Shown here piece by piece: positions 1 to 64,000 of a DNA stretch of 64,000 nt. Both the position numbers and the translations under genes were made by a program. The DNA comes from Sulfurimonas sp. HSL3-1. Its GTDB lineage: Bacteria; Campylobacterota; Campylobacteria; Campylobacterales; Sulfurimonadaceae. Every line of letters starts with the position of its first letter. The stretch's first letter is position 1. The stretch lies in NCBI RefSeq assembly GCF_039645995.1, contig NZ_CP147920.1, positions 1,488,001-1,552,000 of the forward strand. The letters run 5' to 3'. Under the pieces are notes generated by a model that searched no databases, had not been told where the DNA came from, and saw nothing but the letters and a program-made list of their open reading frames with translations.

Positions 1-359
1 CTCGCTGCTTTTTCCGCCGCTTTCGCCGCGCGGAACTCTTCCATATCCATCGTTTTTATCTCTTCGATAATTTCGACAAGCTCCTCTTCCGAAAATACGC
101 CAGGTTTTTTGAAAACGACCGTTTTCTCCTTCATAATCACCGTTGTCGGCGTGCTTGAGATAAAGAAATGATCCGAAATACTCGTTTCCACCTGGGAGTT
201 GAGCTTCGTGAAGGTAATCTCAGGGTATTTTTCAGACGTCTTTTCAAAGATGGGGGCGTACTGTGCACACGGAGCACAGAATTGTTGCCAGCAATCTATG
301 AGCACGATATCACTGCCGTCAACGGTATTATCATAATTCTCTTTTGTCAGTTCGAGCAT
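1..359 (-). CDS. Thioredoxin-like protein (CAPC active site), partial
   Basis: Thiol-disulfide oxidoreductase of the thioredoxin fold, presumably cytoplasmic because no signal peptide is visible. The protein starts MLELTKENYDNTV and carries a CAPC redox motif near residue 29 instead of the usual CGPC, followed by the cis-Pro region STPTTVIM. After the domain comes an acidic tail (MDMEEFRAAK) that runs off the left edge, so the C-terminus is missing. It is the closest local relative of the CGPC thioredoxin at 1880-2254, which has a similar extra tail (LDMDMVRETI). The rhodanese gene lies directly upstream on the same strand, 28 bp away, suggesting a shared transcript. The CAPC dipeptide should shift the redox potential; that is inference. 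Confidence 0.85.
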   Translation of the reverse strand, partial: MLELTKENYDNTVDGSDIVLIDCWQQFCAPCAQYAPIFEKTSEKYPEITFTKLNSQVETSISDHFFISSTPTTVIMKEKTVVFKKPGVFSEEELVEIIEEIKTMDMEEFRAAKAAEKAA

Positions 360-387
360 CTATTTTTTCTCCTGCTTTTGCTTTTTC

Positions 388-753
388 TTACTTGACGGTT
401 TCCAGACCCTTGTCGATCCAGCCCCAGTTGATCCCGCCGTCGAGCTCATAGACATTTTTGTAGCCCAGTTTCGAACCCATAATCTCGCACGCCTGCTTTG
501 TCCTGCTGGCATGCGCGCAGACCATGATAAAAGGCTGCTCTTTGTCGGTGACGACCTTCGAAAACGACTCCAGGAAGGCGTCGATGTCAAAGCCTCCCAT
601 CGCGTCAAAAAAGGTGATCTTGTGGCTCCCTTCGATGATGCCGTCGTATTCCCACTCGTCGGCTCTTCTGATGTCGATGACGGTGAAGCCTTCCTCCAGC
701 TTCTTCTGGAACTCCTTCGTCGAAAGCGACTTGAACGGTCCGAAATTTAACAT
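388..753 (-). CDS. Rhodanese-like domain protein
   Basis: Single-domain rhodanese of 121 aa, a sulfurtransferase family that moves sulfane sulfur through a persulfide on an active-site cysteine. The loop VCAHASRTKQA supplies the catalytic Cys and the CxxxxR pattern. The N-terminal VIDIRRADEWEYDGIIEGSH and C-terminal ELDGGINWGW are standard rhodanese landmarks. I chose the ATG at 753 because GGAGGGAAACA precedes it; the open frame continues upstream but only into repeat-flanking sequence. No signal peptide is visible. It sits just upstream of the thioredoxin-like gene and may share its transcript. The specific sulfur donor and acceptor cannot be read from sequence. Confidence 0.88.
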   Translation of the reverse strand: MLNFGPFKSLSTKEFQKKLEEGFTVIDIRRADEWEYDGIIEGSHKITFFDAMGGFDIDAFLESFSKVVTDKEQPFIMVCAHASRTKQACEIMGSKLGYKNVYELDGGINWGWIDKGLETVK

Positions 754-865
754 TGTTTCCCTCCTGGTGGCGCAGCCGTGCGCCGGGTGTTTTTGGGGAT
801 ATGTACAATAATCATGCCTGAAGAAAAGAACCAAAAGAAAAGCGAAGCTATTACCAGAATAAAGA

Positions 866-1173
866 GCTTCGACACGTCGAAGCGCATTCAATAAATTGGA
901 GGTTGGCCTTGAGCGTTCCTTGAAAGCCACCCTGAAGGCATAAAGCCGAGAAAGGGTGAGCGATTCGCGAAAGGTCGCTTTTTAGGCTACTTTTTCTAAA
1001 AAAGTGGCAAAGCAATATTCTTCTCTATCTTTTCTTTTTACAAAGAAAAGAAACAAAAGAAAATCGTCGTTCTGCGAATCGCTCGCTGCTCCCGGCTTTA
1101 TGCCTCCCCAGCGGCTTTCAAGGAGCGCATAACGACAGTCTATGATTTATTAATGCGCTTCGGGAACCGAAGC
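866..1173. repeat. MITE-like structured repeat, copy 1 (full length)
   Basis: A 308-bp element with hairpins at both ends: GCTTCGA-CACG-TCGAAGC at 866-883 and GCTTCGG-GAA-CCGAAGC at 1157-1173. The outer 100 or so bases of each side are imperfect inverted copies of each other: GGCATAAAGCC faces CGGCTTTATGCC, and GAGCGATTCGCG faces CGAATCGCTCGC. The centre holds two further AT-rich hairpins, one in the actttttctaaaaaagt stretch and one around tttctttttacaaagaaa. No transposase is inside, and short open frames across it look like chance. It fills the gap between the rhodanese and Dabb genes together with copy 2. Confidence 0.85.
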
Positions 1174-1190
1174 CAATATAGCTAGAAAGA

Positions 1191-1374
1191 GCTTCGACAC
1201 GTCGAAGCGCATCAATAAAATAGACCCTTGGGCCTTGAGCGCGATCCTTATAAGCCATCCCGGAGGCACAAAGCCGGGAGGGATGAGCGATTCGCGAAAG
1301 GCCGCTTTTTGCGCTACTTTTTTTAAAAAAGTGGCAAGAAGATATACGCTTCGTCGAAGAGAATCAAAGCGCAT
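1191..1374. repeat. MITE-like repeat, copy 2 (half element)
   Basis: This begins with the same left hairpin (1191-1208) as copy 1 and follows its left half as far as the aaaaaagtggcaa centre near 1337, then lacks the right arm. It ends in a short degenerate tail with another GCTTCGTCGAAG-like hairpin and GCGCATT. Its first 114 bases (1191-1304) are identical, by eye, to copy 5 at 12602-12715, which also follows directly on a full copy. The full-plus-half pair therefore occurs as a unit at two loci. Confidence 0.8.
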
Positions 1375-1395
1375 TGCTGCAAATGAGTGACTTTC

Positions 1396-1701
1396 CTATT
1401 CCTCTTCATCAACCTCGTAATCGACAACATGCATCTCTTCGGTATTGTCCTTGATGAAATTAAGAACTTCCAGGCTCTCCGGTTCGACCTTGTACCACAT
1501 CAGGTGCTCCTTGGTCTTAAAGGTCGCGTAGAGGCACAGGTCGTACGAGTGCGCCCCGTGGTTAAAGTCCAGCCCCACCTGCATCGTCTGCAGCCACTCC
1601 ACCTTTTCGGGCAGCGCTTCGAGCAACTCTTTGGCCTTGACCATATTGGCCATCTTGCTCAGTTCGTGTTTGAACTTATACATTTCAACGTGTACTATCA
1701 T
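1396..1701 (-). CDS. Dabb (stress-responsive alpha/beta barrel) family protein
   Basis: About 101 aa resembling the Dabb ferredoxin-like barrel family, whose members form dimers and have varied or unknown roles. The recognisable core is VGLDFNHGAHSYDLCLYATFKTKEHLMWYKVEPE, cited in parts: a QVGLDFNHG motif, YDLCLYATF strand and an acidic C-terminus ending DEEE. GAGGTGA precedes two adjacent ATGs (1704 and 1701); the second gives the better ribosome-site spacing, so I use it. There is no signal peptide. Flanking repeats on the left and a short intergenic region on the right suggest a single-gene unit. Function beyond the fold is unknown. Confidence 0.82.
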   Translation of the reverse strand: MIVHVEMYKFKHELSKMANMVKAKELLEALPEKVEWLQTMQVGLDFNHGAHSYDLCLYATFKTKEHLMWYKVEPESLEVLNFIKDNTEEMHVVDYEVDEEE

Positions 1702-1879
1702 CATTCACCTCGCTTAGAAAAAATATGCTATCAACACAATGAACAGTCTGCATCATCCATTAGCTGCCGGCCGAGTTGCAAAATTTATACATGAAGGGGG
1801 TATTTCACCACAAAAACTCCCCTAAAATCACCCCTTGAATCTAATTTGCATAGCAGCGTAAAACAACCAAGGAGAAAGA

Positions 1880-2254
1880 ATGGCATTAATGGCACTGACA
1901 GAGGAGAACTTTGAAAAAACAATCGCGGACAACGAAATCGTTATCATCGATTTCTGGGCAACATGGTGCGGCCCCTGCAAGCAGTACGGCCCCATCTTTG
2001 AACGCATCGCGGAGAACGTGACTGACATCACCTTCGCCAAGATCAACACGGACGAGCAGCAGCAACTCGCCGCGCAGTTCCAGATCCGCTCTATCCCGAC
2101 AACGGTGGTCATGAAAGACGAAATTGTCGTGTTCCAGCAGGAGGGGGTTCTCTTCCACGAGAAGCTGCTGGACATCGCGGAAAAGGCGCAGGCGCTCGAT
2201 ATGGACATGGTCCGTGAAACAATTGCAAAGCAGGAAGCGGCCGCGCAGCAGTAA
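1880..2254 (+). CDS. Thioredoxin
   Basis: Thioredoxin of 124 aa with the classical FWATWCGPCKQYGP active site at about residues 29-41 and the cis-Pro loop RSIPTTVVM. It should act as a general cytoplasmic dithiol reductant. AAGGAGAA precedes the ATG, supporting the start. Beyond the domain there is a 25-residue tail (AQALDMDMVRETIAKQ...) shared in style with the CAPC thioredoxin at 1-359, which suggests a lineage-specific pair. A full MITE-like repeat follows directly downstream, before clpS. The symbol is left blank because several thioredoxin paralogues usually exist in these genomes. Confidence 0.92.
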   Translation: MALMALTEENFEKTIADNEIVIIDFWATWCGPCKQYGPIFERIAENVTDITFAKINTDEQQQLAAQFQIRSIPTTVVMKDEIVVFQQEGVLFHEKLLDIAEKAQALDMDMVRETIAKQEAAAQQ

Positions 2255-2278
2255 GTCTCGCCCCTCCCCCCACCAAAT

Positions 2279-2600
2279 AAATTAGCTTCGACCCGTCGAA
2301 GCGCTTCCAATCAATAGGCGTTCTGTCGTTAAGCGTGCCTTGAAAGCCGTTGCGGAGGCATAAAGCCGGGAGCAGCGTGCGATTCGCGCAACGACGATTT
2401 TCTTTTGTTTCTTTTCTTTGTAAAAAGAAAAGATAGAGAAGAATATTTCTTTGCCACTTTTTTAGAAAAAGTAGCGCAAAAAGCGGCCTTTCGCGAATCG
2501 CTCACCCCTCCCGGCTTTATGCCTCCAGGGCGGCTTACAAAGAGCGCTCTAGGCCAATTCCCAATTTCATTGAATGCGCTTCGGGAACCGAAGCTAATTT
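2279..2600. repeat. MITE-like repeat, copy 3 (full length, inverted relative to copy 1)
   Basis: Full element between the thioredoxin gene and clpS. AAATTAGCTTCG at 2279-2290 is mirrored by CGAAGCTAATTT at 2589-2600, so the terminal inverted repeat extends beyond the end hairpins in this copy. The order of the two halves is reversed relative to copy 1 (the half with the long aaagaaaagaaac tract comes first), showing that the element inserts or is kept in both orientations. An open frame across 2405-2602 is a by-product of the repeat and has no ribosome site or family resemblance. Confidence 0.85.
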
Positions 2601-2647
2601 AGGGGGATGAAATCCCTTTGCATCTTTTAATATGCTAGACTTCCGCC

Positions 2648-2941
2648 ATGTCAACACAACTCGAAAGCAAGACCGAACTCGCCACCAGCGAACCGAAAAT
2701 GTTCGCCGTCTTTATGCTCAATGACGACTATACGACCTGGGAGTTCTGCATCAAGATCATCAACGCCGTGTTCCACAAAACCATCGCGGAAGCGGACGCC
2801 ATCACCCACGACATCCACACCAAGGGCAAAGGCCTGTGCGGCATTTACACCTACGAGATCGCAGAAACAAAAGCTTTCATGGTCAGGGATCAGGCCCGCA
2901 AAGAGGGCTTCCCTATGCGCTGTTCGGTTGAAGAGCAGTAA
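2648..2941 (+). CDS. clpS: ATP-dependent Clp protease adaptor ClpS
   Basis: Adaptor of 97 aa that binds the N-terminus of ClpA and delivers N-degron substrates to ClpAP. The family signature is clear: VFMLNDDYTTWEFCIKII in the substrate pocket region, then the HKTIAEADAI helix and GKGLCGIYTYEIAETKAF strand, ending GFPMRCSVEEQ. The length is normal for the family. In relatives clpS is commonly followed by clpA. Here the AT-rich island begins immediately after it and no clpA is in the window, which suggests that the island separated the pair. That last point is inference. Confidence 0.93.
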   Translation: MSTQLESKTELATSEPKMFAVFMLNDDYTTWEFCIKIINAVFHKTIAEADAITHDIHTKGKGLCGIYTYEIAETKAFMVRDQARKEGFPMRCSVEEQ

Positions 2942-3078
2942 TAGAACATCATCCTTGTTTTCTTCTACTCAACACTTCTTCCTAAAAACATTAATATTGT
3001 TCCTACTCCAGCTGACAACGATATTCTCTTATAAAAAAGAAGATACCAATAATTAGAATCTCATTCTAGCTATATCTT

Positions 3079-3960
3079 TCATGTTTCTAAATACTCTTCT
3101 CTGTAACGCTGAATGTTTATAAAACTTGTATTCGCACAAAAAATTATTGGCTTGCCCGTAGAAGCATATTGAGATTTACCAACAACGATGACAAAGGCAC
3201 CATTTAACTCTTCAAGATCCTTGACTTCAAAAACATCTATAAATTCTTTGGCTTTATCGGGAAAAATTTTTACACTTAATTCTCTTTTCGAGTCGCCGGC
3301 ATTAAGCCATATTGTCCCATCCCGACTTTGATCCGCAGAAACGATCAATCCCCAATAAATTTTATGTTCCCGACCTTCCGTTGGTTTAAAAACATCAAAA
3401 TGGATTATCTCATCTCTCACGACACCATTGATTTGGATCGCACCTGCTGATGAAAAGAAACGTATTGGTTTGTCAGAAAATCGAAAATTTGGATATCTAA
3501 CTAACCAAGATAGGACCAGTCGCAACGATTTATCTCTAGCTACGTAATTTTTCCCGGCCAGGCCCTTAACATTTCGTGTACCACACGGCTCAAAGTCAGC
3601 ATCTGTCACCTTGTGATCTTCTTTAGTCAAATCCGAAAGTTGACCACCTTTTTTGTCATCTAAATTAACTGTAATTTCATCTGTTGTATTGACAGTTTCA
3701 GTTGTAGTCGGTGCCACATCACGCTCATCTTCAATTAATATATAATTCGTTTTATGACTACATCCCTCTTTGTGGTGTGAATTAAAATAAGCATTCCTAT
3801 GCTTGGTCCCTTTTTGCGTTGATCGCGTAAACCATGCTCTTTCCTCACACTCAATACAAAAAAGATTTGCTCTTTTTTCGTGCAATTCATCGTCAGATAA
3901 GTTTTCGAATTCTCTTGCAGAATATTTTTTATTATCACTTTTACAAAAGATATATTTCAT
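3079..3960 (-). CDS. Unknown protein with CoiA-like N-terminal zinc motif, last gene of the ubiquitin-like operon
   Basis: 293 aa, not assigned to a family. Residues 1-70 carry Cys6, Cys35 and Cys38 (FCIEC), then His62/His63 and Cys67 (FNSHHKEGC). This pattern resembles the zinc-binding N-terminus of CoiA-type nuclease-associated proteins. A low-complexity Thr/Asp linker spans about 80-115. The remaining 170 residues look like a compact mixed alpha/beta domain (LRLVLSWLVRYPNFRF, HFDVFKPTEGREHKIYWGLIV) that I cannot name. It ends the leftward operon 39 bp after the DUF6527-like gene, is as AT-rich as its neighbours, and could be the effector or a target-recognition part of that system. That role is inference. 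Confidence 0.7.
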   Translation of the reverse strand: MKYIFCKSDNKKYSAREFENLSDDELHEKRANLFCIECEERAWFTRSTQKGTKHRNAYFNSHHKEGCSHKTNYILIEDERDVAPTTTETVNTTDEITVNLDDKKGGQLSDLTKEDHKVTDADFEPCGTRNVKGLAGKNYVARDKSLRLVLSWLVRYPNFRFSDKPIRFFSSAGAIQINGVVRDEIIHFDVFKPTEGREHKIYWGLIVSADQSRDGTIWLNAGDSKRELSVKIFPDKAKEFIDVFEVKDLEELNGAFVIVVGKSQYASTGKPIIFCANTSFINIQRYREEYLET

Positions 3961-3999
3961 ATTTCGCCCTTATGGCATAGTAGCCTGTTGCATTCATAG

Positions 4000-4443
4000 T
4001 CACCGTTGAATACCAAACAATTTGAAAAGGTAGCGGAACAGTTTGAATACTTTCGATTTATTACAATATGAGTCAGAAGTACCCTGTCGAATGTTTTCAT
4101 TTGAAGACGAATTATTTTGATGCATTTGTTTTAAACTAGAAAGATCTTTCTTCTTAACATCATTAATCATCTCATCGGAAAATTCATCTGCCCAGACCAC
4201 TTTACTATTCGTAATAGAGTAATGAGATCGGCAAGGGAAAGACCAACTACCAATCGAAGGTTTTATAGTCACATTCTGTCCATCAAATCTCATATTCCAT
4301 TGGGCAGGGGAAAGAGGCGTAATCGCCTCTCTTCCACACCCACATGGACAAAGATGGATAATAGTTTTATACTCCATTGAGATATAAAGGACTCCATCTT
4401 CAAGCACATCTGGGATATTCTTTACAAATTTATGAAGCATCAC
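4000..4443 (-). CDS. DUF6527-like Cys-rich protein of the ubiquitin-like operon
   Basis: 147 aa. The first 90 residues match my memory of the DUF6527 family: FVKNIPDVLEDGVLYIS, then HLCPCGCG (Cys32, Cys34, Cys36), ITPLSPAQWNM, and PSIGSWSFPCRSHY (Cys71, His74). The Cys/His spacing suggests one zinc site. Such proteins are, as I recall, found beside multiubiquitin-domain and ThiF genes in bacteria, but their biochemical role is not established. The C-terminal 55 residues are polar, then basic and aromatic (KVFKLFRYLFKLFG), possibly membrane-associating. The start overlaps the E1-like gene by 14 bp, indicating translational coupling. An E3-like or substrate-binding role would be speculation. 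Confidence 0.8.
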   Translation of the reverse strand: MMLHKFVKNIPDVLEDGVLYISMEYKTIIHLCPCGCGREAITPLSPAQWNMRFDGQNVTIKPSIGSWSFPCRSHYSITNSKVVWADEFSDEMINDVKKKDLSSLKQMHQNNSSSNENIRQGTSDSYCNKSKVFKLFRYLFKLFGIQR

Positions 4444-5641
4444 GTTTCACTCTCGTCAACTGTAAACTATCAGTACATAAAGAAGTATTTCCGATTCCAA
4501 TAACTGGTGCATAAAACGAAACGTATAGCTTCCATTTTATTACAGCGATACAGGCATTAAGCATATTTAAATCAGCTACTTGTATATTGGTATTGTAGTC
4601 TTCATTTGGAACATCATGCATCTCGCAAAAGTGTTTAAAATCCCCGTCGTCTTCAGGGACTACGATAGTCGTCCTAACTGTACCACGCACAGTACTATCA
4701 TCAACATGCTGAACACCAATCCCAACATCAATATACGGCTTCTTCTTACTATCTAAATAATCGTAAATGATGCGTTTACTATCACCACAATCGATAGCCA
4801 CAAAAACAAAATCGAGTTTGTCTAACAAAGCTAGATTATCTACTGTTAAATAGAGAGGGTGAGAAGTAACAGATTTATGCATATAACTATACACCTTTGC
4901 GAAGTAATCTGCTTTATTTGGGCAACTGCTTAATTCTTCAATTGTTGCAGCACCTGGTGCTCTAAAGGCATTGTGGGTATAGAAATTATCACCATCGAAA
5001 ATGTGTATTTCTGATACTGAAGTTTTTGTAACAAGATCTAGCATATATGAACCCGTTCCACCAATACCGACAATACCTATTTTCAGGCCATGGAACTTCT
5101 CTGATGCTTTGGAAGTCCCAGCCCTTGCTGTATAGGTATCTTGATACTGATGTACTGATTTTTCAGTACTTACCATGGGTTTATGTAATTTTGCTGTCAC
5201 TTTGTTATTGAGTTTTTGAGCCGGTGCCACAATGATAGTGGCATAGGTACTCATTTTGTGATGATAATCAGTATAATTTGCAATATTTCCTGCTGAATCT
5301 AATGGCTTCAGGGAAAACATTGATTGAGTTATGATACCATTCGGATGATGTTGAGGGTTTTTGTTATTAATTAATGACGACAATTCCCGTCCTTCACTGT
5401 CACAGGGTGCTTCTCCTGTGAAAAAGACGGTATGTACTCCGTCATAGTGTGCTCTGTTCCCCGCCAGGTTCAGTGCACAAATTAAACTGCCACGTCTTAT
5501 TTCTTTTTTCGCGTTTACATAGGGAACATCATCAATAACCAGCATTCCATTTTGTACTGAAATACTATATCCCTCTTCTTGTAAACGTTTTAAATCGCTA
5601 CTATGATCTATTACATGGACTGACATGGAAAACCATCCCAT
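4430..5641 (-). CDS. E1-like ThiF-family adenylyltransferase with N-terminal DUF6791-like domain
   Basis: 403 aa. Residues 185-370 form a ThiF/E1 nucleotide-binding domain: GIVGIGGTGSY (glycine loop about 192-198), IFDGDNF with Asp216, the HNAFR segment and Lys243/Lys249 expected to bind ATP and adenylate a ubiquitin-like C-terminus. The N-terminal 155 residues (DLKRLQEEGY, VPYVNAKKEIRRGSL, VHTVFFTGEAPCDSEG) resemble what I remember as DUF6791, a domain of unclear role carrying Cys80. It overlaps the ubiquitin-like gene upstream. The internal ATG at 5626 (MSVHVIDHSSDL) agrees better with relatives as I recall them and may be the true start. It presumably activates the neighbouring ubiquitin-like protein. 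Confidence 0.85.
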   Translation of the reverse strand: MGWFSMSVHVIDHSSDLKRLQEEGYSISVQNGMLVIDDVPYVNAKKEIRRGSLICALNLAGNRAHYDGVHTVFFTGEAPCDSEGRELSSLINNKNPQHHPNGIITQSMFSLKPLDSAGNIANYTDYHHKMSTYATIIVAPAQKLNNKVTAKLHKPMVSTEKSVHQYQDTYTARAGTSKASEKFHGLKIGIVGIGGTGSYMLDLVTKTSVSEIHIFDGDNFYTHNAFRAPGAATIEELSSCPNKADYFAKVYSYMHKSVTSHPLYLTVDNLALLDKLDFVFVAIDCGDSKRIIYDYLDSKKKPYIDVGIGVQHVDDSTVRGTVRTTIVVPEDDGDFKHFCEMHDVPNEDYNTNIQVADLNMLNACIAVIKWKLYVSFYAPVIGIGNTSLCTDSLQLTRVKRDAS

Positions 5642-5870
5642 TTCTCACAGGAACTACATCACCAGGCTTTTCTAGTGTACCTTCAGCGTTCCCATGTCCA
5701 TTTTCATACGCAATTGCCAACTGATGACCAATTGGGAGTTTCGCCAACTCTAACACTTCTTCATACGTGATTATAGGTCTGCTGACTACTGCTGATCTCG
5801 CGCAAACAATGATGCTAAATTCTTTATTTTGACCGGGTGCATCTTCCCGCCCATTTCGTTGATTACTCAT
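5601..5870 (-). CDS. Single-domain multiubiquitin-family (beta-grasp) protein
   Basis: 89 aa resembling one repeat of the bacterial multiubiquitin domain: a strand FSIIVCARSAVVSRP, the ITYEEVLELAKLP helix, a HQLAIAYENG strand and the closing GDVVPVRNGMVFHVSP. Most relatives I recall carry two or more tandem repeats; this has one. It ends CNRS, with no Gly-Gly tail, so if it is conjugated the C-terminal chemistry differs from eukaryotic ubiquitin. AAGGAGATTTA precedes the ATG. It is the first gene of the leftward operon, followed with overlap by the E1-like gene. A role as the modifier in an antiviral conjugation system is an inference from operon context. Confidence 0.8.
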   Translation of the reverse strand: MSNQRNGREDAPGQNKEFSIIVCARSAVVSRPIITYEEVLELAKLPIGHQLAIAYENGHGNAEGTLEKPGDVVPVRNGMVFHVSPCNRS

Positions 5871-5962
5871 TTAAATCTCCTTGTAAGATGAGTAGTTTTT
5901 CAAGCTAAATGCTTCACCTTATACCAAAAGCCAATGCAGAACATAGAAAAATGCTTGCATGT

Positions 5963-6047
5963 TTACAATAATACTTAAACTTTTCTTTTTTGTCAACTAT
6001 TAGCAAAAAATTATTTACATTTAAATTTTTTATAAGTATTATTGTAA
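5963..6047. promoter_or_regulatory. 15-bp perfect inverted repeat in the divergent promoter region (putative shared operator)
   Basis: TTACAATAATACTTA at 5963-5977 is repeated as its exact reverse complement TAAGTATTATTGTAA at 6033-6047. The two arms sit 55 bp apart in the gap between the leftward ubiquitin-like operon (start 5870) and the rightward XRE-ImmA gene (start 6068), one arm near each gene. This is the arrangement expected for a regulator that represses both transcripts, most simply the XRE-ImmA protein. Binding is inference. Confidence 0.6.
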
Positions 6048-6067
6048 TTGCTAAATGGAGGTGTAAT

Positions 6068-7111
6068 ATGATTGGTGAAAGACTACAAAGAGCGAGAGAG
6101 TCAGCAAGTCTCTCTTTACGAGCCTTAGCAGAAAAAGTATGTGTGAGTCAAACAACCATTTCAAAATATGAAAAGAACATCACGATGCCTGATTCCGAAA
6201 TGTTATTGAAATTGTCAAAAGCACTAGATGTCAAAACAGCATATTTTTATCGAACTGATTCTTTCGTACTTGAGAATATTGAATATCGAAAAAGAGACAT
6301 TCCAAGCACAGAACTTAGAACTATTGAGTCTAAAATACTCGATCAAGTTGAAAAAAGATTTGAGATTGAATCATTATTTCCAAAACCTCCATTTGAAAGT
6401 TTCACAATACCAAATATAGTAAGAAAGAAAATTAACTTCCTCAAAGAAATCGACAAGATTGCATATGAACTAAGAAATACATGGGAACTTGGATATGACC
6501 CTATTTCTGACTTATCTGATATCTTGGAACTACATGGAATAAAAATTTTCATGATAGATGAAAATGCTGATAATAATTTTGATGGGCTAGCAGCAAAAGT
6601 TAATGGTGAACAAATCATAGTAGTTAGTAAAAACTGGCCTGGAGATAGGCAGCGCTTTACATTGGCTCATGAATTAGGTCATTTACTTTTAGAGAAAAAG
6701 CTTGGACCAAAGCTTGACGAAGAAAAAGCGAGTGATAGATTTGCTGGCGCTTTCCTCCTTCCTGCAATCCCTTTAATAAATAGACTTGGTACATTCCGAA
6801 AAAACATTGAAATCGCAGAGTTGGCTTTAATTAAAGAAGAGTTCGGTGTTAGTATGCAGACGGTATTTATACGTGCAAATCATGCTGGCATTATTAATTA
6901 CTTTTGTTCAAACAACTTATGGAAACTCTTCAAAAAAAATGGTTGGAATATAAATGAGCCGGGGAGAGATTATCCAGGAGAGAAGTTGTACGTATTTAAA
7001 CAGTTAGTCCTACGTGCACTGTCAGAGGATTTAATCGTAGAAAGTAAAGCTGCAGATGCTTTAAATATGTCTCTTGCAAAGTTCAAAAAGTTTCGAAACA
7101 GTGGAAAATAA
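6068..7111 (+). CDS. XRE-family HTH regulator with ImmA/IrrE metallopeptidase domain
   Basis: 347 aa. Residues 1-58 are a XRE helix-turn-helix (RLQRARESASLSLRALAEKVCVSQTTISKYE). Residues 125-280 are an ImmA/IrrE zinc peptidase with HELGH at about 201-205 and a downstream Glu in DEEKASDRFAGAFLLP. Such proteins cleave or antagonise phage-type repressors, or act as the regulatory half of two-gene modules. The ATG at 6068 follows GGAGGTG with good spacing, while the frame upstream of it lacks a ribosome site. It overlaps or abuts the PIN-like gene and faces the ubiquitin-like operon, so it is the likely regulator of the whole island. AT-rich like its neighbours. Confidence 0.88.
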   Translation: MIGERLQRARESASLSLRALAEKVCVSQTTISKYEKNITMPDSEMLLKLSKALDVKTAYFYRTDSFVLENIEYRKRDIPSTELRTIESKILDQVEKRFEIESLFPKPPFESFTIPNIVRKKINFLKEIDKIAYELRNTWELGYDPISDLSDILELHGIKIFMIDENADNNFDGLAAKVNGEQIIVVSKNWPGDRQRFTLAHELGHLLLEKKLGPKLDEEKASDRFAGAFLLPAIPLINRLGTFRKNIEIAELALIKEEFGVSMQTVFIRANHAGIINYFCSNNLWKLFKKNGWNINEPGRDYPGEKLYVFKQLVLRALSEDLIVESKAADALNMSLAKFKKFRNSGK

Positions 7112-7490
7112 TTTGAATACTTTCGTAGGCAACATTGATTTTTTATTAGACAGTACAAATTCTAAAACAACTCCTAATATTTTTGATTTTTCCTGCATAT
7201 TTGTTACACCAAACCTAGTTTTTGTAGAGGAATTACTAGAAACAGATATTGATTTTCTTCAGTTAGGTTTGAAAGTTTTTCATTTATCTGCTGATTCAAT
7301 GACATACGTATCTACACTTTCAAGAAAATGTAAATTAGTAAGTATTTATGACCTCTATTCTTTAGCACTTGCAAAGCAAGAAAATATCCCCATTGTTTCA
7401 GATTGTAAAGCCGTATTATCTTGTGCAAATGCTGAAGATATTGCAGCTTTAAACAGTACTGGTTTCCTTCATTTCTTATGCCCTTCCTGA
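7101..7490 (+). CDS. PIN-like domain protein, possible toxin partner of the XRE-ImmA gene
   Basis: About 129 aa. The layout resembles a PIN ribonuclease: FLLDSTN (first acidic residue), LVFVEELLE, then LVSIYDLYSLALAKQENIPIVSDCKAV, where Asp, Ala-Lys and a second Asp fall where PIN domains keep metal-binding acids. The resemblance is moderate and the first acidic motif is degenerate. No ATG is available: I place the start at GTG 7101, overlapping the end of the upstream gene by 11 bp, with TTG 7074 and TTG 7113 as alternatives. Overlap with a XRE-ImmA gene fits a toxin-antitoxin style pair. Toxicity is inference. Confidence 0.6.
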   Translation: MENNLNTFVGNIDFLLDSTNSKTTPNIFDFSCIFVTPNLVFVEELLETDIDFLQLGLKVFHLSADSMTYVSTLSRKCKLVSIYDLYSLALAKQENIPIVSDCKAVLSCANAEDIAALNSTGFLHFLCPS

Positions 7491-7615
7491 AACATCAGCC
7501 AGTAAAGACTTTTATTGTACCTTTTTCTCTTTTTCCACTTTTGACAGCAGTGGGCTTATTCAATCCTATCTACCAATACTTTCTTACTAGAACAAAATAA
7601 GCATCACATACACTT

Positions 7616-8368
7616 ATGGAAATATCAATCGAAATGCTCATGTTCCTCTTTGCCGCATCCATCGTCGCTGGCACGATGGATACGATGGTCGGCGGAGGCG
7701 GGCTCATTACCCTGCCCTCGTTGATGCTCACCGGCCTGTCGCCCATCAACGCGCTGGGTACGAACAAACTGCAGGGGTGCATCGGTACGGGGACGGCGAC
7801 TTTTTTGCTGCTCAGGAAGTCCAAAATACGCTGGCGGCACATCCGGCCCCTCTTTATTGCCGCCTTTGTCGGTTCGGTCATCGGCACCGTGGCCGTGCAG
7901 TTCATCAGCCAGCACTCTTTGTCGCTGGTCATTCCCGTCGTGCTCGTGCTGATCATCGGCTACTTCCTGCTCTACAATCCAAGTAGAAACAGTAACTTCA
8001 GCATCAAAATGGGTGCGAAAAAGTTCACCTGGCTCGTCGTTCCCGGCATCGGTTTTTACGACGGCATGTTCGGCCCCGGCACGGGCTCCTTCTTCAGCTT
8101 TGCGAACGTGCTGCTGCGGCGCGCGAAACTGGTGGCGGCCACCGCCACGGCCAAGCCGCTCAACTTCGCCACCAACGTTTCGTCCCTCTTGGTCTTCATC
8201 CTCTTCGGCAACGTCGTCTGGCATGTGGGCCTGGTGATGATGCTGGGCCAGGCCGTCGGCGCCTGGCTGGGGGTGCATCTGCTTTACAAAATCAACCCGC
8301 AGTATCTGCGCAGCTTCGTCATCGCCGTCTGTCTGCTGATGCTCGCTAAGTACATCGCCTCCTCATGA
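7616..8368 (+). CDS. TSUP (TauE/SafE) family membrane transporter
   Basis: 250 aa with about eight hydrophobic segments in two homologous halves, as expected for the TauE/SafE sulfite/organosulfonate exporter family. Hallmarks are the conserved N-terminal glycine patch MVGGGGLITLPSL and the second-half counterpart GIGFYDGMFGPGTGSFF. It should reside in the inner membrane; the substrate (a sulfur oxyanion or small organic anion) cannot be assigned. It marks the return to GC-rich chromosomal sequence after the island and has the neighbouring genes' codon style. It appears to be monocistronic. Confidence 0.9.
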   Translation: MEISIEMLMFLFAASIVAGTMDTMVGGGGLITLPSLMLTGLSPINALGTNKLQGCIGTGTATFLLLRKSKIRWRHIRPLFIAAFVGSVIGTVAVQFISQHSLSLVIPVVLVLIIGYFLLYNPSRNSNFSIKMGAKKFTWLVVPGIGFYDGMFGPGTGSFFSFANVLLRRAKLVAATATAKPLNFATNVSSLLVFILFGNVVWHVGLVMMLGQAVGAWLGVHLLYKINPQYLRSFVIAVCLLMLAKYIASS

Positions 8369-8526
8369 TGTTCTGACCCTCACTGGCAGCATTACTTTCA
8401 AACCCCTTCGTTCCCCATTGTCACTTTTTGCTACAATCAGTGAAGGAGTACAGACATTGTCGTCCGGATGCAACACCCCTCCGGATCAATCGCAGCGTAT
8501 CTGCATTAGCAAGCAAGGAGAGCGCG

Positions 8527-8880
8527 ATGGAACATGTTCAAGAAGTGTTAAAGACCTCCCTGGAGGAGCTTGAAAGGGTGCTGAGCACCAAAACGGTCGT
8601 CGGGGAGCCCTTCGTCATCGAAGGCAACACCCTCATCCCCCTCATCAGCATCGGGTTCGGGTTCGGTGCCGGCGGCAACATCGGCGGCAAAAAAAGCGGT
8701 GACGGCGGACAGGGCGCCGGCACGGGCGGCGGTGGCGGCATCCGGCCGGTGGCCCTCGTCATCATCAACAAGGAGGGCGTCAGGGTCGAACCCATCAAGA
8801 GCGGGATGGCCGGGGTCTTCGAACACCTCGGCGACACCCTCGCCAAGGCGATGAAGGAGAAAGAGGACGACGACGATTAG
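8527..8880 (+). CDS. GerW-family (YtfJ-like) protein
   Basis: 117 aa. GerW/YtfJ proteins are best known from Bacillus spores but occur in many non-sporulating bacteria, with unknown function there. Features: the VVGEPFVIEGNTLIPLISIGFGFGAGG segment, a long Gly-rich loop, then IRPVALVIINKEGVRVEPIK. AAGGAGAGCGCG precedes the ATG at 8527; an upstream in-frame extension to 8428 has no comparable ribosome site. The DUF2953 gene follows 10 bp downstream, the same pairing seen in Gram-positives, implying a joint function at the membrane. A very acidic tail (EKEDDDD) ends the protein. Confidence 0.85.
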   Translation: MEHVQEVLKTSLEELERVLSTKTVVGEPFVIEGNTLIPLISIGFGFGAGGNIGGKKSGDGGQGAGTGGGGGIRPVALVIINKEGVRVEPIKSGMAGVFEHLGDTLAKAMKEKEDDDD

Positions 8881-8890
8881 CGGCTGAACC

Positions 8891-9412
8891 ATGCTAGTAG
8901 TTCTCTATCTCATCGCCTTTCTGCTCCTGTTCCTGCTCGCGTTGCTCGCCACTCCCGTCGAGCTGAGCCTGCAGCTGGAGAAGGAGGAGCGCTTCGACTA
9001 CAAGGCCCGGCTGCACTGGTTTTTCGGGCTTGTTTCCGTCGACCTTACCGGGCTGGCAAAGAAAGCGGGCTCGATGAAAAAAGCGAAGCGCAAAAAGCGC
9101 AAAGCGCACAGGACAAAGTTCCCGGGCGGGAGTGTGTCGCCCCAGAGCGTCACCCGGCTTTTGCGGGGGCTGCGGCACAGCATTCATGTCAGGGAGCTTA
9201 GCCTTCACGGCCGTATCGGCCTGGGCGACCCGGCATGTACCGGTATGCTGATGGGTCTCTTGCAACCGCTCCTGCTGCCCGCGCGGCAGGTAAGCCTCGT
9301 CGCGGATTACGAGGAGGCCGTCTTCGAAGGGCGCTTCAGCGCAAGGGTCCGCCTTGTCCCCCTGCGGATCTTCGGCGTTTTGCTGCGCTTTTTCTTTGCG
9401 GGAAGGCGCTAG
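8891..9412 (+). CDS. DUF2953 domain membrane-anchored protein
   Basis: 173 aa with one N-terminal membrane helix (VVLYLIAFLLLFLLALLATPV), a beta-rich segment (FDYKARLHWFFGLVSVDL), a strongly basic stretch (KKAKRKKRKAHRTK) and a C-terminal hydrophobic end. This matches the DUF2953 layout, a family that commonly accompanies gerW/ytfJ; here it follows that gene by 10 bp. Function is unknown. The protein probably faces the cytoplasm or periplasm from a single anchor, which the sequence does not settle. Confidence 0.8.
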   Translation: MLVVLYLIAFLLLFLLALLATPVELSLQLEKEERFDYKARLHWFFGLVSVDLTGLAKKAGSMKKAKRKKRKAHRTKFPGGSVSPQSVTRLLRGLRHSIHVRELSLHGRIGLGDPACTGMLMGLLQPLLLPARQVSLVADYEEAVFEGRFSARVRLVPLRIFGVLLRFFFAGRR

Positions 9413-9469
9413 GATGATCACTGCGGCAGGGTGACCGTCCGCATTACCCACAGAAGAAAGGAGAATCCA

Positions 9470-10192
9470 ATGCCCGCCGAGCGCACCGCTTCATCGCACC
9501 CCCTCTACCTCTGCGCCCCCGTCAACGCCCTCGTGGAGGGGATCTACGAGGAGAATATCCCCCTGGCCGAGATCAAACGCCACGGCGATTTCGGCCTGGG
9601 CACCTTCGACGACCTGGACGGGGAGATGGTGATGCTAGCAGGCGACGTCTACCAGATCACCGCCGACGGGGAGGCGCACGGCGTCGCCGACGCCAAACAC
9701 ACCCCCTTTGCCGTCGTCACCTTTTTCGAACCGACCTTCAGGGTGACTTTCGATGAGGCGATGGACTACGACACCTTCCTCGCGCGCCTCGACGCCCTGC
9801 TCCCCTCGCCCAACCTCTTCTACGCCCTCCGCATCCGCGGCCGCTTCGACCTGGTCCGGGCGCGCTCCGTCCCCAAGCAGCACAACTACCGGCCGCTCAG
9901 CGAAGCGGCCGCCGAACAGCACGAATTCCGCTTTGAGAACGCGGAGGGGTGCCTCGCCGGCTTCTACACGCCCGCGTTCATGGCCTCGCTCAACGTCCCC
10001 GGCCTGCACCTGCACTTCCTCACGCAGGACCGCCTCCGCGGCGGCCACCTGCTGGAGTGCCGCACCCGCGGCGTTACCGTCGAGGTGCAGATGCTCCACA
10101 CCCTCGAACTCTCCCTCCCCATGACGCACGACTACCTGACCCGCGATTTCGGGCGAGACACGGCCGCAGACCTCGAGGCGGCGGAGAAGTAG
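9470..10192 (+). CDS. budA: Alpha-acetolactate decarboxylase
   Basis: 240 aa. This enzyme converts acetolactate to acetoin, diverting pyruvate from branched-chain amino-acid synthesis into a neutral product. The zinc ligand region GLHLHFLTQDRLRGGHLLEC (two His in HLH, a third in GGH) is intact, and the N-terminal TFDDLDGEMVMLAGDVYQI is typical. AAAGGAGAATCCA precedes the ATG at 9470; the upstream frame to 9431 lacks support. No acetolactate synthase is adjacent, so its acetolactate presumably comes from the ilv pathway. It is monocistronic as far as can be seen. Confidence 0.9.
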   Translation: MPAERTASSHPLYLCAPVNALVEGIYEENIPLAEIKRHGDFGLGTFDDLDGEMVMLAGDVYQITADGEAHGVADAKHTPFAVVTFFEPTFRVTFDEAMDYDTFLARLDALLPSPNLFYALRIRGRFDLVRARSVPKQHNYRPLSEAAAEQHEFRFENAEGCLAGFYTPAFMASLNVPGLHLHFLTQDRLRGGHLLECRTRGVTVEVQMLHTLELSLPMTHDYLTRDFGRDTAADLEAAEK

Positions 10193-10341
10193 CGCCCGGG
10201 AGAGATGCGATTTTCTGCTGTATTGACCGTAACCATCCCTCCGACCGCACTGGACAAATATAGAGCATCCTGCCGTGGCGCAGCATGCGGAGTCCCGGCA
10301 AAAGGGCCTTTTCACAGCCACTTTCCTTAAAATACAAAGAG

Positions 10342-10347
10342 TATAAT
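10342..10347 (+). promoter_or_regulatory. Possible -10 element upstream of cowN
   Basis: A perfect TATAAT lies 28 bp before the leader peptide ATG (10375) and 78 bp before cowN, in an AT-rich pocket of otherwise GC-rich sequence. No good -35 is visible. I searched the same region for a GG-N10-GC sigma-54 element with adequate flanks and did not find one. Confidence 0.4.
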
Positions 10348-10374
10348 ATTCCACAAATATTTTTAAGGAAACCA

Positions 10375-10428
10375 ATGACCCTCTGCACCGCCGCGCCCCT
10401 CCTCCCTTCCGAAAAGCACGCCCAATGA
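10375..10428 (+). CDS. 17-codon leader peptide overlapping the cowN start
   Basis: A short frame, MTLCTAAPLLPSEKHAQ, starts at an ATG with a strong ribosome site (TTTTAAGGAAACCA) and stops at TGA 10426-10428, overlapping the cowN ATG at 10425 in an ATGA arrangement. The cowN start itself has only a weak upstream purine stretch. This looks like translational coupling. Whether the peptide has its own function is unknown. Confidence 0.45.
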   Translation: MTLCTAAPLLPSEKHAQ

Positions 10429-10736
10429 ACAATGAAATCCGCATAGACGAACGCTACGTCTCCTTTGCGAACATCGACTGCTTCGAGAACGCCTGCCTCG
10501 TCATCGACCGCCTCCTTTATGTCACCGGCCAGGCCGAGCACGTCAACCTCTACTGGAAAAAGATCATCCCGACGATCCCCCAGGCCTACTACGACCGCGA
10601 CCCGAAAGCCGATGAGAAAGAGGCCCTGCTCTACCTTGTCTGCTCCAACGTCTTCTACCTCGAAGAGCTCTTTGAGAACGAAGAGGACGAGGAGGGGCTC
10701 AATGCCCTGAAGCGCGCCGAACTGGAGTGCTGCTAG
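10425..10736 (+). CDS. cowN: CowN, carbon-monoxide protection protein for nitrogenase
   Basis: 103 aa. CowN sustains nitrogen fixation in the presence of carbon monoxide, by interacting with the MoFe protein in the organisms studied. Family marks: RYVSFANIDCFENA at the N-terminus, the YWKKIIPTIP helix, KADEKEALLYLVCSNVFYLEELFE, and the terminal ECC pair. The product therefore links this locus to nifDK at the right edge, although they are 50 kb apart. Translation seems coupled to a 17-codon leader peptide. The gene ends just before the heptamer tandem array. Confidence 0.88.
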   Translation: MNNEIRIDERYVSFANIDCFENACLVIDRLLYVTGQAEHVNLYWKKIIPTIPQAYYDRDPKADEKEALLYLVCSNVFYLEELFENEEDEEGLNALKRAELECC

Positions 10737-10753
10737 GCGGCAGCACAGCGCGC

Positions 10754-10844
10754 CCACTACCCACTACCCACTACCCACTACCCACTACCCATTACCTAAT
10801 ACCTAATACCTAATACCTAATACCTAATACCTAATACCCATCAC
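10754..10844. repeat. Heptamer tandem array (13 units)
   Basis: Thirteen consecutive 7-bp units: five CCACTAC, one CCATTAC, six CTAATAC and one CCATCAC. The array fills the gap between cowN and the marR promoter and ends 4 bp before its -35 hexamer. Perfect 7-bp repetition is prone to slipped-strand length change. The unit is not a multiple of three and no frame uses it. Confidence 0.95.
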
Positions 10845-10848
10845 CATC

Positions 10849-10899
10849 TTGACGAAAAGAAATATTTGCAATATACTTGTGTACTCAAATATATTGCAA
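10849..10899 (+). promoter_or_regulatory. marR promoter with overlapping inverted-repeat operator
   Basis: TTGACG at 10849-10854 and TATACT at 10872-10877 are separated by 17 bp, a near-consensus sigma-70 promoter. The inverted repeat TTGCAATATA (10866-10875) / TATATTGCAA (10890-10899) overlaps the -10 and the expected start of transcription, ideal for autorepression by the MarR protein encoded immediately downstream. Sequence observation is direct; repressor identity is inferred. Confidence 0.75.
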
Positions 10900-10908
10900 G
10901 GATATTTC

Positions 10909-11322
10909 ATGGCTTCAAAACTGGAATGGCTCTTCGCCTTCTCCTCCGCGCATGCGAAACTCTTCAAGCAGGTCGACCGGGCGCTCAGCGTCCACGGCAT
11001 CAGCTTCTCGGAGTTTTACATCCTTCACCGGCTCCAAAATGAGCCGGGGCGGGCCATGCGGCGCATCGACCTGGCCGAAGAGGTCGGGATGAGCGCCTCG
11101 GGGATCACCCGGGCGCTGAACCCGCTGGAGAAGCTGGGGCTGGTGCAGAAAGAGAAAAACCCCAGGGACGCGCGGGTGAGCCTCGTCAAGCTCTCCGACA
11201 CCGGGGTACAGCACTCCACCGACGCCCTGGCAACGGTGCAGTCAACCCTCGACACCCTGCTCTCGCCGCTGGAAGAGAGCGATATCGACGCCTGCATGGC
11301 AATCGCGGCAAAACTAAACTAA
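10909..11322 (+). CDS. MarR-family transcriptional regulator
   Basis: 137 aa with the MarR winged-helix: a dimerisation helix (KLFKQVDRALSVHGISFSEFYILHRL), recognition helix region AEEVGMSASGITRALNPLEKLGLV and wing EKNPRDARVSLVKLS. It should repress its own promoter through the inverted repeat just upstream. The ATG at 10909 follows AAGGATATTTC. The acetyltransferase gene starts 10 bp after its stop, so both are likely one operon and the acetyltransferase the regulated output. The ligand is not evident. Confidence 0.9.
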   Translation: MASKLEWLFAFSSAHAKLFKQVDRALSVHGISFSEFYILHRLQNEPGRAMRRIDLAEEVGMSASGITRALNPLEKLGLVQKEKNPRDARVSLVKLSDTGVQHSTDALATVQSTLDTLLSPLEESDIDACMAIAAKLN

Positions 11323-11332
11323 GGAGAGCACT

Positions 11333-12001
11333 ATGCTGGACCCGGCAAAAAAACACCCCATGGTGATGCCCGACGGCACTGCCGTCCCGCAGGTCGTCTA
11401 CCTGAGGGCGGTCATCGACCACCCCCGCATCGAGGTGGGTGAATTCAGCTACTACCACAATTTTGAAACGCTGGAGGACTACGCGGGCTATCTCGCCCCC
11501 TACCTCTTCCCCCTCAGCCTCGACAGGCTCATCATCGGCAAGTTCGTCCAGATCGCCCACGGGGTGCGCTTTATTACCAGTTCGGCCAACCACGCCATGG
11601 GCGGGTTCTCCACCTACCCCTTCGACAACTTCACGATGAACGCGGAGACGACGGGCGCCGATATCGTCGCCATGTTCGAAAAGTCCGGCAACCGCGGCGA
11701 CACCGTCGTCGGCAACGACGTCTGGATCGGGCTGGGGGCCACGATCATGCCGGGGGTGACCATCGGCGACGGGGCGATCATCGGCAGCCATGCCGTCGTC
11801 GCAACAGATGTGGCCCCCTACACCGTCGTGGCGGGCAACCCGGCACGCCCCGTCCGCAAGCGCTTCGACGACGAGGTCACGGCGGCGCTGCTCGCCATCC
11901 GCTGGTGGGAGTGGCCGACCGCGAAGATCGAAAAGCACATCAACGTCATCACCGGCGGCGACATCGACGCGCTGAAACACTGCAGCCGGGAGAGCTGCTA
12001 A
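11333..12001 (+). CDS. CatB-related O-acetyltransferase (left-handed beta-helix)
   Basis: 222 aa of the xenobiotic/streptogramin acetyltransferase type (Vat/CatB-related). The hexapeptide-repeat helix is visible in VVGNDVWIGLGATIMPGVTIGDGAIIGSHAVV, the catalytic His lies in SSANHAMGG, and the AGNPARPVRKRF motif closes the helix. It uses acetyl-CoA and forms trimers in characterised relatives. The true substrate is unknown; CatB-like proteins are often annotated as resistance enzymes without proof. It shares a MarR-controlled operon, which fits an inducible detoxification role. Its stop overlaps the end of the convergent gene at 11998. Confidence 0.87.
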   Translation: MLDPAKKHPMVMPDGTAVPQVVYLRAVIDHPRIEVGEFSYYHNFETLEDYAGYLAPYLFPLSLDRLIIGKFVQIAHGVRFITSSANHAMGGFSTYPFDNFTMNAETTGADIVAMFEKSGNRGDTVVGNDVWIGLGATIMPGVTIGDGAIIGSHAVVATDVAPYTVVAGNPARPVRKRFDDEVTAALLAIRWWEWPTAKIEKHINVITGGDIDALKHCSRESC

Positions 12002-12246
12002 TCCCTCTGCCGTTTCTCCAGCAGCTCGCGCCGGAACTTCTCCTGCGCCTCCTTGGCCCTCTCCCGCTCCGCGTCACGCTGCCGAATCCGCTCTTTGAAA
12101 ACCGCCTCCTGCTTCTTCTGCTCGGCGGTCAGCTCTTTTTTCGGGACAGGCTTCTCCTCTTCATAGGGGACGATAACGCCGATGCTGACGGCGAAGGCCA
12201 GGCTGCCATAGAGCAGGAAAGCCGCTGCAAATACGCTCTTTTTCAT
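11998..12246 (-). CDS. Small secreted or membrane-anchored coiled-coil protein, unknown
   Basis: 82 aa, no family recognised. It starts MKKSVFAAAFLLYGSLAFAVSIGVIV, a signal peptide or single anchor, followed by a highly charged helical stretch (PKKELTAEQKKQEAVFKERIRQRDAERERAKEA, read in parts) that should form a coiled coil. AAAGGATCAGCGT precedes the ATG. It converges on the acetyltransferase gene with a 4-bp overlap of stops. The upstream side is occupied by repeat copy 4. Confidence 0.6.
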   Translation of the reverse strand: MKKSVFAAAFLLYGSLAFAVSIGVIVPYEEEKPVPKKELTAEQKKQEAVFKERIRQRDAERERAKEAQEKFRRELLEKRQRD

Positions 12247-12317
12247 ACGCTGATCCTTTTGACTCTATGCACCCACGCATAGTAAAAACATTTTAGCCAA
12301 CATCTTTTCATACACAA

Positions 12318-12585
12318 GCTTCGACACGTCGAAGCGCATTCAATCAAATTGAAAGTTGGCCTTGAGCGCTCCTTGTAAGCCATCCCGGAGGCACAAAGCC
12401 GGGAGGGATGAGCGATTCGTGAAAGGCCGCTTTTTGCGCTACTTTTTCTAAAAAAGTGGCAAAGAAATACTCTTCTCTATCTTTTCTTTTTACAAAGAAA
12501 AGAAACAAAAGAAAATCGTCGTTGCGCGAAGCGCACGCTTAACGACAAGTCGCCTATTGATCAATGCGCTTCGATGAATCGAAGC
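12318..12585. repeat. MITE-like repeat, copy 4 (full length)
   Basis: Same orientation as copy 1: left hairpin GCTTCGACACGTCGAAGC at 12318-12335, right hairpin GCTTCGA-TGAA-TCGAAGC at 12568-12585. It is about 40 bp shorter than copy 1 because the right arm lacks the cggctttatgcc stretch. The central AT-rich hairpins are kept. Lies between the small coiled-coil gene and the MATE gene. Confidence 0.85.
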
Positions 12586-12601
12586 TAGTAGAAGGAAGAG
12601 A

Positions 12602-12750
12602 GCTTCGACACGTCGAAGCGCATCAATAAAATAGACCCTTGGGCCTTGAGCGCGATCCTTATAAGCCATCCCGGAGGCACAAAGCCGGGAGGGATGAGCG
12701 ATTCGCGAAAGGCCGATTTTTATGCTACTTTTTCTAAAAAAGTGGCAAAG
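12602..12750. repeat. MITE-like repeat, copy 5 (half element)
   Basis: This is the left half only, starting 16 bp after copy 4. Its first 114 bases are identical by eye to copy 2 at 1191-1304. It then follows the actttttctaaaaaagtggcaaag centre and stops. The remaining 43 bp to the MATE stop codon (12794) show nothing recognisable. Confidence 0.8.
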
Positions 12751-12793
12751 AGACTACTGTTCAATTGTCAGTCTAAATAATGAGAGGAATAGA

Positions 12794-14146
12794 TCATATC
12801 TTCGTCTTCAGCCACTTCCGACCGGCAAAGATCTTCCAGAAGATGAAGCCTTTGATGAAGGTTTCCACCGTCATGATGATGTAGACGGCGATGATGCCAA
12901 ATCCCAGTTTCATGGCGATGTAGGAGGGAATAACCCGCAGCAGCCAGAGGGCCGCAATATTGATCTTCAGCGGCGTGCGCGTGTCTCCCGCGCCGCGCAG
13001 GACGTTGCTGAGCACGAAGAGCACGGCCAGGGGCACCTGGGAGAGGCCGACGAGGCGCAGGTAGAACGACGCCTGCTGAACGGTCGCGGGATCGTGGGTG
13101 AACATCCGCACGAAGAGCTCCGGCCAGATGACCATGACAAGCCCGAATACTCCCATGAATGTCGCGGCGACTTTGAGGCTGTAGAGCCCCCCTTCATAGG
13201 CCTCTTCAGGGCGCTTCGCCCCCAGCTGCTGGCCGACGATGGCCATCGCCGCGACGGCGAAGCCAAACCCCGGCATAAAGGCGAGCCCCTCCACGCGCAG
13301 CCCCACCTGGTACCCCGCCAGCGCCGCCGTGCCATAAGAGGCGATGACCCAGATAAAGAGCAGGAAGGAGCTGACGGTGATGAGCCGTTCCAGCGCCGCG
13401 TGGCTGCCGACCTTGACGGCGCGCTTCAGGTCCGGCAGGTTCCACAGCGGCAGGAAATGCAGCCGCGCGTCGTGCCGCCGCAGCAACAGCAGGTAGAGCA
13501 CGATGTTGAGGCCGTACGCCGCCACCGTCGCGTAGGCCGCCCCGGCGACGCCCATCGCGGGCAGCCCCCAGTGGCCGAAGATGAGCAGGTAGTCCAGCAG
13601 CGCATTGACCCCGGCGGAGGCGAGCTTGATGTAGAGGGAGCTCTTCGTATCACCCGCCGCGCTGAGCTGGTTGTAAAAGAGCGCGTCGAGGAAGATCAGG
13701 GGAAATCCAAGGGCGAGCGCGCCGAAATAGACGCCGCCGTAGTGCACGACGTCCTCACCCGTGCCAAGCAGGCGGTAAAACTCTTCGGCAAAGAGGGTAC
13801 CGGCCGCGGTAAAGGGGAGCGAGAGCAGCAGGGAGAAAGCCCCCAGGGTGAAAAGAAGCGCGTTGGCCCTTTTGCGGCGCCGCGCACCGATAAGCCGCGC
13901 CGTCACGGCGTTGCCCCCGACGACGTAGAGGGTGATGACGACGTTGACGACCATGATGAACTGCATACTCGTCCCGACCGCCGCCAGGGCGGAGACGCTC
14001 AGTAGCCCTACCATCAGCATGTCGACGAGGATCTGCAGGACGTCGAGGAGGTGTTTGAAGGCCGCGGGCAGCGCCAGCCGCAGCACCTCGCGCAGGCGTG
14101 CGTTGGGGCGCAGAGACGTCAATACGGAGCGGGACGGTTGGTTCAT
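12794..14146 (-). CDS. MATE family efflux transporter
   Basis: 450 aa with about twelve hydrophobic segments in two six-helix halves, the MATE layout. It should export cationic organic compounds using a sodium or proton gradient. Recognisable parts are LRLALPAAFKHLLDVLQILVDMLMVGLLS near the N-terminus, FIMVVNVVITLYVVGGNAVTARLIGARR, and the second-half equivalents VGLRVEGLAFMPGFGFAVAAMAIVGQQLGA, quoted in part. Length is normal. The start ATG is 14144-14146. The PhyH dioxygenase gene lies 56 bp upstream on the same strand; co-transcription is possible. Substrate unknown. Confidence 0.92.
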   Translation of the reverse strand: MNQPSRSVLTSLRPNARLREVLRLALPAAFKHLLDVLQILVDMLMVGLLSVSALAAVGTSMQFIMVVNVVITLYVVGGNAVTARLIGARRRKRANALLFTLGAFSLLLSLPFTAAGTLFAEEFYRLLGTGEDVVHYGGVYFGALALGFPLIFLDALFYNQLSAAGDTKSSLYIKLASAGVNALLDYLLIFGHWGLPAMGVAGAAYATVAAYGLNIVLYLLLLRRHDARLHFLPLWNLPDLKRAVKVGSHAALERLITVSSFLLFIWVIASYGTAALAGYQVGLRVEGLAFMPGFGFAVAAMAIVGQQLGAKRPEEAYEGGLYSLKVAATFMGVFGLVMVIWPELFVRMFTHDPATVQQASFYLRLVGLSQVPLAVLFVLSNVLRGAGDTRTPLKINIAALWLLRVIPSYIAMKLGFGIIAVYIIMTVETFIKGFIFWKIFAGRKWLKTKI

Positions 14147-14202
14147 TTAAAGTTGCTTCCTGCCTGCACCCGCCATCGGTGCGGCAATGGTTAAGATGGG
14201 TG

Positions 14203-14976
14203 TTAACGCGGCGGGAGGGCCGAGACGTGCAGGACGACGGAGCGCCTGCTGGAGCGTCTGTTCTCTATCACGCTGCCGCCGTGGGGGAAAAGCGGGTGCC
14301 ATATGAGGGCGTCGCCGCTGCGGAAGGCGAACGCCTCCTCGCTCAATCCGGCCGCTTCGTACTGCCGCTTCAGCGTCTCCTGGTACCGGCGCCATGCGTC
14401 GGGATCCTGTGGCGGCATTGTATCGAAACGTTCGTAGAATCGGTACGGCAGTTTGTAGCGCTCGGCAGCGACCCGGTGGGCCCCTTTGACCCCCGTCAGC
14501 GTGCCGTTCTCCGGCGTCGTATCTTCCAGGGCGATCCAGATCCTGAAATAGGGCTCCCCCGGCATCACGTGAAAGACGGGAATGTCCCGGTGCAGCGGCT
14601 GCTGGCTCCCCTGCAAAAAGGTAATGGTCGTCCGCAGCGACGGCCCCAGGCCGAACAGCAGCTCCTGCAATTTGACGATCGTGCGTTCCGCGAAGAGCGC
14701 ATTGATCTCGGGAATTTCATCGTGCAGCCCGATCAGGCGCGGGTAGGTGCCGTCGGCTTTTTTGTTCGCCGCCAGGGCTTTGACGTTGGCGACCGTCCAG
14801 TCGTCCAGCGCGTCGTTGACCTTCTCGACCGTCTCGTCGCCGATTGCATTCCGAAAGAGGTAGCAGCCGTCCGCGTTGAACTGCTCGACTATGGCCCTCT
14901 CCTCCTGTGAGAGACCGAGGTAGCGGGGGTGCTGGCGGTAGTTCTCGTATTCGAACCAATGTTTTTGTGCCGGCAT
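14203..14976 (-). CDS. Phytanoyl-CoA dioxygenase (PhyH) family protein
   Basis: About 257 aa. PhyH enzymes are iron(II)/2-oxoglutarate hydroxylases. The metal triad is visible: HRD in GSQQPLHRDIPVFHV gives His and Asp, and the distal His lies in WHPLFPHGGSVIEN. Two His candidates occur in the distal motif; HGG is the family position. I use the ATG at 14976 (MPAQKHWFEYENYRQHP); a GTG at 14991 behind GGGGAG is an alternative. Substrate unknown; bacterial members act in diverse secondary and osmolyte metabolism. No biosynthetic neighbours give a hint. Confidence 0.85.
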   Translation of the reverse strand: MPAQKHWFEYENYRQHPRYLGLSQEERAIVEQFNADGCYLFRNAIGDETVEKVNDALDDWTVANVKALAANKKADGTYPRLIGLHDEIPEINALFAERTIVKLQELLFGLGPSLRTTITFLQGSQQPLHRDIPVFHVMPGEPYFRIWIALEDTTPENGTLTGVKGAHRVAAERYKLPYRFYERFDTMPPQDPDAWRRYQETLKRQYEAAGLSEEAFAFRSGDALIWHPLFPHGGSVIENRRSSRRSVVLHVSALPPR

Positions 14977-15055
14977 CGGCCCTACTTTCACTGCACTGCT
15001 CCCCTCTCTATTGTCACACGTTGCAAACGCAAAGCAATTTCTGTTCGACCCCGCG

Positions 15056-16036
15056 TCAAAAGAGCGTCGGCTGCCGCAGCTGCCGGTAGAGTTCCAGCAC
15101 GCCCGGAAGCCTCACCGCCCTGCCCAGCCGCCCCGCTTCCCAATAATCGGGTTTCAGCAGTTCATCGAAGAGCAGCTGCTTCTCCAACGGGTCGACGTAA
15201 TCCACCATCTTAACATTATCGGGCCTGCCGCCGCGCAGACGGGTGACGAAAAGCTGCCGGGCGATCTGTTCGCGTTCGCGCTGGGTATAGACGGCGTCGA
15301 TGACGTCGCGGTAGGTATTGTAGTCGTTGCCGGGAAGGCGGCTGCGGTTGTTCAGCATGGAGAGGTAGTGCTTCAGCTCCGGGGCGCGGAGCATGGCGAC
15401 GAACGCATCGGGCAGGAGCGGTTCGGGCTCCTTGTAAAGCCCCAGGCCGGCTTCGCCGTAGAGCAGAATGCCTACATGCTCGAAGCGGTTGCCGAAAGTC
15501 TGCAGGTACTTAGGCAGGAATCGCTCGTCAAGGGCGACGTAGACGTGGTTGCTGAAACGGGAGTAGCCGTCAAGCTGGCGGTAGAGGCGGTCGAGGTTGT
15601 CCTTGTCGCTTTTGATCTCGACGGCGACGAGCGTTTCACTGTCGGAGAGGGCGAAGAGGTCCGGGCGGACATTTAAATTCCACTGCGTGAACTCGTGGAT
15701 GATTGTCGTCCCCTCCCCGTAGCGCCCGCGCAAGAAAGTTTCGGCGGCCTCGCGCAGTTCGGCCTCGTTCGACGCCGGGGCGGGCCGCAGCTTGCGGTAC
15801 TTGGCGAGGAAGCTTTTGTGGTCCCGGTCGCGGCGCTGGCGCGGGGTCATCGCCGCGTAGGCCTCATGCACGAAAGCTTCGTCGTCGCCCCCGCTGCAGT
15901 AATCGCGCAGCTGCTTGCGGCGCCGCGTCAGGCGGCGGGGAAGGAAGGGGTTGTCGCGCTGCTCTTCGAACAGGGCTTCGTCGGCGGCGATGGCATTGAG
16001 AAGCGCAAGGACTTCATTGGCGTTGACGGCATCCAT
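15056..16036 (-). CDS. PD-(D/E)XK nuclease-like protein (sce7726-type)
   Basis: 326 aa. The middle region has a restriction-endonuclease-fold signature: RPDLFALSD (Asp), then LVAVEIKSDKDNLDRLYRQLDGYSRFSNHVYVALD, where ExK falls in VEIKSD and the Q-rich helix follows. This matches my memory of the sce7726 family. The N-terminal 100 residues are basic and helical (PRRLTRRRKQLRDY), possibly DNA binding. TATAAT lies only 9 bp before the ATG, so the mRNA may be leaderless or the start may be further in. No methylase or toxin partner is adjacent. A role in DNA repair or defence is open. Confidence 0.68.
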   Translation of the reverse strand: MDAVNANEVLALLNAIAADEALFEEQRDNPFLPRRLTRRRKQLRDYCSGGDDEAFVHEAYAAMTPRQRRDRDHKSFLAKYRKLRPAPASNEAELREAAETFLRGRYGEGTTIIHEFTQWNLNVRPDLFALSDSETLVAVEIKSDKDNLDRLYRQLDGYSRFSNHVYVALDERFLPKYLQTFGNRFEHVGILLYGEAGLGLYKEPEPLLPDAFVAMLRAPELKHYLSMLNNRSRLPGNDYNTYRDVIDAVYTQREREQIARQLFVTRLRGGRPDNVKMVDYVDPLEKQLLFDELLKPDYWEAGRLGRAVRLPGVLELYRQLRQPTLF

Positions 16037-16169
16037 GGCGCGATTATAGCGCGTCCCCGGGCGCGGCGGCGAAAAGATGGCAAGCGCGCCATGTGAGGGC
16101 TGCGGCCGGCTTCCAGGACGTTTCGGATCATCGGGAAGAGCGTTTCCGTCACCCGCTGTATGGTGCCGT

Positions 16170-16718
16170 TCAGAGCTTCGTGAGCCCCGTTTTCTGCAGC
16201 ACCTTCAGCAGGCCGATGACGGCCATCGTCGCCAGGATCGCCCACTGCCAGTAGGCGAGCGCCTTCTGCGCCATGACGAAGTGGACCGTCACCAGCAGCA
16301 GGGCGACGTAGATGAGCTGGTGGTACCTGTAGAACCTGGCGAAGAGCTTGGGCAGGGAGGTAACGGCCATGAAAAGCAGGATGGCGAAGGCCGTCATCCC
16401 GAGATAGATAAAGGGCCGCTTCAGCGTCTCATCAAAGGCGGCGGCGGGATCGAGCTCCATGTCGAGGATGAGGAAGTTCGAGAAGTGCAGCAGGGCGTAG
16501 AAAAAGGCGAAGAGCCCCACCATGCGACGGTAACGCAGCAGCCGGATCTTCTTTCTCACCAGGGAGATGGTCGTCGTCGCGTAGAGCAGCGTCAAAGCGC
16601 TGTAGCCGGTCATGCTGTAGATGGCCTTGACGGGGTCTTCCGCCCCGCCGGCGAAGAGGCGGTAGAGCAGGAAGAGCAGCGGGGAGAGGCAGAGGAGGAA
16701 GAGGAGCGCTCTTTTCAA
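16170..16718 (-). CDS. msrQ: MsrQ, haem-binding membrane subunit of the methionine-sulfoxide reductase system
   Basis: 182 aa with five to six membrane helices ([58 protein letters not shown]). It passes electrons from the quinone pool to MsrP, which repairs oxidised periplasmic proteins. Haem-binding His candidates sit in [16 protein letters not shown] and VTVHFVM. The gene overlaps msrP by 4 bp, the usual msrPQ operon. Length is normal for the family (formerly YedZ). Confidence 0.9.
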
Positions 16719-17674
16719 AACTGTTTCCTCAGGTCCATCCCCTTATAGAGGTGGGCGACCTCTTTCGCGTAGCCGTTGAACAGCTGCGTCGGCTGTTTGA
16801 AGAAGTGCCCCAGCACCCGTTCGCGCGCCTGGGACCAGCGGGGGTGGTCGACGCCGGGGTTGACGTTCGCGTAAAAGCCGTATTCGCGCGGGGCGTAGAT
16901 GTTCCAGGTGTTCTGCGGCTGCGTATCGGTAAAAGTGATCCTCACGACCGACTTGATGCTTTTGAAGCCGTACTTCCACGGCACGACAAGGCGGATCGGC
17001 GCGCCGTTTTGCGGCGGGAGGGTGTGGCCGTAGAGGCCGACGGCCATCAGCGTCAGCGGGTGCATCGCCTCGTCCATGCGCAGCCCCTCGACGTAGGGAT
17101 AGTCCAGGGTCGCCAGGAAGCCGCGGCCCTGGTCGGGGAACTGTGCGGGGTCGTACAGGGTCTCGAAACGGACGTATTTCGCCGAGGAGAGGGGTTTGGC
17201 CATGGCAATGAGCCTGGAGAGTTCGAACCCGATCCACGGCACGACCATCGACCACCCCTCCACGCAGCGGAAGCGGTAGATCCGCTCCTCCAGCGGCATC
17301 TGCTTCATCAGCTTCCAGACGTCCAGTTCGAGCGGCTGCTCAACCATCCCGTCGACGGTCAGTTTCCACGGCTCGCTTTTGAACCGCTTTGAGAGGGGCT
17401 TGACCCCCTCCTTGCTCGTCGTGAACTCGTAGAAGTTGTTGTAGGAGGTGATCTGCTCGTAGGTGTTGAGTTCGAGGTTCCCCGCGTTGGGGTCTTTGGC
17501 GTAGTCGAGGTTTGCGGCGGGCAGCTGCTCTTTCGCGGCCAGCTCCAGCACCGCCGCCGTGCTCACCAGGGTCGCCGCCCCCAGCTTCAGGAATTTCCGG
17601 CGTTCATCGAAGAGGGCCTCTTCCGTTACGTCGGCTTCGCGCGGCGGCCGGTTTTCGTATCGCTTGCGTTGCAT
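16715..17674 (-). CDS. msrP: MsrP, periplasmic molybdoenzyme methionine-sulfoxide reductase
   Basis: 319 aa catalytic subunit with molybdopterin cofactor. A twin-arginine signal is visible near residue 25 ([22 protein letters not shown]), so it is folded before export. The molybdenum-coordinating Cys lies in [15 protein letters not shown], and [21 protein letters not shown] is typical of the sulfite-oxidase fold. It repairs methionine sulfoxide on periplasmic proteins with electrons from MsrQ. GGAGCGACC precedes the ATG. It is first in the msrPQ operon. Confidence 0.93.
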
Positions 17675-17802
17675 GGTCGCTCCTTTTCGGGCGTTTTACC
17701 TTTACTACTACTATACGCCCGACGCATAAATAGTTCAAAAACGGCCGCGGCCGTGTTGGCGGAACAGATGCTACAATGGCGCAAACCAAACAGGGAGGCG
17801 GT

Positions 17803-18306
17803 ATGAAGGAGCTGCGCTATCTTGCCCACTACCCCGAGACGCTCCAGGCCCAGGTGCGCCGCCTGATCGAGGGCGGGAAGCTCGGCGATTTTTTGCTGCA
17901 GAAGTACCCCGAAGCGCACACCCTCTCCACCGACGGCGCGCTCTACGACTACGCCGATGCCATGCGCAGTGCGCACATGCGCAACTCCCAGCCCCTGCAC
18001 AAGGTCGTCTATGATACGAAGATCAGTGTCATAAACGACGCCCTGGGGATGCACACCCGCATCTCGAAGGTGCACGGCGGCCGGGTACGTTCCCGGCGGG
18101 AGATACGCATCGCCTCCCTTTTTAAAAGGGTGCCCGAGCCCTTTTTGCAGATGATCGTCGCCCACGAACTGGCCCACCTCAAAGAGCGCGACCACAACAA
18201 GGCCTTTTACAGCCTCTGCGAGCACATGGCTCCCGGCTACCACCAGCTGGAGTTCGACCTGCGCCTCTACCTCACCCACATGGAAAGCTTCGGGAAGCTC
18301 TACTGA
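17803..18306 (+). CDS. YgjP-like metallopeptidase-domain protein
   Basis: 167 aa. The zinc-peptidase motif HELAHLKERDHNKAFY (HExxH plus a downstream His) defines the YgjP/DUF45 family, close to the M48 and SprT groups. Upstream are a YDTKISVINDALGM segment and RSRREIRIASLFKRVPEPFLQMIVA, typical of the family. No membrane helix. I use the ATG at 17803 because GGGAGGCGGT precedes it; an ATG at 17776 is in frame. The role is unknown. It is transcribed away from msrPQ and appears to be single. Confidence 0.85.
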   Translation: MKELRYLAHYPETLQAQVRRLIEGGKLGDFLLQKYPEAHTLSTDGALYDYADAMRSAHMRNSQPLHKVVYDTKISVINDALGMHTRISKVHGGRVRSRREIRIASLFKRVPEPFLQMIVAHELAHLKERDHNKAFYSLCEHMAPGYHQLEFDLRLYLTHMESFGKLY

Positions 18307-18423
18307 CCGCCGCCACATTACAAATGTGATACCGGGATATGTTCAATCCCGCAACCCTGCGGTAATGGCAGTGTAATACTGCTTCCCTACCATCTGCGGA
18401 ATTTTCACATTCCGGAGTCTCAC

Positions 18424-21267
18424 ATGATCGGCAACCTCTACCCTCTTCTCCTCTCCACCGTTACGGCGGCGCTCCTGCTGAGCGCCTGCGGCGAGAGCGG
18501 CAACAGCAGCGCGGACAACGTCGGCGCCATCCCCGACGCCGGCGCGCTGCTGCCCTACAGCGTCCTGATGGACAACCTCGCAGACGGCGCGACCCCCGGC
18601 GAGACCTTCGGGATCCGCAACGGCGGTTTCGGTTCGGCGGCCGCCGCCGACCCGACGAACAAGAACCGCTTCTACGCCATGACCGACCGGGGTCCCAACG
18701 CTACCTACAGCGGCGCCGAAGGCAAAGGCAAGATCTTCCCGACGCCGGATTACACCCCGCGCATCGGTCTTTTCGAAGTCGGCGCGGACGGCAACGTCAC
18801 GATGGTCAAAGAGATCCTTTTCAGAGACACGGCGGGGCAGCCGATCTCCGGCCTCCCCAACAGCGCGGCGCTCGGCGGCACGGGCGAGATCCCCTATGAT
18901 ACCGACGGCAACGCCATCCGGGATGAAAACGGCAGCATCAAAACCGACGACTTCGGCCTGGACAGCGAAGGGCTCGCCGTCATGGAAGACGGCACCTACT
19001 GGGTCAGCGACGAATACGGTCCGCACATGGTCCACTTTGACAAGAACGGCAAAGAGATCGGGCGCATCAACCCCTTTGCCGACGACAGCCGCAACCTCTA
19101 CACCCTGCCCGCGGAGTTCGGCCGCCGCTGGGCCAACCGCGGCATGGAGGGGCTGACGGTCACACCGGACCAGAAGAACCTCGTCGGGATCATGCAGTCC
19201 ACCCTGGACAACCCGAGCAGCGCCGTGCGCGGCACACTGACGCGCATCGTGACGGTCAGCCTCGAAAACGGCACGGTCAAACAGTACCTCTACAAGCAGG
19301 AGAAAGCGAAAAACTCCAACTCCGAGATCACCGCGCTCAGCAACGACGTCTTCCTCGTCATCGAACGCGACGGCAGCTTCTACAAAGATACGACGACGGG
19401 ACAGAAGCACGTCTACAAGATCAAACTCACCACCGGCACGGAGCTCGAAAACGTCGCTCCCGACGCCAACCTGACGCAGGACGCCGATGGCGGGCTGCTG
19501 CTCGACGGCAAGACCCTCGAAGAGGTTACGATCCAGGCGGACGGCTGGGAAGCGCTGGCGGATAAAGGGATCGTCCCCGTCCAGAAAGAGCTCGTCGTCG
19601 ACATGATCAAAGAGGTCCGGTACCCGCATGACAAAATGGAGGGGCTGATCGTCTTCGACGAGCACACCCTCGGCATCGTCAACGACGACGACTTCGCCAT
19701 GTGGGCGACCGGCGGGGTATTGGAGCAGAAATACCTCGATGCGGCCAAGACGAAAATAGACGGCAACACCCTCTATGTCGTCCATGACCTGGAGTTGAGC
19801 GGCATGACCCTGCACAAACTCGCTGCTTATAACAGCGGCAAGGAGGGAGGCAGCGAGATCTCAGCCTTTGACAGCGCCTCCAAGCGGCTCTTCATCACCA
19901 ACGGCGCAGACAACAAGCTCGACATCGTCAGCGTCGCCGACGTCGCCGCACCGGTGCTGGTCACCTCCGTCGACCTCTCCGCCTACGGCGCGGGCGTGCA
20001 GAGCGTGAGCACCAAGAAGGGCAAGGTCGCCGTCGCCGTCGGCAGTGCCGACAAAGTCGGCACGGTGGGCAAAGTCGTTCTTTTCGACACCGACGGCGGT
20101 TTCCTTGCCCAGACGCGCGTCGGCTACCTGCCGGACATGGTTACCTTCAGCGAGGACGGCAAAAAGATCCTCGTCGCCAACGAAGGCGAACCCGATGCCT
20201 CCGGCGGCAGCTACGCGGACGCCAAGGGCTCCGTCGGCCTTATCACCGTCGCCGATGCGACGGCGGCGGACGATGCCGCCGGCTACGCCGAGGTTGATTT
20301 CAGCGCGGCGGTCCTGAGCAACGCGGCGGACGGCACGCCGGTCCGCCTGGGCGGGACGCCGAAAAACGACAAGGCGTTCGATCTCGAACCCGAGTACATC
20401 ACCGTCAGCGGCAGCGACGCCTACGTCACCCTGCAAGAGAACAACGCGGTGGCGAAGGTCGACATCTCCGGTGCGACACCGACGCTCACCTGGGTCAAAT
20501 CCCTGGGGGCCAAAAGCTACGAACCCGGCAGCGGCAATACGATCGACATCGAAGAGGAAGGCAGTATCACGATGAAGTCCTACCCGGGACTCTTCGGCCT
20601 CTACATGCCCGATACCATCGCATCGTACAGCGCCAGCGGCGAGACCTACTTCGTCACCGCCAACGAAGGCGACGGCCGCGAATGGTGCAACGGGGACGAG
20701 AGCTACTGCTTCGTCGACGAGGCGAAGATCAAGAAGCTCAGCCTCGACCCGGCGATCGCCGACGCCTACGCGGACGAGAACGACCTGAAAGTCGTCACCG
20801 ACATGGGCGATACCGACGGCGATGATGTCTACGAAAAGCTCTATGCTTACGGCGCGCGCAGCTTTAGCATCTGGAACGGCAACGGCGACCTCGTCTTCGA
20901 CAGCGGGGACGCCATTTCCAAAAAGATCGCCGAGATCGAACCGGCGCTCTTCAACCAGGACGACGGCGAGATGGACGGCCGCAGCGGCAACAAGGGGGGC
21001 GAGCCCGAAGCCCTGGCCCTGGGCTCCATCGGCGGCAAAACCTACGCCTTTGTCGGCCTGGAACGCCAAAGCGCCATCCTCATCTACGACATTACCGACC
21101 CGATGCACCCCGTATACGTCGATTATGTCGTCACGCATACCGAGGGGGACGTCAGTCCCGAAGGGATGCTCTTCGTGCCGGCGGACCAGTCGCCCAACGG
21201 CAAAAACCTGCTGATCGTTTCCAACGAGGTCAGCGGATCGACCGTCCTCTACGAAATCACGCAATAA
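18424..21267 (+). CDS. Large lipoprotein: phytase-like esterase domain fused to choice-of-anchor I beta-propeller
   Basis: 947 aa. The N-terminus has a lipobox (ALLLSACGES), so it is lipid-anchored at Cys21 or so. Residues about 40-470 resemble the 'esterase-like activity of phytase' family (FYAMTDRGPNATY, GLDSEGLAVMEDGTYWVSDEYGPH, NRGMEGLTVTPD). Residues about 480-947 resemble choice-of-anchor I proteins, a beta-propeller-like surface family ending VSPEGMLFVPADQSPNGKNLLIVSNEVSGSTVLYEI (read in parts). The two families occur apart or fused. The repeated Asp/Gly/Asn-rich loops suggest calcium binding. Substrate may be a phosphoester, but that is inference. Confidence 0.82.
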   Translation: MIGNLYPLLLSTVTAALLLSACGESGNSSADNVGAIPDAGALLPYSVLMDNLADGATPGETFGIRNGGFGSAAAADPTNKNRFYAMTDRGPNATYSGAEGKGKIFPTPDYTPRIGLFEVGADGNVTMVKEILFRDTAGQPISGLPNSAALGGTGEIPYDTDGNAIRDENGSIKTDDFGLDSEGLAVMEDGTYWVSDEYGPHMVHFDKNGKEIGRINPFADDSRNLYTLPAEFGRRWANRGMEGLTVTPDQKNLVGIMQSTLDNPSSAVRGTLTRIVTVSLENGTVKQYLYKQEKAKNSNSEITALSNDVFLVIERDGSFYKDTTTGQKHVYKIKLTTGTELENVAPDANLTQDADGGLLLDGKTLEEVTIQADGWEALADKGIVPVQKELVVDMIKEVRYPHDKMEGLIVFDEHTLGIVNDDDFAMWATGGVLEQKYLDAAKTKIDGNTLYVVHDLELSGMTLHKLAAYNSGKEGGSEISAFDSASKRLFITNGADNKLDIVSVADVAAPVLVTSVDLSAYGAGVQSVSTKKGKVAVAVGSADKVGTVGKVVLFDTDGGFLAQTRVGYLPDMVTFSEDGKKILVANEGEPDASGGSYADAKGSVGLITVADATAADDAAGYAEVDFSAAVLSNAADGTPVRLGGTPKNDKAFDLEPEYITVSGSDAYVTLQENNAVAKVDISGATPTLTWVKSLGAKSYEPGSGNTIDIEEEGSITMKSYPGLFGLYMPDTIASYSASGETYFVTANEGDGREWCNGDESYCFVDEAKIKKLSLDPAIADAYADENDLKVVTDMGDTDGDDVYEKLYAYGARSFSIWNGNGDLVFDSGDAISKKIAEIEPALFNQDDGEMDGRSGNKGGEPEALALGSIGGKTYAFVGLERQSAILIYDITDPMHPVYVDYVVTHTEGDVSPEGMLFVPADQSPNGKNLLIVSNEVSGSTVLYEITQ

Positions 21268-21374
21268 ACTGCGGGGGTCCGATCTCCCGGGCCCTCCCGA
21301 CTCCCCGCAGCCGCCCCATTTTCCCCTGCACGCTATAATGGCACCCGTTTATCCCGCTATAAAAGGTTCCCTGC

Positions 21375-22256
21375 ATGCAAACATTTTTTCTCCGGCTCTC
21401 ACTCTCTATCACCATGCTTTTCGCCCTCACGGCCTGTTTCGAACCCGAAACACCTCAGGAGGCGGCGGCGGCGTTCTGGAGCGCCGTGGAACGAAACGAT
21501 GCGGGCGGCGCGGTGCGCTACTCCACCCTGGAGGACGAAGCGGCGTTCGACGCCTTCGGTCACTCCTGGCAGGGGGCCGAAGCGACGGTCGAGAAAGTAC
21601 TCATCGAGGGAAGAGCGGCGCAGATCGTCTCCAGGATCACCGCGCCGGAGGGGAGCGATCTGCCCGCCACCGTGACGACCTACCTCGTGCAGCGCGACGA
21701 AACGTGGCTCGTCGACTACGCGCGCACGGCGGAGGGGATGCGCGGCAATGCCCTCACCGCCCTCTTTGCGGAGCTCACCAAGATCACCCAGGACCTGGCG
21801 GGACGGCTGAACAGCGCCTCCGGCGACCTGCAGCGCCAACTCGAAACGATGCGCGGGCAGATGGACGCCTACGCCGACACACTTAACCGGCAGATGTCCG
21901 AATCCATCGGCCGCTACGGCAGCGTCCTGCGCGAACGCATCGACGAACTGGCCGCGTCGGCCCGCGATGCGCTCGATGCGAACGGGGAGCAACTGACACC
22001 GCAGGAGCAGCAGACGCTGGACGACGTCGCCGGGGAGATGGAGCGCCAAAGCGACACCCTCTCCGAACCGGACGCGGACAACGTCACCGAAGGGACGGAA
22101 AAAGCCCTTGCGGCCCAGCAGAAACTGCTGATGCTCGACGAAGAGACCCTGGAGCGCTATCAACGGCAGTGGATCGAGTGGCGCGACCGGTTCGAACAGG
22201 AGGCCAAAGCCTTCTTTGACGCCCTGAATGCCGAACTCCGAAAACAGAAGGAGTGA
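21375..22256 (+). CDS. Lipoprotein with DUF4878-like N-terminus and long coiled coil
   Basis: 293 aa. The signal peptide ends in a lipobox (FALTACFEP), placing the mature protein on a membrane. Residues 25-125 look like the small NTF2-like DUF4878 fold (PQEAAAAFWSAVERNDAGGAVRYS, TTYLVQRDETWLVDY). The remaining 165 residues are almost entirely helical and charged, predicted coiled coil. No enzymatic motif. The fold assignment is tentative. The next gene on the same strand begins 148 bp later with its own AT-rich upstream sequence, so the gene is probably transcribed alone. Confidence 0.65.
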   Translation: MQTFFLRLSLSITMLFALTACFEPETPQEAAAAFWSAVERNDAGGAVRYSTLEDEAAFDAFGHSWQGAEATVEKVLIEGRAAQIVSRITAPEGSDLPATVTTYLVQRDETWLVDYARTAEGMRGNALTALFAELTKITQDLAGRLNSASGDLQRQLETMRGQMDAYADTLNRQMSESIGRYGSVLRERIDELAASARDALDANGEQLTPQEQQTLDDVAGEMERQSDTLSEPDADNVTEGTEKALAAQQKLLMLDEETLERYQRQWIEWRDRFEQEAKAFFDALNAELRKQKE

Positions 22257-22403
22257 GGCGCTCCCTCCGCCTCCCGCTTCCCTACCGTCTCCCCTCCCCC
22301 GACTAAAAACCTTTTAAAATTTTTTAAAAAAATGTTTAATAAAGTTATTAATGCTAAAATTATTTTCAGGCACCGTCCCTCGGTGTCGTCGAGAAGGAGA
22401 ACC

Positions 22404-23027
22404 ATGCGACCGATCATCGCGATACTACTACTGTTAATCACGGCGGCGTCCCTCACGGCCGCCACCACCAAGGTCATCGTCGTCGGGGCGTTTCATACCC
22501 CCGAAGGGGCGCAGCAGCGCGTCGATACGCTCAAGGGGTATCTGCGCTACGAGCCGGAGAGCTACGCCCTGCAGCGCGCCGGATACTATACCTACGGCGT
22601 ACGCAGCGCGGCCCCTTACTACGTTGCCGTGCTCTACCATTTCCGCAATTTTGACGAACTGCTGACGGTACGCAACAGCATCAAAAAGATCTATCCCGAT
22701 GCTTACGTCAAGAACAACATGAACTTTACACGGCCCCTCGGCGCTGCCACACCGGCATCGTCCGCGGCGGGCTCGGAAGCGGCTGTATTCGAACCGGCAG
22801 CCGCTCCGGCATCGGAAAGTGTCATGACAGCGACGGATACGAGTGTCGTGGAGACGGTACCGGGCACGGAAGTGACGGCGATGAGAACCCCAGGGTCGCT
22901 TTCGGCGGCTTCCATCACCCCGGAAACGACGGGGCCGTCCTTTCTGCCGCTGCTGATCGCGGAGCTCCTGGGCGGTGCGGCATTCATTATGCTCTTTGCG
23001 GGCAGACGCCAGCCGGTGCAGGGGTAG
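22404..23027 (+). CDS. Signal-peptide protein with one SPOR-like repeat and C-terminal membrane anchor
   Basis: 207 aa. A signal peptide (PIIAILLLLITAASLTAATT) is followed by a SPOR-like segment (TKVIVVGAFHTPEGAQQRVDTLKGYLRYEP...PYYVAVLYHFRNF), an Ala/Thr/Ser-Pro-rich linker of about 80 residues, and a C-terminal helix LPLLIAELLGGAAFIMLFAGRR. The close relative at 23586 has two such repeats and the same C-terminal LLLAELLLGGAALMLFFRKR. GAAGGAGAACC precedes the ATG at 22404. The signal-linker-helix-basic layout resembles tripartite cell-surface sorting signals, though no known motif is present. Function unknown. Confidence 0.7.
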   Translation: MRPIIAILLLLITAASLTAATTKVIVVGAFHTPEGAQQRVDTLKGYLRYEPESYALQRAGYYTYGVRSAAPYYVAVLYHFRNFDELLTVRNSIKKIYPDAYVKNNMNFTRPLGAATPASSAAGSEAAVFEPAAAPASESVMTATDTSVVETVPGTEVTAMRTPGSLSAASITPETTGPSFLPLLIAELLGGAAFIMLFAGRRQPVQG

Positions 23028-23028
23028 T

Positions 23029-23370
23029 TCAGAGCTGTTTGACGCTGAGGAGCGCTCCGCCCGGTGCGATCACCGCGGAGAGGTGCACGGTACAGGACTC
23101 GCCCCGGTAGTTCAGCGCCGAGAAGGTCGTCATGACACCCATGTTCTGCCCGACGGCATAGGCGAGCGTCCTGATATGCGCGTAGCTTTCGGGCACCCGC
23201 AGCCGTTGACGGATAAAACGGGCCAATACGGGGTGGATGCCGTCGTGCGTCACGGTGAGCCGTGGTGTATCCGGCGCCTCATCTCTTCGCGGCAGTGCCG
23301 CCGCCCTTAATGCCGTGACGGGTACTCTACGCCGCACTGCATCTCGGTATGCCGGGGTCATTGTCATCAC
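23029..23370 (-). CDS. Hypothetical protein
   Basis: 113 aa with no family I recognise. It is Arg-rich at the N-terminus (AYRDAVRRRVPVTALRAAALPRRDE), followed by what looks like a small alpha/beta domain (LRVPESYAHIRTLAYAVGQNMGVMTTFSALNYRGESCTVHLSAVIAP). AAAAGGTGATGACA precedes the start. It converges on the SPOR-like gene at 22404 with one base between stops. Codon use is like the neighbours, and the antisense frame is less convincing, which supports a real gene. Confidence 0.5.
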   Translation of the reverse strand: MMTMTPAYRDAVRRRVPVTALRAAALPRRDEAPDTPRLTVTHDGIHPVLARFIRQRLRVPESYAHIRTLAYAVGQNMGVMTTFSALNYRGESCTVHLSAVIAPGGALLSVKQL

Positions 23371-23585
23371 CTTTTCCTCCCGAAAGCGTCAATAAAAGCA
23401 CACTATACACCCCGAGTATCACAGCCGTGTTACAACCGAATCCGATGATTTTTATCCTCCAAACATGTGAAAAAACGGCAAAGCACAGTATTTTTACCGC
23501 AAAAAAAAGTTAGACAAAGTTCCGAATGCTAAAATAACCTTCTCTCATTGGTGCTATCGGGCGCCATATTCATTAAAGGAGTTGC

Positions 23586-24524
23586 ATGCGTCTGGCCACC
23601 CTATCGTTTTTACTGTTTCTGTCGGCGGTCTCGCTTGCGGCCGCGACGACAGAAGCCATCATTGCGGGGGCGTTCCAGACGGAACAGGATGCGGCACAGC
23701 GTATCGAAGCCCTGCAGTGGTACCTGCAGCAGGACCCCGACGTCGGTCCCCTGCAGCAAACGGGTGCCTTTAGCTACAACGTACGCAACGCCGCGCCGGG
23801 CTTCCTGGCCGTGTTGTATCGTTTCCGCAGCAGCGCGGAGCGCAAGATCGTACTCGATACGATCCGGAAACTGCACCCCAAGGCCTACATGAGCGACGGC
23901 GGTGAAATCATTGCCGGCGTTTTCCAAAGCAAAGTAGAAGCGCAGCAGCGCAACGAGGCACTCCATTGGTACCTGCAGCACAACCCCGACACCGGCAGCC
24001 TGCAGAACGAACACGCCTTCGCCTACGCCGTCAGCGGCGGATCGCAGACCTTTCTTGCCGTCCTGGAACAGTTCCGCAGCAGCGCCGAAGCCAACACCGT
24101 CCTCAAAAGCATCCGGAAGCTGCATCCCAACGCCTACATCGCGAAGGACCCCAATGCCCTGCAGCCGGTCATTACCGAACCGCTCGAACCGCAGGTCATG
24201 GCGGCCGCCAAAACACCGGCCAAGGTAACGGAAGCGCCGAAGGCCGAAGCGGCGGCACCTGCCCCCGACACGAAGCCCCGGGTCGTGGAAGAGCCTGCCA
24301 GCGATGACGCCGCCCCGGCGGAAGCGGCCGTGACGCCGCCGGCCGCCGCCGCCAAGCATATCCCGACGACACAGTCCTTCCACCGCACCACCCCTTTCGA
24401 GGTGACCGGTGACACCGAAGCATCGGACGAGTCCATGCTCTCCTCCGTCGTCACGCTGCTCCTCGCCGAACTGCTGCTCGGCGGCGCGGCGCTGATGCTC
24501 TTCTTCCGCAAACGCACCCACTGA
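23586..24524 (+). CDS. Signal-peptide protein with two SPOR-like repeats and C-terminal membrane anchor
   Basis: 312 aa paralogue of the product at 22404. After a signal peptide, two repeats of about 75 residues are visible: TTEAIIAGAFQTEQDAAQRIEALQWYLQQDP...PGFLAVLYRFRSSAE and GEIIAGVFQSKVEAQQRNEALHWYLQHNP...QTFLAVLEQFRSSAE, each followed by IRKLHPKAYM/IRKLHPNAYI. An Ala/Pro/Glu-rich linker leads to a C-terminal helix LLLAELLLGGAALMLFFRKRTH. AAAGGAGTTGC precedes the ATG. SPOR-like repeats often bind peptidoglycan; that role is inferred only from resemblance. The AT-rich upstream region suggests its own promoter. Confidence 0.72.
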   Translation: MRLATLSFLLFLSAVSLAAATTEAIIAGAFQTEQDAAQRIEALQWYLQQDPDVGPLQQTGAFSYNVRNAAPGFLAVLYRFRSSAERKIVLDTIRKLHPKAYMSDGGEIIAGVFQSKVEAQQRNEALHWYLQHNPDTGSLQNEHAFAYAVSGGSQTFLAVLEQFRSSAEANTVLKSIRKLHPNAYIAKDPNALQPVITEPLEPQVMAAAKTPAKVTEAPKAEAAAPAPDTKPRVVEEPASDDAAPAEAAVTPPAAAAKHIPTTQSFHRTTPFEVTGDTEASDESMLSSVVTLLLAELLLGGAALMLFFRKRTH

Positions 24525-24579
24525 TTCTTCCCCCCGGCGGGAACGCGCGTCGTGAACGCCGCTTGCATATGGATAGGCA

Positions 24580-24756
24580 ATGGAAACCCTTTACTGCGAA
24601 CACTGTGCCAAAAGCTACCGGGTCAGACCCGAAGACATCCGCCTCGTCCTCCGGCACGGCCGCGGACTTGAAAAAAAAGAGACGGAGTACCGTTTCACCC
24701 AGGGCTGTTTTTTCAAAACGCTGACGGCCCTGAAACGCGAACATTCCCGCCGCTGA
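24580..24756 (+). CDS. Small CxxC protein, hypothetical
   Basis: 58 aa beginning METLYCEHCAKSYRVRPEDIRLV and ending LKREHSRR. The CEHC pair plus a later Cys (TQGCFFKTL) could hold a metal but the motif is incomplete for a zinc ribbon. The upstream sequence GGATAGGCA is a weak ribosome site. It lies between the two-repeat SPOR-like gene and the DUF6515-like gene, on the same strand. Probably real because of the CxxC motif and start position, but short enough to be chance. Confidence 0.4.
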   Translation: METLYCEHCAKSYRVRPEDIRLVLRHGRGLEKKETEYRFTQGCFFKTLTALKREHSRR

Positions 24757-24824
24757 CCGCAACGCCTCTCACGATTATTTAACGATTTCCCGTTATACTG
24801 GACCTATCAATCAAGGAGGATGCC

Positions 24825-25748
24825 ATGCGATACAGCAACTTCATCTCAGTGACAGCAGCACTGCTCATCGGTTCGGCCGGGCTGCATGCGGCCCCTGACC
24901 ATGACGGCCGGAAGGATAACGACCGGGGCGGTTCCAAACAGGAACGTTCCTATAATAATAAGCAGGACCGCTCTTATAGCCAGGAGCGTTCCAACAGCCG
25001 AAGCAACACCCTCGGACAGGAGATACGCCGCGACCGTACCCAGCCCTCGAAGGGTGAGATCCGCCGTGAAGAGGTTCGCCGTTCCGAACCCCAGAAGTAC
25101 ACCCCGCACCCGGTGAGACCCGCGCCGGTCGTCCGGCCCAACCAGCGCGAGGAGAACCGCTACACCGAACAGCGTACGGTGCGCCCGCAGAAAGGGGACC
25201 AGCGTAACGTCGGCAAACGGGTCGCTCCGCCCGCCAAAGGGGGTGTCGTCCATATCGACAAGCATAAGCACTACTACCGCCCGCCGGGTGCCCGTCCTCT
25301 GACCTACTACCAGCGCCCGGGCTATGTCGTACGCAGCCTGCCGCGCGTGGCCATCTCGCTGAGCCTCGGCGGCCTCGTCTTCTACTATGCCGACGGCCTC
25401 TACTACCGCCACCACGACCGGGGCTTCATCGTTGCCGCACCGCCGGTGGGGCTGGTCGTCCGTACCCTGCCGGTGGGCTACACGGTCTTTGTGCACAGCG
25501 GGCTCACCTACTACTATTACGCGGACGTCTACTATACCTGGGACACCTACCGTAACGCCTACCGCGTCGTCAACCCCCCGGTGACCTACTATGACGTCGA
25601 GTTTGCCCCCGGCCAGGTCCTGGATTACCTCCCCGACGGCGCCTACAGCGTCACAATCAACGGGGCGCAGTACTACCGCTATGCGAATACCTACTTCATG
25701 CAGGCCATCCAGGGCGACCGCGTCGTCTATATCGTCGTGACGCCGTAA
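24825..25748 (+). CDS. Secreted DUF6515-like protein with disordered Arg/Gln-rich linker
   Basis: 307 aa. A signal peptide (AALLIGSAGLHAAPDH) is followed by about 130 residues of low complexity rich in Arg, Ser, Gln and Asn, then a tyrosine-rich beta domain: GLVFYYADGLYYRHHDRGFIVAAPPVGLVVRTLP, LTYYYYADVYYTWD, YSVTINGAQYYRYANTYFMQ (read in parts). This repeating 'YYxxxGxYY...PPxGxxVxxLP' style matches DUF6515, a family of unknown function. AAGGAGGATGCC precedes the ATG. Presumably periplasmic or surface-exposed. The methyltransferase gene begins 11 bp downstream but looks unrelated. Confidence 0.75.
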   Translation: MRYSNFISVTAALLIGSAGLHAAPDHDGRKDNDRGGSKQERSYNNKQDRSYSQERSNSRSNTLGQEIRRDRTQPSKGEIRREEVRRSEPQKYTPHPVRPAPVVRPNQREENRYTEQRTVRPQKGDQRNVGKRVAPPAKGGVVHIDKHKHYYRPPGARPLTYYQRPGYVVRSLPRVAISLSLGGLVFYYADGLYYRHHDRGFIVAAPPVGLVVRTLPVGYTVFVHSGLTYYYYADVYYTWDTYRNAYRVVNPPVTYYDVEFAPGQVLDYLPDGAYSVTINGAQYYRYANTYFMQAIQGDRVVYIVVTP

Positions 25749-25758
25749 AGCGGGTCGC

Positions 25759-26334
25759 ATGATCCCCTTCAACCATCTCGGTTGGGTCTTCAGCCGATTC
25801 GGCGCGGCGGTCTACCCCGCGGCTGCCGTCTCCCATCTCTGTACATCCCTTCGTTCCCTTCCTCCCGGCGCCGATCTCCTCGACCTTGGCGCGGGAACAG
25901 GTACCCTGGGCAACTATGCGCTCGGCTGCCGGGACGATCTCCGTCCCGTCGCCGCCGACCCCGCCGAGGGGATGCTGCGCTACCTTCCTGAGAGCGTCGA
26001 ACGTTTTGCGGCCCGGGCCGAGGCCCTCCCCTTCGAGGCGGACCGTTTCGACGCCGTCGTGGTGGGCGAGGCGCTGCACCACTTTGACGTCCCCGAAGCG
26101 GCCCTCGACGAGATCGCCCGCGTGCTCAGACCCGGCGGGCTTCTCTTCATCTACGACTTCGATCCCTCTACCCTGCTGGGCGCTGCCCTGAAGCGGGCGG
26201 AAAGGCTGCTGGGCGAACCGGGCCACTTCTATCCGCCGGACACCCTTTCCGCGCTGCTGCTGCGGCGGGGCTTTTCCGACACCGACATCCGCCACGGCTG
26301 GCGCTATACCCTCGCCGCAACGCTCGGAGCCTAA
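25759..26334 (+). CDS. Class I SAM-dependent methyltransferase
   Basis: 191 aa with a Rossmann-type methyltransferase core: motif I LLDLGAGTGTLGNYA at about residue 40, the acidic turn VAADPAEGM, motif AEALPFEADRFDAVVVGEALHH and VLRPGGLLFIYDFDPS. Family 'Methyltransf_11'-like, close to ubiquinone/menaquinone-type and generic methyltransferases. Substrate unknown. It is followed by slyD after 68 bp on the same strand. Confidence 0.88.
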   Translation: MIPFNHLGWVFSRFGAAVYPAAAVSHLCTSLRSLPPGADLLDLGAGTGTLGNYALGCRDDLRPVAADPAEGMLRYLPESVERFAARAEALPFEADRFDAVVVGEALHHFDVPEAALDEIARVLRPGGLLFIYDFDPSTLLGAALKRAERLLGEPGHFYPPDTLSALLLRRGFSDTDIRHGWRYTLAATLGA

Positions 26335-26402
26335 GAACGGCGCGTTTGTCTATTCCTCCGTTTCGTTGTAAAATTTCCCTATCCCACCGCTAAGGCCGCA
26401 CC

Positions 26403-26879
26403 ATGCAGATCACGAAGAACACCCTTGTTACCCTCAACTATGAACTTACGACCGCCGACGGCACGCTGCTGAATCCCGACGACACGGAGCTGATGTACCT
26501 GCACGGCGGCTACGGCCAGATCTTCGCCAAGCTGGAAGCGGCACTCGAAGGCAAGCAGGTCGGAGACGACGTCTACGTCGCCCTCTCCCCCGCCGAATCC
26601 TTCGGGGAGTATGACGGCTCCCTCCTTGTCGAGGAGGCCCTCTCCGAACTCCCCGACGATCTCGAGGTCGGCATGGAAATAGAGGGGCACCTCGAGTCCA
26701 ATCCCGACGACGTGATCATCTACACCGTCAAGGAGATCCGCGGCGACGAAGCGGTCCTCGACGGCAACCACCCCCTCGCCGGCAGCAGCCTCGTCTTCGA
26801 CGGAGCGGTCAAGGAGATTCAGCCACTGGATGACGCGGCCGTCCGCGAGCTCCTCGAACACGAGCACCATCACCACTGA
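26403..26879 (+). CDS. slyD: FKBP-type peptidyl-prolyl isomerase, SlyD type
   Basis: 158 aa. The FKBP half (VTLNYELTTADGTLL...MYLHGGYGQIFAKLEAALEGKQVGDD) is interrupted by the insert-in-flap domain (SPAESFGEYDGSLLVEEALSELPD...), the SlyD arrangement, and resumes with NHPLAGSSLVFDGAVKEI. It catalyses prolyl isomerisation and acts as a chaperone. The metal-binding tail is short here (EHEHHHH) compared with E. coli. The stop overlaps the dtd start by one base, so the two are co-translated with the following gene. Confidence 0.92.
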   Translation: MQITKNTLVTLNYELTTADGTLLNPDDTELMYLHGGYGQIFAKLEAALEGKQVGDDVYVALSPAESFGEYDGSLLVEEALSELPDDLEVGMEIEGHLESNPDDVIIYTVKEIRGDEAVLDGNHPLAGSSLVFDGAVKEIQPLDDAAVRELLEHEHHHH

Positions 26880-27322
26880 TGCTAGCCGTCCTGCAGCGGG
26901 TGACGGCCTCCTCCGTCAGCGTGGAGGGCCGTGAAGTCGCCGCGATCGGGAAGGGGCTCATGCTCCTGCTGGGGGTGCTGGAGGGCGATACGGAGGCGGA
27001 CGCGGAGAAGCTGTTGGCCAAAACCCTCCATCTGCGTATCTTCGCCGACGAGGCGGGAAAGATGAACCGCTCCCTGCTTGACGTCGGGGGCGAGCTGCTC
27101 GTCGTCTCCCAGTTCACCCTGGCCGCCGACGTCAAAAAAGGGCGGCGCCCCTCCTTCGACGCTGCCGCACGCCCGGCGGAAGCCGAACGGCTCTACCGCC
27201 ACTTTATTACCCAGGCGTCCAGGAGCGCCCCGGTCCGGCACGGCGTCTTCGGCGCCCACATGGACGTGCGCATCGCGAACGACGGGCCGGTGACCCTCAT
27301 GATCGATTCGAAAACCCTCTGA
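26879..27322 (+). CDS. dtd: D-aminoacyl-tRNA deacylase
   Basis: 147 aa. It removes D-amino acids mischarged on tRNA. Family marks are the N-terminal MLAVLQRVTASSVSVEG, the SQFTLAADVKKGRRPSFDAAARP catalytic segment containing the SQxT motif, and the C-terminal FGAHMDVRIANDGPVTLMID with the Gly/Asn-Gly-Pro cis-proline motif. Normal length. It overlaps slyD by one base and the following membrane gene by one base, so the three form one tight operon. Confidence 0.94.
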   Translation: MLAVLQRVTASSVSVEGREVAAIGKGLMLLLGVLEGDTEADAEKLLAKTLHLRIFADEAGKMNRSLLDVGGELLVVSQFTLAADVKKGRRPSFDAAARPAEAERLYRHFITQASRSAPVRHGVFGAHMDVRIANDGPVTLMIDSKTL

Positions 27323-27984
27323 TGGCTTTACTGTTTACCCTGCTTCGGCGCTACGCCTCCCTGCCCCTTTTTGTCCTGCTGGCGGCGAACCTCTACCCGC
27401 TTTATGGCGTCCTGGAACTGGGTTGGGGCGTCTTCGAGCTGATCTTTCTGTACTGGATGGAGAATATCGTCATCGGCTTTTTCAATGTGCTCAAGATGAT
27501 CGCCAACCGCCCCGAGGAGCTGGCCGGCAATCTCGGCAAACTCTTTCTCGTCCCTTTTTTCATCTTCCACTACGGTATGTTCGCCTATGCCCACGGCATC
27601 TTCGTTATCGCGCTCTTCGCACCGGAGGAGCTGCACCTGAACGTCTTCGGGCTCGCTGATTACATCTATCACCGCGACGTGCTGTTCGGCAACGGCATCC
27701 TCACCGCCCTGACGCTGCTCATCGTCAGCCACGCCGTCTCCTTCTACGTCGATTATGTCCGCAGCGGCGAATACGAACGTACCACCCTCTCGGACTGGAT
27801 GGGCGCACCCTACGGCCGGGTCGCCGTCCTGCACATAGGACTGATCGGCGGCGGCTTTCTCGTCGCGGCACTGGGCCAGCCCCTCGCCGCGCTCATCGTC
27901 CTGCTCTTTTTGAAGGTCGGAATGGACGCACGCTCCCTGGCACTGCGCCACGCTTCCGTGCAGCGGAAACATCCGGTGGATTAA
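27322..27984 (+). CDS. DUF6498-like integral membrane protein
   Basis: 220 aa with about six hydrophobic helices. The N-terminal part (ANLYPLYGVLELGWGVFELIFLYWMENIVIGFFNVLKM) matches the DUF6498 style, a family of unknown function defined by a conserved WxxENxVIG-type motif in an early helix. It is the third gene of the slyD-dtd operon, overlapping dtd by one base, and is followed by a clear stem-loop with a T-run. No function can be inferred from the neighbours. Confidence 0.78.
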   Translation: MALLFTLLRRYASLPLFVLLAANLYPLYGVLELGWGVFELIFLYWMENIVIGFFNVLKMIANRPEELAGNLGKLFLVPFFIFHYGMFAYAHGIFVIALFAPEELHLNVFGLADYIYHRDVLFGNGILTALTLLIVSHAVSFYVDYVRSGEYERTTLSDWMGAPYGRVAVLHIGLIGGGFLVAALGQPLAALIVLLFLKVGMDARSLALRHASVQRKHPVD

Positions 27985-27996
27985 TATGATTTTTTG

Positions 27997-28030
27997 ATAA
28001 TCACTCTTCTGGAGAGAATGATTATTTTTT
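27997..28030 (+). terminator. Intrinsic terminator after the slyD-dtd operon
   Basis: ATAATCA (27997-28003) pairs with TGATTAT (28019-28025) with partial CTCT/AGAG pairing inside, followed by TTTTT. It lies directly after the membrane-protein stop at 27984. Confidence 0.75.
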
Positions 28031-28097
28031 ATCCATAGAAACGTCAACATTTCCCCCCGCCTTGTCGTACACTTCCGTATCTTATGCGGAGGTCATT

Positions 28098-28646
28098 ATG
28101 GCATCAAAAGAGAATTACATCCAAAACATCCGAAATGCACGGACCCATCAGCTTAAATGGGTCAACCAGATCAAGCTGATGGTCTCCGGGGTCAGCAATG
28201 AAAAGGATGCGGTGCCCGTCAACCAATCCGACAGCGATTTCAGCCGATGGCTCTACGAAGAGGCGATGGTCTTTTCGACATCCAACGCCAAAAGCGTTAT
28301 TGACGAAATGATCGAGCTGCATACCAACTGCTACGACATTTATCTCAAGATCTATGCCACGCTCTTTGCCGGGAAATCGGGGGGATTGATGGGGGTGTTC
28401 GGTTCAAAAAAAGCGAGTGCCAGCGACCTGAAACTCGCCCAGAACTACTACGAAGAGCTTCTGCCGGTCTCTGACAGTCTGCTCAAACGGCTGCGGGCCT
28501 TCGAGAGCGTCATGCTCGCCACCCCGCAAACCAAGTTTGACGAACTGATCGTCGCCCCGGCTCCGGAAGCACCCGCCGCGCCGAAACCCGAAGCGACCGG
28601 GACAAAGCAGAAACTCTACTTCCGCGGACAGCTCATCGAGGGGTAA
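28098..28646 (+). CDS. CZB-like domain protein with degenerate zinc ligands
   Basis: 182 aa. The first 110 residues resemble the chemoreceptor zinc-binding (CZB) domain: ARTHQLKWVNQIKLMV supplies the first His, DSDFSRWLYEE sits where the conserved Cys-x-F-x-x-W-L occurs, and IELHTNCYDIYLKI supplies the late His. The Cys is replaced here, so zinc binding is doubtful. There is no receptor part. It ends in an Ala/Pro-rich linker and LYFRGQLIEG. GGAGGTCATT precedes the ATG. It may be a soluble sensor or chemotaxis adaptor; this is inference. Confidence 0.6.
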   Translation: MASKENYIQNIRNARTHQLKWVNQIKLMVSGVSNEKDAVPVNQSDSDFSRWLYEEAMVFSTSNAKSVIDEMIELHTNCYDIYLKIYATLFAGKSGGLMGVFGSKKASASDLKLAQNYYEELLPVSDSLLKRLRAFESVMLATPQTKFDELIVAPAPEAPAAPKPEATGTKQKLYFRGQLIEG

Positions 28647-28654
28647 CCCCCCGC

Positions 28655-29032
28655 CTAGTAGTCCGTAAAGATGGTGTAGGTCGTCATGTCGCACGGCACC
28701 CATACACCCGTTCGCTCGACGACGTACCCGTCCTCATACTCCACCCGAATATCGTAATTCTGATCGCATTCATAGATATCCACGACCAGATCGTCCCCCG
28801 GGTAAAGCACATCGGCGCCCAGCAGCTCCTCGCCCCAGCTCGAAGCCAGGGAGGGCGCGGCATAGGCGTACCAGATGCTGCCCCAGGAGGTCTCGTCGTT
28901 GTGGATCACGAGCGTCGCCGGTACATAGGGAAGATGGGAAGGATTGTCCTCGACATAGATGAAACAGCCTGACAACAGCCACAGGGGCATCGCCAGTACC
29001 GCCAGGCGGAGCATCAGTTTACTGCGCTTCAT
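28655..29032 (-). CDS. Small lipoprotein, unknown
   Basis: 125 aa. A lipobox (WLLSGCFIYVE) follows a short signal peptide, so the mature protein is lipid-anchored. The mature part appears beta-rich (PATLVIHNDETSWGSIWYAYA, GDDLVVDIYECDQNYDIRVEYEDGYVVERTGV) with two Cys that could pair. No family recognised. GGAGGTGTCCG precedes the ATG. It overlaps the end of the upstream gene on the same strand by 14 bp, so the two form an operon. Confidence 0.65.
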   Translation of the reverse strand: MKRSKLMLRLAVLAMPLWLLSGCFIYVEDNPSHLPYVPATLVIHNDETSWGSIWYAYAAPSLASSWGEELLGADVLYPGDDLVVDIYECDQNYDIRVEYEDGYVVERTGVWVPCDMTTYTIFTDY

Positions 29033-29270
29033 CGGACACCTCCGGTTTCGGCAGATAAAAGATGTTGGGCAGTTCGCGGTCATGCAGCTTGCCGAAATCT
29101 TTTGCCGGTTTGGCACCCGCCGGGACGGCTGCGGGTTTCTCCACGGCCTCGGGGTGGGCGTGAAGCCGGACAATCTCGCGTACCTGGGGTGGCTGCGGCA
29201 CTAGCGGCGCGGCGGCATAAAGGGTCGCCGCAGCAAGCGCCGCAGCGCTCCATGGAATAAATCGTTTCAT
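29019..29270 (-). CDS. Small secreted protein, unknown
   Basis: 83 aa: MKRFIPWSAAALAAATLYAA is a signal peptide, followed by a Pro/Lys-rich sequence (LVPQPPQVREIVRLHAHPEAVEKPAAVP) and KDFGKLHDRELPNIFYLPKPEVSDEAQ. No family recognised. AGGAGCGATT precedes the ATG at 29270; the open frame upstream of that lies outside any ribosome site. It is the first gene of a two-gene unit with the small lipoprotein. Confidence 0.6.
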   Translation of the reverse strand: MKRFIPWSAAALAAATLYAAAPLVPQPPQVREIVRLHAHPEAVEKPAAVPAGAKPAKDFGKLHDRELPNIFYLPKPEVSDEAQ

Positions 29271-29331
29271 AATCGCTCCTTTATCTTTTTGAGAGTATCT
29301 CATACAATCATGAAGCGAATGTGAAGCCCGC

Positions 29332-29347
29332 AGGAACGGCAGATGCA
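29332..29347 (+). promoter_or_regulatory. Sigma-54-like promoter before the first CxC protein
   Basis: AGGAACGGCAGATGCA has GG and GC exactly 10 bp apart, with ACG after GG and TGCA at the end, close to the sigma-54 consensus TGGCACG-N4-TTGCA. Transcription would begin about 29358, giving a 28-nt leader to the ATG at 29386. The element is nearly the same as that at 56743-56758 before a paralogue. Confidence 0.6.
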
Positions 29348-29385
29348 TCCGTTCAGACACAATATCTACGTGTAAGGAATCCGCT

Positions 29386-29622
29386 ATGGAATACCATGTC
29401 ATCATCGAAAAACTTTGCAGTTGTGCCAAGAAAAAAGGGCTGGACCAGATCGTCACCTACGACAATAAAGAGAGTGCCAAAAGCGCGGCGGACGCCCAGC
29501 TGTCGCTCATGAAAAACAGCTTCTGCGGCAAGCACCACTTCGACGTGACCGAAGTGGATGACCACTTTGTCATCGGGATGCTTCAGGGCGGCTGCGGCTG
29601 CGGCACCCACGAGCACCACTAA
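29386..29622 (+). CDS. Small CxC/SFCGKH-family protein, copy A
   Basis: 78 aa, one of three paralogues in this window. The conserved frame is YHV-x-EKLCSCAKK...QI...SFCGKH-x-F-x-V...FVI. This copy has an extra Cys/His-rich tail (GGCGCGTHEHH). Three shared cysteines (CxC and SFC) suggest metal or thiol chemistry; size and absence of a signal peptide suggest a cytoplasmic protein. GTAAGGAATCCGCT precedes the ATG. I do not recognise the family. A sigma-54-like promoter upstream and a copy next to nifK suggest a link to nitrogen fixation. Confidence 0.7.
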   Translation: MEYHVIIEKLCSCAKKKGLDQIVTYDNKESAKSAADAQLSLMKNSFCGKHHFDVTEVDDHFVIGMLQGGCGCGTHEHH

Positions 29623-29640
29623 GGCGTCTTCGCCTCAGTG
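29617..29640. terminator. Stem-loop shared by two convergent genes
   Basis: CACTaAGGCG-TCTT-CGCCTcAGTG forms a 10-bp stem with one mismatch and spans the stop codons of the CxC gene (29622) and the convergent gene at 29635. There is no T-run, so it may protect 3' ends rather than terminate. Confidence 0.45.
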
Positions 29641-30048
29641 CTGCACGCGCAGGAACACCTGAAAAAAGGGCAGCACCTCCAGATCCTCCGGATCGATACT
29701 GACCCTGCCGTCATCCGCGACACTGGCGATGATCTCCACCATTTTATCCTCGCTGTAAAAACTGAGCAGCGCCGTATCATCGCTCTTCTCCTCCAACAGT
29801 CCCAACCCCGTACTTCGTACCAGATCGCGCAGCGCCTCCGCCGAATCGAAAACAGCGGCGGTAATCGCCGTCAAAAAGGTGGCAAAGGGTTCACAGCGTA
29901 CTTCGCAGAGCAGGCAATCCTTTTCCGAGCGGCTGATGCCGCGGTTCTCAAACTGAATAAAGTCATATTGCTGCAGGACGTCAAGATCCTCCATGGATAT
30001 CTCGCGCGAAGCATACACAGATTTGAGTGCATTGAACGTTGATAACAT
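29635..30048 (-). CDS. Hypothetical protein with CLLCEVRC motif
   Basis: 137 aa, no family recognised. The centre has EKDCLLCEVRCEPFATFLTAI, with CxxC and a third Cys, possibly a metal site; the rest looks like a small alpha/beta fold ending FFQVFLRVQH. GAGGAGGTAACG precedes the ATG at 30048, an excellent ribosome site; the open frame further upstream has none. It converges on the CxC copy A gene and is divergent from the hemerythrin gene. Confidence 0.6.
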   Translation of the reverse strand: MLSTFNALKSVYASREISMEDLDVLQQYDFIQFENRGISRSEKDCLLCEVRCEPFATFLTAITAAVFDSAEALRDLVRSTGLGLLEEKSDDTALLSFYSEDKMVEIIASVADDGRVSIDPEDLEVLPFFQVFLRVQH

Positions 30049-30173
30049 CGTTACCTCCTCTCGCCCGGTGGCGGGTGTATCGTCCAGTGACTGCATATTC
30101 CGTGCGACGGCGGGCATCGTATGAAAGTTGCATTCGTCTGGCCAACGCCCCGGGCGTACCGAAGGAGACAGCG

Positions 30174-30560
30174 ATGGAAGAACTGACACTCGGCGTCGCG
30201 ACGATGGATGAAACCCACGCGGATTTTCTTCGTCAGCTCGATGCCGTCAAACAGGCGACGGGAAGCGCCTTCATTGAGGGATTTGCCGCCCTTGTCGAAC
30301 ATACGGAAGCACACTTCGCCATGGAAGAGGAGATGATGCGTTCGCTCGCTTTTTACGGCCAGCAGGAGCACCTGGACGAACACGAGACCCTGCTCTCGGA
30401 GATGCGCTACTTCCTGCAGAAGGCGCGCAAACTCCCCCCTTTCGGACGTTCCTATATCGACGACTACGCCTATGAGAAGTTCCGGCGCCACATTATCAAC
30501 ATCGACTCGCAATTGGCGATGTTCCTCAAAAGCCTCGAAACGGAGGCGGCGCATGGCTGA
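30174..30560 (+). CDS. Bacteriohemerythrin-like protein
   Basis: 128 aa four-helix di-iron protein that binds oxygen. Metal ligands are in place: His in ETHADFL, HTEAHFAMEEEMM (His and Glu), HLDEHETLL and the C-terminal FRRHIINID with Asp. In microaerophiles such proteins buffer or sense oxygen, which would suit a nitrogen fixer, but that link is inference. AAGGAGACAGCG precedes the ATG at 30174. The aldo/keto reductase start overlaps its end by 8 bp. Confidence 0.88.
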   Translation: MEELTLGVATMDETHADFLRQLDAVKQATGSAFIEGFAALVEHTEAHFAMEEEMMRSLAFYGQQEHLDEHETLLSEMRYFLQKARKLPPFGRSYIDDYAYEKFRRHIINIDSQLAMFLKSLETEAAHG

Positions 30561-31398
30561 AACACTTCTTACACGTGCCGCCGTGCAGATGCCGGCGCTG
30601 ATCTACGGTACGGCCTGGAAGAAGGAGCAGACCGCACCCCTCGTCGAAGCGGCGCTGCGCTGCGGCTTCCGGGGGATCGATACGGCCTGCCAGCCCCGCC
30701 ACTACCATGAAGCCGGCGTCGGCGAGGCCCTGGAAAAGATGCACGGCGAAGGGCTCGAGCGCGAAGCAGTCTTTCTGCAGACGAAATTCACCCCCGTCGA
30801 CGGGCAGGACCCGGAGAACACCCCCTACGACCGCAACGCCCCGCTCCCCGAGCAGGTGGCGCAGTCGTTTCGCGTCTCCCTGGACAATCTTCGCACCGGC
30901 TATGTCGATTCGTACGTCCTGCACTCGCCGCTCTTCCCTTTCGCACGCCTCCTCTCCGTCTGGCGGGCGATGGAAACGATCGCCGCGGACGGCGGTGCGC
31001 GGCAGCTGGGGATCAGCAACTGCTACGAACTGCGTACCCTGCAGCGGCTCTTCGACGAAGCGGAAATCAAACCGGCCGTGTTGCAGAACCGCTTCTACGC
31101 CGATTCCGGCTACGACGTCGAGCTGCGCGCCTTCTGCGACGCCAACGGCATCCGCTACCAGAGTTTCTGGAGCCTGACCGCCAACCCCCACCTGCTCGGC
31201 AGCGAACCGGTCATCCGCGCCGCGATGGCACGGCGCATCGGCACACCGCAGATCTTTTACGCCTACCTGATCGCCAAAGGGATCACTCCCCTGGACGGCA
31301 CCACCTCGTCGGTGCATATGCAAGAGGACCTGCACGTCACGGAAATCCGCCTGGCACCGGAGGAGATCGCGGCGATCGACCGCCTGCTTCTCTCCTGA
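30553..31398 (+). CDS. Aldo/keto reductase
   Basis: 281 aa TIM-barrel NADPH-dependent reductase. The catalytic tetrad is present: Asp in GIDTACQ, Tyr in HYHEAGVGEAL, Lys in LQTKFTP and His in VLHSPLFP. GTPQIFYAYLIAKGITPLDGTTS is the nucleotide-binding end. Substrate unknown. It overlaps the hemerythrin gene by 8 bp, implying joint expression. The start ATG at 30553 is the first in frame with a ribosome-like AAACGGAGGC upstream. Confidence 0.88.
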   Translation: MAETLLTRAAVQMPALIYGTAWKKEQTAPLVEAALRCGFRGIDTACQPRHYHEAGVGEALEKMHGEGLEREAVFLQTKFTPVDGQDPENTPYDRNAPLPEQVAQSFRVSLDNLRTGYVDSYVLHSPLFPFARLLSVWRAMETIAADGGARQLGISNCYELRTLQRLFDEAEIKPAVLQNRFYADSGYDVELRAFCDANGIRYQSFWSLTANPHLLGSEPVIRAAMARRIGTPQIFYAYLIAKGITPLDGTTSSVHMQEDLHVTEIRLAPEEIAAIDRLLLS

Positions 31399-31454
31399 CG
31401 CATCGCACCGTTTCGCGCAGGGATTTTCAAAAATAGACAGCGCCGAAAGACAAT

Positions 31455-31471
31455 TGGTTAAAAGTTAACCA
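31455..31471. promoter_or_regulatory. Inverted repeat TGGTTAA-AAG-TTAACCA
   Basis: A perfect 7-bp inverted repeat with 3-bp spacer in the AT-rich gap after the aldo/keto reductase. It could be an operator for the transcript that starts near the TATACT at 31503. No T-run follows, so a terminator is less likely. Confidence 0.35.
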
Positions 31472-31502
31472 TTTTGTTGTTCATGCTGTTTCCAAAATAT
31501 CC

Positions 31503-31531
31503 TATACTGTTCTTACCCGTAAAAGGGTAAG
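31503..31531 (+). promoter_or_regulatory. TATACT -10 and adjoining hairpin before a small ORF
   Basis: TATACT at 31503-31508 is followed by CTTACCC-GTAAAA-GGGTAAG (31512-31531), a perfect 7-bp stem that would form at the very 5' end of the transcript, just before the ATG at 31539. The GGGTAAG arm also overlaps the only ribosome-site-like purines. Confidence 0.4.
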
Positions 31532-31538
31532 CATTCCG

Positions 31539-31670
31539 ATGCGATTGATTTGTAAAAGGTTCTCTTTGAGAGCCGCCATTACGTTTTTGTTCTTCTACTC
31601 CCTTGCATTCGCGGTGCTGCTGTCACCGCGAACCTTTCTCCAAAAAACATTGACAACTGAAACTGCATAG
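31539..31670 (+). CDS. Possible 43-aa membrane peptide
   Basis: A short frame begins MRLICKRFSLRAAITFLFFYSLAFAVLL and ends LTTETA: a basic N-terminus, one hydrophobic helix and a short tail. It fills part of the 357-bp gap between the aldo/keto reductase and galU and lies behind a plausible -10 and a 5' hairpin. It could be a small membrane protein or a type I-toxin-like peptide; it could also be chance. Confidence 0.35.
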   Translation: MRLICKRFSLRAAITFLFFYSLAFAVLLSPRTFLQKTLTTETA

Positions 31671-31755
31671 AAAACTTGGTATAAAGCGGTATGGAAGTGT
31701 GCCGACCGCAGCGGCCGTCACGGGGAAGGAAAAGCTGAGTTGCGAAGCGATGCGG

Positions 31756-32607
31756 CTACTTCTTTGCCGCTTTCGCCTCCGCTTTTTTCTCAAGATCGTA
31801 GAAATAGTTCGTCGCTTCGACGAAACCGTCGACGCTTCCGCAGTCAAACCGCTTGCCCTTGAACCTGTAGCCGAGGACCATCCCTTTTTTTGCCTGGGTC
31901 AGCAGGGCATCGGTGATCTGCAGCTCGCCGTTTTTGCCCGGCTTGGTATTTTTGATCACCTCGAAGATATCCGGTGTCAGGATATAGCGGCCGATAATGG
32001 CGAGGTTGGAAGGGGCTTTGTCGTTATCGGGTTTTTCCACCATGTCGTCGACCATGAAAACACCGTCCTCGATCTCGCGGCCGGCGATGACGCCGTATTT
32101 GTAGACCTGATCCTTCGGGACTTCCATAATGGCGACAATGCAGCATTTGTACTTGTTGTAGAGGTCCACCATCTGCTTGAGCACCCCGTCACCCGCCGGG
32201 TTGATACAGAGGTCGTCGGCAAGAATGACGGCAAAAGGGTCGCTCTCGCCGACAAGGACTTTCCCCTTGTAGATGGCGTCGCCGAGCCCTTTCATCTCGT
32301 TCTGGCGTGTATAGGTGAAGGTACAGTTGTCGATCAGGCGGCGGATGTCTTTGAGCAGCGATTCTTTCGAGGAGCCCTTGATCTGGTGTTCAAGCTCGTA
32401 GCTGATGTCGAAATGGTCGGTGATGGCGCGCTTGCCACGGCCGGTGATGACGGCCATGACATCGCAGCCGGCCTCGTTGGCCTCTTCAACCCCGTACTGG
32501 ATCAACGGCTTCGTCAGGATCGGCAGCATCTCTTTGGGCATCGCTTTGGTCGCGGGCAGAAACCGCGTGCCGTATCCGGCCGCGGGAAATAAACATTTTG
32601 TAATCAT
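31756..32607 (-). CDS. galU: UTP-glucose-1-phosphate uridylyltransferase
   Basis: 283 aa. It makes UDP-glucose from glucose-1-phosphate and UTP. Sequence marks are CLFPAAGYGTRFLPATKAMPKEMLPI at the N-terminus, the ADDLCI metal site, EKPDNDKAPSNLAIIGRYIL and FDCGSVDGFVEA. Normal length. Its start overlaps the GH13 stop (ATGA), making it the last gene of the five-gene operon. In that setting it would turn glucose-1-phosphate released by the phosphorylase back into the nucleotide sugar donor. Confidence 0.95.
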   Translation of the reverse strand: MITKCLFPAAGYGTRFLPATKAMPKEMLPILTKPLIQYGVEEANEAGCDVMAVITGRGKRAITDHFDISYELEHQIKGSSKESLLKDIRRLIDNCTFTYTRQNEMKGLGDAIYKGKVLVGESDPFAVILADDLCINPAGDGVLKQMVDLYNKYKCCIVAIMEVPKDQVYKYGVIAGREIEDGVFMVDDMVEKPDNDKAPSNLAIIGRYILTPDIFEVIKNTKPGKNGELQITDALLTQAKKGMVLGYRFKGKRFDCGSVDGFVEATNYFYDLEKKAEAKAAKK

Positions 32608-34379
32608 TCAAACTCCTTTTCATTGATGATGGGCAACACGCTGTTGCAGCACTCTTCGAACGCCTCGACATCGATACGGCATTTTATCCACATCACGCCG
32701 TAACCTTCAATCTGCAGCGTCTCCGAGGTTACATGGATGTTACCGATACACTCCGTCGCCGCGAGCTCGACGTAATCGGGCAGACGGAAATTCACCGTCT
32801 CATTGCTGAAGTTATGCACCGCCAGCATATGGCTGTCCATATCGCGGCTCTCGCGCTGGAGGCAGAAGAGCGAGGGGTGCAGATTCAGGAAGACAAAGGG
32901 ACCGAAGGGATCGAAGGCCGTCTCGTTGATCCGGATGGAGAGCAGACGCTTGTATGCCAGATAGACCCGCCGCTCCAGGCTCCCCTCCTTCTGCAGCTGT
33001 TCATCAAGCCAGTTGGAGTTGAACTTCTCGCGGTTGATGGAGCGGTTTATCCCCGTCATTTTGACACCCTCGAGATAGTTGCGCGAACCGAACAGCGAAT
33101 GGAAGTAGATTCCCGGCACCCCCGGCATGGCCAGGGCCACAGCCTGGGTCAAAAGCATCCGTTTGGCCCGGACGGCGTCGTCTTCCTCGGGCGGCGTCAG
33201 CAGGTCGATGTAGCTGCAGTTGAGCTCGTAGGGGCTCTCCGTGCCGTCGGTATTCGCCCGGTAGGAGACAAGTCCCTCCGAACGTTTGGCGGCCGCCTCG
33301 AGCACCCCGATCTCGCGCTCGCTGAGGATCTCGCTCACGGGCCGCAGGCCCACCCCGTCGTGCGACGCGGTAAAGTTGAAGAAACAGACTTTGTCGCTGG
33401 GCAGCTTCAGCGTCCGCGCCCAGGAGAGCAGTTTGGCGGGGTTGCCCGTCAGCACCGCGTGCGCCAGCAGCGGAGGCAGCGCAAAGTTGTAGACCATCTG
33501 CGCCTCGTCATCCCCGCTGCCGAAATAGGAGACGTTCTCCTGGTGCGGCACGTTCGTTTCGGTAATGATGATGACCTCGGGCGCGACCTTGTGCAGCACT
33601 TCCCGCATCAGCTGGATCAGTTCGTGGGTCTGCTCCAGGTGAACACAGGGGGTCCCGATCTCCTTCCAGACGAAGGCGATGGCGTCCAGGCGCAGTAGCG
33701 TCGCCCCCTTTTCGATGTAAAAAAAGAGCGCATCGAGCACCGCCAGCAGCACCTTGTAATTGGCATAGTTCAGGTCGACCTGGTCGCGGCTGAAGGTCGT
33801 CCAGATATAGCGGATGCGTCCCTCGACATCTTTGAACTCGTGCAGCAGCGGCGAGGTCCTGGGACGCACGACCTGGCTCAGGTCCAGCGTGGGATCGGCA
33901 TCGATGAAAAAGTCGGCGTAGGCGTGATCGCCCTCGAGGTACTTTTTGAACCAGTTCGAGAACTGGGAGACGTGGTTGATGACCGCGTCGAACATCAGGC
34001 GAAAGTGGGTACCGAGCAGCTCCACTTCCCCCCAGGAGCCGCAGTGCGGGTCGACCGCCTTGTAATCGACGACGGAGAATCCGTCATCCGAGGAGTAGGG
34101 GTAAAACGGCAGCAGGTGGACCGAATTGACCAGGCCGTCGATATGCGAAAAGAGAAAGTCATTGAGTTCTTTGAGCGGCGGTTCGGGCGGGCTCTGCACC
34201 TGATCGCCGTAGGTGATGAGAATGGCGTCCTTCTCGCTGAGCTGATAGGGATGGGATTCGATCCGTTCGCGGTAGGTGTTGATCAGCTCCCGTATGCCCG
34301 TGTAGGCTTCGTCCGCGTCGTCAGAGCTGTAAAGGACCGACAGACGCTCCCGTATGGAGTGCGGTTCATACTGGATCAT
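32604..34379 (-). CDS. GH13 (subfamily 18-type) sugar phosphorylase, probable glucosylglycerate phosphorylase
   Basis: 591 aa. The barrel matches sucrose-phosphorylase-type GH13_18: HLLPFYPYSSDDGFSVVDY, FDAVINHVSQFSNWF, the nucleophile Asp in LLRLDAIAFVWKEIGT, the acid/base Glu in VIIITETNVPH and the third Asp in NFTASHDGVGLRP. Members phosphorolyse sucrose, glucosylglycerol or glucosylglycerate. Because it lies between a GT81-like synthase and galU, and with a glycerate kinase, I favour glucosylglycerate, yielding glucose-1-phosphate and glycerate. Substrate is inferred from context. Spacing to the synthase is 3 bp and it overlaps galU. Confidence 0.87.
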   Translation of the reverse strand: MIQYEPHSIRERLSVLYSSDDADEAYTGIRELINTYRERIESHPYQLSEKDAILITYGDQVQSPPEPPLKELNDFLFSHIDGLVNSVHLLPFYPYSSDDGFSVVDYKAVDPHCGSWGEVELLGTHFRLMFDAVINHVSQFSNWFKKYLEGDHAYADFFIDADPTLDLSQVVRPRTSPLLHEFKDVEGRIRYIWTTFSRDQVDLNYANYKVLLAVLDALFFYIEKGATLLRLDAIAFVWKEIGTPCVHLEQTHELIQLMREVLHKVAPEVIIITETNVPHQENVSYFGSGDDEAQMVYNFALPPLLAHAVLTGNPAKLLSWARTLKLPSDKVCFFNFTASHDGVGLRPVSEILSEREIGVLEAAAKRSEGLVSYRANTDGTESPYELNCSYIDLLTPPEEDDAVRAKRMLLTQAVALAMPGVPGIYFHSLFGSRNYLEGVKMTGINRSINREKFNSNWLDEQLQKEGSLERRVYLAYKRLLSIRINETAFDPFGPFVFLNLHPSLFCLQRESRDMDSHMLAVHNFSNETVNFRLPDYVELAATECIGNIHVTSETLQIEGYGVMWIKCRIDVEAFEECCNSVLPIINEKEFE

Positions 34380-34382
34380 CCG

Positions 34383-35600
34383 CTACGCCTCCTGCGCATC
34401 CAACGCGACGGCACGGGCGAATTTTTCCGAGAACTCCGGCAGCACCGAGCGGACGGTAATCCACGGGGACATCGACGGCACCCCCAGCGGGTTCTCGAAG
34501 AACTCCCTGGCCGCCTCCTCGATGGCGTCCTGGAAGGCTTCGACGGCGCCGATCTCCTTCTCGCGGTTGTACTCCAGGCCGTTGAGCTTGGAGAGCGCCA
34601 CGTACTTGGAGATCTCGAAACGCGACTCCTGGAAGTACGTCGCCAGCAGGGTCTTGAAATGCGACTCCGTAAAGACGATCCCCTCCTGCGCCATCACCCG
34701 GAAGAGCGCCTTGGCGATGTCGCCGGCCATTTTGTAGACGCCGCCGCCTTCGGTCTTGTTGCCGAGGTCCTGGTGTTTGTGCTCGTAGGTATCCATGATC
34801 TCCGTCTGGCAGATACGGCGGTTGGAGGTGTTCTTGTAGACCTCGCTGAGTGTCGAGACCTCCAGGCCCCAGGTCGGCGAGATGGCGATACCGCGTCCCA
34901 GCGAACGGATAAAGGCGAACTCCCCCGAAAGCGCGTAGCGGAAGCTGTCCATGTATTCGAGGTAGCGGTTCTTGCCCATCACCTTCTCCAGCGCATGGAT
35001 CAGCGGGGTGTAGAAAAGGCGCGTGACCCTGCCGTGGAGCTTGTTCGTCACCCGGGAGTAGTACCCTTTGTTGAACTCGTAATCCAGGGCCGGGTGGACG
35101 ATTGGGTAGAAAAGACGGGCGACGATCTCGCGCGAGTAGTTGACGATGTCGCAGTCATGCAGGGCGAAGGCGTAGTTCTCCTCCCCCGTCAGGCCGTAGC
35201 CGATCATCGTCCAGACGTTGCGCCCCTTGCCGGGATCTTTCAGGCAGGGGAAACCTTCGCGGGTCAGCTCCGCGTAGAGCTCCTGGATACGCGGGCCGTC
35301 GTTCCAGAGGACGTCCACTTCGCAGGGGAGCTGCACCATCAGTTTTTTTACCTCGAGGAACTGCTCGTGGGTCGCGCGGTCGAGCCCGAGGATGATGCGG
35401 TGCAGGTAACGGACATGCTTCAGCTCCTCGATGATTGTATGCATCGCCGGCGTTTCGAACTCGCTGTAGAGCGCAGGCAGCAGCAGGACCATCTTGCGGC
35501 GTTCGGACATGTGTTCCAGGTCCTTTTCCATTGCCTCGAGACTTCTGTCCCCTACCCGTTGCAGTGATGTGATCACCCCGTTTTGAAAAAAGTCAGCCAT
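34383..35600 (-). CDS. GT81-like glycosyltransferase, probable glucosyl-3-phosphoglycerate synthase
   Basis: 405 aa GT-A-fold retaining transferase. The metal-binding DxD appears as HDCDIVNYSREIV, and the C-terminal TYEHKHQDLGNKTEGGGVYKMAGDIAKAL is typical of glucosyl-3-phosphoglycerate synthases. It should join glucose from UDP- or GDP-glucose to 3-phosphoglycerate. The N-terminal 40 residues are an extra helical segment. It overlaps the glycerate kinase stop by 8 bp. Mannosyl-3-phosphoglycerate synthesis is an alternative, though the phosphorylase and galU point to glucose. Confidence 0.82.
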   Translation of the reverse strand: MADFFQNGVITSLQRVGDRSLEAMEKDLEHMSERRKMVLLLPALYSEFETPAMHTIIEELKHVRYLHRIILGLDRATHEQFLEVKKLMVQLPCEVDVLWNDGPRIQELYAELTREGFPCLKDPGKGRNVWTMIGYGLTGEENYAFALHDCDIVNYSREIVARLFYPIVHPALDYEFNKGYYSRVTNKLHGRVTRLFYTPLIHALEKVMGKNRYLEYMDSFRYALSGEFAFIRSLGRGIAISPTWGLEVSTLSEVYKNTSNRRICQTEIMDTYEHKHQDLGNKTEGGGVYKMAGDIAKALFRVMAQEGIVFTESHFKTLLATYFQESRFEISKYVALSKLNGLEYNREKEIGAVEAFQDAIEEAAREFFENPLGVPSMSPWITVRSVLPEFSEKFARAVALDAQEA

Positions 35601-36876
35601 TATCCTCTCCTTTGTAAGCTAATACCACATCCATGACATTGGTGCCGGTGTAGCCGGTCTTGATCAGGGCCTCTTTGCCTGCGAAGAACGTGTTGGAGTC
35701 GAAACGCGCCAGAGCGTCGTCGATCTCCGCGGTGCTGCAGCGCCGGAATAGCGTATCGGAAATGCGCGCCCCCGCCGCATCCGAATTGCCGTCGATCCCG
35801 TCCGTGCCTGCACAAATGATATCGTAACTGCACTCCGTCCCCAAATGCCGGAGGCAGAGCAGTGCAAAATGCTGGTTCCGGCCGCCCCGGCCGCCGCCGG
35901 AGACCGTGACCGTCGTTTCGCCCCCCTGCAGGAGCAGCGTTCCGGGAGGCAGGGCCTTAAAGCGGCGGCAGAACGCCTCCGCCGCCTCGGCGACATCCCC
36001 CTGGATGGGGGTTTCGACCACCCGCACGTCGCGGCCGTGTTCCACGCCGCAGGCTGCCGCGGCTGCCAGGGCCTGCTTGTTGCTGCCGATGAGCAGATGT
36101 TTCACCGTCGGGAGCGGAAGCGTCGGCGTTTCGGGAACGCCCCCCTTCTCCCCCTTCGTCAGTACCTCGCGTACCGTCTCGGGCAGCCTTTCCATCAACC
36201 CTCTGTCCCGCAGAAGCGCCGTCACGTCGGCGTAGGTGCTCCGGTCGCAGTACAGCGGTGCGGAGCCGATCGTTTCCAGATCGTCCCCGATGACGTCGGA
36301 GACGACCAGGACAAGCACCGTCGCCCTGGTCATCTGCGCCAGCCGTCCCCCCTTGATCATGGAGAGGTGCTTGCGCACGCTGTTCGTCTCTTCGATGCTG
36401 CAGCCGTTTTCCAGCAGCAGACGGGTCGTCTCCGCCATCGCCCCGAGCGTGACCGGGGGCAGCGGTTTTTCGATCAGTGCGGAGGTACCGCCGCTGAGCA
36501 GAAAAAGGATCAGGTCCCCTTCGCCCGCCCGGGCAAACTGTTCCATCAGCCGCTCGGCGGCTTCGACGCTCTCTTCGGAGGGGAGGGGATGGGTGCTGTG
36601 GACGTAGGTGCAGTAGCCGAGCGGACGTTCCGCTTCGGGGGTGACGATGATCCCGCCGGCGATCCGCTCTCCCAAAATGGCTTCGCACGCTTCGGCCATC
36701 GGCAGCGCGGCTTTGCCCGCGCCGCAGAGATAGAGGTTGCCGTAGCGCTCCAGGTCCAGCCGCTCGCCGCCGACGTAGAGCACTCCGTCATGCAGCCGCA
36801 TCCGGCCCGGCAGCATACGCTGGGGCATCACCGCGTCAATCGCGGCATCGAAGAGGGATGCCAGTTCAGGCAACAC
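35593..36876 (-). CDS. Glycerate kinase, MOFRL (GK-II) family
   Basis: 427 aa. The DUF4147/MOFRL glycerate kinase layout is clear: LYLCGAGKAALPMAEA, LILFLLSGGTSALIEKP, TNSVRKHLSMIKGGRLA, VSDVIGDDLETIGSAP and the C-terminal ETTVTVSGGGRGGRNQHFALL with DGIDGNSDAAGA. Members phosphorylate glycerate, usually at position 2. Here it would return glycerate released by phosphorolysis to glycolysis, and via 2-/3-phosphoglycerate exchange back to the synthase. It overlaps neighbours on both sides (8 and 11 bp). Confidence 0.9.
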   Translation of the reverse strand: MLPELASLFDAAIDAVMPQRMLPGRMRLHDGVLYVGGERLDLERYGNLYLCGAGKAALPMAEACEAILGERIAGGIIVTPEAERPLGYCTYVHSTHPLPSEESVEAAERLMEQFARAGEGDLILFLLSGGTSALIEKPLPPVTLGAMAETTRLLLENGCSIEETNSVRKHLSMIKGGRLAQMTRATVLVLVVSDVIGDDLETIGSAPLYCDRSTYADVTALLRDRGLMERLPETVREVLTKGEKGGVPETPTLPLPTVKHLLIGSNKQALAAAAACGVEHGRDVRVVETPIQGDVAEAAEAFCRRFKALPPGTLLLQGGETTVTVSGGGRGGRNQHFALLCLRHLGTECSYDIICAGTDGIDGNSDAAGARISDTLFRRCSTAEIDDALARFDSNTFFAGKEALIKTGYTGTNVMDVVLAYKGEDNG

Positions 36877-37675
36877 CGAAGAGCTCCTGCAATACGGCGT
36901 TCCAGCCCCTGGGGCCCGGATAGGGGGCCTTGATGAGATTGGGAAGGTTGATGGCGGCGTAACTGCCGTCGTGCTTGGGAATGAGGACCGGGATGTCGAC
37001 GCTCTGCAGCATCGAGAAATCGTTCTCGCTGTCGCCCAGCGCGATGGAACTGAAATGGATCCCCGTCGACGCTTCCGCGCGCTCGAGCAGTGCCTGGACC
37101 GCGCTGCCCTTGCTCTGGTTGCGTCCGATAAGATGGTAGAAACGCCCCCCTTTGGTCACCGTGAACCCCTCGGCCGAGACGGTGGCGACCAGTTCGTCGA
37201 ACAGGCTCTCGTCTTCCATAATGAAGGGTTCGGAGCAGTAGCGCGTCTTGGCCATCACCGCCCCTTCGGTGTGCAGTCCCGTCCGTTCGGCGACCTCGTC
37301 ATGGTGCATATGCGAAAAGCCGCGAAGACGGAAGCGGGATTTCAGGCTGTCGAGCAGGTTCGTACAGGCGTCGTAGGCGGCACCCAGGGTGATCACCTCG
37401 TAGTCGGCCTCGTGGTCTGCGCCGTAGAAGCGGCTGCAGCAACGCGGGATGAAGATCGCTCCGCCGTTTTCCACGATAAAGGGGGCGCAGAGCCCCATCT
37501 TCTCCTGGAGTTTGACGGCTTCGGGCTGTGTTTTACTGGTAACGAACACCAAGGGTATCTCTTCACGTATCAGGTAGTCGATCGCGGGCTGGGCCGCAGA
37601 ATGCGAGTAGGTTTCGTGGTCAAGCAGTGTGGCATCGAGGTCAGTGAAAACGATGTAGTGCGGCGAATCAGACAT
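36866..37675 (-). CDS. HAD-IIB phosphatase, mannosyl/glucosyl-3-phosphoglycerate phosphatase type
   Basis: 269 aa. HAD motifs: FTDLDATLLDHETYS (nucleophile Asp and acid Asp), VFVTSKTQ, and the late ALGDSENDFSMLQSVD. The cap and motifs match mannosyl-3-phosphoglycerate phosphatases (MpgP/YedP), which also accept glucosyl-3-phosphoglycerate. It should remove phosphate from the synthase product to give the free osmolyte. First gene of the operon; the ATG is at 37675, and about 140 bp separates it from the divergent HAD gene. Confidence 0.87.
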   Translation of the reverse strand: MSDSPHYIVFTDLDATLLDHETYSHSAAQPAIDYLIREEIPLVFVTSKTQPEAVKLQEKMGLCAPFIVENGGAIFIPRCCSRFYGADHEADYEVITLGAAYDACTNLLDSLKSRFRLRGFSHMHHDEVAERTGLHTEGAVMAKTRYCSEPFIMEDESLFDELVATVSAEGFTVTKGGRFYHLIGRNQSKGSAVQALLERAEASTGIHFSSIALGDSENDFSMLQSVDIPVLIPKHDGSYAAINLPNLIKAPYPGPRGWNAVLQELFGVA

Positions 37676-37819
37676 TCGCTTTGCCTTGCATGTTTATCAT
37701 GTCCCCATTGTAACATCACTGGGGGCGTTATCCGCTGGTGCGCTGCCTGCTTTTTAGGCATACTTGGAAGCTGCCGTTGGGGTATACTATGAAAACAGAC
37801 CGGGAAAGGAGGACATTTT

Positions 37820-38572
37820 ATGACCACCTCTACCATTAAAGGCGTCCTGTGCGATATCGGCGGGGTCCTGTACGAAGGCGACACCCCCTACCCCGGCGCC
37901 GTCGAAGCGATTGCACGGCTCAAAGCGGCCTACCCCGTCCGCTTTGTGACCAATACGACGCAGAAGAGGGGTGCGGATGTCGTGGCCAAGCTGCAGCGGA
38001 TGGGCTTCGGCATCGAGGCCTCGGAGGTGATCACCGCCCTCGATGTCACCAAGGCGTACCTGATGAAGCACAAAAGCCGGGCGACCTTCCTGCTCACCGA
38101 CAGTGCCGAAGCCTTTTTCGACGACCTCCCCGACGCCCCCTGCCGCTGCGTCGTCGTTGGCGATGCCCAGGAGAACTTCACCTATGCGCGCCTTAACACC
38201 GCGTTCCGAACCCTCATGGCGGGCGGCGAACTCCTCGCCGCGGCGAAAAACCGCTACTTCAAGGACCACAGCGGCCGGCTCAGCATGGACGCCGGGGGGT
38301 TTGTCACGGCCCTGGAGTACGCCTCGGGTAAAACGGCGACGGTCATCGGAAAGCCGAGCGAGGCCTTCTACCGCCTCGCCTGCGCCCAGATGGGGCTCGA
38401 ACCCGAAGCGGCGGTGATGATCGGCGACGATATCGAAAGCGACGTCGGCGGCGCCCAGGCGGCGGGACTGCAGGGCATTCTCGTCGAAACGGGCAAATAC
38501 ACCCCCGCCGACCTCGCACGCGGCATCACGCCCGATGCCGTCTTTCCCTCCCTCGCCGAAGTCACCCTCTGA
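37820..38572 (+). CDS. HAD-IIA hydrolase, LHPP/TIGR01458-like
   Basis: 250 aa. It has the HAD-IIA layout: VLCDIGGVLYEGDTPYPGAVEAI at the start, FVTNTTQKRGADV, a C2 cap, then TVIGKPSEAFYRLA and AVMIGDDIESDVGGAQAAGLQGILVETGKY. In this group the usual DxD appears as D-I-G, as I recall for LHPP-type phosphatases. Substrate unknown; relatives hydrolyse phosphohistidine, phospholysine or pyrophosphate. GGAAAGGAGGACATTTT precedes the ATG. Confidence 0.85.
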   Translation: MTTSTIKGVLCDIGGVLYEGDTPYPGAVEAIARLKAAYPVRFVTNTTQKRGADVVAKLQRMGFGIEASEVITALDVTKAYLMKHKSRATFLLTDSAEAFFDDLPDAPCRCVVVGDAQENFTYARLNTAFRTLMAGGELLAAAKNRYFKDHSGRLSMDAGGFVTALEYASGKTATVIGKPSEAFYRLACAQMGLEPEAAVMIGDDIESDVGGAQAAGLQGILVETGKYTPADLARGITPDAVFPSLAEVTL

Positions 38573-38613
38573 AAAGCCCCGGAACCAGACTTGCATATCC
38601 TCCCCCGCACAAT

Positions 38614-38637
38614 AGGACACCTCTATAGAGGTGCCCT
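38614..38637. promoter_or_regulatory. 24-bp palindrome in the leader of the TatD-like gene
   Basis: CACCTCTATAGAGGTG (38618-38633) is a perfect 16-bp palindrome, and flanking AGGA/CCCT extends it to 24 bp with one mismatch. It ends 19 bp before the ATG at 38656, between a HAD gene and the TatD-like gene, so it could be an operator or a 5'-UTR hairpin near the ribosome site. Confidence 0.45.
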
Positions 38638-38655
38638 AACGAGGAGTTTCTATTT

Positions 38656-39258
38656 ATGACCATTGACGTCAACGTTAAAGCAACCAATGAGGATTTTCTC
38701 GACGATATCGACGAGATCATTGAGGATACGATGGTGCAGATCTTTTTTCTGCAGCCCGAAGATGAAGCCGCGCTTGAAAAAGCCAAGGAAGAGGCCGAAG
38801 AGTACACGGCCCTCTTTTACACCGCCCCCCTCTCCCTGGGGGAGCAGAGCGATGCGAAATGCGTGGGCTACCGCGTCAAAAACGCCGACGAACTGCGCGC
38901 CGCCCCCAAAGCGGGCAAACCGCTCTTCGTGGACGAAGCCGACCTGGACGATACGCTGCGCGCGCTTTTGATCGAGCGCGGCGACCAGGGGGTCATCCTC
39001 AACGCCACGCAGGCGCACGAGGAGCTTGAACAGTTCTTCATCGCCATCGGCCCGTCCAACGTCAATGCCTTCGACCATGAGGTCCTTGCGGGCCTCTCCA
39101 TGGACAAGATCATGCTTCAAAGCGGTTTCCCCGAACACGGCTTCGACGAGATCTTCCCGGCAGTCAAAACAATCTCGGACGCGATGTTCCGCCCCGAGCA
39201 CAGCATCATCGCCCGGGCGACGAAGCACGCCCTCTCCCTTGCGGGCCTGAAAAAATAG
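38656..39258 (+). CDS. TatD-like protein, function uncertain
   Basis: 200 aa. The last 70 residues (IAIGPSNVNAFDHEVLAGLSMDKIMLQSGFPEHGFDEIF, read in parts, ending HSIIARATKHALSLAGLKK) resemble the end of TatD-type hydrolases, and similar proteins in related genomes are annotated as such. However, the metal-binding His/Asp residues of active TatD enzymes are not visible in the first 130 residues, which are acidic (DIDEIIEDTMVQIFFLQPEDEAAL). It may be an inactive derivative. GAGGAGTTTCT precedes the ATG. The ankyrin gene follows 13 bp later. Confidence 0.6.
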   Translation: MTIDVNVKATNEDFLDDIDEIIEDTMVQIFFLQPEDEAALEKAKEEAEEYTALFYTAPLSLGEQSDAKCVGYRVKNADELRAAPKAGKPLFVDEADLDDTLRALLIERGDQGVILNATQAHEELEQFFIAIGPSNVNAFDHEVLAGLSMDKIMLQSGFPEHGFDEIFPAVKTISDAMFRPEHSIIARATKHALSLAGLKK

Positions 39259-39271
39259 TCAGGAGCAGCTT

Positions 39272-39706
39272 ATGACCGATATGACAATGAACTGGCTTGC
39301 CGAAAATGATTACGACGCCAAGAACCTCGACCTGCAGGGCAGCTACGGCAATACGGCGCTTATGAAAGCCGCCCGCGAGGGCAACGCCGCGATCGTGCGC
39401 GAACTGCTCGACGCCGGCGCGGACATCATGCTTAAAAACGTCGACGGCAACACGGCGCTGTGGCTCTCCTGCTTCGGCGAAAACCCCGAGGTCGTCTCCA
39501 TGCTCATCGATGCGGGCATCGAACTCGACACGGCGAACGTCAACGGTGTCACCTCCCTGATGTACGCCGCGTCCAGCGGCAAAGAGGCGATGGTGAAGAT
39601 GCTCGTGGACGCGGGCGCCGACGTCGCCATCAAAAACCCCGACGACTTTACGGCCCTCGACCTCGCCGTCACCCCGAAGATCCTCCGCCTGCTGCGGAAA
39701 AAATAG
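39272..39706 (+). CDS. Ankyrin-repeat protein
   Basis: 144 aa with four ankyrin repeats: GNTALMKAAREGNAAIVRELLDAGADI, GNTALWLSCFGENPEVVSMLIDAGIEL, GVTSLMYAASSGKEAMVKMLVDAGADV and DFTALDLAVTPKILRLLRKK (each read as a unit of the standard TALxxAAxxG pattern). Protein-binding scaffold; the partner is unknown. AGGAGCAGCTT precedes the ATG. It follows the TatD-like gene by 13 bp and is likely co-expressed with it. No signal peptide. Confidence 0.9.
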   Translation: MTDMTMNWLAENDYDAKNLDLQGSYGNTALMKAAREGNAAIVRELLDAGADIMLKNVDGNTALWLSCFGENPEVVSMLIDAGIELDTANVNGVTSLMYAASSGKEAMVKMLVDAGADVAIKNPDDFTALDLAVTPKILRLLRKK

Positions 39707-39820
39707 GAGGGAGTCCCTCCCCCTATCTGCTTTCTCACACTGCTCCATACCCCGCTCGACAGCCGCACTTCTCATAGTATAATAGGCGGTAACAAGTGTA
39801 AAACCCGTTCAGGAGAAGCT

Positions 39821-40450
39821 GTGAAGTACAAGCTCGTCATCTTTGATTTCGACGGCACCCTGGCGGACTCGTTCCCCTTTTTCCTGACCGCGCTCAATGC
39901 CCTGGCCGAAAAGCACCGTTTCAGGCGCATCGACGCGGAGCAGGTCGAGACCCTCAGACACTATGACGCAAAACAGATCATCCATCAGCTGCATATACCG
40001 TTGTGGAAAGTGCCGATGGTCGCCGCCGCGTTCAGGAAAAACATGGCGGTAAGCGTCGCACAGATCCCGATGTTCCCGGAGGTGACGGAGATGCTGCATG
40101 CGCTGGCGCAGCGTGAGATCGCGCTTAGCCTCGTCACAAGCAACTCCCGTGAGAATGTCCTCAAAATTCTGGGACGGGCAAACACGGAGCTTCTGATCCA
40201 TCCGCAATATGGGACACACATGTTCGGAAAAGCGTCGAAGTTGAAACAGATCCTGCGCCAAACGGGCATCGATCCTTCAGAAGCCATCTATATCGGCGAC
40301 GAGATCAGGGACCTTGAGGCCGCCCGGGCTGTCAAGATGGATTTTGGCGCGGTCTCCTGGGGCTATACGCGCGACGAAGCGCTGATGGAGCACTCCCCGA
40401 CGATGATGTTTTCAAATGTCGGGGAGATCGTACAGAGGCTGGCGCGCTGA
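39821..40450 (+). CDS. HAD hydrolase, phosphoglycolate-phosphatase-like
   Basis: 209 aa. HAD subfamily IA: VIFDFDGTLADSFPFFLTALN gives both catalytic Asp residues, LVTSNSRENV the Ser/Thr motif, KASKLKQIL the Lys, and YIGDEIRDLEAARAV the acidic pair. Such enzymes often remove phosphate from small sugars or phosphoglycolate. AGGAGAAGCT precedes a GTG at 39821. Substrate cannot be assigned; the convergent alanine dehydrogenase gene starts 10 bp after the stop and is unrelated. Confidence 0.87.
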   Translation: MKYKLVIFDFDGTLADSFPFFLTALNALAEKHRFRRIDAEQVETLRHYDAKQIIHQLHIPLWKVPMVAAAFRKNMAVSVAQIPMFPEVTEMLHALAQREIALSLVTSNSRENVLKILGRANTELLIHPQYGTHMFGKASKLKQILRQTGIDPSEAIYIGDEIRDLEAARAVKMDFGAVSWGYTRDEALMEHSPTMMFSNVGEIVQRLAR

Positions 40451-40460
40451 CGCGCCGATT

Positions 40461-41558
40461 TTAGAGTTCGCAGTAGTCGAGCCCGTGCGCTTCGGCAACG
40501 GCGAGGTTTGTCAGTTTGCCGTCGTAGGTGTTGAGCGCACTGTGCAGCAGCGGGAATTTCGCGTAGGCCTCCTCGCCGCCGAACTCCGCCAGTTTCAGCA
40601 GGTAGGGCAGCGTCGCATTGGTCAGCGCCATCGTCGAGGTGCGCGGGTACGCCCCCGGCATGTTGGCGACGCAGTAGTGTACGACCCCGTCGACGACGTA
40701 GGTCGGTTCGGTATGCGTCGTCGCTCTGGACGTTTCGAAACAGCCGCCCTGGTCGATGGAGACGTCGACGAGCACGCTGCCCTCCCGCATGAGGGAGAGC
40801 ATCTCTTTCGTGATCAGTTTCGGCGCCTTCGCCCCGGGGATCAGCACCGTGCCGATGACGACGTCCGTTGTCGGCAGCAGCGACTCGATGGCGTCCGTCG
40901 TGCTGTAGAGGGTGCTAACGTTCGCGGGAAGGACGTCGTTGAGGTAGTGCAGACGGGCCAGGTTGATGTCGAGGATTGTCACCTTCGCCCCCATGCCCGC
41001 CGCGACCTGCGCCGCAGAGAGCCCTGCGACGCCGCCGCCGAGAATAAGGACGTTGGCTTTTTCCGTCCCGACGACGCCGCCGGGCAGGATCCCCCGGCCG
41101 CCCTGGTAGCGTCCCAGGTAGAAGCCGCCCATGATCGCCGCCATCTTTCCGGCGACCTCGCTCATGGGTTCGAGCAGCGGCAATCTCCGGTCGACCTTGA
41201 GCGTCTCGTAGGCGTAGGCCTTGATCTTCTTCTCCAGCAGGAATTTCGTCTGCGCCTCATCGGCGGCCAGGTGCAGGTAGGTAAAGAGGGTCTGCCCCTC
41301 TTTGAACAGGGGGTACTCCTGCGCGATGGGCTCTTTGACCTTGACAATAAGCTCCGCCGCGTCGAAGACGGCTGCGGCGCCTTCAAGCAGTTCGGCGCCG
41401 GCCGCGCTGTAATCATCGTCGTTGAAGCCGCTGCCCTCGCCCGCGCTGGTCTGCACGTAGACCGTATGGCCGTTTTTGACCAGCTCTTTGACCCCCGAAG
41501 GCGTCACCGCTACCCGGTACTCTTCCGTTTTAACTTCTTTTGGCACACCGATTTTCAT
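40461..41558 (-). CDS. ald: Alanine dehydrogenase
   Basis: 365 aa. It interconverts alanine and pyruvate plus ammonia using NAD. Family marks are MKIGVPKEVKTEEYRVAVTPSGV, the catalytic Lys/His region FTYLHLAADE, GRYQGGRGILPGGVVGTEKANVLILGGGVAGLSAAQVAAGMGA (nucleotide loop GGGVAG) and DQGGCFETSRATTH. Normal length. It can assimilate ammonia or break down alanine, which fits the neighbouring glutaminase in an amino-acid nitrogen theme. Transcribed away from the pseudogene and glsA. Confidence 0.95.
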   Translation of the reverse strand: MKIGVPKEVKTEEYRVAVTPSGVKELVKNGHTVYVQTSAGEGSGFNDDDYSAAGAELLEGAAAVFDAAELIVKVKEPIAQEYPLFKEGQTLFTYLHLAADEAQTKFLLEKKIKAYAYETLKVDRRLPLLEPMSEVAGKMAAIMGGFYLGRYQGGRGILPGGVVGTEKANVLILGGGVAGLSAAQVAAGMGAKVTILDINLARLHYLNDVLPANVSTLYSTTDAIESLLPTTDVVIGTVLIPGAKAPKLITKEMLSLMREGSVLVDVSIDQGGCFETSRATTHTEPTYVVDGVVHYCVANMPGAYPRTSTMALTNATLPYLLKLAEFGGEEAYAKFPLLHSALNTYDGKLTNLAVAEAHGLDYCEL

Positions 41559-41767
41559 GGGGTCCCCTTTAATGATTAGTGATATGGGTTGTAACTAAAG
41601 GATAAATACTATCAACTACATGCATTAACAGTTCCCAAAAGGGGATTGTTGCCTGTTTACCGTACTTCCGTACCTTTCCCGGCATCAATTTGTTCTGTCG
41701 GCAATGTGATATGATATAGCAGATTGATGCGAAAGGGTCCATAATCAAACATATACGTCTGTTTTTT

Positions 41768-41971
41768 GTGTCGGTATCTGTCCTTTTCTTGTCACTTTGT
41801 TTCGCCAATGACTCCGACCTTGTCATCAACGGACATTTGCTTCCACCCGAACCTGATCCCAAAGTCAACAATGCAACGCTGCTTGGCGTGGATGCGAGCA
41901 GTAACGGCGTACGCGATGACGTGGAGCGGAAAATCTATTTCAGATACAAGCGACCCATTTCGCAGGCATAA
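41768..41971 (+). pseudogene. Remnant of a secreted EF-hand-like repeat protein
   Basis: The frame SVSVLFLSLCFANDSDLVINGHLLPPEPDPKVNNATLLGVDASSNGVRDDVERKIYFRYKRPISQA (quoted in parts) matches, as I recall, the N-terminus of a longer secreted Campylobacterota protein with GHxLPPEPDPxxNNxTLLGxDxNxNGVRDDVER. Here it stops after about 67 residues, and no ATG, GTG or TTG gives a basic signal-peptide n-region: the hydrophobic stretch continues upstream only to ATA/ATC codons. Loss of the start and 3' end suggests decay. It abuts glsA, 11 bp away. Confidence 0.5.
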
Positions 41972-41982
41972 AGGAAAAAATA

Positions 41983-42906
41983 ATGGACTACCAGGCCGTA
42001 CTGAACGAGATCGCCGAAGAGATCAAACCCTATGTCGGTGAGGGGAAAGTCGCCGACTACATCCCCGCCCTGGCCGAGGTCGACCCGCAGCAGTTTGGCA
42101 TGACGCTGACCCTCTTCGACGGGACACAATACAGCGTCGGGGACGCCGACACCCCCTTCTCCATCCAGAGCATCTCCAAGCTCTTCACCTTCACCCTGGC
42201 GCTCGACGCCTACGGCTATGACCTCTACCGCCGCGTCGGCCGCGAACCCTCGGGCAACCCCTTCAACTCTTTGGTGCAGCTCGAATACGAACACGGGATT
42301 CCCCGCAACCCCTTCATCAACGCAGGCGCCATCAACGTCACCGACGCGCTGATCTCGCACTACGACTCCGTCGCCCGCACCTCCAAGGAGATTCTGAGTT
42401 TTATCCGCGAGATCGCCGACGACGGGATGATCGAAAGCGACAAGGAGGTGACGGAGTCGGAGATGCAGCACGGGTTCCGCAACCGCGCGCTGGCGAACCT
42501 GATGAAGAGTTTCGGGAACCTCGACAACGACGTCCTGGAGGTCGTGCACACCTACTTCGAGCACTGCGCCATCGCCATGAACAGCCGCACGCTGTCGCGC
42601 GCCATGCTCTACCTCGCCAACCACGGCGAAGACCCGATCACGGGCAAGAAGTTCATCACCCCGCAGCAGGCCAAACGGATCAACGCCATCATGCTCACCT
42701 GCGGCCACTACGACGCCTCGGGCGATTTCGCCTTTCACGTCGGCCTGCCGGGCAAAAGCGGCGTCGGCGGGGGCATCGTCGCCGTCATACCGAAAGTGAT
42801 GGGAATCTGCGTCTGGTCGCCGGCACTGAATGAACAGGGAAACTCCCTGGCGGGAACGAAGGCTTTGGAGCTCTTTACCAGTAAAACGGGATTGTCAATT
42901 TTTTAG
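41983..42906 (+). CDS. glsA: Glutaminase A
   Basis: 307 aa. It hydrolyses glutamine to glutamate and ammonia. The serine-beta-lactamase-like fold is recognisable from FSIQSISKLFTFTLALDAYG with the SxxK catalytic pair, EPSGNPFNSLVQLEYEHGIPRNPFINAGAI, NRALANLMKSFGN and GLPGKSGVGGGIVAVIP. Normal length. AAAGGAAAAAATA precedes the ATG. Followed by a clear terminator. Adjacent alanine dehydrogenase suggests amino-acid nitrogen metabolism. Confidence 0.95.
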   Translation: MDYQAVLNEIAEEIKPYVGEGKVADYIPALAEVDPQQFGMTLTLFDGTQYSVGDADTPFSIQSISKLFTFTLALDAYGYDLYRRVGREPSGNPFNSLVQLEYEHGIPRNPFINAGAINVTDALISHYDSVARTSKEILSFIREIADDGMIESDKEVTESEMQHGFRNRALANLMKSFGNLDNDVLEVVHTYFEHCAIAMNSRTLSRAMLYLANHGEDPITGKKFITPQQAKRINAIMLTCGHYDASGDFAFHVGLPGKSGVGGGIVAVIPKVMGICVWSPALNEQGNSLAGTKALELFTSKTGLSIF

Positions 42907-42912
42907 GAGGAG

Positions 42913-42940
42913 CGTACCGGGGAGACCCGGTACGTGTTTT
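42913..42940 (+). terminator. Intrinsic terminator of glsA
   Basis: CGTACCGGG-GAGA-CCCGGTACG is a perfect 9-bp stem with a GAGA tetraloop starting 7 bp after the glsA stop, followed by TGTTTT. Confidence 0.85.
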
Positions 42941-43022
42941 AAACATAGGTCAAGTGGCGGCGAATAATATGGAGGAGAATGCGCCGCCGGGGTGGTGCTA
43001 ATACCCAAATAATTCCGAAGTC

Positions 43023-43072
43023 TTAAAAGGGCACCCCTCAGGCCGTTGGAACAAAGGGCTTCAGGGGTACCC
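43023..43072 (-). terminator. Intrinsic terminator of the leftward Cys-rich gene
   Basis: On the minus strand GGGTACCCCTGAAGCCC pairs with GGCCTGAGGGGTGCCC across a 12-nt loop, followed by TTTT. It lies 12 bp past the stop of the 51-aa gene at 43085. Confidence 0.7.
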
Positions 43073-43084
43073 TCGCAGAGGCGA

Positions 43085-43240
43085 TCAGTCCCAGAGGATC
43101 TCTTCGCAGCAGTCCGCCAGGGCGTCGATGCAGTCAAACTCTTCGTTGAAGTGCATATCTTCACAGTTGCAGTCATCATAGTGATGCAGCAGGTGGTTAA
43201 AACTAAAATCTTCCAGCTCGATCATTTCACATTCAAACAT
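43085..43240 (-). CDS. Very acidic Cys/His-rich 51-aa protein
   Basis: 51 aa starting MFECEMIELEDFSFNHLLHH. It has six Cys (FEC, DDCNC, FDC, DCC), four His and many Asp/Glu, with net strong negative charge. This composition suggests a metal-binding or metal-trafficking peptide. AAAGGATACAAA precedes the ATG, and a good terminator follows, so it appears to be an independent unit. Family not recognised. Confidence 0.65.
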   Translation of the reverse strand: MFECEMIELEDFSFNHLLHHYDDCNCEDMHFNEEFDCIDALADCCEEILWD

Positions 43241-43488
43241 TTTGTATCCTTTATGGCAGAACCGCTCGGGCTCCAAATTTACCTACTTGATACAATTAGC
43301 GTTCTCGTTTTTCACTCCAAATGTATGCAATTTTCATACTAAAATATAATTATCACGACAATTTTGTCATTCTTGTCAGAAAATCCCTGATATTTGTCAT
43401 TAAACAGACTCTTTTTATCTCTTTTAACCCGTTCGTATCAAAATTGCAAAGGCGTCGGCGAAACCTATATAGTATTGCAAGGACCGCC

Positions 43489-44493
43489 ATGAACCCGATA
43501 AGCACGAAACGCTCCCTGACCCACCTCACCGACCGCAAGGTACCCGTCTTCTTATGGGGGCCTCCGGGCATCGGCAAATCCTCCATCGTCGCCCAGATCG
43601 CCAAGGAGAAAAAGATCTCCTACATTGACCTTCGTCTCTCCCTGCTCGACCCGACCGACCTGCGGGGTATCCCTTTCTTCAACGCCGATTCGGGAGAAGC
43701 CGTCTGGGCCCCCGCCTCCTTCCTGCCTGACGGCAGCGAGGTAGAGGGGATCCTTTTCCTCGACGAGCTCAACACCGCCGCTCCGATGGTACAGGCCTCG
43801 GCCTACCAGCTCATCCTCGACCGCAAGATCGGCGAGTACAAGCTTCCCGACGGCTGGGCGATCGTCGCCGCCGGTAACCGCGAAAGCGACCGGGGTGTCG
43901 TCTTCCGCATGGCCGCGCCGCTGGCCAACCGCTTTGTGCACCTGGAGATGGAAGCGAGCGTCGAGGACTGGAAACAGTGGGCCGTCGGTGCCGGGATCGA
44001 TCCCGCCATCATCGCCTTTATCTCCTACCGCCCCGACGCGCTCTTCACCTTCGGACAGGGCAAGGACGACAGCCGCTCCTTCGCAACACCGCGGACCTGG
44101 GAGTACGTCAACGAGATCGTCGCTTCCGAACCCGAACCCGACCTCATCATGCCACTGGTCGCCGGCGCCATCGGCGAAGACCTGGCTGCCGCGTTCCTCG
44201 GCTTCAAGGTCGTTGCCGGCGAGCTCCCCGACCTCGACGGCATCTTTGACGGCAGCGTCTCCGCCGTCCCGTCCGAACCGGCGGCCCTGCATATGCTCAG
44301 CACCGCCCTGGCCATGCGCGTGGGCGAAGGGACCAGCAGCAAGAAGCTCAACAACCTCATCACCTACACTTTGAAGATGCCGGGCGAATTCGCCGTCATG
44401 ATCATCCAGGACCTGCGCGAACGCAAGATCGAGCTCGACCACGTCGACAGCTGGACGCTCTGGATGCGCCAGTTCAACAACCTGCTGCGCTAA
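43489..44493 (+). CDS. MoxR-type AAA+ ATPase
   Basis: 334 aa. AAA+ motifs: Walker A VFLWGPPGIGKSSIVAQIA at about residue 25, Walker B GILFLDELNTAAP, sensor 1 AIVAAGNRES and the arginine-finger-like FRMAAPLANRFVHLEM. MoxR ATPases act with VWA-domain partners as chaperones for metal insertion or complex assembly. The VWA-like gene begins 10 bp downstream, giving the usual pair. AAGGACCGCC precedes the ATG at 43489. The client is not evident from the neighbours. Confidence 0.9.
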   Translation: MNPISTKRSLTHLTDRKVPVFLWGPPGIGKSSIVAQIAKEKKISYIDLRLSLLDPTDLRGIPFFNADSGEAVWAPASFLPDGSEVEGILFLDELNTAAPMVQASAYQLILDRKIGEYKLPDGWAIVAAGNRESDRGVVFRMAAPLANRFVHLEMEASVEDWKQWAVGAGIDPAIIAFISYRPDALFTFGQGKDDSRSFATPRTWEYVNEIVASEPEPDLIMPLVAGAIGEDLAAAFLGFKVVAGELPDLDGIFDGSVSAVPSEPAALHMLSTALAMRVGEGTSSKKLNNLITYTLKMPGEFAVMIIQDLRERKIELDHVDSWTLWMRQFNNLLR

Positions 44494-44502
44494 AGGCCTG
44501 TT

Positions 44503-45672
44503 TTGACCCCGGAACACTTACTGACCAAAGCCAAGTCCCAACTGACAATGAAGCACCCCTACTTCGGGATGCTCGCCTCCCGCCTCAAGCAGGAGCCCAA
44601 AGAGGGACTGCGCGGTTATGCCAGCAACGGCAAACGCTTTTTGTACGACCCGGAGTTCATGGGACGCCGCAGCATCGAAGAGGTGATGTTCATCCTCACC
44701 AACTGTGTCATGCACCACGTCCTGTCGCACCAGCAGCGCCAGCTGGGACGCAAAGGGGGGCTTTGGCAGCTGGCAACAGACTACGCCATCAACAACCTCC
44801 TGCACAAAAACGGCCTGGAGATCCCCCAGGGGGCCAACTACAATGAAGAGTTCAAGGGGATGTACGCCGAGGAGATCTACGACGCCCTCAAAGAGAGCTA
44901 TTACAGCGACATTGACGACGCCTTCGGCGGCGAGGACGACGTGCCTCCCCCGCCGGGCATGCCGGGCGGTACCGGTGAAGGGGGAGAGGAGGAAGACGAC
45001 AGCGGCGCTTTCTCCAACCTCGGCAATATCGAGGAGGAGCTCGACGCCCAGAACGAGTCGGAGTGGCAGTACGCCTCCTCTGTCGCCCAGGAGGTCGCCC
45101 AGCGCAAAAGCGCGATGCCCTCGGGCATGGACCGGCTGGGCAAAAAGGTCAAGGCCGCCGATGTCGACTGGCGTTTCGAACTCTACAACGCCGTCAACAA
45201 GCACATGCGCAACAACTATGCCTTCATGCCGCCGAACAAGAAGCACATCTACCGCGGGATCGCGCTGCCCTCCCTGGCCAGCGATACGCTGAGCCTCTGC
45301 GTCGCCGTCGATACCTCCGGCTCCATCAACGAGGCGCTGCTCGGGGCCTTTACGGAGGAGTTCAAAAACATCATGACAATCTTCCCCGCCATCCGGATCG
45401 AGCTGATCATCGCCGACGCGAAGGTGCACGGCCACTACAGCTTCCAGGGCGGCGAGAAGCTGGACTTCCCCCTCAAAGGGGGCGGCGGGACGGACTACCG
45501 CCCCGTCTTCGACTACATCGAGGCGGAGCTGCCGATGACGACGATGCTGCTCTACTTCACCGACGGCGACGGCTGGTTCCCGCGTATCCCGCCGCCGTAC
45601 GAGGTACTCTGGGCCCTCTCAAGACCGGCCAAAGTCCCCTTCGGGCGGGGGCTGGTGATCTTCAATTCCTAG
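44503..45672 (+). CDS. VWA-like metallopeptidase-domain protein (DUF2201-like), MoxR partner
   Basis: 389 aa. The N-terminal half contains the putative metallopeptidase helix EEVMFILTNCVMHHVLSHQQRQLGRKGGLWQLATDYAINNLL, typical of DUF2201 proteins, then an acidic Gly/Pro linker. The C-terminal half is a VWA-like domain with the MIDAS-type motif CVAVDTSGSINEALL and LLYFTDGDGWFP. TTG is used as start, with AAAGG upstream; no in-frame ATG fits better. It should work with the MoxR ATPase encoded just before it. Confidence 0.85.
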   Translation: MTPEHLLTKAKSQLTMKHPYFGMLASRLKQEPKEGLRGYASNGKRFLYDPEFMGRRSIEEVMFILTNCVMHHVLSHQQRQLGRKGGLWQLATDYAINNLLHKNGLEIPQGANYNEEFKGMYAEEIYDALKESYYSDIDDAFGGEDDVPPPPGMPGGTGEGGEEEDDSGAFSNLGNIEEELDAQNESEWQYASSVAQEVAQRKSAMPSGMDRLGKKVKAADVDWRFELYNAVNKHMRNNYAFMPPNKKHIYRGIALPSLASDTLSLCVAVDTSGSINEALLGAFTEEFKNIMTIFPAIRIELIIADAKVHGHYSFQGGEKLDFPLKGGGGTDYRPVFDYIEAELPMTTMLLYFTDGDGWFPRIPPPYEVLWALSRPAKVPFGRGLVIFNS

Positions 45673-45721
45673 CCTTCAGCCCCCCGGGGCTACAATAAAC
45701 GACAATTTTTTTGTCGCGAGT

Positions 45722-46111
45722 ATGCCCGAAATGTCTATTCAAACCATTATGATCATCGCCTTTACCGCCGCCACCGTGCTGGCCGCGTGGAAGCTCTACG
45801 CCTTTTTGCCCAACAAGCCGCTGCCCGACGACGACAGCAACGAAGCCTCCAAAGAGGAGTTGACCACTCTGATGCTCGACGTCATCGAGAAGGAGCATCG
45901 CCACGAGGCGCCGCTCAGCGAACAGGAGCTCTTCGAATACATCGTCCGGCACGAAGCCTTCGACAAAGAGCACTACTGGCGCTTCAACCAGAACAAGCTC
46001 AACCAGCTGCTGCGCCGCTACTACCTGCATTACCCCCACACCGGGACCATCCCCGCCATCTATGACCATCTCCGCGACGCTAAAACGGATGATACGGAGA
46101 AGGAGGCGTAA
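45722..46111 (+). CDS. Single-pass membrane protein, unknown
   Basis: 129 aa: one N-terminal helix (IQTIMIIAFTAATVLAAWKLYAFL), then an acidic linker and a helical C-terminal domain (YIVRHEAFDKEHYWRFNQNKLNQLLRRYYLHYP). No family recognised. It follows the MoxR-VWA pair by 49 bp and overlaps the sfsA start by one base. A small stem CGACAA/TTGTCG lies just upstream at 45700-45716. Confidence 0.6.
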   Translation: MPEMSIQTIMIIAFTAATVLAAWKLYAFLPNKPLPDDDSNEASKEELTTLMLDVIEKEHRHEAPLSEQELFEYIVRHEAFDKEHYWRFNQNKLNQLLRRYYLHYPHTGTIPAIYDHLRDAKTDDTEKEA

Positions 46112-46803
46112 TGCGGTTCGAGACTCCCCTCATTCCGGGAACCCTCATCAAACGCTACAAGCGTTTCCTCGCCGACATAAGCCTCGAAGACGGCAGTATC
46201 GTCACGGCCCACTGCCCCAACTCCGGCTCCATGAAAGGGTACAAGGAGGAGGGGCTGCGGGTCTGGCTCAGCGAGAGCGACAACCCCAAACGCAAGCTGC
46301 GCTACACCTGGGAGCTCGTCGAAGATGCCGACGGGGAGACGGTGATGGTCCATGCGGCCCGGGCCAACGCACTGGCCGAAGAGGCGGTCCGCGAAGGAGT
46401 CGTCACGGAACTGCAGGGGTATGACCGCCTGCGCCGGGAAGTGAAATACGGCAGTCAGAACAGCCGGATCGATCTGCTCCTCGAAAAAGGGGATGCGAAG
46501 TGTTTCGTGGAGGTCAAGAGCGTCACCCTGCGCGAAGGCGACACGTTGATGTTCCCGGACGCCGTAACAACAAGGGGGCAGAAGCATCTTGAAGAGCTGA
46601 TGGAAGTCAAAGAGAAAGGCGACCGCGCCGTTTTGTTCTTTGCCGTGCTGCGCGAAGGGGGCACGCACTTTGAAGCAGCGGCCCATATCGACCCCGCCTA
46701 TGCCTCCCTTCTGGCGCAGGCAAGCGATGCAGGCGTCGAAGTGCTGATCTACCGGGCGGCGTTCGCACCCGAGGGGGTTGCCCTTGGCAAACGTATCGGG
46801 TAA
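46111..46803 (+). CDS. sfsA: DNA/RNA nuclease SfsA
   Basis: 230 aa. The family was first named for sugar fermentation stimulation; members are sugar-non-specific nucleases with a PD-(D/E)XK core. Marks are IKRYKRFLADISLEDGSIVTAHCPNSGSMKG at the N-terminus, YGSQNSRIDLLLEKGDAKCFVEVKSVTL (Asp and ExK) and FPDAVTTRGQKHLEEL. Normal length. It overlaps the preceding membrane-protein gene by one base. Confidence 0.93.
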   Translation: MRFETPLIPGTLIKRYKRFLADISLEDGSIVTAHCPNSGSMKGYKEEGLRVWLSESDNPKRKLRYTWELVEDADGETVMVHAARANALAEEAVREGVVTELQGYDRLRREVKYGSQNSRIDLLLEKGDAKCFVEVKSVTLREGDTLMFPDAVTTRGQKHLEELMEVKEKGDRAVLFFAVLREGGTHFEAAAHIDPAYASLLAQASDAGVEVLIYRAAFAPEGVALGKRIG

Positions 46804-46888
46804 ACCGATGCAACGAACCGCCTTCTTACGTGAAGCGGGGAAAAGATTGACTACAATGCGCGTTAGATTTTCCACTGGAGCTGACACT

Positions 46889-47707
46889 ATGAACCGTTTC
46901 TTTATTCTTTTACTCTTCGCGGCAACCTGGCTGGGCGCCGAGTCCATCTTTACCCTGCGCGGCGTCGACAAGGTCTATCCCGTCGTCGACATTTCGGGCG
47001 AAAAGGTGCCTAAAAGCAGCAAAGCCTACCTCCGCGAAGCCCTCGACACCATGACCGGGGAGCTCGGCATCGACACGGCAGGCTACAGCGGGCGCTCCCT
47101 CGCCCTGCTCGTCGCGGAACAGTATGTCGGCAAGAGCGTGCTGATCAGCGTCCGGCTTGTGATCGGCGAGCAGGTGCAGCGCAGCGGTTCGGAGGACAAA
47201 GTCTTCGCCCTGACCTACCAGAACGCCCTCACCTTTCCCTATGACAGCGACACGGTCGAGGAGAACCTCGAGGACAGCGTCGACGAGCTACTGGCCAAGT
47301 TCGCCGACCAGTACGCCCAGGAGCGCGGTACGCTCAAACGCGTCAAAGAGAAGGGGAGCCTCGCGGCGTCGCTGGACTATGAAACAAACTTCGACAATGC
47401 GCTCAAGCGTGCCAACAAAGAGCACAAAAACGTCATGCTCGTTCTTGTCGCGAACTACTGCCCCTGGTGCCGGAAGTTCGAAGAGCTCGTCCTGCGCAAA
47501 GAGGATGTCAACACCCTCGTCCACAGTAAATACGTCCCTGTGATCCTCAACAAGGAGAAAGATGCCTTCCCGCCGGAGTTCAACATCTCCTTTACCCCCG
47601 TCGTGCACTTTATCGACCCCGCGACGCAGAAGGGGTACCACACCGTCGCCGGCTATAACAGCCGCGAAGAGTTCATCCATTGGCTGGAATCGGACAAACA
47701 TCCCTAG
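46889..47707 (+). CDS. Exported thioredoxin-fold protein (CPWC)
   Basis: 272 aa. A signal peptide (FFILLLFAATWLGAES) precedes a 130-residue N-terminal domain of unknown type, similar in outline to flagellar/secretion-assembly accessory folds, and a C-terminal thioredoxin-fold domain with NYCPWCRKFEELVL at about residue 190 and the cis-Pro in ISFTPVVHFID. CPWC suggests a periplasmic reductase or thiol-disulfide exchanger. GGAGCTGACACT precedes the ATG at 46889; upstream in-frame ATGs overlap sfsA and lack ribosome sites. Confidence 0.78.
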   Translation: MNRFFILLLFAATWLGAESIFTLRGVDKVYPVVDISGEKVPKSSKAYLREALDTMTGELGIDTAGYSGRSLALLVAEQYVGKSVLISVRLVIGEQVQRSGSEDKVFALTYQNALTFPYDSDTVEENLEDSVDELLAKFADQYAQERGTLKRVKEKGSLAASLDYETNFDNALKRANKEHKNVMLVLVANYCPWCRKFEELVLRKEDVNTLVHSKYVPVILNKEKDAFPPEFNISFTPVVHFIDPATQKGYHTVAGYNSREEFIHWLESDKHP

Positions 47708-47777
47708 GTGGGGGTGTTGACCCATGGCGCCCCATACAGTACAATGCCCCAAACCATTGCTATGACGAAGGAATAAT

Positions 47778-48395
47778 ATGAAAATACGCCCGCTTCTTTT
47801 GGCCTCGGCTGCCGCTGCCGCTCTGACCTTCTCCGGCTGCGGGGAGGACAGCTCCACCGAGCCGCGATTGAATTTCATCACGATGATCAACGCGACTGAC
47901 GCTGACATCGTAGGTCACCTCTTCAACAAGAGCTTCTACACCATTGCGCCGAAAACACAGAAAGATGATGATTTCGAAGCCGTATCCGAAGCCCCCGACG
48001 TCTGGTATACGACGGCGATTGACACGTCCACGAAAATCGGAATGGAGACTATCCACAGTGGAGATCTGATCAACGCCTATATTGCGGCAAACTGCAACAA
48101 TGGCAGTGTAGACAAGAATCATATTATCCACCAGCCGGCTCCGGGAACCCTCAGCGTCGTCAATATCACAAATTACAGCCTGGACGTCACGGCCGACGGC
48201 AATACAGAGACCTTCAATGCCTGTGCTGTCAAAGAGTTCCCGGGGGTTGGGTTTACGGGGGAGAAAGACATCAATGTCAGCTACGGTGCCGAGACGATTC
48301 TCATTCCGCTTCCGAATCCCGGCGAAGCCTACGATGTGATCGTCTTCCCCGATTTTACGATCGGCCTTTTCAAAATCAAAGCGTTCAAGGGCTAA
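47778..48395 (+). CDS. Lipoprotein, unknown
   Basis: 205 aa with a lipobox (ALTFSGCGEDS). The mature part is beta-rich, in two similar halves: LNFITMINATDADIVGHLFNKSF and LSVVNITNYSLDVTADGNTETF, resembling tandem DUF4397-like or transthyretin-like domains, though I cannot assign them firmly. AAGGAATAAT precedes the ATG. A strong terminator follows directly. Confidence 0.65.
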   Translation: MKIRPLLLASAAAAALTFSGCGEDSSTEPRLNFITMINATDADIVGHLFNKSFYTIAPKTQKDDDFEAVSEAPDVWYTTAIDTSTKIGMETIHSGDLINAYIAANCNNGSVDKNHIIHQPAPGTLSVVNITNYSLDVTADGNTETFNACAVKEFPGVGFTGEKDINVSYGAETILIPLPNPGEAYDVIVFPDFTIGLFKIKAFKG

Positions 48396-48404
48396 TCCGC
48401 CACG

Positions 48405-48434
48405 GCGGATGACAAATTTGTCATCTGCTTTTTT
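48405..48434 (+). terminator. Intrinsic terminator after the lipoprotein gene
   Basis: GATGACAAATTTGTCATC (48408-48425) is a perfect 9-bp-arm palindrome extended by flanking GC pairs, followed by CTTTTTT. It lies 12 bp after the stop at 48395. Confidence 0.8.
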
Positions 48435-48476
48435 CCCGATCTGCTATACAATGCCATTTATCTTTCGGCGGCCCCG

Positions 48477-50054
48477 GTGCCGTCATGCAAAGGCCCACAG
48501 TTGTCTCTCTTTTCCAATCTTCGCGGTAATCTCTTCGGCGGCCTGACCGCAGCCGTCATCGCACTGCCCCTCGCACTCGCTTTCGGCGTCGCCAGCGGTC
48601 TCGGCGCGGCGGCGGGCCTCTACGGCGCCATCATCCTCGGCTTCTTCGCCGCGCTGTTCGGCGGCACCCGCACCCAGATCTCCGGCCCGACGGGGCCAAT
48701 GACCGTCGTCGTGGCCGCCGCGGTCGCATCCCTGGGCGGCGACGTCGGACTGGTCGCGACCGTCGTACTGCTGGCGGGTATCTTCCAGGTCGTTTTCGGT
48801 TTCACACGACTGGGACGATTCGTCCGCTTCATCCCCTACCCGGTCATCTCCGGCTTTATGAGCGGGATCGGCATCATCATCATCCTGCTGCAGCTCAACC
48901 CTCTGCTGGGGCTCCCCTCCGACGCCGCCGTCCTGCACCTGCTGGTCACCCTGCCCTCGCTGCTGCCCCAGACAAACCCCTGGGCGCTCCTGCTGGCACT
49001 CGCTGCCCTTGCCATCGTCTTTTTCACCCCCGCGCGCCTCGCCAAAGTCGTCCCCTCGCCGCTGATCGCCCTTGTCGTGCTCACCCCGATCTCTGCGCTG
49101 CTGCAGTTGCCGGTGGAGACGATCGGCACGATTCCCGCCGAACTTCCGGAGCTTGTCTTGCCGGACTTTACGCTCGAGCATTACACTGTGATCGTTTCGC
49201 TGGCCTTTACACTGGCCGTGCTGGGCACCATCGACTCGCTGCTGACCTCGATTGTCGCCGACTCCGTCACCCGGACCAAACACAACCCCGACCGCGAGCT
49301 CTTCGGCCAGGGGATCGGCAATGCGCTATGCGCCCTCGTCGGGGCCGTCCCCGGCGCGGGGGCGACGATGCGGACCGTCATCAACGTCAAAAGCGGCGGC
49401 ACCGACCGCCTCTCGGGCATGATCCATGCCGTGGTGCTACTGCTCATCGTCCTCTTCCTCGCGCCGCTGGCGTCCAAGATCCCGCTCGCCGTCCTGGCCG
49501 GCATCCTGATCAAGGTCGGCGTCGACATCCTGGACTACCGTTTCCTGAGAGTCTGGAAAGCCAGCCCCCGCAGCGACCTGATGACGATGCTGACCGTCTT
49601 CTTCGTCACCGTCTTCGTCGACCTCATCACTGCCGTCGGTCTCGGCATCGTCCTGGCATCGCTGCTGATCGTCTACCGCATCACCAAGCAGACGCAGATC
49701 GTACTGGAATACGCCGGTACGGGCAGCCAGCCCGACCTCGACGGGGAGAACGCGCGCATCATCCGCATCAACGGCGCTTTCTTCTTCGGTTCGAGTACTT
49801 TCTTCGAACACCAGGCAAACAACCTGCTCGATACGAAAACGGTCATCATCGACATTCTGAACGTTCCTTTCATGGATATCACGGCGATCTTTACCCTCAA
49901 GGACCTGATCGAAAAACTGAAAAAGGACGGGGTCAAGGTGATCATAGCGGCCCCCGATGCCTTCACGGAGAAACTGATGCGCTTCAACCACGAAAAACGG
50001 TTTGAGAACGTCACCTTCGCCCCCTCCCTCCAAAGCGCCGTCGCGCTGATTTAA
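48477..50054 (+). CDS. SulP-family anion transporter with C-terminal STAS domain
   Basis: 525 aa. About eleven membrane helices with the SulP signatures ITAAVIALPLALAFGVASGLGAAAGLYGAI and FGGTRTQISGPTGPMTVVVAA, and a cytoplasmic STAS domain near residues 420-520 (IIRINGAFFFGSSTFFEHQ, VIIDILNVPFMDITAIFTL). It should take up sulfate, bicarbonate or a related anion; bicarbonate uptake would suit an autotroph but is not shown. The listed start is GTG 48477; TTG 48501 (MSLFSNLRGNLFGG) is an alternative. Confidence 0.9.
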   Translation: MPSCKGPQLSLFSNLRGNLFGGLTAAVIALPLALAFGVASGLGAAAGLYGAIILGFFAALFGGTRTQISGPTGPMTVVVAAAVASLGGDVGLVATVVLLAGIFQVVFGFTRLGRFVRFIPYPVISGFMSGIGIIIILLQLNPLLGLPSDAAVLHLLVTLPSLLPQTNPWALLLALAALAIVFFTPARLAKVVPSPLIALVVLTPISALLQLPVETIGTIPAELPELVLPDFTLEHYTVIVSLAFTLAVLGTIDSLLTSIVADSVTRTKHNPDRELFGQGIGNALCALVGAVPGAGATMRTVINVKSGGTDRLSGMIHAVVLLLIVLFLAPLASKIPLAVLAGILIKVGVDILDYRFLRVWKASPRSDLMTMLTVFFVTVFVDLITAVGLGIVLASLLIVYRITKQTQIVLEYAGTGSQPDLDGENARIIRINGAFFFGSSTFFEHQANNLLDTKTVIIDILNVPFMDITAIFTLKDLIEKLKKDGVKVIIAAPDAFTEKLMRFNHEKRFENVTFAPSLQSAVALI

Positions 50055-50160
50055 ACGCCGGGCCCTGAGGCCCTGTACCCCTCCCATTTTTTAACCTCAG
50101 ACGCTAAGCGTATAAAAAGGTTGCTTACGCAATAGTTGCATAGGTAATTAAAGGAGCCCT

Positions 50161-50613
50161 ATGGAATATCTGCTGGATACTTCGATCGGTTTTCGTCTCA
50201 ACCGCACGGCCAATATTATTCACGCCGGTTTTACGAAATGCATCGAACCCTTCGGGATCGCGCCCGAGCAGTTTGCAACGCTGAAGATCATCAGCGAAGA
50301 CGGCGAGATCACGCAGTCCGAGATCGCCGAGATCCTTGCCAAGGGCAAACCGACCGTCAGCCGGGCCCTTGACGCCCTTGAAAAAAAGGGGTTGATCGTC
50401 CGCGAACGCAAAAGCGAAGACCGCCGGATCAAACCGATCCACCTCACCGCGAAGGGGCAGGAGATCCTTGACCTGGTCATTCCCAAAGCCCTGACCTTCA
50501 ACAATGCCATCAAAGACCGGCTTACCCTGGAAGAGATAGAGACTTTTTTTCGTGTCCTCGATACCATCGTCGACACTTCCGAAAACCATATCAAGCAATT
50601 AGGAGCATCATAA
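50161..50613 (+). CDS. MarR-family regulator of the RND efflux operon
   Basis: 150 aa winged-helix protein: FTKCIEPFGIAPEQFATLKII, the recognition helix AEILAKGKPTVSRALDALEKKGLI and wing ERKSEDRRIKPIHLTAKG. It is first in a four-gene operon with adaptor, permease and outer-membrane factor, overlapping the adaptor by one base, so it probably represses the operon until an inducer binds. The upstream region holds TTGC-TTAC-GCAA and a nearby TTGCATAGGTAA that could be its sites. AAAGGAGCCCT precedes the ATG. Confidence 0.9.
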   Translation: MEYLLDTSIGFRLNRTANIIHAGFTKCIEPFGIAPEQFATLKIISEDGEITQSEIAEILAKGKPTVSRALDALEKKGLIVRERKSEDRRIKPIHLTAKGQEILDLVIPKALTFNNAIKDRLTLEEIETFFRVLDTIVDTSENHIKQLGAS

Positions 50614-51737
50614 TGAAACGCCCCCCCTACGCCCCGCTCGTTTTCGCAGCGTCACTGCTGTTCGGAAGCAGCCTCGTCGCCGAAACGGCAGCCCCTGCCG
50701 CCCCGGCCCCGCACGCCGACGCCTACGTCGTCAAAGCCGTTGCGAAACGCGACGTCGTCCTGAACTATCCCGCCCGCCTCAAGAGCATCCGCAGCGCGAC
50801 CGTCGTCTCCCGCGTCACGGGCGTACTGCTCACGAAGCGTTTCAAAGAGGGCGACTACGTCAAACAAGGCGCCCGCCTCTACAAGATCGAGCCCGACCTC
50901 TACCAGGCGGCAGTCAACGAACAGAAGGCCTCTGTCATCCTGCAGGAGTCGCTTTATACGAAAGCCGAGCGCGACTGGAAACGCGCACAGGCCCTCTACA
51001 AGGACAACGCCATCAGCGTCCAGGAGCACGATGCCGCGCTCTCGGCCTATGAAACGGCCCGCGCGCAGGTCAACGCGGCGAAAGCACAGCTGCAGACCAG
51101 AGAGCTGGAACTTGGCTATACCGACGTCGTCGCCCCCATCAGCGGGATCGCCGGCATCAAGCAGACCGACGTGGGCAACGTCGTCAACGCCGGGACGCCG
51201 CTGGTGACCATCACCCAGACGGACCCGATTTACGCCCTCTTCTCCATCCCCGCGGGCGATCTGCAAAAAGCGCGCGTGGAGAACAAAGAGGGACGCTGGA
51301 GCTGGGGGGATGAAGGGCGTCTAAAAGCCTCCCTCGACGTCGACGGCATCAAGGTCAGCGGCGACATTGACTTTATCGCGCCGACGGCGGATACGCAGAC
51401 GGGAAGCATTAGTATGCGCGCACGTTTCAAGAACAGCGACAACCTCCTGCTGCCGGGTACCTTCGGACGCGTGACGCTGGAAGGGATTAGTCGTGACAAT
51501 GTCATCATGATCCCGCAAAAAGCGGTCCTGCAAAACCCGATGGGCACCATCGTCTTCGTCGAGCAGGAGGGGCAGGCGGCCGTCCGTCCCGTCGTCCTGG
51601 GGGACCCCGTCGGCAACAGTTTCGTCGTGCGCAAAGGACTCGCCGAAGGTGACAAAGTCATCGTGAACAACTTCTTCCGTGTCAAACCCGGCGCCCCGGT
51701 CATTATCGACAAAACCGTCGATGCGGAAGGGAAATAA
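50613..51737 (+). CDS. RND efflux periplasmic adaptor (membrane fusion protein)
   Basis: 374 aa. A signal peptide (LVFAASLLFGSSLVAE) is followed by the adaptor domains: the lipoyl/barrel-sandwich halves (SATVVSRVTGVLLTKRFKEGDYVKQGARLYKIEP and LGYTDVVAPISGIAGIKQTDVGNVV), an alpha-hairpin between them (KAERDWKRAQALYKDNAISVQEHDAALSAY), and a C-terminal beta-barrel. AcrA/MexA type. It overlaps marR by one base and precedes the permease by 12 bp. Confidence 0.93.
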   Translation: MKRPPYAPLVFAASLLFGSSLVAETAAPAAPAPHADAYVVKAVAKRDVVLNYPARLKSIRSATVVSRVTGVLLTKRFKEGDYVKQGARLYKIEPDLYQAAVNEQKASVILQESLYTKAERDWKRAQALYKDNAISVQEHDAALSAYETARAQVNAAKAQLQTRELELGYTDVVAPISGIAGIKQTDVGNVVNAGTPLVTITQTDPIYALFSIPAGDLQKARVENKEGRWSWGDEGRLKASLDVDGIKVSGDIDFIAPTADTQTGSISMRARFKNSDNLLLPGTFGRVTLEGISRDNVIMIPQKAVLQNPMGTIVFVEQEGQAAVRPVVLGDPVGNSFVVRKGLAEGDKVIVNNFFRVKPGAPVIIDKTVDAEGK

Positions 51738-51749
51738 AGGTAACCGTTT

Positions 51750-54700
51750 ATGTTTTCAAAATTTTTCATCGACCGGCCCATCTTTGCCTCGGTCCTCTCC
51801 ATCATCGTCATTCTGGCGGGGGTCGTAGCGATCAAAGGGCTGCCGGTCCAGGAGTACCCCAGCATTGTGCCGCCGCAGATCAACGTCCAGGCGGTCTACC
51901 CGGGTGCGGATGCCGAAACCCTCGCCAACACCGTCGCCGCACCGCTCGAAGATGCTATCAACGGTGCGAAGAATATGATCTACATGACCTCGACCGCATC
52001 CCCGAGCGGGATCCTGACCATGAGCATCACCTTCGCCACCGGCACGGACCCCTCCGCCGCCAACGTCGACGTCAACAACCGCGTCCAGGTGGCCCTGAAC
52101 AAGCTGCCCGAAGAGGTACGCCGGCAGGGGGTCAGTGTGCGCGAACGCTCCCCGGACATGCTGCGCGTCATCGCCTTCACCTCCGAGAACCGCGTCCACG
52201 ACGCGCTGTGGCTGAACAACTACGCCCTGATCAACGTCATTGACGACATCAAGCGTATTCCCGGCGTCGGGGACGCCTTTTTGTTCGGTTCGAAAGAGTA
52301 CGCCCTGCGCGTCTGGCTCAAACCCGACAGCCTCGCGGCCTATGACCTGACAGTGAACGACGTGCTGGGCGTCATCCGCAGCCAGAACGTCCAGCTCGCC
52401 GCGGGCCAGATCGGCGGCGAGCCCGCCGTGGAGAAGATGGCCTACACCTATACGGTCACGACCCCGGGGCGTCTGAAGACCGCCGAAGAGTTCGGTAACA
52501 TTCTCGTGCGTACCAACGCCGACGGCTCTTCCCTGCGCCTCAAAGACGTCGCCCGGGTCGAACTGGGGGCCGAACGCTACATGCTCAAGGGCACCCGCAA
52601 CAAGGAGCCGATGGCCGTGGCCGGGGTCTTCCTGGCCCCCGGCGCCAATGCGCTCGAGGTCGATGCGGCCCTGACCAAGGTGCTTGAAACGGTCTCGCAG
52701 AAGTTCCCCGAGGATGTCCGCTACCATACGCTCTATGACACGACGACCTTCGTCAAAACCTCCATCGAAGAGGTGTTGATGACCCTGGCCGAGGCGATCG
52801 TGATGGTCGTACTGATCATCTACTTCTTCCTCGGAAACGTCCGGGCGACGATCATTCCCGTTCTGGCGATCCCCGTCTCCATCGTGGGGACCTTCGCTGG
52901 GCTCTACATTGCAGGGTTCTCCATCAACCTGCTCACCCTCTTCGCCCTGATCCTCGCGATCGGGCTCGTCGTCGACGACGCCATTATCGTCATTGAGAAC
53001 GTCGAACGCCTGCTGCACGAGCGCAAGGACCTGAGCGTCCGCGATGCGACGATCGAGGCGATGCGGGAGATCACGGGGCCGGTCATCGCGATCGTTTTCG
53101 TCCTCTCGGCCGTCTTCATCCCCGCCTCGCTCATGGGCGGCTTCAGCGGGGTGATGTACCAGCAGTTCGCCATGACTATCGTCATCTCCGTCGTCATCTC
53201 AGGTATCGTCGCGCTCAGCCTGACGCCGGCGCTCTGTAACGTCTTCCTCCGCCGCGAAGAGCCGACGCCGATCCTGCCGATCCGGATGTTCAACGCCTTT
53301 TTCGCGCGCCTCACCTCCGGTTTCAACCGCGGGGTGCGCCTGACGCTCAAACTGGCCGTCATGAACCTGCTGATCTTCGGCGTCCTCATCGGCGCCGGTG
53401 CGTGGATGTCGCAGAAACTGCCGACGGGGCTTGTGCCGGGCGAGGACAAAGGGGTCCTGATGGTCCTCACCTACCTCATGCCGGGAGCCTCGCTTGAACG
53501 CACCGTCGAAGTCCAGGGGCAGGTCGCCGATACCCTTCTGGCCGATCCCCTTGTCGAATCCCTTGGGGCCATGAGCGGGATCGACCTCGCGACCTTCGCC
53601 TTCAAATCCGATGCGGGGATCGCCTTTGCACACCTCTCGGACTGGTCCGAACGGACCGAACCGGGACAGAGCGCCGACGCGATGGCCGGCAAGTTCATGA
53701 TGCAGATGATGCAGAACAAAGAGGCGATGATCATCCCGGTCAACCCGCCGCCGATCCGCGGCATGAGCGCCACGGGCGGTTTTGAGCTCTATGTCCAGGA
53801 CCGCACAGGCGGCGATCTCCTCGCCTTTGACGGTGTGATGAAGCAGCTGGTCGCAAAGGCCAACGAACGGCCGGAACTCACGCGGGTCCGCACGACCTTC
53901 AACGCCGGCGTGCCGCAGTACCGCATCACCGTCAACGAGGACAAGGCCAAAGCCCTGGGCGTTCAGATCTCCGATATCTACACGACGCTGGGCTCGACCT
54001 TCGGGACCGGGTACGCCAACGATTTCAACCTCTACGGCCGAACCTACCACGTCAACGTACAGCTCGAGCCCTCCTACCGCGAGAGCGTCGAGGACTACCG
54101 CGACGTTTTCGTCCGTTCAAGCAGCGGCGCGCTGATCCCGATCAGCTCCCTCGTCGACGCCAAACGTATCGTCGGGCCGAGCGTCGTCCAGCGCTTCAAC
54201 ATGTTCACGGCGGCACAGCTCTCCGGACAGCCCGCCCCGGGTTACAGTTCGGGCGACGCGATGCGCGCCATCCAGGAAGTGACAGCGGAGGTCCTGCCGG
54301 AGGGCTACACTATCGCCTGGGCCGGTACCTCCTACCAGGAACAGCAGGTAGCGGGCAAAGGCAACAACGCCTTTATCTTCGCCATCGTCTTCATCTTCCT
54401 GATCCTGGCGGCGCTCTATGAGAGCTGGATGATCCCGTTCACGATCCTCATGACCGTCCCGTTCGCCCTGCTCGGTGCGACACTGGCGGTCTATTTCCGC
54501 GGGCTCGAGAACGACATCTATTTCCAGGTCGGGCTCGTCACCCTGGTCGGCCTCACCGCGAAAAACGCGATCCTGATCGTTGAGTTCGCCCAGCAGAAAC
54601 TGCGCGAGGGGCTCGACCTTTACCAGGCGACGGTTGAAGGGGCGCGTATCCGTTTCCGCCCCATTGTCATGACCTCGCTCGCCTTTATCGGCGGGACGCT

Positions 54701-54884
54701 TCCGCTCGCGCTGAGCAGCGGTGCCGGGGCGAACAGCCGCCATATCATCGGGACGACCGTCGTCGGCGGGATGGTGATGCTGACCGTGGTCGCGATCTTC
54801 TTCATCCCGCTCTTTTACTACCTGATCATGCGCCTGCGGGCCAAATTCTACACCGACAAAGGAGGCGAAGATGCACGCAAATAA
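51750..54884 (+). CDS. RND multidrug efflux permease (HAE1 family)
   Basis: 1044 aa inner-membrane proton antiporter of the AcrB/MexB type. It begins MFSKFFIDRPIFASVLSIIVI; the proton-relay acids lie in the AIGLVVDDAIIVIENVERLL helix (Asp-Asp) and the second-half lysine helix in VTLVGLTAKNAILIVEFAQ. Large periplasmic loops in each half form the porter domain. Full length. It overlaps the outer-membrane factor gene by 14 bp. Substrates cannot be predicted. Confidence 0.96.
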   Translation: MFSKFFIDRPIFASVLSIIVILAGVVAIKGLPVQEYPSIVPPQINVQAVYPGADAETLANTVAAPLEDAINGAKNMIYMTSTASPSGILTMSITFATGTDPSAANVDVNNRVQVALNKLPEEVRRQGVSVRERSPDMLRVIAFTSENRVHDALWLNNYALINVIDDIKRIPGVGDAFLFGSKEYALRVWLKPDSLAAYDLTVNDVLGVIRSQNVQLAAGQIGGEPAVEKMAYTYTVTTPGRLKTAEEFGNILVRTNADGSSLRLKDVARVELGAERYMLKGTRNKEPMAVAGVFLAPGANALEVDAALTKVLETVSQKFPEDVRYHTLYDTTTFVKTSIEEVLMTLAEAIVMVVLIIYFFLGNVRATIIPVLAIPVSIVGTFAGLYIAGFSINLLTLFALILAIGLVVDDAIIVIENVERLLHERKDLSVRDATIEAMREITGPVIAIVFVLSAVFIPASLMGGFSGVMYQQFAMTIVISVVISGIVALSLTPALCNVFLRREEPTPILPIRMFNAFFARLTSGFNRGVRLTLKLAVMNLLIFGVLIGAGAWMSQKLPTGLVPGEDKGVLMVLTYLMPGASLERTVEVQGQVADTLLADPLVESLGAMSGIDLATFAFKSDAGIAFAHLSDWSERTEPGQSADAMAGKFMMQMMQNKEAMIIPVNPPPIRGMSATGGFELYVQDRTGGDLLAFDGVMKQLVAKANERPELTRVRTTFNAGVPQYRITVNEDKAKALGVQISDIYTTLGSTFGTGYANDFNLYGRTYHVNVQLEPSYRESVEDYRDVFVRSSSGALIPISSLVDAKRIVGPSVVQRFNMFTAAQLSGQPAPGYSSGDAMRAIQEVTAEVLPEGYTIAWAGTSYQEQQVAGKGNNAFIFAIVFIFLILAALYESWMIPFTILMTVPFALLGATLAVYFRGLENDIYFQVGLVTLVGLTAKNAILIVEFAQQKLREGLDLYQATVEGARIRFRPIVMTSLAFIGGTLPLALSSGAGANSRHIIGTTVVGGMVMLTVVAIFFIPLFYYLIMRLRAKFYTDKGGEDARK

Positions 54885-56274
54885 GCTCCTCTCCCTCGCG
54901 GCGGCCCTCTGGCTGCTCGGCGGATGTTCCATGGCGCCGAAGTTGACCGTCACGCCGCCCGAACTGCCGGCACAAAGCACGGCGTCGGCCGACGCCAATG
55001 CCAGCACGATCGGTGCGACATGGTGGGAAGCCTTCAACGACGAGACGCTCAATCTCCTCGTTACGGAAGCGCTGCGCAACAACGACGACCTGAAAATCGC
55101 CGCGAGCCGCGTCGCCCAGGCAGCGGCATCGCTGGGCTACAGCCGCGCCGAACGCTACCCCACCCTCGACGGCGGGGCGTCGGCGTACCGCCAGAAGACC
55201 AGCGGAGAGACGCTTTCGCCCTTCTCCGGGTTTATCTACAACAGTTTCGACCTCTCCGTCACGGCGGCCTACGAGTTGGACTTCTGGGGTAAATACAAAA
55301 ACCTCGAAGCGGCGGCGCGCGGCGAGCTGATCGCGACCGATGCCGACCGGGAGACCGTCCGCATCGGCCTCATTGCCGGTGTCTCGGAACTCTATTTCAA
55401 CCTCGTCTCCCTGCGGCGGCAGATCACGGTCACCGAGGAGACGGTCCAGGCCTACAAGGAGAGTTATGAGTACCGCGCACGCCAGTTCCAGCACGGCGCC
55501 ATCGACGAACTGACGTTGCAGCAGTCGCACGCCCTCTATGCCACGGCGAAGGTCTCCCTCGCCGGCCTGCGCGAGGAGCACGCCCTCGCCGAAAACGCGA
55601 TGGGCATCCTGCTGGGGCGTTCCCCCAAAGGCCTGCTCGAAGCGGCATACGACACGGCGAGCGCCCTGCCCGAACCGCAGCCCGTCCCGGCCGACCTCAC
55701 CTCGGGCCTGCTCGAGCGGCGCCCCGACATCCTCGCCGCCGAATCGCGCCTGCGCACGGCCAATGCGACGATCGGCGTGGCCAAGGCTGCCTACTTCCCG
55801 ACGATTTCGCTGACCGGCACCGCCGGCTACAGCAGCAGCGAGCTTGACAACCTGCTCAACGCTTCGGCCCAGATGTGGGGACTCGGCGCCGCGCTGTACG
55901 TTCCCCTGTTCGATTTCGGCCGGATCGAGAACAGCGTCAACGAGGCGGAGGCGAAAAAAGACGAAGCGGTCATGGTCTATGCGCAGACGGTGAAAGTGGC
56001 GTTCAAAGAGGTGTATGACGCGCTGGCGAAGATCCGCGCGGCCGATGAGAAACTCGCCGCGCAGGAGGAGGCGAACCGGGCGTATGAGAAGGTGCTCTCC
56101 CTGTCGCAGCGCCGCTTCGACAGCGGCTACGGGACCTACCTGGAGGTGATCGACGCCAAGCGGGCCCTGCTGGCCTCGCGGCTGAACCTGGTGCAGCTCG
56201 GTGCCGCAAGGATCACGAACCAGATCTCCCTCTACAAAGCCCTGGGAGGTGGATGGAAGCGCGAGCGCCCCTAG
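54871..56274 (+). CDS. Outer-membrane efflux lipoprotein (TolC/OprM family)
   Basis: 467 aa. The signal peptide ends in a lipobox (LWLLGGCSMAP), as in OprM-type factors. Two homologous halves follow, with long helices (LRNNDDLKIAASRVAQAAASLGYSRAERYPTLDGGAS and ERRPDILAAESRLRTANATIGVAKAAYFPTISLTG). It completes the tripartite pump as the outer-membrane channel. It overlaps the permease stop by 14 bp. Operon end; the convergent zinc-ribbon gene begins 27 bp later. Confidence 0.94.
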   Translation: MHANKLLSLAAALWLLGGCSMAPKLTVTPPELPAQSTASADANASTIGATWWEAFNDETLNLLVTEALRNNDDLKIAASRVAQAAASLGYSRAERYPTLDGGASAYRQKTSGETLSPFSGFIYNSFDLSVTAAYELDFWGKYKNLEAAARGELIATDADRETVRIGLIAGVSELYFNLVSLRRQITVTEETVQAYKESYEYRARQFQHGAIDELTLQQSHALYATAKVSLAGLREEHALAENAMGILLGRSPKGLLEAAYDTASALPEPQPVPADLTSGLLERRPDILAAESRLRTANATIGVAKAAYFPTISLTGTAGYSSSELDNLLNASAQMWGLGAALYVPLFDFGRIENSVNEAEAKKDEAVMVYAQTVKVAFKEVYDALAKIRAADEKLAAQEEANRAYEKVLSLSQRRFDSGYGTYLEVIDAKRALLASRLNLVQLGAARITNQISLYKALGGGWKRERP

Positions 56275-56301
56275 CGGGCGCCGAGCTCCCGGAACTCCGT
56301 A

Positions 56302-56499
56302 TCAGAAGTTCCCGTTGAGAAAATCCGAATCGTTAAGGACTCTCGCTTTTTCAAAGCCGTCCTCGGTTCCTTTCGGATTGGTGGAGAAACCGGCGAGCGA
56401 GCCGCAGTGCGGGCATTTACCTTCATTGAGAAGTGCCAGCTGGTCCAGGGTGATTTTCCCGTTGCACTCCTGGCAGTAGAAGAACGTTTCCTCTTCCAT
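56302..56499 (-). CDS. Small zinc-ribbon protein
   Basis: 65 aa. CQECNGKITLDQLALLNEGKCPHCGS holds two CxxC pairs 17 residues apart, a zinc ribbon. The C-terminal 35 residues (PKGTEDGFEKARVLNDSDFLNGNF) are acidic and probably flexible. It overlaps the end of the CxC copy B gene by a base (TGATG), so it belongs to the same sigma-54-like transcript. Function unknown; the coupling suggests that it works with the CxC protein. Confidence 0.72.
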   Translation of the reverse strand: MEEETFFYCQECNGKITLDQLALLNEGKCPHCGSLAGFSTNPKGTEDGFEKARVLNDSDFLNGNF

Positions 56500-56711
56500 C
56501 AGAAGCTGCCTTCACCGACAGAAATGACGTAGTTGTCGTCGACAGAGATTACGTTGAATTCATGCTTGCCGCAGAAAGATTCGTTAAGCTGCTGCGCCCA
56601 GGCGCGGGCAACCATCAGGGCATTTTCTTTGTCATCAAAGGTCTTGATCTGCGGCATATTATTGCGCTTCGCGCATCCGCACATTTTCTCTACTACAACA
56701 TGGTATTCCAT
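56499..56711 (-). CDS. Small CxC/SFCGKH-family protein, copy B
   Basis: 70 aa: MEYHVVVEKMCGCAKRNN at the start, then QIKTFDDKENA, ESFCGKHEF and VDDNYVISVGEG. It shares the CxC and SFCGKH cores with copies at 29386 and 59906. AAAAAGGATTACAG precedes the ATG, and a sigma-54-like element lies 30 bp upstream. Co-transcribed with the zinc-ribbon gene. The shared cysteines and the promoter suggest a redox or metal role during nitrogen fixation; function is not known. Confidence 0.72.
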   Translation of the reverse strand: MEYHVVVEKMCGCAKRNNMPQIKTFDDKENALMVARAWAQQLNESFCGKHEFNVISVDDNYVISVGEGSF

Positions 56712-56742
56712 CTGTAATCCTTTTTTTGAGTTCCCGTTGTTC

Positions 56743-56758
56743 TGCATACCCCGTTCCA
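56743..56758 (-). promoter_or_regulatory. Sigma-54-like promoter before CxC copy B
   Basis: On the minus strand TGGAACGGGGTATGCA has TGG and TGCA with GG-N10-GC spacing; it differs from TGGCACG-N4-TTGCA at two positions. Expected transcription start is near 56733, leaving a 22-nt leader with the ribosome site. It is nearly the same as the element at 29332-29347. Confidence 0.65.
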
Positions 56759-56879
56759 GAAGCCCCCTTTTCACTCGACTCTATTCTTGAATGCATCATT
56801 TAGCATAAGATTAATATAAATACGTAATATAATTTACGATAATATTCCGCCCCCAAATACCAATTTTCAAGGAATACTT

Positions 56880-58025
56880 TTGATTCGAAAAAGTCTCATG
56901 ATTATGCTCTTCTTGTTGTGGCAGAGCGCTCACGCGTCGACGACAACGGACCTGCAGGGTCTCGTCACCCAGGGCGAAACCCTCAACGGCGAACTCGCCG
57001 CGTTCAGCTTTGCCCAGGAGGGCTCCTGCAGCGAGCTCGGGACACTCAATACGTCTGTGAAGGAGTATATCGCCTCTATCCAGATGGTATACACCCACAT
57101 CCCCTCCCCCTATTCGGTCACTGTTGACGACCTCGATTCCCTCGACAGCCTCGCGGCGCTGGCGCTGCAGATGGCCCAGAACAGTTTCCGCATCTCCACG
57201 GGGCTGCAGACGAGCGGTAGCTGCTATGAACGCTCCAATTTCGAACTGCTGACGGCGGCGATGCTCCGCCTCTCGGACGATATCGGGACCATGGCCGACC
57301 GCATCCTCGAAATGGCGGACCGTATCCTTGTCATGGCCGACAATATCGGCATCATGGCGGACCGTATCCTCATCACCCAGCAGCTGCAAAACGCCAATGT
57401 CCGCCTCACGCAGGAGTCCGTGCTGCAGACGCAGAACAACATGATCGCGCTCAGCGATGCCCTCATGCCGGAGATCTATGACGCCACGCTGGCCGATCTG
57501 ATCACCAAAAGCCAGGCACTTGCCGACGCCATGGCGGCAACGACCCTCTCGGAAACGACGATGGACGTCCAGCTGCAACAGCTCGAAGTCAACGCTTCGC
57601 GGCTGATGATCTCCACAAAAAACCTCTACGAGTGGGCCGCCAAAAACAACCAGCTCGCGGTCATGGAACCCAGCGACGACACCCTGACGATGTTCGGCGA
57701 CCTTTCCCAGATCCACCAGGGTATGGGCGACAGCCTCCAAACCTTCGCAGCCGCCATCGAATCCCTCTCCGATCAGACCGATTCTGCGGTGCTGAAAGCG
57801 GCGATCGCCAACATGCTGAAGCTCAGCTACGACGTCGGCACCATGTCCAACCGCATTATGGAGATGTCGGACAAAATCATCGTTATGGCCGACAACATCG
57901 GCATCATGACCGACCGCATCCGCCAGACCCAGGAGCTGCAGCAGGGGAGCTTCGAGACGATGTTCCACTCCATGTTCAGTGCGCAGAGCGCCATGATCAC
58001 CCTGTTCCAGTCCATGAACCCCTAA
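56880..58025 (+). CDS. Secreted protein with MADRIL-type heptad repeats, copy 1
   Basis: 381 aa with a signal peptide (LMIMLFLLWQSAHAS). Two repeat blocks are separated by about 180 residues: LSDDIGTMADRILEMADRILVMADNIGIMADRILITQQLQ (about 135-175) and LSYDVGTMSNRIMEMSDKIIVMADNIGIMTDRIRQTQELQ (about 315-355), quoted in parts. Each block is a run of seven-residue units (MADRILE, MADRILV, MADNIGI, MADRILI) likely to form amphipathic helices. TTG start with AAGGAATAC upstream. The paralogue at 58035 begins 9 bp after its stop. I do not recognise the family. Confidence 0.7.
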   Translation: MIRKSLMIMLFLLWQSAHASTTTDLQGLVTQGETLNGELAAFSFAQEGSCSELGTLNTSVKEYIASIQMVYTHIPSPYSVTVDDLDSLDSLAALALQMAQNSFRISTGLQTSGSCYERSNFELLTAAMLRLSDDIGTMADRILEMADRILVMADNIGIMADRILITQQLQNANVRLTQESVLQTQNNMIALSDALMPEIYDATLADLITKSQALADAMAATTLSETTMDVQLQQLEVNASRLMISTKNLYEWAAKNNQLAVMEPSDDTLTMFGDLSQIHQGMGDSLQTFAAAIESLSDQTDSAVLKAAIANMLKLSYDVGTMSNRIMEMSDKIIVMADNIGIMTDRIRQTQELQQGSFETMFHSMFSAQSAMITLFQSMNP

Positions 58026-58034
58026 GGAGGCACC

Positions 58035-59201
58035 GTGAAAACATTTAAAAACCCTATGAAATCCCTGCTGCTTTACGGCGCCGTGCTAACCGCTTGGCTC
58101 CCGCTCAACGCAGCGCTGCTGACTGACCTGCAGACCGCCGATGCGAACGTCGCCGCCTTCAAGAGCCAGCTCGAAGCAATCAACCTCGGCAGTGACAGCG
58201 TCTGCGCCCCGCTGCTTCAGGCGAACACTGCGGCGCGCGATCTCGTCAACGAAATCAGCCGTATCGACGCCAGTCTTGCCGCCCCGCTCCAGGTGGACGC
58301 GGAGGTGCTGACGGCGCTCGACCAGTACACCGTGACGGTCCTCAGCCTCTCCAGTGAGGCGCTGAATCTCTCCACGGACCTCCAGATGCTCTCCTCGTCC
58401 ATGAACGCCGCCACCCTGGGCGACGGCATCACGGCGATGCTCCAGCTCTCCGACGATATCGGGACGATGGCGGACCGCATCGGCGAGATGGCGGACAAGA
58501 TCCTGATCATGTCGGACAACATCGGACTGATGGCCGACCGTATTCTCGAGACCCAGCAGCTGCAAAACGACAACGTCGCCCTCACCCAGTCGACCCTGCT
58601 GCAGACGCAGAAAAATATGCTCGCGCTGGTCTCGGTGATGCAATCGAACAGTTTCAACAGTCAACTGGAGGGGCTGAAATCGAGCGGCGACTTCCTGGCG
58701 CAGCGCATGGATGCCGTCAGCCTCACGCCGTGGACGATGTCCATGGAACTCGAAGCCGTTTCCTGGGACGTTCGGCAGTACCTGGGCGAAGTCGAATCCG
58801 TCTATAGCGATATCACGGCCAATTCGGTCCATAACCGTTTCTACGTCTCCGCGGACACCCTGGTCGACCTGGGCAATCTCGCGGTGATGCTCCGCTCCCT
58901 CTCCACCGCGGTGGACGGCTATGTCGTCGCGATCGGCGGCATGGAGTCCATGACCTCAGACCCCACGCTCTACACCTCGCTCAAAAGCATGCTGCAGCTC
59001 TCCGCCGATATCGGGGTCATGGCCAACCGCATCCTCGAAGAGGCCGATCTCATCCTGGCCATGGCGGACAACATCGGACTGCAGGCGGACCAGATCCTTT
59101 CCACCCAGCAGTCGATGAACATGAACATCGCCGCCGTGCAGGCTTCCATTCTCGCCGCGCAGCAGATGGCGATCACGCTCTTCTCCCAGCGGGGCCTCTA
59201 A
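58035..59201 (+). CDS. Secreted protein with MADRIL-type heptad repeats, copy 2
   Basis: 388 aa paralogue of the preceding gene, starting with GTG after AAGGAGGCACC, with a signal peptide (LLLYGAVLTAWLPLNAAL). It has the same plan: LSDDIGTMADRIGEMADKILIMSDNIGLMADRILETQQLQ in the middle and LSADIGVMANRILEEADLILAMADNIGLQADQILSTQQS near the C-terminus (quoted in parts). Between them is a helical region with few landmarks. The pair forms an operon between the efflux genes and nif genes. Probably exported helical, possibly surface or biofilm-related; function unknown. Confidence 0.72.
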   Translation: MKTFKNPMKSLLLYGAVLTAWLPLNAALLTDLQTADANVAAFKSQLEAINLGSDSVCAPLLQANTAARDLVNEISRIDASLAAPLQVDAEVLTALDQYTVTVLSLSSEALNLSTDLQMLSSSMNAATLGDGITAMLQLSDDIGTMADRIGEMADKILIMSDNIGLMADRILETQQLQNDNVALTQSTLLQTQKNMLALVSVMQSNSFNSQLEGLKSSGDFLAQRMDAVSLTPWTMSMELEAVSWDVRQYLGEVESVYSDITANSVHNRFYVSADTLVDLGNLAVMLRSLSTAVDGYVVAIGGMESMTSDPTLYTSLKSMLQLSADIGVMANRILEEADLILAMADNIGLQADQILSTQQSMNMNIAAVQASILAAQQMAITLFSQRGL

Positions 59202-59220
59202 AGCGCGTCCCTTTGGGCCG

Positions 59221-59790
59221 TTATCCCTGGCTAGTGCTGGTCAGGACAACGCCGAGGGCCAGGAACCCCAGCAGGATGCCTAGCAGCAGCAGGGCATTGA
59301 TGATGGCGGCGACGACAACGACCCAGCTATGGTAGCCGCCGAGCTGCTTCATCGTTTCGATGCGCACCGCTGTATCCGTCGAAGCGGCCTCCGCCCTGCG
59401 CTGCAGCTCACGGTAGTTTTTGTAGACAAAATAGGGCGCGGTCCCCCCGGAGATGATCATGAAGATCAGTGTGCCGATAATGCCGAGCGACAGGAAGGAG
59501 AAAAGCAGTGCGGCGCCGAAATACCCTATTGCCGCAAGATAGGCTTTACGGTAGAGCAGAAACCAGAAGGTCACGAAGAAAGCCCACCAGGACCAGCTCC
59601 AGGCGAAGCCGTCGACGCCGTTCCGGTTGAACTTTGCGAAGGTACGCTTGTACCAGGCGAACTTCTCCGGCTTCTGCACAAAGGCGTCGAGCATCGCGTC
59701 ATCATAGTGGATGCCGCGGGCATGCTCCTCTTCAGATGCCGTCGGCACTTCTTCGACGGCTTCCGCTTCCGTATTCGCTTGATTTTCCAT
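59221..59790 (-). CDS. DUF2628-type membrane protein
   Basis: 189 aa. An acidic N-terminal tail (EAEAVEEVPTASEEEH) is followed by KFAWYKRTFAKFNRNGVDGFAWSWSWWAFFVTFWFLLYRKAYL, the DUF2628 signature, then two to three membrane helices and a soluble segment (YRELQRRAEAAS). Function unknown. GAGGAGTTTATGTA precedes the ATG. It is 115 bp after the CxC copy C gene on the same strand; whether it belongs to the nif transcript is unclear. Confidence 0.83.
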   Translation of the reverse strand: MENQANTEAEAVEEVPTASEEEHARGIHYDDAMLDAFVQKPEKFAWYKRTFAKFNRNGVDGFAWSWSWWAFFVTFWFLLYRKAYLAAIGYFGAALLFSFLSLGIIGTLIFMIISGGTAPYFVYKNYRELQRRAEAASTDTAVRIETMKQLGGYHSWVVVVAAIINALLLLGILLGFLALGVVLTSTSQG

Positions 59791-59905
59791 TACATAAACT
59801 CCTCGGATTGTCCTTGATCCTCTCGGGCTGCCGCCCTGTAAAGGGCTCTTATGTTATCAGAAAATGCATTTAATATCGTGAATGTTTGGCGCAGATCATC
59901 TGCCG

Positions 59906-60145
59906 CTAGTAGAGTTCGCACGCTTCGACGAAACCGCCCTCTTCGACGGAGATGACAAAGTTGTCGCCCGTCTCCTTGACGTCGAAACCGTGTTTGCCGC
60001 AGAAGCTGTTGTTGAGGGTGTCCGCCCATTCGTACGCATGCTCCTCCGCCTCTTCGCGGCTGTAGAAGCTGCGGATCTGCTCGAGATCCCTTTTTTTCGC
60101 ACAGCCGCAGAGCTTTTCGATGACGACGTGGTACTGCGCAGGCAT
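59906..60145 (-). CDS. Small CxC/SFCGKH-family protein, copy C (nif-adjacent)
   Basis: 79 aa: AQYHVVIEKLCGCAKKRD at the start, then QIRSFYSREEAEEHAYEW, NSFCGKHGFDV and DNFVISVEEGG, closing with EACELY. Third member of the family at 29386 and 56499. It lies 10 bp after the 61-aa gene that follows nifK, which ties the family to nitrogen fixation by position. AAGCCCCACATG precedes the start, a modest ribosome site. Conserved CxC and SFC cysteines suggest metal or redox chemistry. Confidence 0.72.
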   Translation of the reverse strand: MPAQYHVVIEKLCGCAKKRDLEQIRSFYSREEAEEHAYEWADTLNNSFCGKHGFDVKETGDNFVISVEEGGFVEACELY

Positions 60146-60155
60146 GTGGGGCTTC

Positions 60156-60341
60156 CTAGGAGAGTTTGCTGTTGTTGGAGATCAGGTAGAACTGGTCTTT
60201 GAGTTTGTTGAGTTCCCGGATGACGAGATCGTGGTGTTCATCGCTGAGCGCGTAGTGCTGCTCCATAAAGTCGTAAAGCTTGTCGATGTTGGTGTAGATC
60301 TCTTTCATCAGATTTTCCTTGATCTTGTCGGAAACGGCCAT
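60156..60341 (-). CDS. Small helical protein downstream of nifK
   Basis: 61 aa starting MAVSDKIKENLMKEIYTNID, then KLYDFMEQHYALSDEHHDLVIRELNKLKDQFYLI. It should form one or two amphipathic helices, reminiscent in size and charge of small Rop-like helical bundles, but no family is firm. AAAAAGGACACACGA precedes the ATG. It lies 211 bp after nifK, behind a stem-loop and a degenerate sigma-54-like element, and 10 bp before CxC copy C. A nif accessory role is inferred from position. Confidence 0.65.
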   Translation of the reverse strand: MAVSDKIKENLMKEIYTNIDKLYDFMEQHYALSDEHHDLVIRELNKLKDQFYLISNNSKLS

Positions 60342-60367
60342 TCGTGTGTCCTTTTTTCCGCAACTTA

Positions 60368-60383
60368 TGCAAAAATCGTACTT
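60368..60383 (-). promoter_or_regulatory. Degenerate sigma-54-like element after nifK
   Basis: On the minus strand AAGTACGATTTTTGCA has ACG and TTGCA with the right spacing, but the near-invariant GG is AG. It would serve the 61-aa and CxC copy C genes. Weak evidence. Confidence 0.3.
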
Positions 60384-60402
60384 GAAAGATGTGTGGATGA
60401 AG

Positions 60403-60418
60403 CGCTCCCCGAAGGGAG
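60403..60418 (-). terminator. Stem-loop with TTCG loop in the nifK 3' region
   Basis: On the minus strand GCTCCC-TTCG-GGGAGC forms a 6-bp stem with the very stable UUCG tetraloop, 135 bp after the nifK stop. No T-run follows, so a role in stabilising the upstream nifDK message or limiting read-through is more likely than full termination. Confidence 0.5.
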
Positions 60419-60512
60419 CAACATGAATTGAGGAGAGAGAAAGTCGGGGGTCCGAAGAAGACGCCCCGGTGCCGCCCCAGCGGTCCGAACCGGCCGTGGG
60501 GCCGCGGCGAAA

Positions 60513-60552
60513 CTCAAAAAAAACAGGTATCCCTCTCCCCGGGGGAAGAGAT
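60513..60552 (-). terminator. Possible terminator just after nifK
   Basis: On the minus strand an imperfect CTCTTCCCC/GGGGAGAG stem begins 9 bp after the nifK stop and a run of eight T lies 8 nt beyond it. The spacing to the T-run and mismatches make it a weak candidate. Confidence 0.35.
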
Positions 60553-62103
60553 TTAGCGGATAAGGTCGAAGAAGTAGTCCGTCGTAGCGATACCCTTCGT
60601 CTCTTCGTCGAGCTGATCAAGAACTTTGTTCGTGATCTGAGTGAGCATGTTGAGCGCACCTTCATAACCGCTCAGTGAGTAGCGGTGCAGGTGGTGGCGG
60701 TCAAAGATCGGGAAGCCCATGTAGATGAGCGGAGTACCCGTATCACGCATCAGCTCTTTACCATAAGAGTTACCGATCATGAAATCGACAGGCTCAGTAA
60801 AGAGGAATGAACGCATGTGCCACAGGTCTTTACCTGCCCAGACGTTCAGGTCGTCTTTAGCCGGTGAAGTGTCGAGAAGCGCACGCATCTCATCTTCCCA
60901 GCCGCGCGGTGCATTGTGGCACAGTACGTGTGTCGGTTCCGCACCCATTTCGAGCAGGAAGGAAACAACACCGATCAGGAAGTCAGGGTCGCCCCAGATC
61001 GCGAATTTCTTACCGTGCATGTACGGGTAGCTATCCTGCATTGCATCGACCAGGCGCTGGCGCTCGATCTTCAGTTCTGCCGGGATTTCGTTACCAGTCA
61101 GCTCGGAAAGCTTCATGATGAACTCGTCAGTCCCTTTCAGGCCTACCGGGTTACATGTTGTGCTCTCTTTGGATTTCCAGCGCTTCTGAACCATTTTCAT
61201 GGTTTTCGGAGTCGCGTACTTCTGCAGAGAGATAGTCGCTTTGGAGTTGATACAGTCAGCTGCATCTTCCAGTTTAGTACCGCCGGCGAACATGTTGTAC
61301 TCACCTGCAGGCATATCCCACTGATCAGAGTGGTCGCCGAGCATGATGTAGTCTGCACCCATCTTCTCTACGATCGTTTTGACCGCACGGATAGAACCGA
61401 TGTACGTTTCGAAGCCCGGGATGATGTTGATGCGGTCTTTGACCTCTTCAGTTTTCTTCCCTTCAGTGAGCTGCTGCATTGTACCGTGCATCATGTTGTC
61501 GTAACCAGTGATGTGGCTACCGACGAAAGACGGAGTGTGCGCATACGGGATCGGGAATGATTCCGGAAGGTCAACACCACCGTCTTCCTCTTTCGCTGCA
61601 GTAATGAACGCGTAGAGGTCGTCACCGATGACTTCTGCCATACAAGTGGTAGAAACCATGATCATGTCCGGCTTGTAAACTGCTGCACAGTTTTTCAGAC
61701 CGTCTTTCATGTTGACCAGACCACCGAATACCGCCGCGTCTTCAGTCATAGAGTCGGAAACACACGGTGTCGGCTCTTTGAAGTGACGTGTAAAGTATGA
61801 ACGGAAGTAAGCAACACAACCGTGTGAACCGTGAACGTACGGCATACAGTTCTCGAAACCGAGAGCAACCATGACAGCACCGAGGGGCTGACATGCTTTT
61901 GCCGGGTTGACGGTGATCGCTTCACGCTGGAGGTTTTTCTCGCGGTAATCCCACGTTGTAGTCCACTCAGCGACTTCGGCGACTTTTTCTTTGTCGATGG
62001 CGCCCCAGGCACCCTCGAACTGTTTTTTGTTTGCCAGGACATCCCGGTACTCAGGATGCTGGAAAAGGTTCTTACCGTTGTCGATTTTATCTACATTCTG
62101 CAT
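60553..62103 (-). CDS. nifK: Nitrogenase molybdenum-iron protein beta chain
   Basis: 516 aa. Subunit of the MoFe protein that reduces dinitrogen. The three P-cluster cysteines are in place: Cys71 (PAKACQPLGA), Cys96 (VHGSHGCVAYF) and Cys154 (VSTTCMAEVIGDD). The FRSYFTRHFKEPTPCVSDSMTEDAAVFGG segment is typical of the molybdenum enzyme. The ATG at 62103 overlaps the nifD stop (TAATG) after GAAGGAGAAGCC; the extra upstream codons lie within nifD and are unlikely. The codon use is biased to high-expression codons and differs from most of the window. Confidence 0.97.
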   Translation of the reverse strand: MQNVDKIDNGKNLFQHPEYRDVLANKKQFEGAWGAIDKEKVAEVAEWTTTWDYREKNLQREAITVNPAKACQPLGAVMVALGFENCMPYVHGSHGCVAYFRSYFTRHFKEPTPCVSDSMTEDAAVFGGLVNMKDGLKNCAAVYKPDMIMVSTTCMAEVIGDDLYAFITAAKEEDGGVDLPESFPIPYAHTPSFVGSHITGYDNMMHGTMQQLTEGKKTEEVKDRINIIPGFETYIGSIRAVKTIVEKMGADYIMLGDHSDQWDMPAGEYNMFAGGTKLEDAADCINSKATISLQKYATPKTMKMVQKRWKSKESTTCNPVGLKGTDEFIMKLSELTGNEIPAELKIERQRLVDAMQDSYPYMHGKKFAIWGDPDFLIGVVSFLLEMGAEPTHVLCHNAPRGWEDEMRALLDTSPAKDDLNVWAGKDLWHMRSFLFTEPVDFMIGNSYGKELMRDTGTPLIYMGFPIFDRHHLHRYSLSGYEGALNMLTQITNKVLDQLDEETKGIATTDYFFDLIR

Positions 62104-63575
62104 TAGGCTTCTCCTTCCGTTTCCCAAGGTGCTTTGCTATATCCCCAAACCGGAGAGTTGATCGCGAGGTCCATATCGGATGCGAAGATCGCGAAACCGT
62201 CGAATCCGTGGTACGGACCGCTGTAGTCCCAAGAGTGCATCTGGCGATACGGCAGACCCATTTTCTGGAAGACGTATTTTTCTTTAATACCAGAAGCAAC
62301 GAGGTCCGGCTCAAGTTTCTTGACAAACGCTTCGAGTTCGTATTCGTTGACGTCATCGTAGATGACAGTTGAACGCATGATCTCGTCTTTTGTACGCTTG
62401 TAGTCATCGTCGTGTGCGAATTCGTAACCCGTACCGATAACTTCCATACCGAGGTCTTCGTAAGCACCGATAACGTGACGCGGGCGGAGACCACCGACGA
62501 ACAGCATTACCTGCTTGCCTTCGAGGCGCGGGCGGTATTTGTCGACAACAGCGTTGATCATCGGCTCATACTTAGCGATGACTTCTTCACATTTCGCTTG
62601 GATCTTCTCGTCGAAGAATGCAGCGATTTTGCGCAGAGACTTGTAAGTCTGAGTCGGTCCGAAGAAGTTGTATTCAACCCAAGGAATACCGAACTCTTTC
62701 TCCATGTGACGGGAGATGTAGTTCATAGAACGGTAGCAGTGCAGGAGGTTCAGTTTAACCTTCGGCGTCTGTGCCATTTCTTTGAGCGTAGCATCACCTG
62801 ACCACTGAGCAGTTACACGCAGACCCATCTCTTCGAGAAGGATACGGCTTGACCATGCGTCACCACCGATGTTGTAGTCACCGATGATCGCAACGTCGTA
62901 CTCAGTCGGTTCGATAGCGTCACCCAGTGTTTCAACGTTGCCGTCGAAGACGTAGTCACGGACAGTGTCGTTCGCGATGTGGTGACCCAGAGACTGAGAA
63001 ACACCGCGGAAACCTTCACAGTTAACCGGAACAATCGTGTTACCAGTCGCTTTCGCGTAAACTTTAGAAGTCGCGTTGATGTCGTCACCGATCAGACCGA
63101 TCGGACACTCAGACTGGACAGTGATACCGTTGTTCAGCGGGAACAGTGCGTCGATCTCTTCGAAACAGACAGCCAGTTTCTTGTCACCGCCGAAGACGAT
63201 GTCTTTTTCCTGGAAGTCGGAAGAGAAGTTCATCGTAACGAATGTATCGACACCGGTTGTACCGATGTAGTAGTTACGACGGCCGGCACGTGAGTACTGA
63301 CCACAACCGATCGGACCGTGAGAGATATGAACCATATCTTTAACCGGACCCCAAACAACACCTTTAGAACCGGCATAAGCACAACCACGCTGGCTCATGA
63401 CACCCGGAACAGTTTTCTTATTCGAACGAACGTTACCGCAAGTTTTTTGGCTTTCATCCTCCGGTGAACCTACACCGAGGTGCTTAGCACGATTTTTTGC
63501 AGCTTTCTCCGGGTACGCCTTGAGTACCTCTTCAATCGCTGCTTTTTGTTTTGCTTCCAATGATTCTGGACCCAT
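62103..63575 (-). CDS. nifD: Nitrogenase molybdenum-iron protein alpha chain
   Basis: 490 aa. It carries the FeMo-cofactor and half the P-cluster. P-cluster ligands are Cys65 ([17 protein letters not shown]), Cys91 ([10 protein letters not shown]) and Cys157 ([13 protein letters not shown]). The cofactor Cys is Cys280 ([12 protein letters not shown]) and the cofactor His is in the [13 protein letters not shown] motif, so it is of the molybdenum type and looks active. GAGGAGGATATT precedes the ATG. The stop overlaps nifK. The 117-aa gene lies 48 bp upstream; nifH is presumably beyond the right edge. Confidence 0.97.
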
Positions 63576-63623
63576 AATATCCTCCTCTATGTCTTTTAAA
63601 GAATCTATAATTTAATAGTTTGC

Positions 63624-63977
63624 TTACGCTGCCGTAATACGGAACTGAGCCATAGAGTCGAATTTCTTACAAAGGGCCATAGTCTCGTCATCGCCTGCAT
63701 CGAGACGCTTGGAGAGCTCTGCAATCTGATAGCGGTTTGTATAGATCATGTAGTCAGACTCAGCCGTTGTAGCGTAGTGTACAAGTGCTTTGAACATGAA
63801 CGTATCTTTGTTCGTATAAGAAAGCTCTTCTTTTTGACCTTCACGGCTTTCCATCATCATTTTAATTTCGCTGACGCTGCCGAAATCAACGCCTGAGTTA
63901 TCCAGTTTTTCAACAACTTTTTCGTCCGGGATTGAATTCCCCATATCTGCTGGGAAGTGGAAACCAAGAATAAACAT
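63624..63977 (-). CDS. Unknown 117-aa protein directly upstream of nifD
   Basis: 117 aa starting MFILGFHFPADMGNSIPDEKVVEKLDNSG. It appears soluble and largely helical after residue 30 (IKMMMESREGQKEEL, YTNRYQIAELSKRLDAGDDETMALCKKFDS). It is not a PII/NifI regulator: the T-loop and PII core are absent. AAGGAGAATTATT precedes the ATG. It sits 48 bp before nifD on the same strand, with codon use like nifDK, so it is most likely in the nif operon, between nifD and what should be nifH outside the window. Function unknown. Confidence 0.8.
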   Translation of the reverse strand: MFILGFHFPADMGNSIPDEKVVEKLDNSGVDFGSVSEIKMMMESREGQKEELSYTNKDTFMFKALVHYATTAESDYMIYTNRYQIAELSKRLDAGDDETMALCKKFDSMAQFRITAA

Positions 63978-64000
63978 AATAATTCTCCTTCTTTGTCTGT

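Follow-up and report, generated by a model that had tools for sequence, protein, structure and literature searches.

What kind of protein is made of seven-residue repeats of the MADRI type, and what do two such proteins do side by side? The question is raised by two adjacent genes, A and B, of Sulfurimonas sp. HSL3-1. The window referred to below is the whole stretch of DNA analysed, 64,000 nucleotides long.

The gene pair

56869-56873, + strand: Shine-Dalgarno-like AAGGA 5' of gene A, from the sequence
56880-58025, + strand: gene A (P0001), 381 aa, TTG start, predicted to be exported, two domains
56880-56936, + strand: putative signal peptide of A, residues 1-19, ending in QSAHA before S; hydrophobic N-terminus and AxA-like site kept in orthologues
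58024-58030, + strand: Shine-Dalgarno AAGGAGG for B; shares bases with the stop codon of gene A
58035-59201, + strand: gene B (P0002), 388 aa, GTG start, predicted to be exported, two domains
58035-58112, + strand: putative signal peptide of B, residues 1-26, ending in PLNA before A, from the sequence

The two open reading frames have exactly the coordinates given in an earlier, sequence-only reading, which rightly took them for adjacent paralogues: gene B directly follows A and the proteins share 35% identity along almost all of their length. Since the start of B lies nine bases past the stop of A, and AAGGAGG covers that stop codon, A and B are probably one coupled operon. A promoter scan gave nothing above chance. 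Both proteins have a hydrophobic N-terminus that ends in an AxA-like site, with no lipobox, and nearly every complete A or B protein shows this AxA-type pattern on inspection by eye. The secretion claimed earlier is predicted from signals (AHA before S in A, LNA before A in B) that were likewise judged by eye. The proteins are acidic (pI 4.1-4.3), rich in Met and contain LTQ stretches. Among relatives in the genus, dN/dS is 0.11-0.14 for A and 0.08-0.13 for B. Purifying selection acts on the pair (dN/dS about 0.1); the range of 0.08-0.14 over both genes indicates that A and B are real genes and that the antisense ORF at 56811-57968 is most likely a shadow.

Heptads within a tandem domain

56937-57467, + strand: domain 1 of A (repeat A1), by hhalign and tree
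57468-58022, + strand: domain 2 of A (repeat A2), by hhalign and tree
58113-58643, + strand: domain 1 of B (repeat B1), by hhalign and tree
58644-59198, + strand: domain 2 of B (repeat B2), predicted to be a five-helix bundle (AlphaFold2, pLDDT 91.4, pTM 0.86)
57291-57368, + strand: heptad block 1 of A (MADRILEMADRILVMADNIGIMADRI), by lag-7 and heptad pattern
57843-57920, + strand: heptad block 2 of A (MSNRIMEMSDKIIVMADNIGIMTDRI), by lag-7 and heptad pattern
58467-58544, + strand: heptad block 1 of B, by lag-7 and heptad pattern
59019-59096, + strand: heptad block 2 of B, by lag-7 and heptad pattern

The seven-residue periodicity claimed for both proteins stands out from chance. Identities at lag 7 number 54 in A (26.7 +/- 4.9 in shuffles) and 57 in B (29.9 +/- 5.1), higher than in all 2000 shuffles in each case. 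With the pattern [MA][AST][DN]xI, heptads start at residues 138/145/152/159 and 322/329/336/343 of A and at 145/152/159/166 and 329/343 of B; their number in the family is three or four. The two blocks, described as about 180 residues apart, are separated by 184 residues in both proteins. A QTQxxM stretch, reported after the blocks, is present after block 1 (LQTQNNM in A, LQTQKNM in B) and has decayed after block 2 (FSAQSAM and LAAQQMA).

The heptads are only one part of a larger unit, and the description of the proteins as built on them is not supported. In A and in B, a domain of ~178 residues occurs twice in tandem and the two copies cover almost the entire mature protein, with the heptads forming its conserved C-terminal third, the most conserved part of the repeat. 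A single copy makes up a third type of secreted protein, C, of about 213-238 residues. In hhalign comparisons, C matches half 1 with E 2e-51 and half 2 with E 9e-50, and half 1 matches half 2 with E 2e-42, which, with the 35% identity of A and B, bears out the duplication proposed within and between genes. The maximum-likelihood tree built from single repeats has A1, A2, B2 and C as well-supported groups and B1 as one group with weaker support (79/30; 80% of bootstrap trees). A1 pairs with B1 and A2 with B2, which argues that the internal duplication is older than the gene duplication. So the order, as read from the tree, is doubling of the domain, duplication of the doubled gene and spread of the pair.

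Predicted structure and conserved residues

57027-57029, + strand: codon of invariant Cys50 of A; Cys in 17 of 17 A1 repeats (alignment column 33)
58203-58205, + strand: codon of invariant Cys57, the sole Cys of B; Cys in 23 of 23 B1 repeats

A model of full-length B has moderate confidence (pLDDT 75, pTM 0.53) and uninformative structural matches; the second repeat of B was modelled singly instead in AlphaFold2, with 98 aligned repeats as input. It is predicted to be a five-helix bundle (pLDDT 91.4, pTM 0.86) with helices at 2-24, 32-61, 70-103, 106-139 and 148-183, in agreement with the all-helical bundle suggested earlier. In this model, helix 4, helix 5 and the invariant (M)ADNIG loop that joins them all carry heptads, so that no continuous rod or coiled coil, as the sequence would have it, is predicted: the MADNIG loop breaks it.

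About 20 residues are near-absolutely conserved in full repeats: L117, D122, M140, N143 and I144 are identical in 98 of 98, and more than fifteen further positions are conserved in >90% of the 98. Identity of polar residues beyond the needs of a coiled coil points to a common binding site or interface. The domain-1 Cys of A and B sits at the start of helix 2, and Cys is not one of the usual residues at that column in domain 2 (A2, B2) or in C-type repeats. A of this genus has one more Cys (C115), which lies in the region of helices 3-4; C50 and C115 may form an intramolecular disulfide, which would count against the binder reading given below.

Helical bundles resemble one another easily in structure matching, and the fold comparison is to be read accordingly. 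The best PDB matches of the repeat model in Foldseek are the secreted fungal lipid-binding domains of MP1/AfMp4p, and the Drechmeria protein g7941 (top entries 5j5l, 5j5k, 6zpp, 5ecf, 5fb7 and 5csd). The match to 5j5l has E 2.5e-4 and probability 1.00; TM-scores with the predicted model as query are 0.57/0.65 for 6zpp and 0.55/0.64 for 5fb7, and query TM-scores of the top matches are modest (0.43-0.57). The predicted topology thus matches that of MP1-type domains, with modest scores. Profile searches with A, B and the repeat set gave no sequence similarity to MP1 or HsbA; the 25 families listed at E <= 10 for the repeat set do not include Pfam HsbA, which A and B do not match either. Modest TM-scores and the lack of sequence similarity make the MP1 likeness a resemblance, not membership of the family. 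Foldseek against viral models gave nothing under E 0.01.

A family outside the catalogues

No model in Pfam, NCBIfam or PADLOC and no natural PDB protein explains A or B, in line with the earlier remark that no described family has this repeat. A phage tail or methyl-accepting protein, named there as what might account for the heptads, was not found: MCPsignal, HAMP and phage profiles gave no Pfam match for A or B, and the only PHROG match is weak and to a family of unknown kind (E 7e-4 and 0.0095). Apart from a few weak helical matches, PDB sequences gave designed coiled coils only, both attributable to heptad composition, and a literature search for the motif string returned unrelated words only. 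Phage and plasmid records and viral contigs hold no relatives, which rules out a phage or plasmid trait.

The Pfam family DUF7162 (PF23721) has a weak profile match to the repeats over 27-40 residues, in the heptad part only. At E up to 10 it matches 41 of 98 repeats (best E 2.3e-4). Membership is rejected because the scores of A and B (17.9 and 15.5 bits) are below the curated gathering cut-off of 27, and because the model also gives sub-cut-off matches in unrelated control genomes. The A/B domain is a new, uncatalogued family, and the pair is a mobile two-gene module.

Distribution and transfer of the pair

A scan of 84,980 species genomes with a pattern of the heptad region found 156 stretches, of which 136 were confirmed; these counts are lower bounds, as the pattern needs a short exact motif. 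Named genomes contributed 76 distinct loci, whose proteins are 24 of A-type, 26 of B-type and others that are shorter or differently built. The search across Campylobacterota that had been proposed found the motif in 13 of 298 sampled genomes; in the class to which a Desulfobulbaceae MAG belongs it occurs in 20 of 243 sampled genomes, and in that of Thioalkalivibrio in 9 of 369. Named carriers in Campylobacterota include Sulfuricurvum, Sulfurovum, Sulfurimonas and Hydrogenimonas. Further ones include Desulfocapsa, Desulfurivibrio and MAGs of Desulfobulbaceae, Desulfuromonadaceae and Geobacteraceae; Thioalkalivibrio, Thiohalomonas, Hydrogenophilales, Chromatiaceae and Thiomargarita; and Nitrospirota, Anaerolineales and Aquificales.

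Gene B directly follows A in 24 of 24 loci with a full A, and order and close spacing are kept in Campylobacterota, Thermodesulfobacteriota and Pseudomonadota. No flanking genes are common to the A-B loci as a set, and the window's upstream RND efflux genes were not seen to recur as neighbours elsewhere. Distances between loci correlate for A and B (r 0.89; none of 2000 permutations as high). B of the window shares 59% identity with a protein of a Gammaproteobacteria MAG, against 47-50% with proteins from its own phylum (Sulfurovum or Helicobacteraceae). Kept order, differing flanks, these identities and the correlation are best explained by lateral transfer of A-B as a unit between unrelated bacteria. 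Binning errors in MAGs could explain single cases, though not Thioalkalivibrio sp. ALJT and Sulfurovum sp. AR, which bear no MAG label. The spread and conservation of the pair are more interesting than the heptads themselves: an uncatalogued domain occurs across several bacterial phyla and is concentrated in sulfur-cycling bacteria.

Surroundings and other carriers of the motif

In the window, A-B is flanked by small paralogues at 56499-56774 and 59906-60145 (both - strand) with the pattern YHVVxEKxCGCAKx...NxSFCGKH. Near these lie a tiny Cys-rich protein (56302-56499, - strand) and nitrogenase genes (60553-63575); none of the three small proteins has a Pfam match. The same genome encodes a ~700-aa protein (L003, G000:C1:847.6-848.0 kb) in which one MADRI block adjoins a repeat of another kind (ASDAYDFATHMADLAYSFT-like) and which is conserved across the genus as well as in G039. 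In a Hydrogenophilales MAG (L044:3539-4771), gene A appears as two ORFs split between the domains, by sequencing error or by a natural split.

Other carriers are built differently. Proteins of about 2400 aa in G286 and G287 (L118, L119, L123, L124 and L128) have four or five LRLSDDIGxMADRI copies in very large repeats. In Chloroflexota the motif occurs in probable lipoproteins of 435-525 aa (L084, L087, L090 and L096); in L084 and L087 a gene of the same cluster lies next downstream, which in L087 encodes an FHA-ABC transporter protein. In some Sulfurimonas (L081, L082 and L095) a single-motif protein follows a response regulator/histidine kinase pair and uncharacterised genes. Chromatiaceae and Thiomargarita, which form sulfur globules, have motif proteins of 94-148 aa with no evident export signal (L085, L091, L097, L099 and L103).

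Proposed function and its rivals

We infer ligand and function from what precedes. The reading preferred here, with a probability of about one in three (0.35), is that A and B are a self-contained, horizontally mobile two-gene cassette for envelope proteins of an undescribed family that jointly bind a hydrophobic ligand or surface. The two would cooperate, either in the periplasm or outside the cell, and bind as the fungal MP1-type bundles do. Lining or capping of the putative site would fall to the Met/Ile-rich face of helices 4-5 and to a polar T-Q-Q-N run, and the one Cys in domain 1 may link A to B or bind covalently.

The main rival, a possible one, is a structural or adhesive role, in which the domains polymerise or heterodimerise, through tail-to-tail helices and Cys-Cys bonds, to build a scaffold, sheath or biofilm matrix for attachment in the periplasm or outside the cell. 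Two-domain repeats, polar residues that are very strongly conserved (D122, R129, E132, D142, N143, Q155 and N161), the ~2400-aa relatives, which have four or five copies, the probable lipoproteins of Chloroflexota and the full-length B model, whose best PDB matches are designed helical-repeat assemblies, all fit such a role. It is less easily reconciled with the loci, where neither an anchoring domain nor a sorting signal or secretion gene stands beside the pair and neighbours are not shared, or with the small single-motif proteins without export signal in Chromatiaceae.

Periplasmic ATP-independent chaperones of the Spy/CpxP kind, whose Met-rich helices and LTxxQ-like stretches cradle unfolded proteins, are unlikely. 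In favour of this kind, A and B are all-helical, acidic (pI 4.1-4.3) and Met-rich with LTQ stretches; however, no LTXXQ profile match was found, the predicted bundle is compact and no cradle, the neighbours include no stress-regulon genes and two paralogues occur every time. A two-component alpha-helical pore-forming toxin of the XaxAB/YaxAB or tripartite SmhABC/AhlABC kind, suggested by adjacent genes for two secreted all-helical paralogues, by one relative with a weak match to the NCBIfam xenorhabdolysin A family (E 0.0086, a single case) and by SmhB/AhlB among low-ranking structural matches, is highly improbable, given those matches' probability of 0.2-0.6 and rmsd above 30 A, a compact five-helix unit with ~30-residue rather than very long helices and without hydrophobic tongue or head, and carriers that include free-living autotrophs.

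Sulfur as a candidate ligand

For A and B as joint binders, the identity of the carriers makes elemental sulfur or polysulfide the first candidate ligand. Carriers are mostly sulfur-cycle taxa, and SoxB is present in the window genome. In the class around Thioalkalivibrio (Gammaproteobacteria), SoxB exceeds its curated cut-off in 8/9 motif-bearing and 140/360 other genomes (p 0.0035, one-sided Fisher test with nine positives and kinship ignored), a result for the motif family, mostly single-domain members, rather than for the A-B pair. In the same genomes narG is not enriched (2/9 versus 60/360). Some relatives, in Chloroflexota or Gracilibacteria, have no obvious sulfur metabolism, some have no export signals, and a habitat in vents and sediments could explain the distribution instead.

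Solid sulfur is hydrophobic. This property, the precedent of HsbA (PMC9394342) and the thiol-bearing outer-membrane proteins proposed to activate S8 in acidophiles, of which the actual proteins are unconfirmed (PMC10045233), make the sulfur ligand attractive. It is tempting to propose that in neutrophilic sulfur bacteria A/B is a paired five-helix carrier, crossing phyla as a module, that would adsorb S8 or polysulfide in Met/Ile-rich pockets while the Cys opens the ring or holds a persulfide. Sulfur is the most speculative step of the mechanism, and this full version is a long shot. The membrane proteins invoked for attachment to and activation of solid sulfur are without experimental confirmation (PMC10045233); for the way in which neutrophilic bacteria achieve both, A-B would offer specific candidate genes and proteins.

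Comparison with known systems

Related to A and B are the C-type proteins (L052-L077; Nitrospirota, Desulfobulbaceae and Gammaproteobacteria), which share the ~178-aa domain but have it once, without the invariant Cys and without a partner gene. Spy and CpxP are Met-rich like A and B, and exported and helical as is predicted for A and B, whereas their architecture is different and A and B have no LTXXQ family match. HsbA has the MP1 fold. With MP1/AfMp4p and HsbA-type proteins, A and B are predicted to share secretion and a five-helix up-and-down bundle in single or two tandem domains; MP1 itself, by its PDB entry titles, has two such domains. MP1p is a lipid binder and the AfMp4p/MP1 domains bind fatty acids, while the fungal HsbA, small and secreted, can both stick to a hydrophobic solid and recruit an enzyme (PMC9394342). 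Unlike these fungal proteins, A and B are bacterial and carry the invariant ADNIG loop and the MADRI heptads, both absent from PDB sequences in the sequence search.
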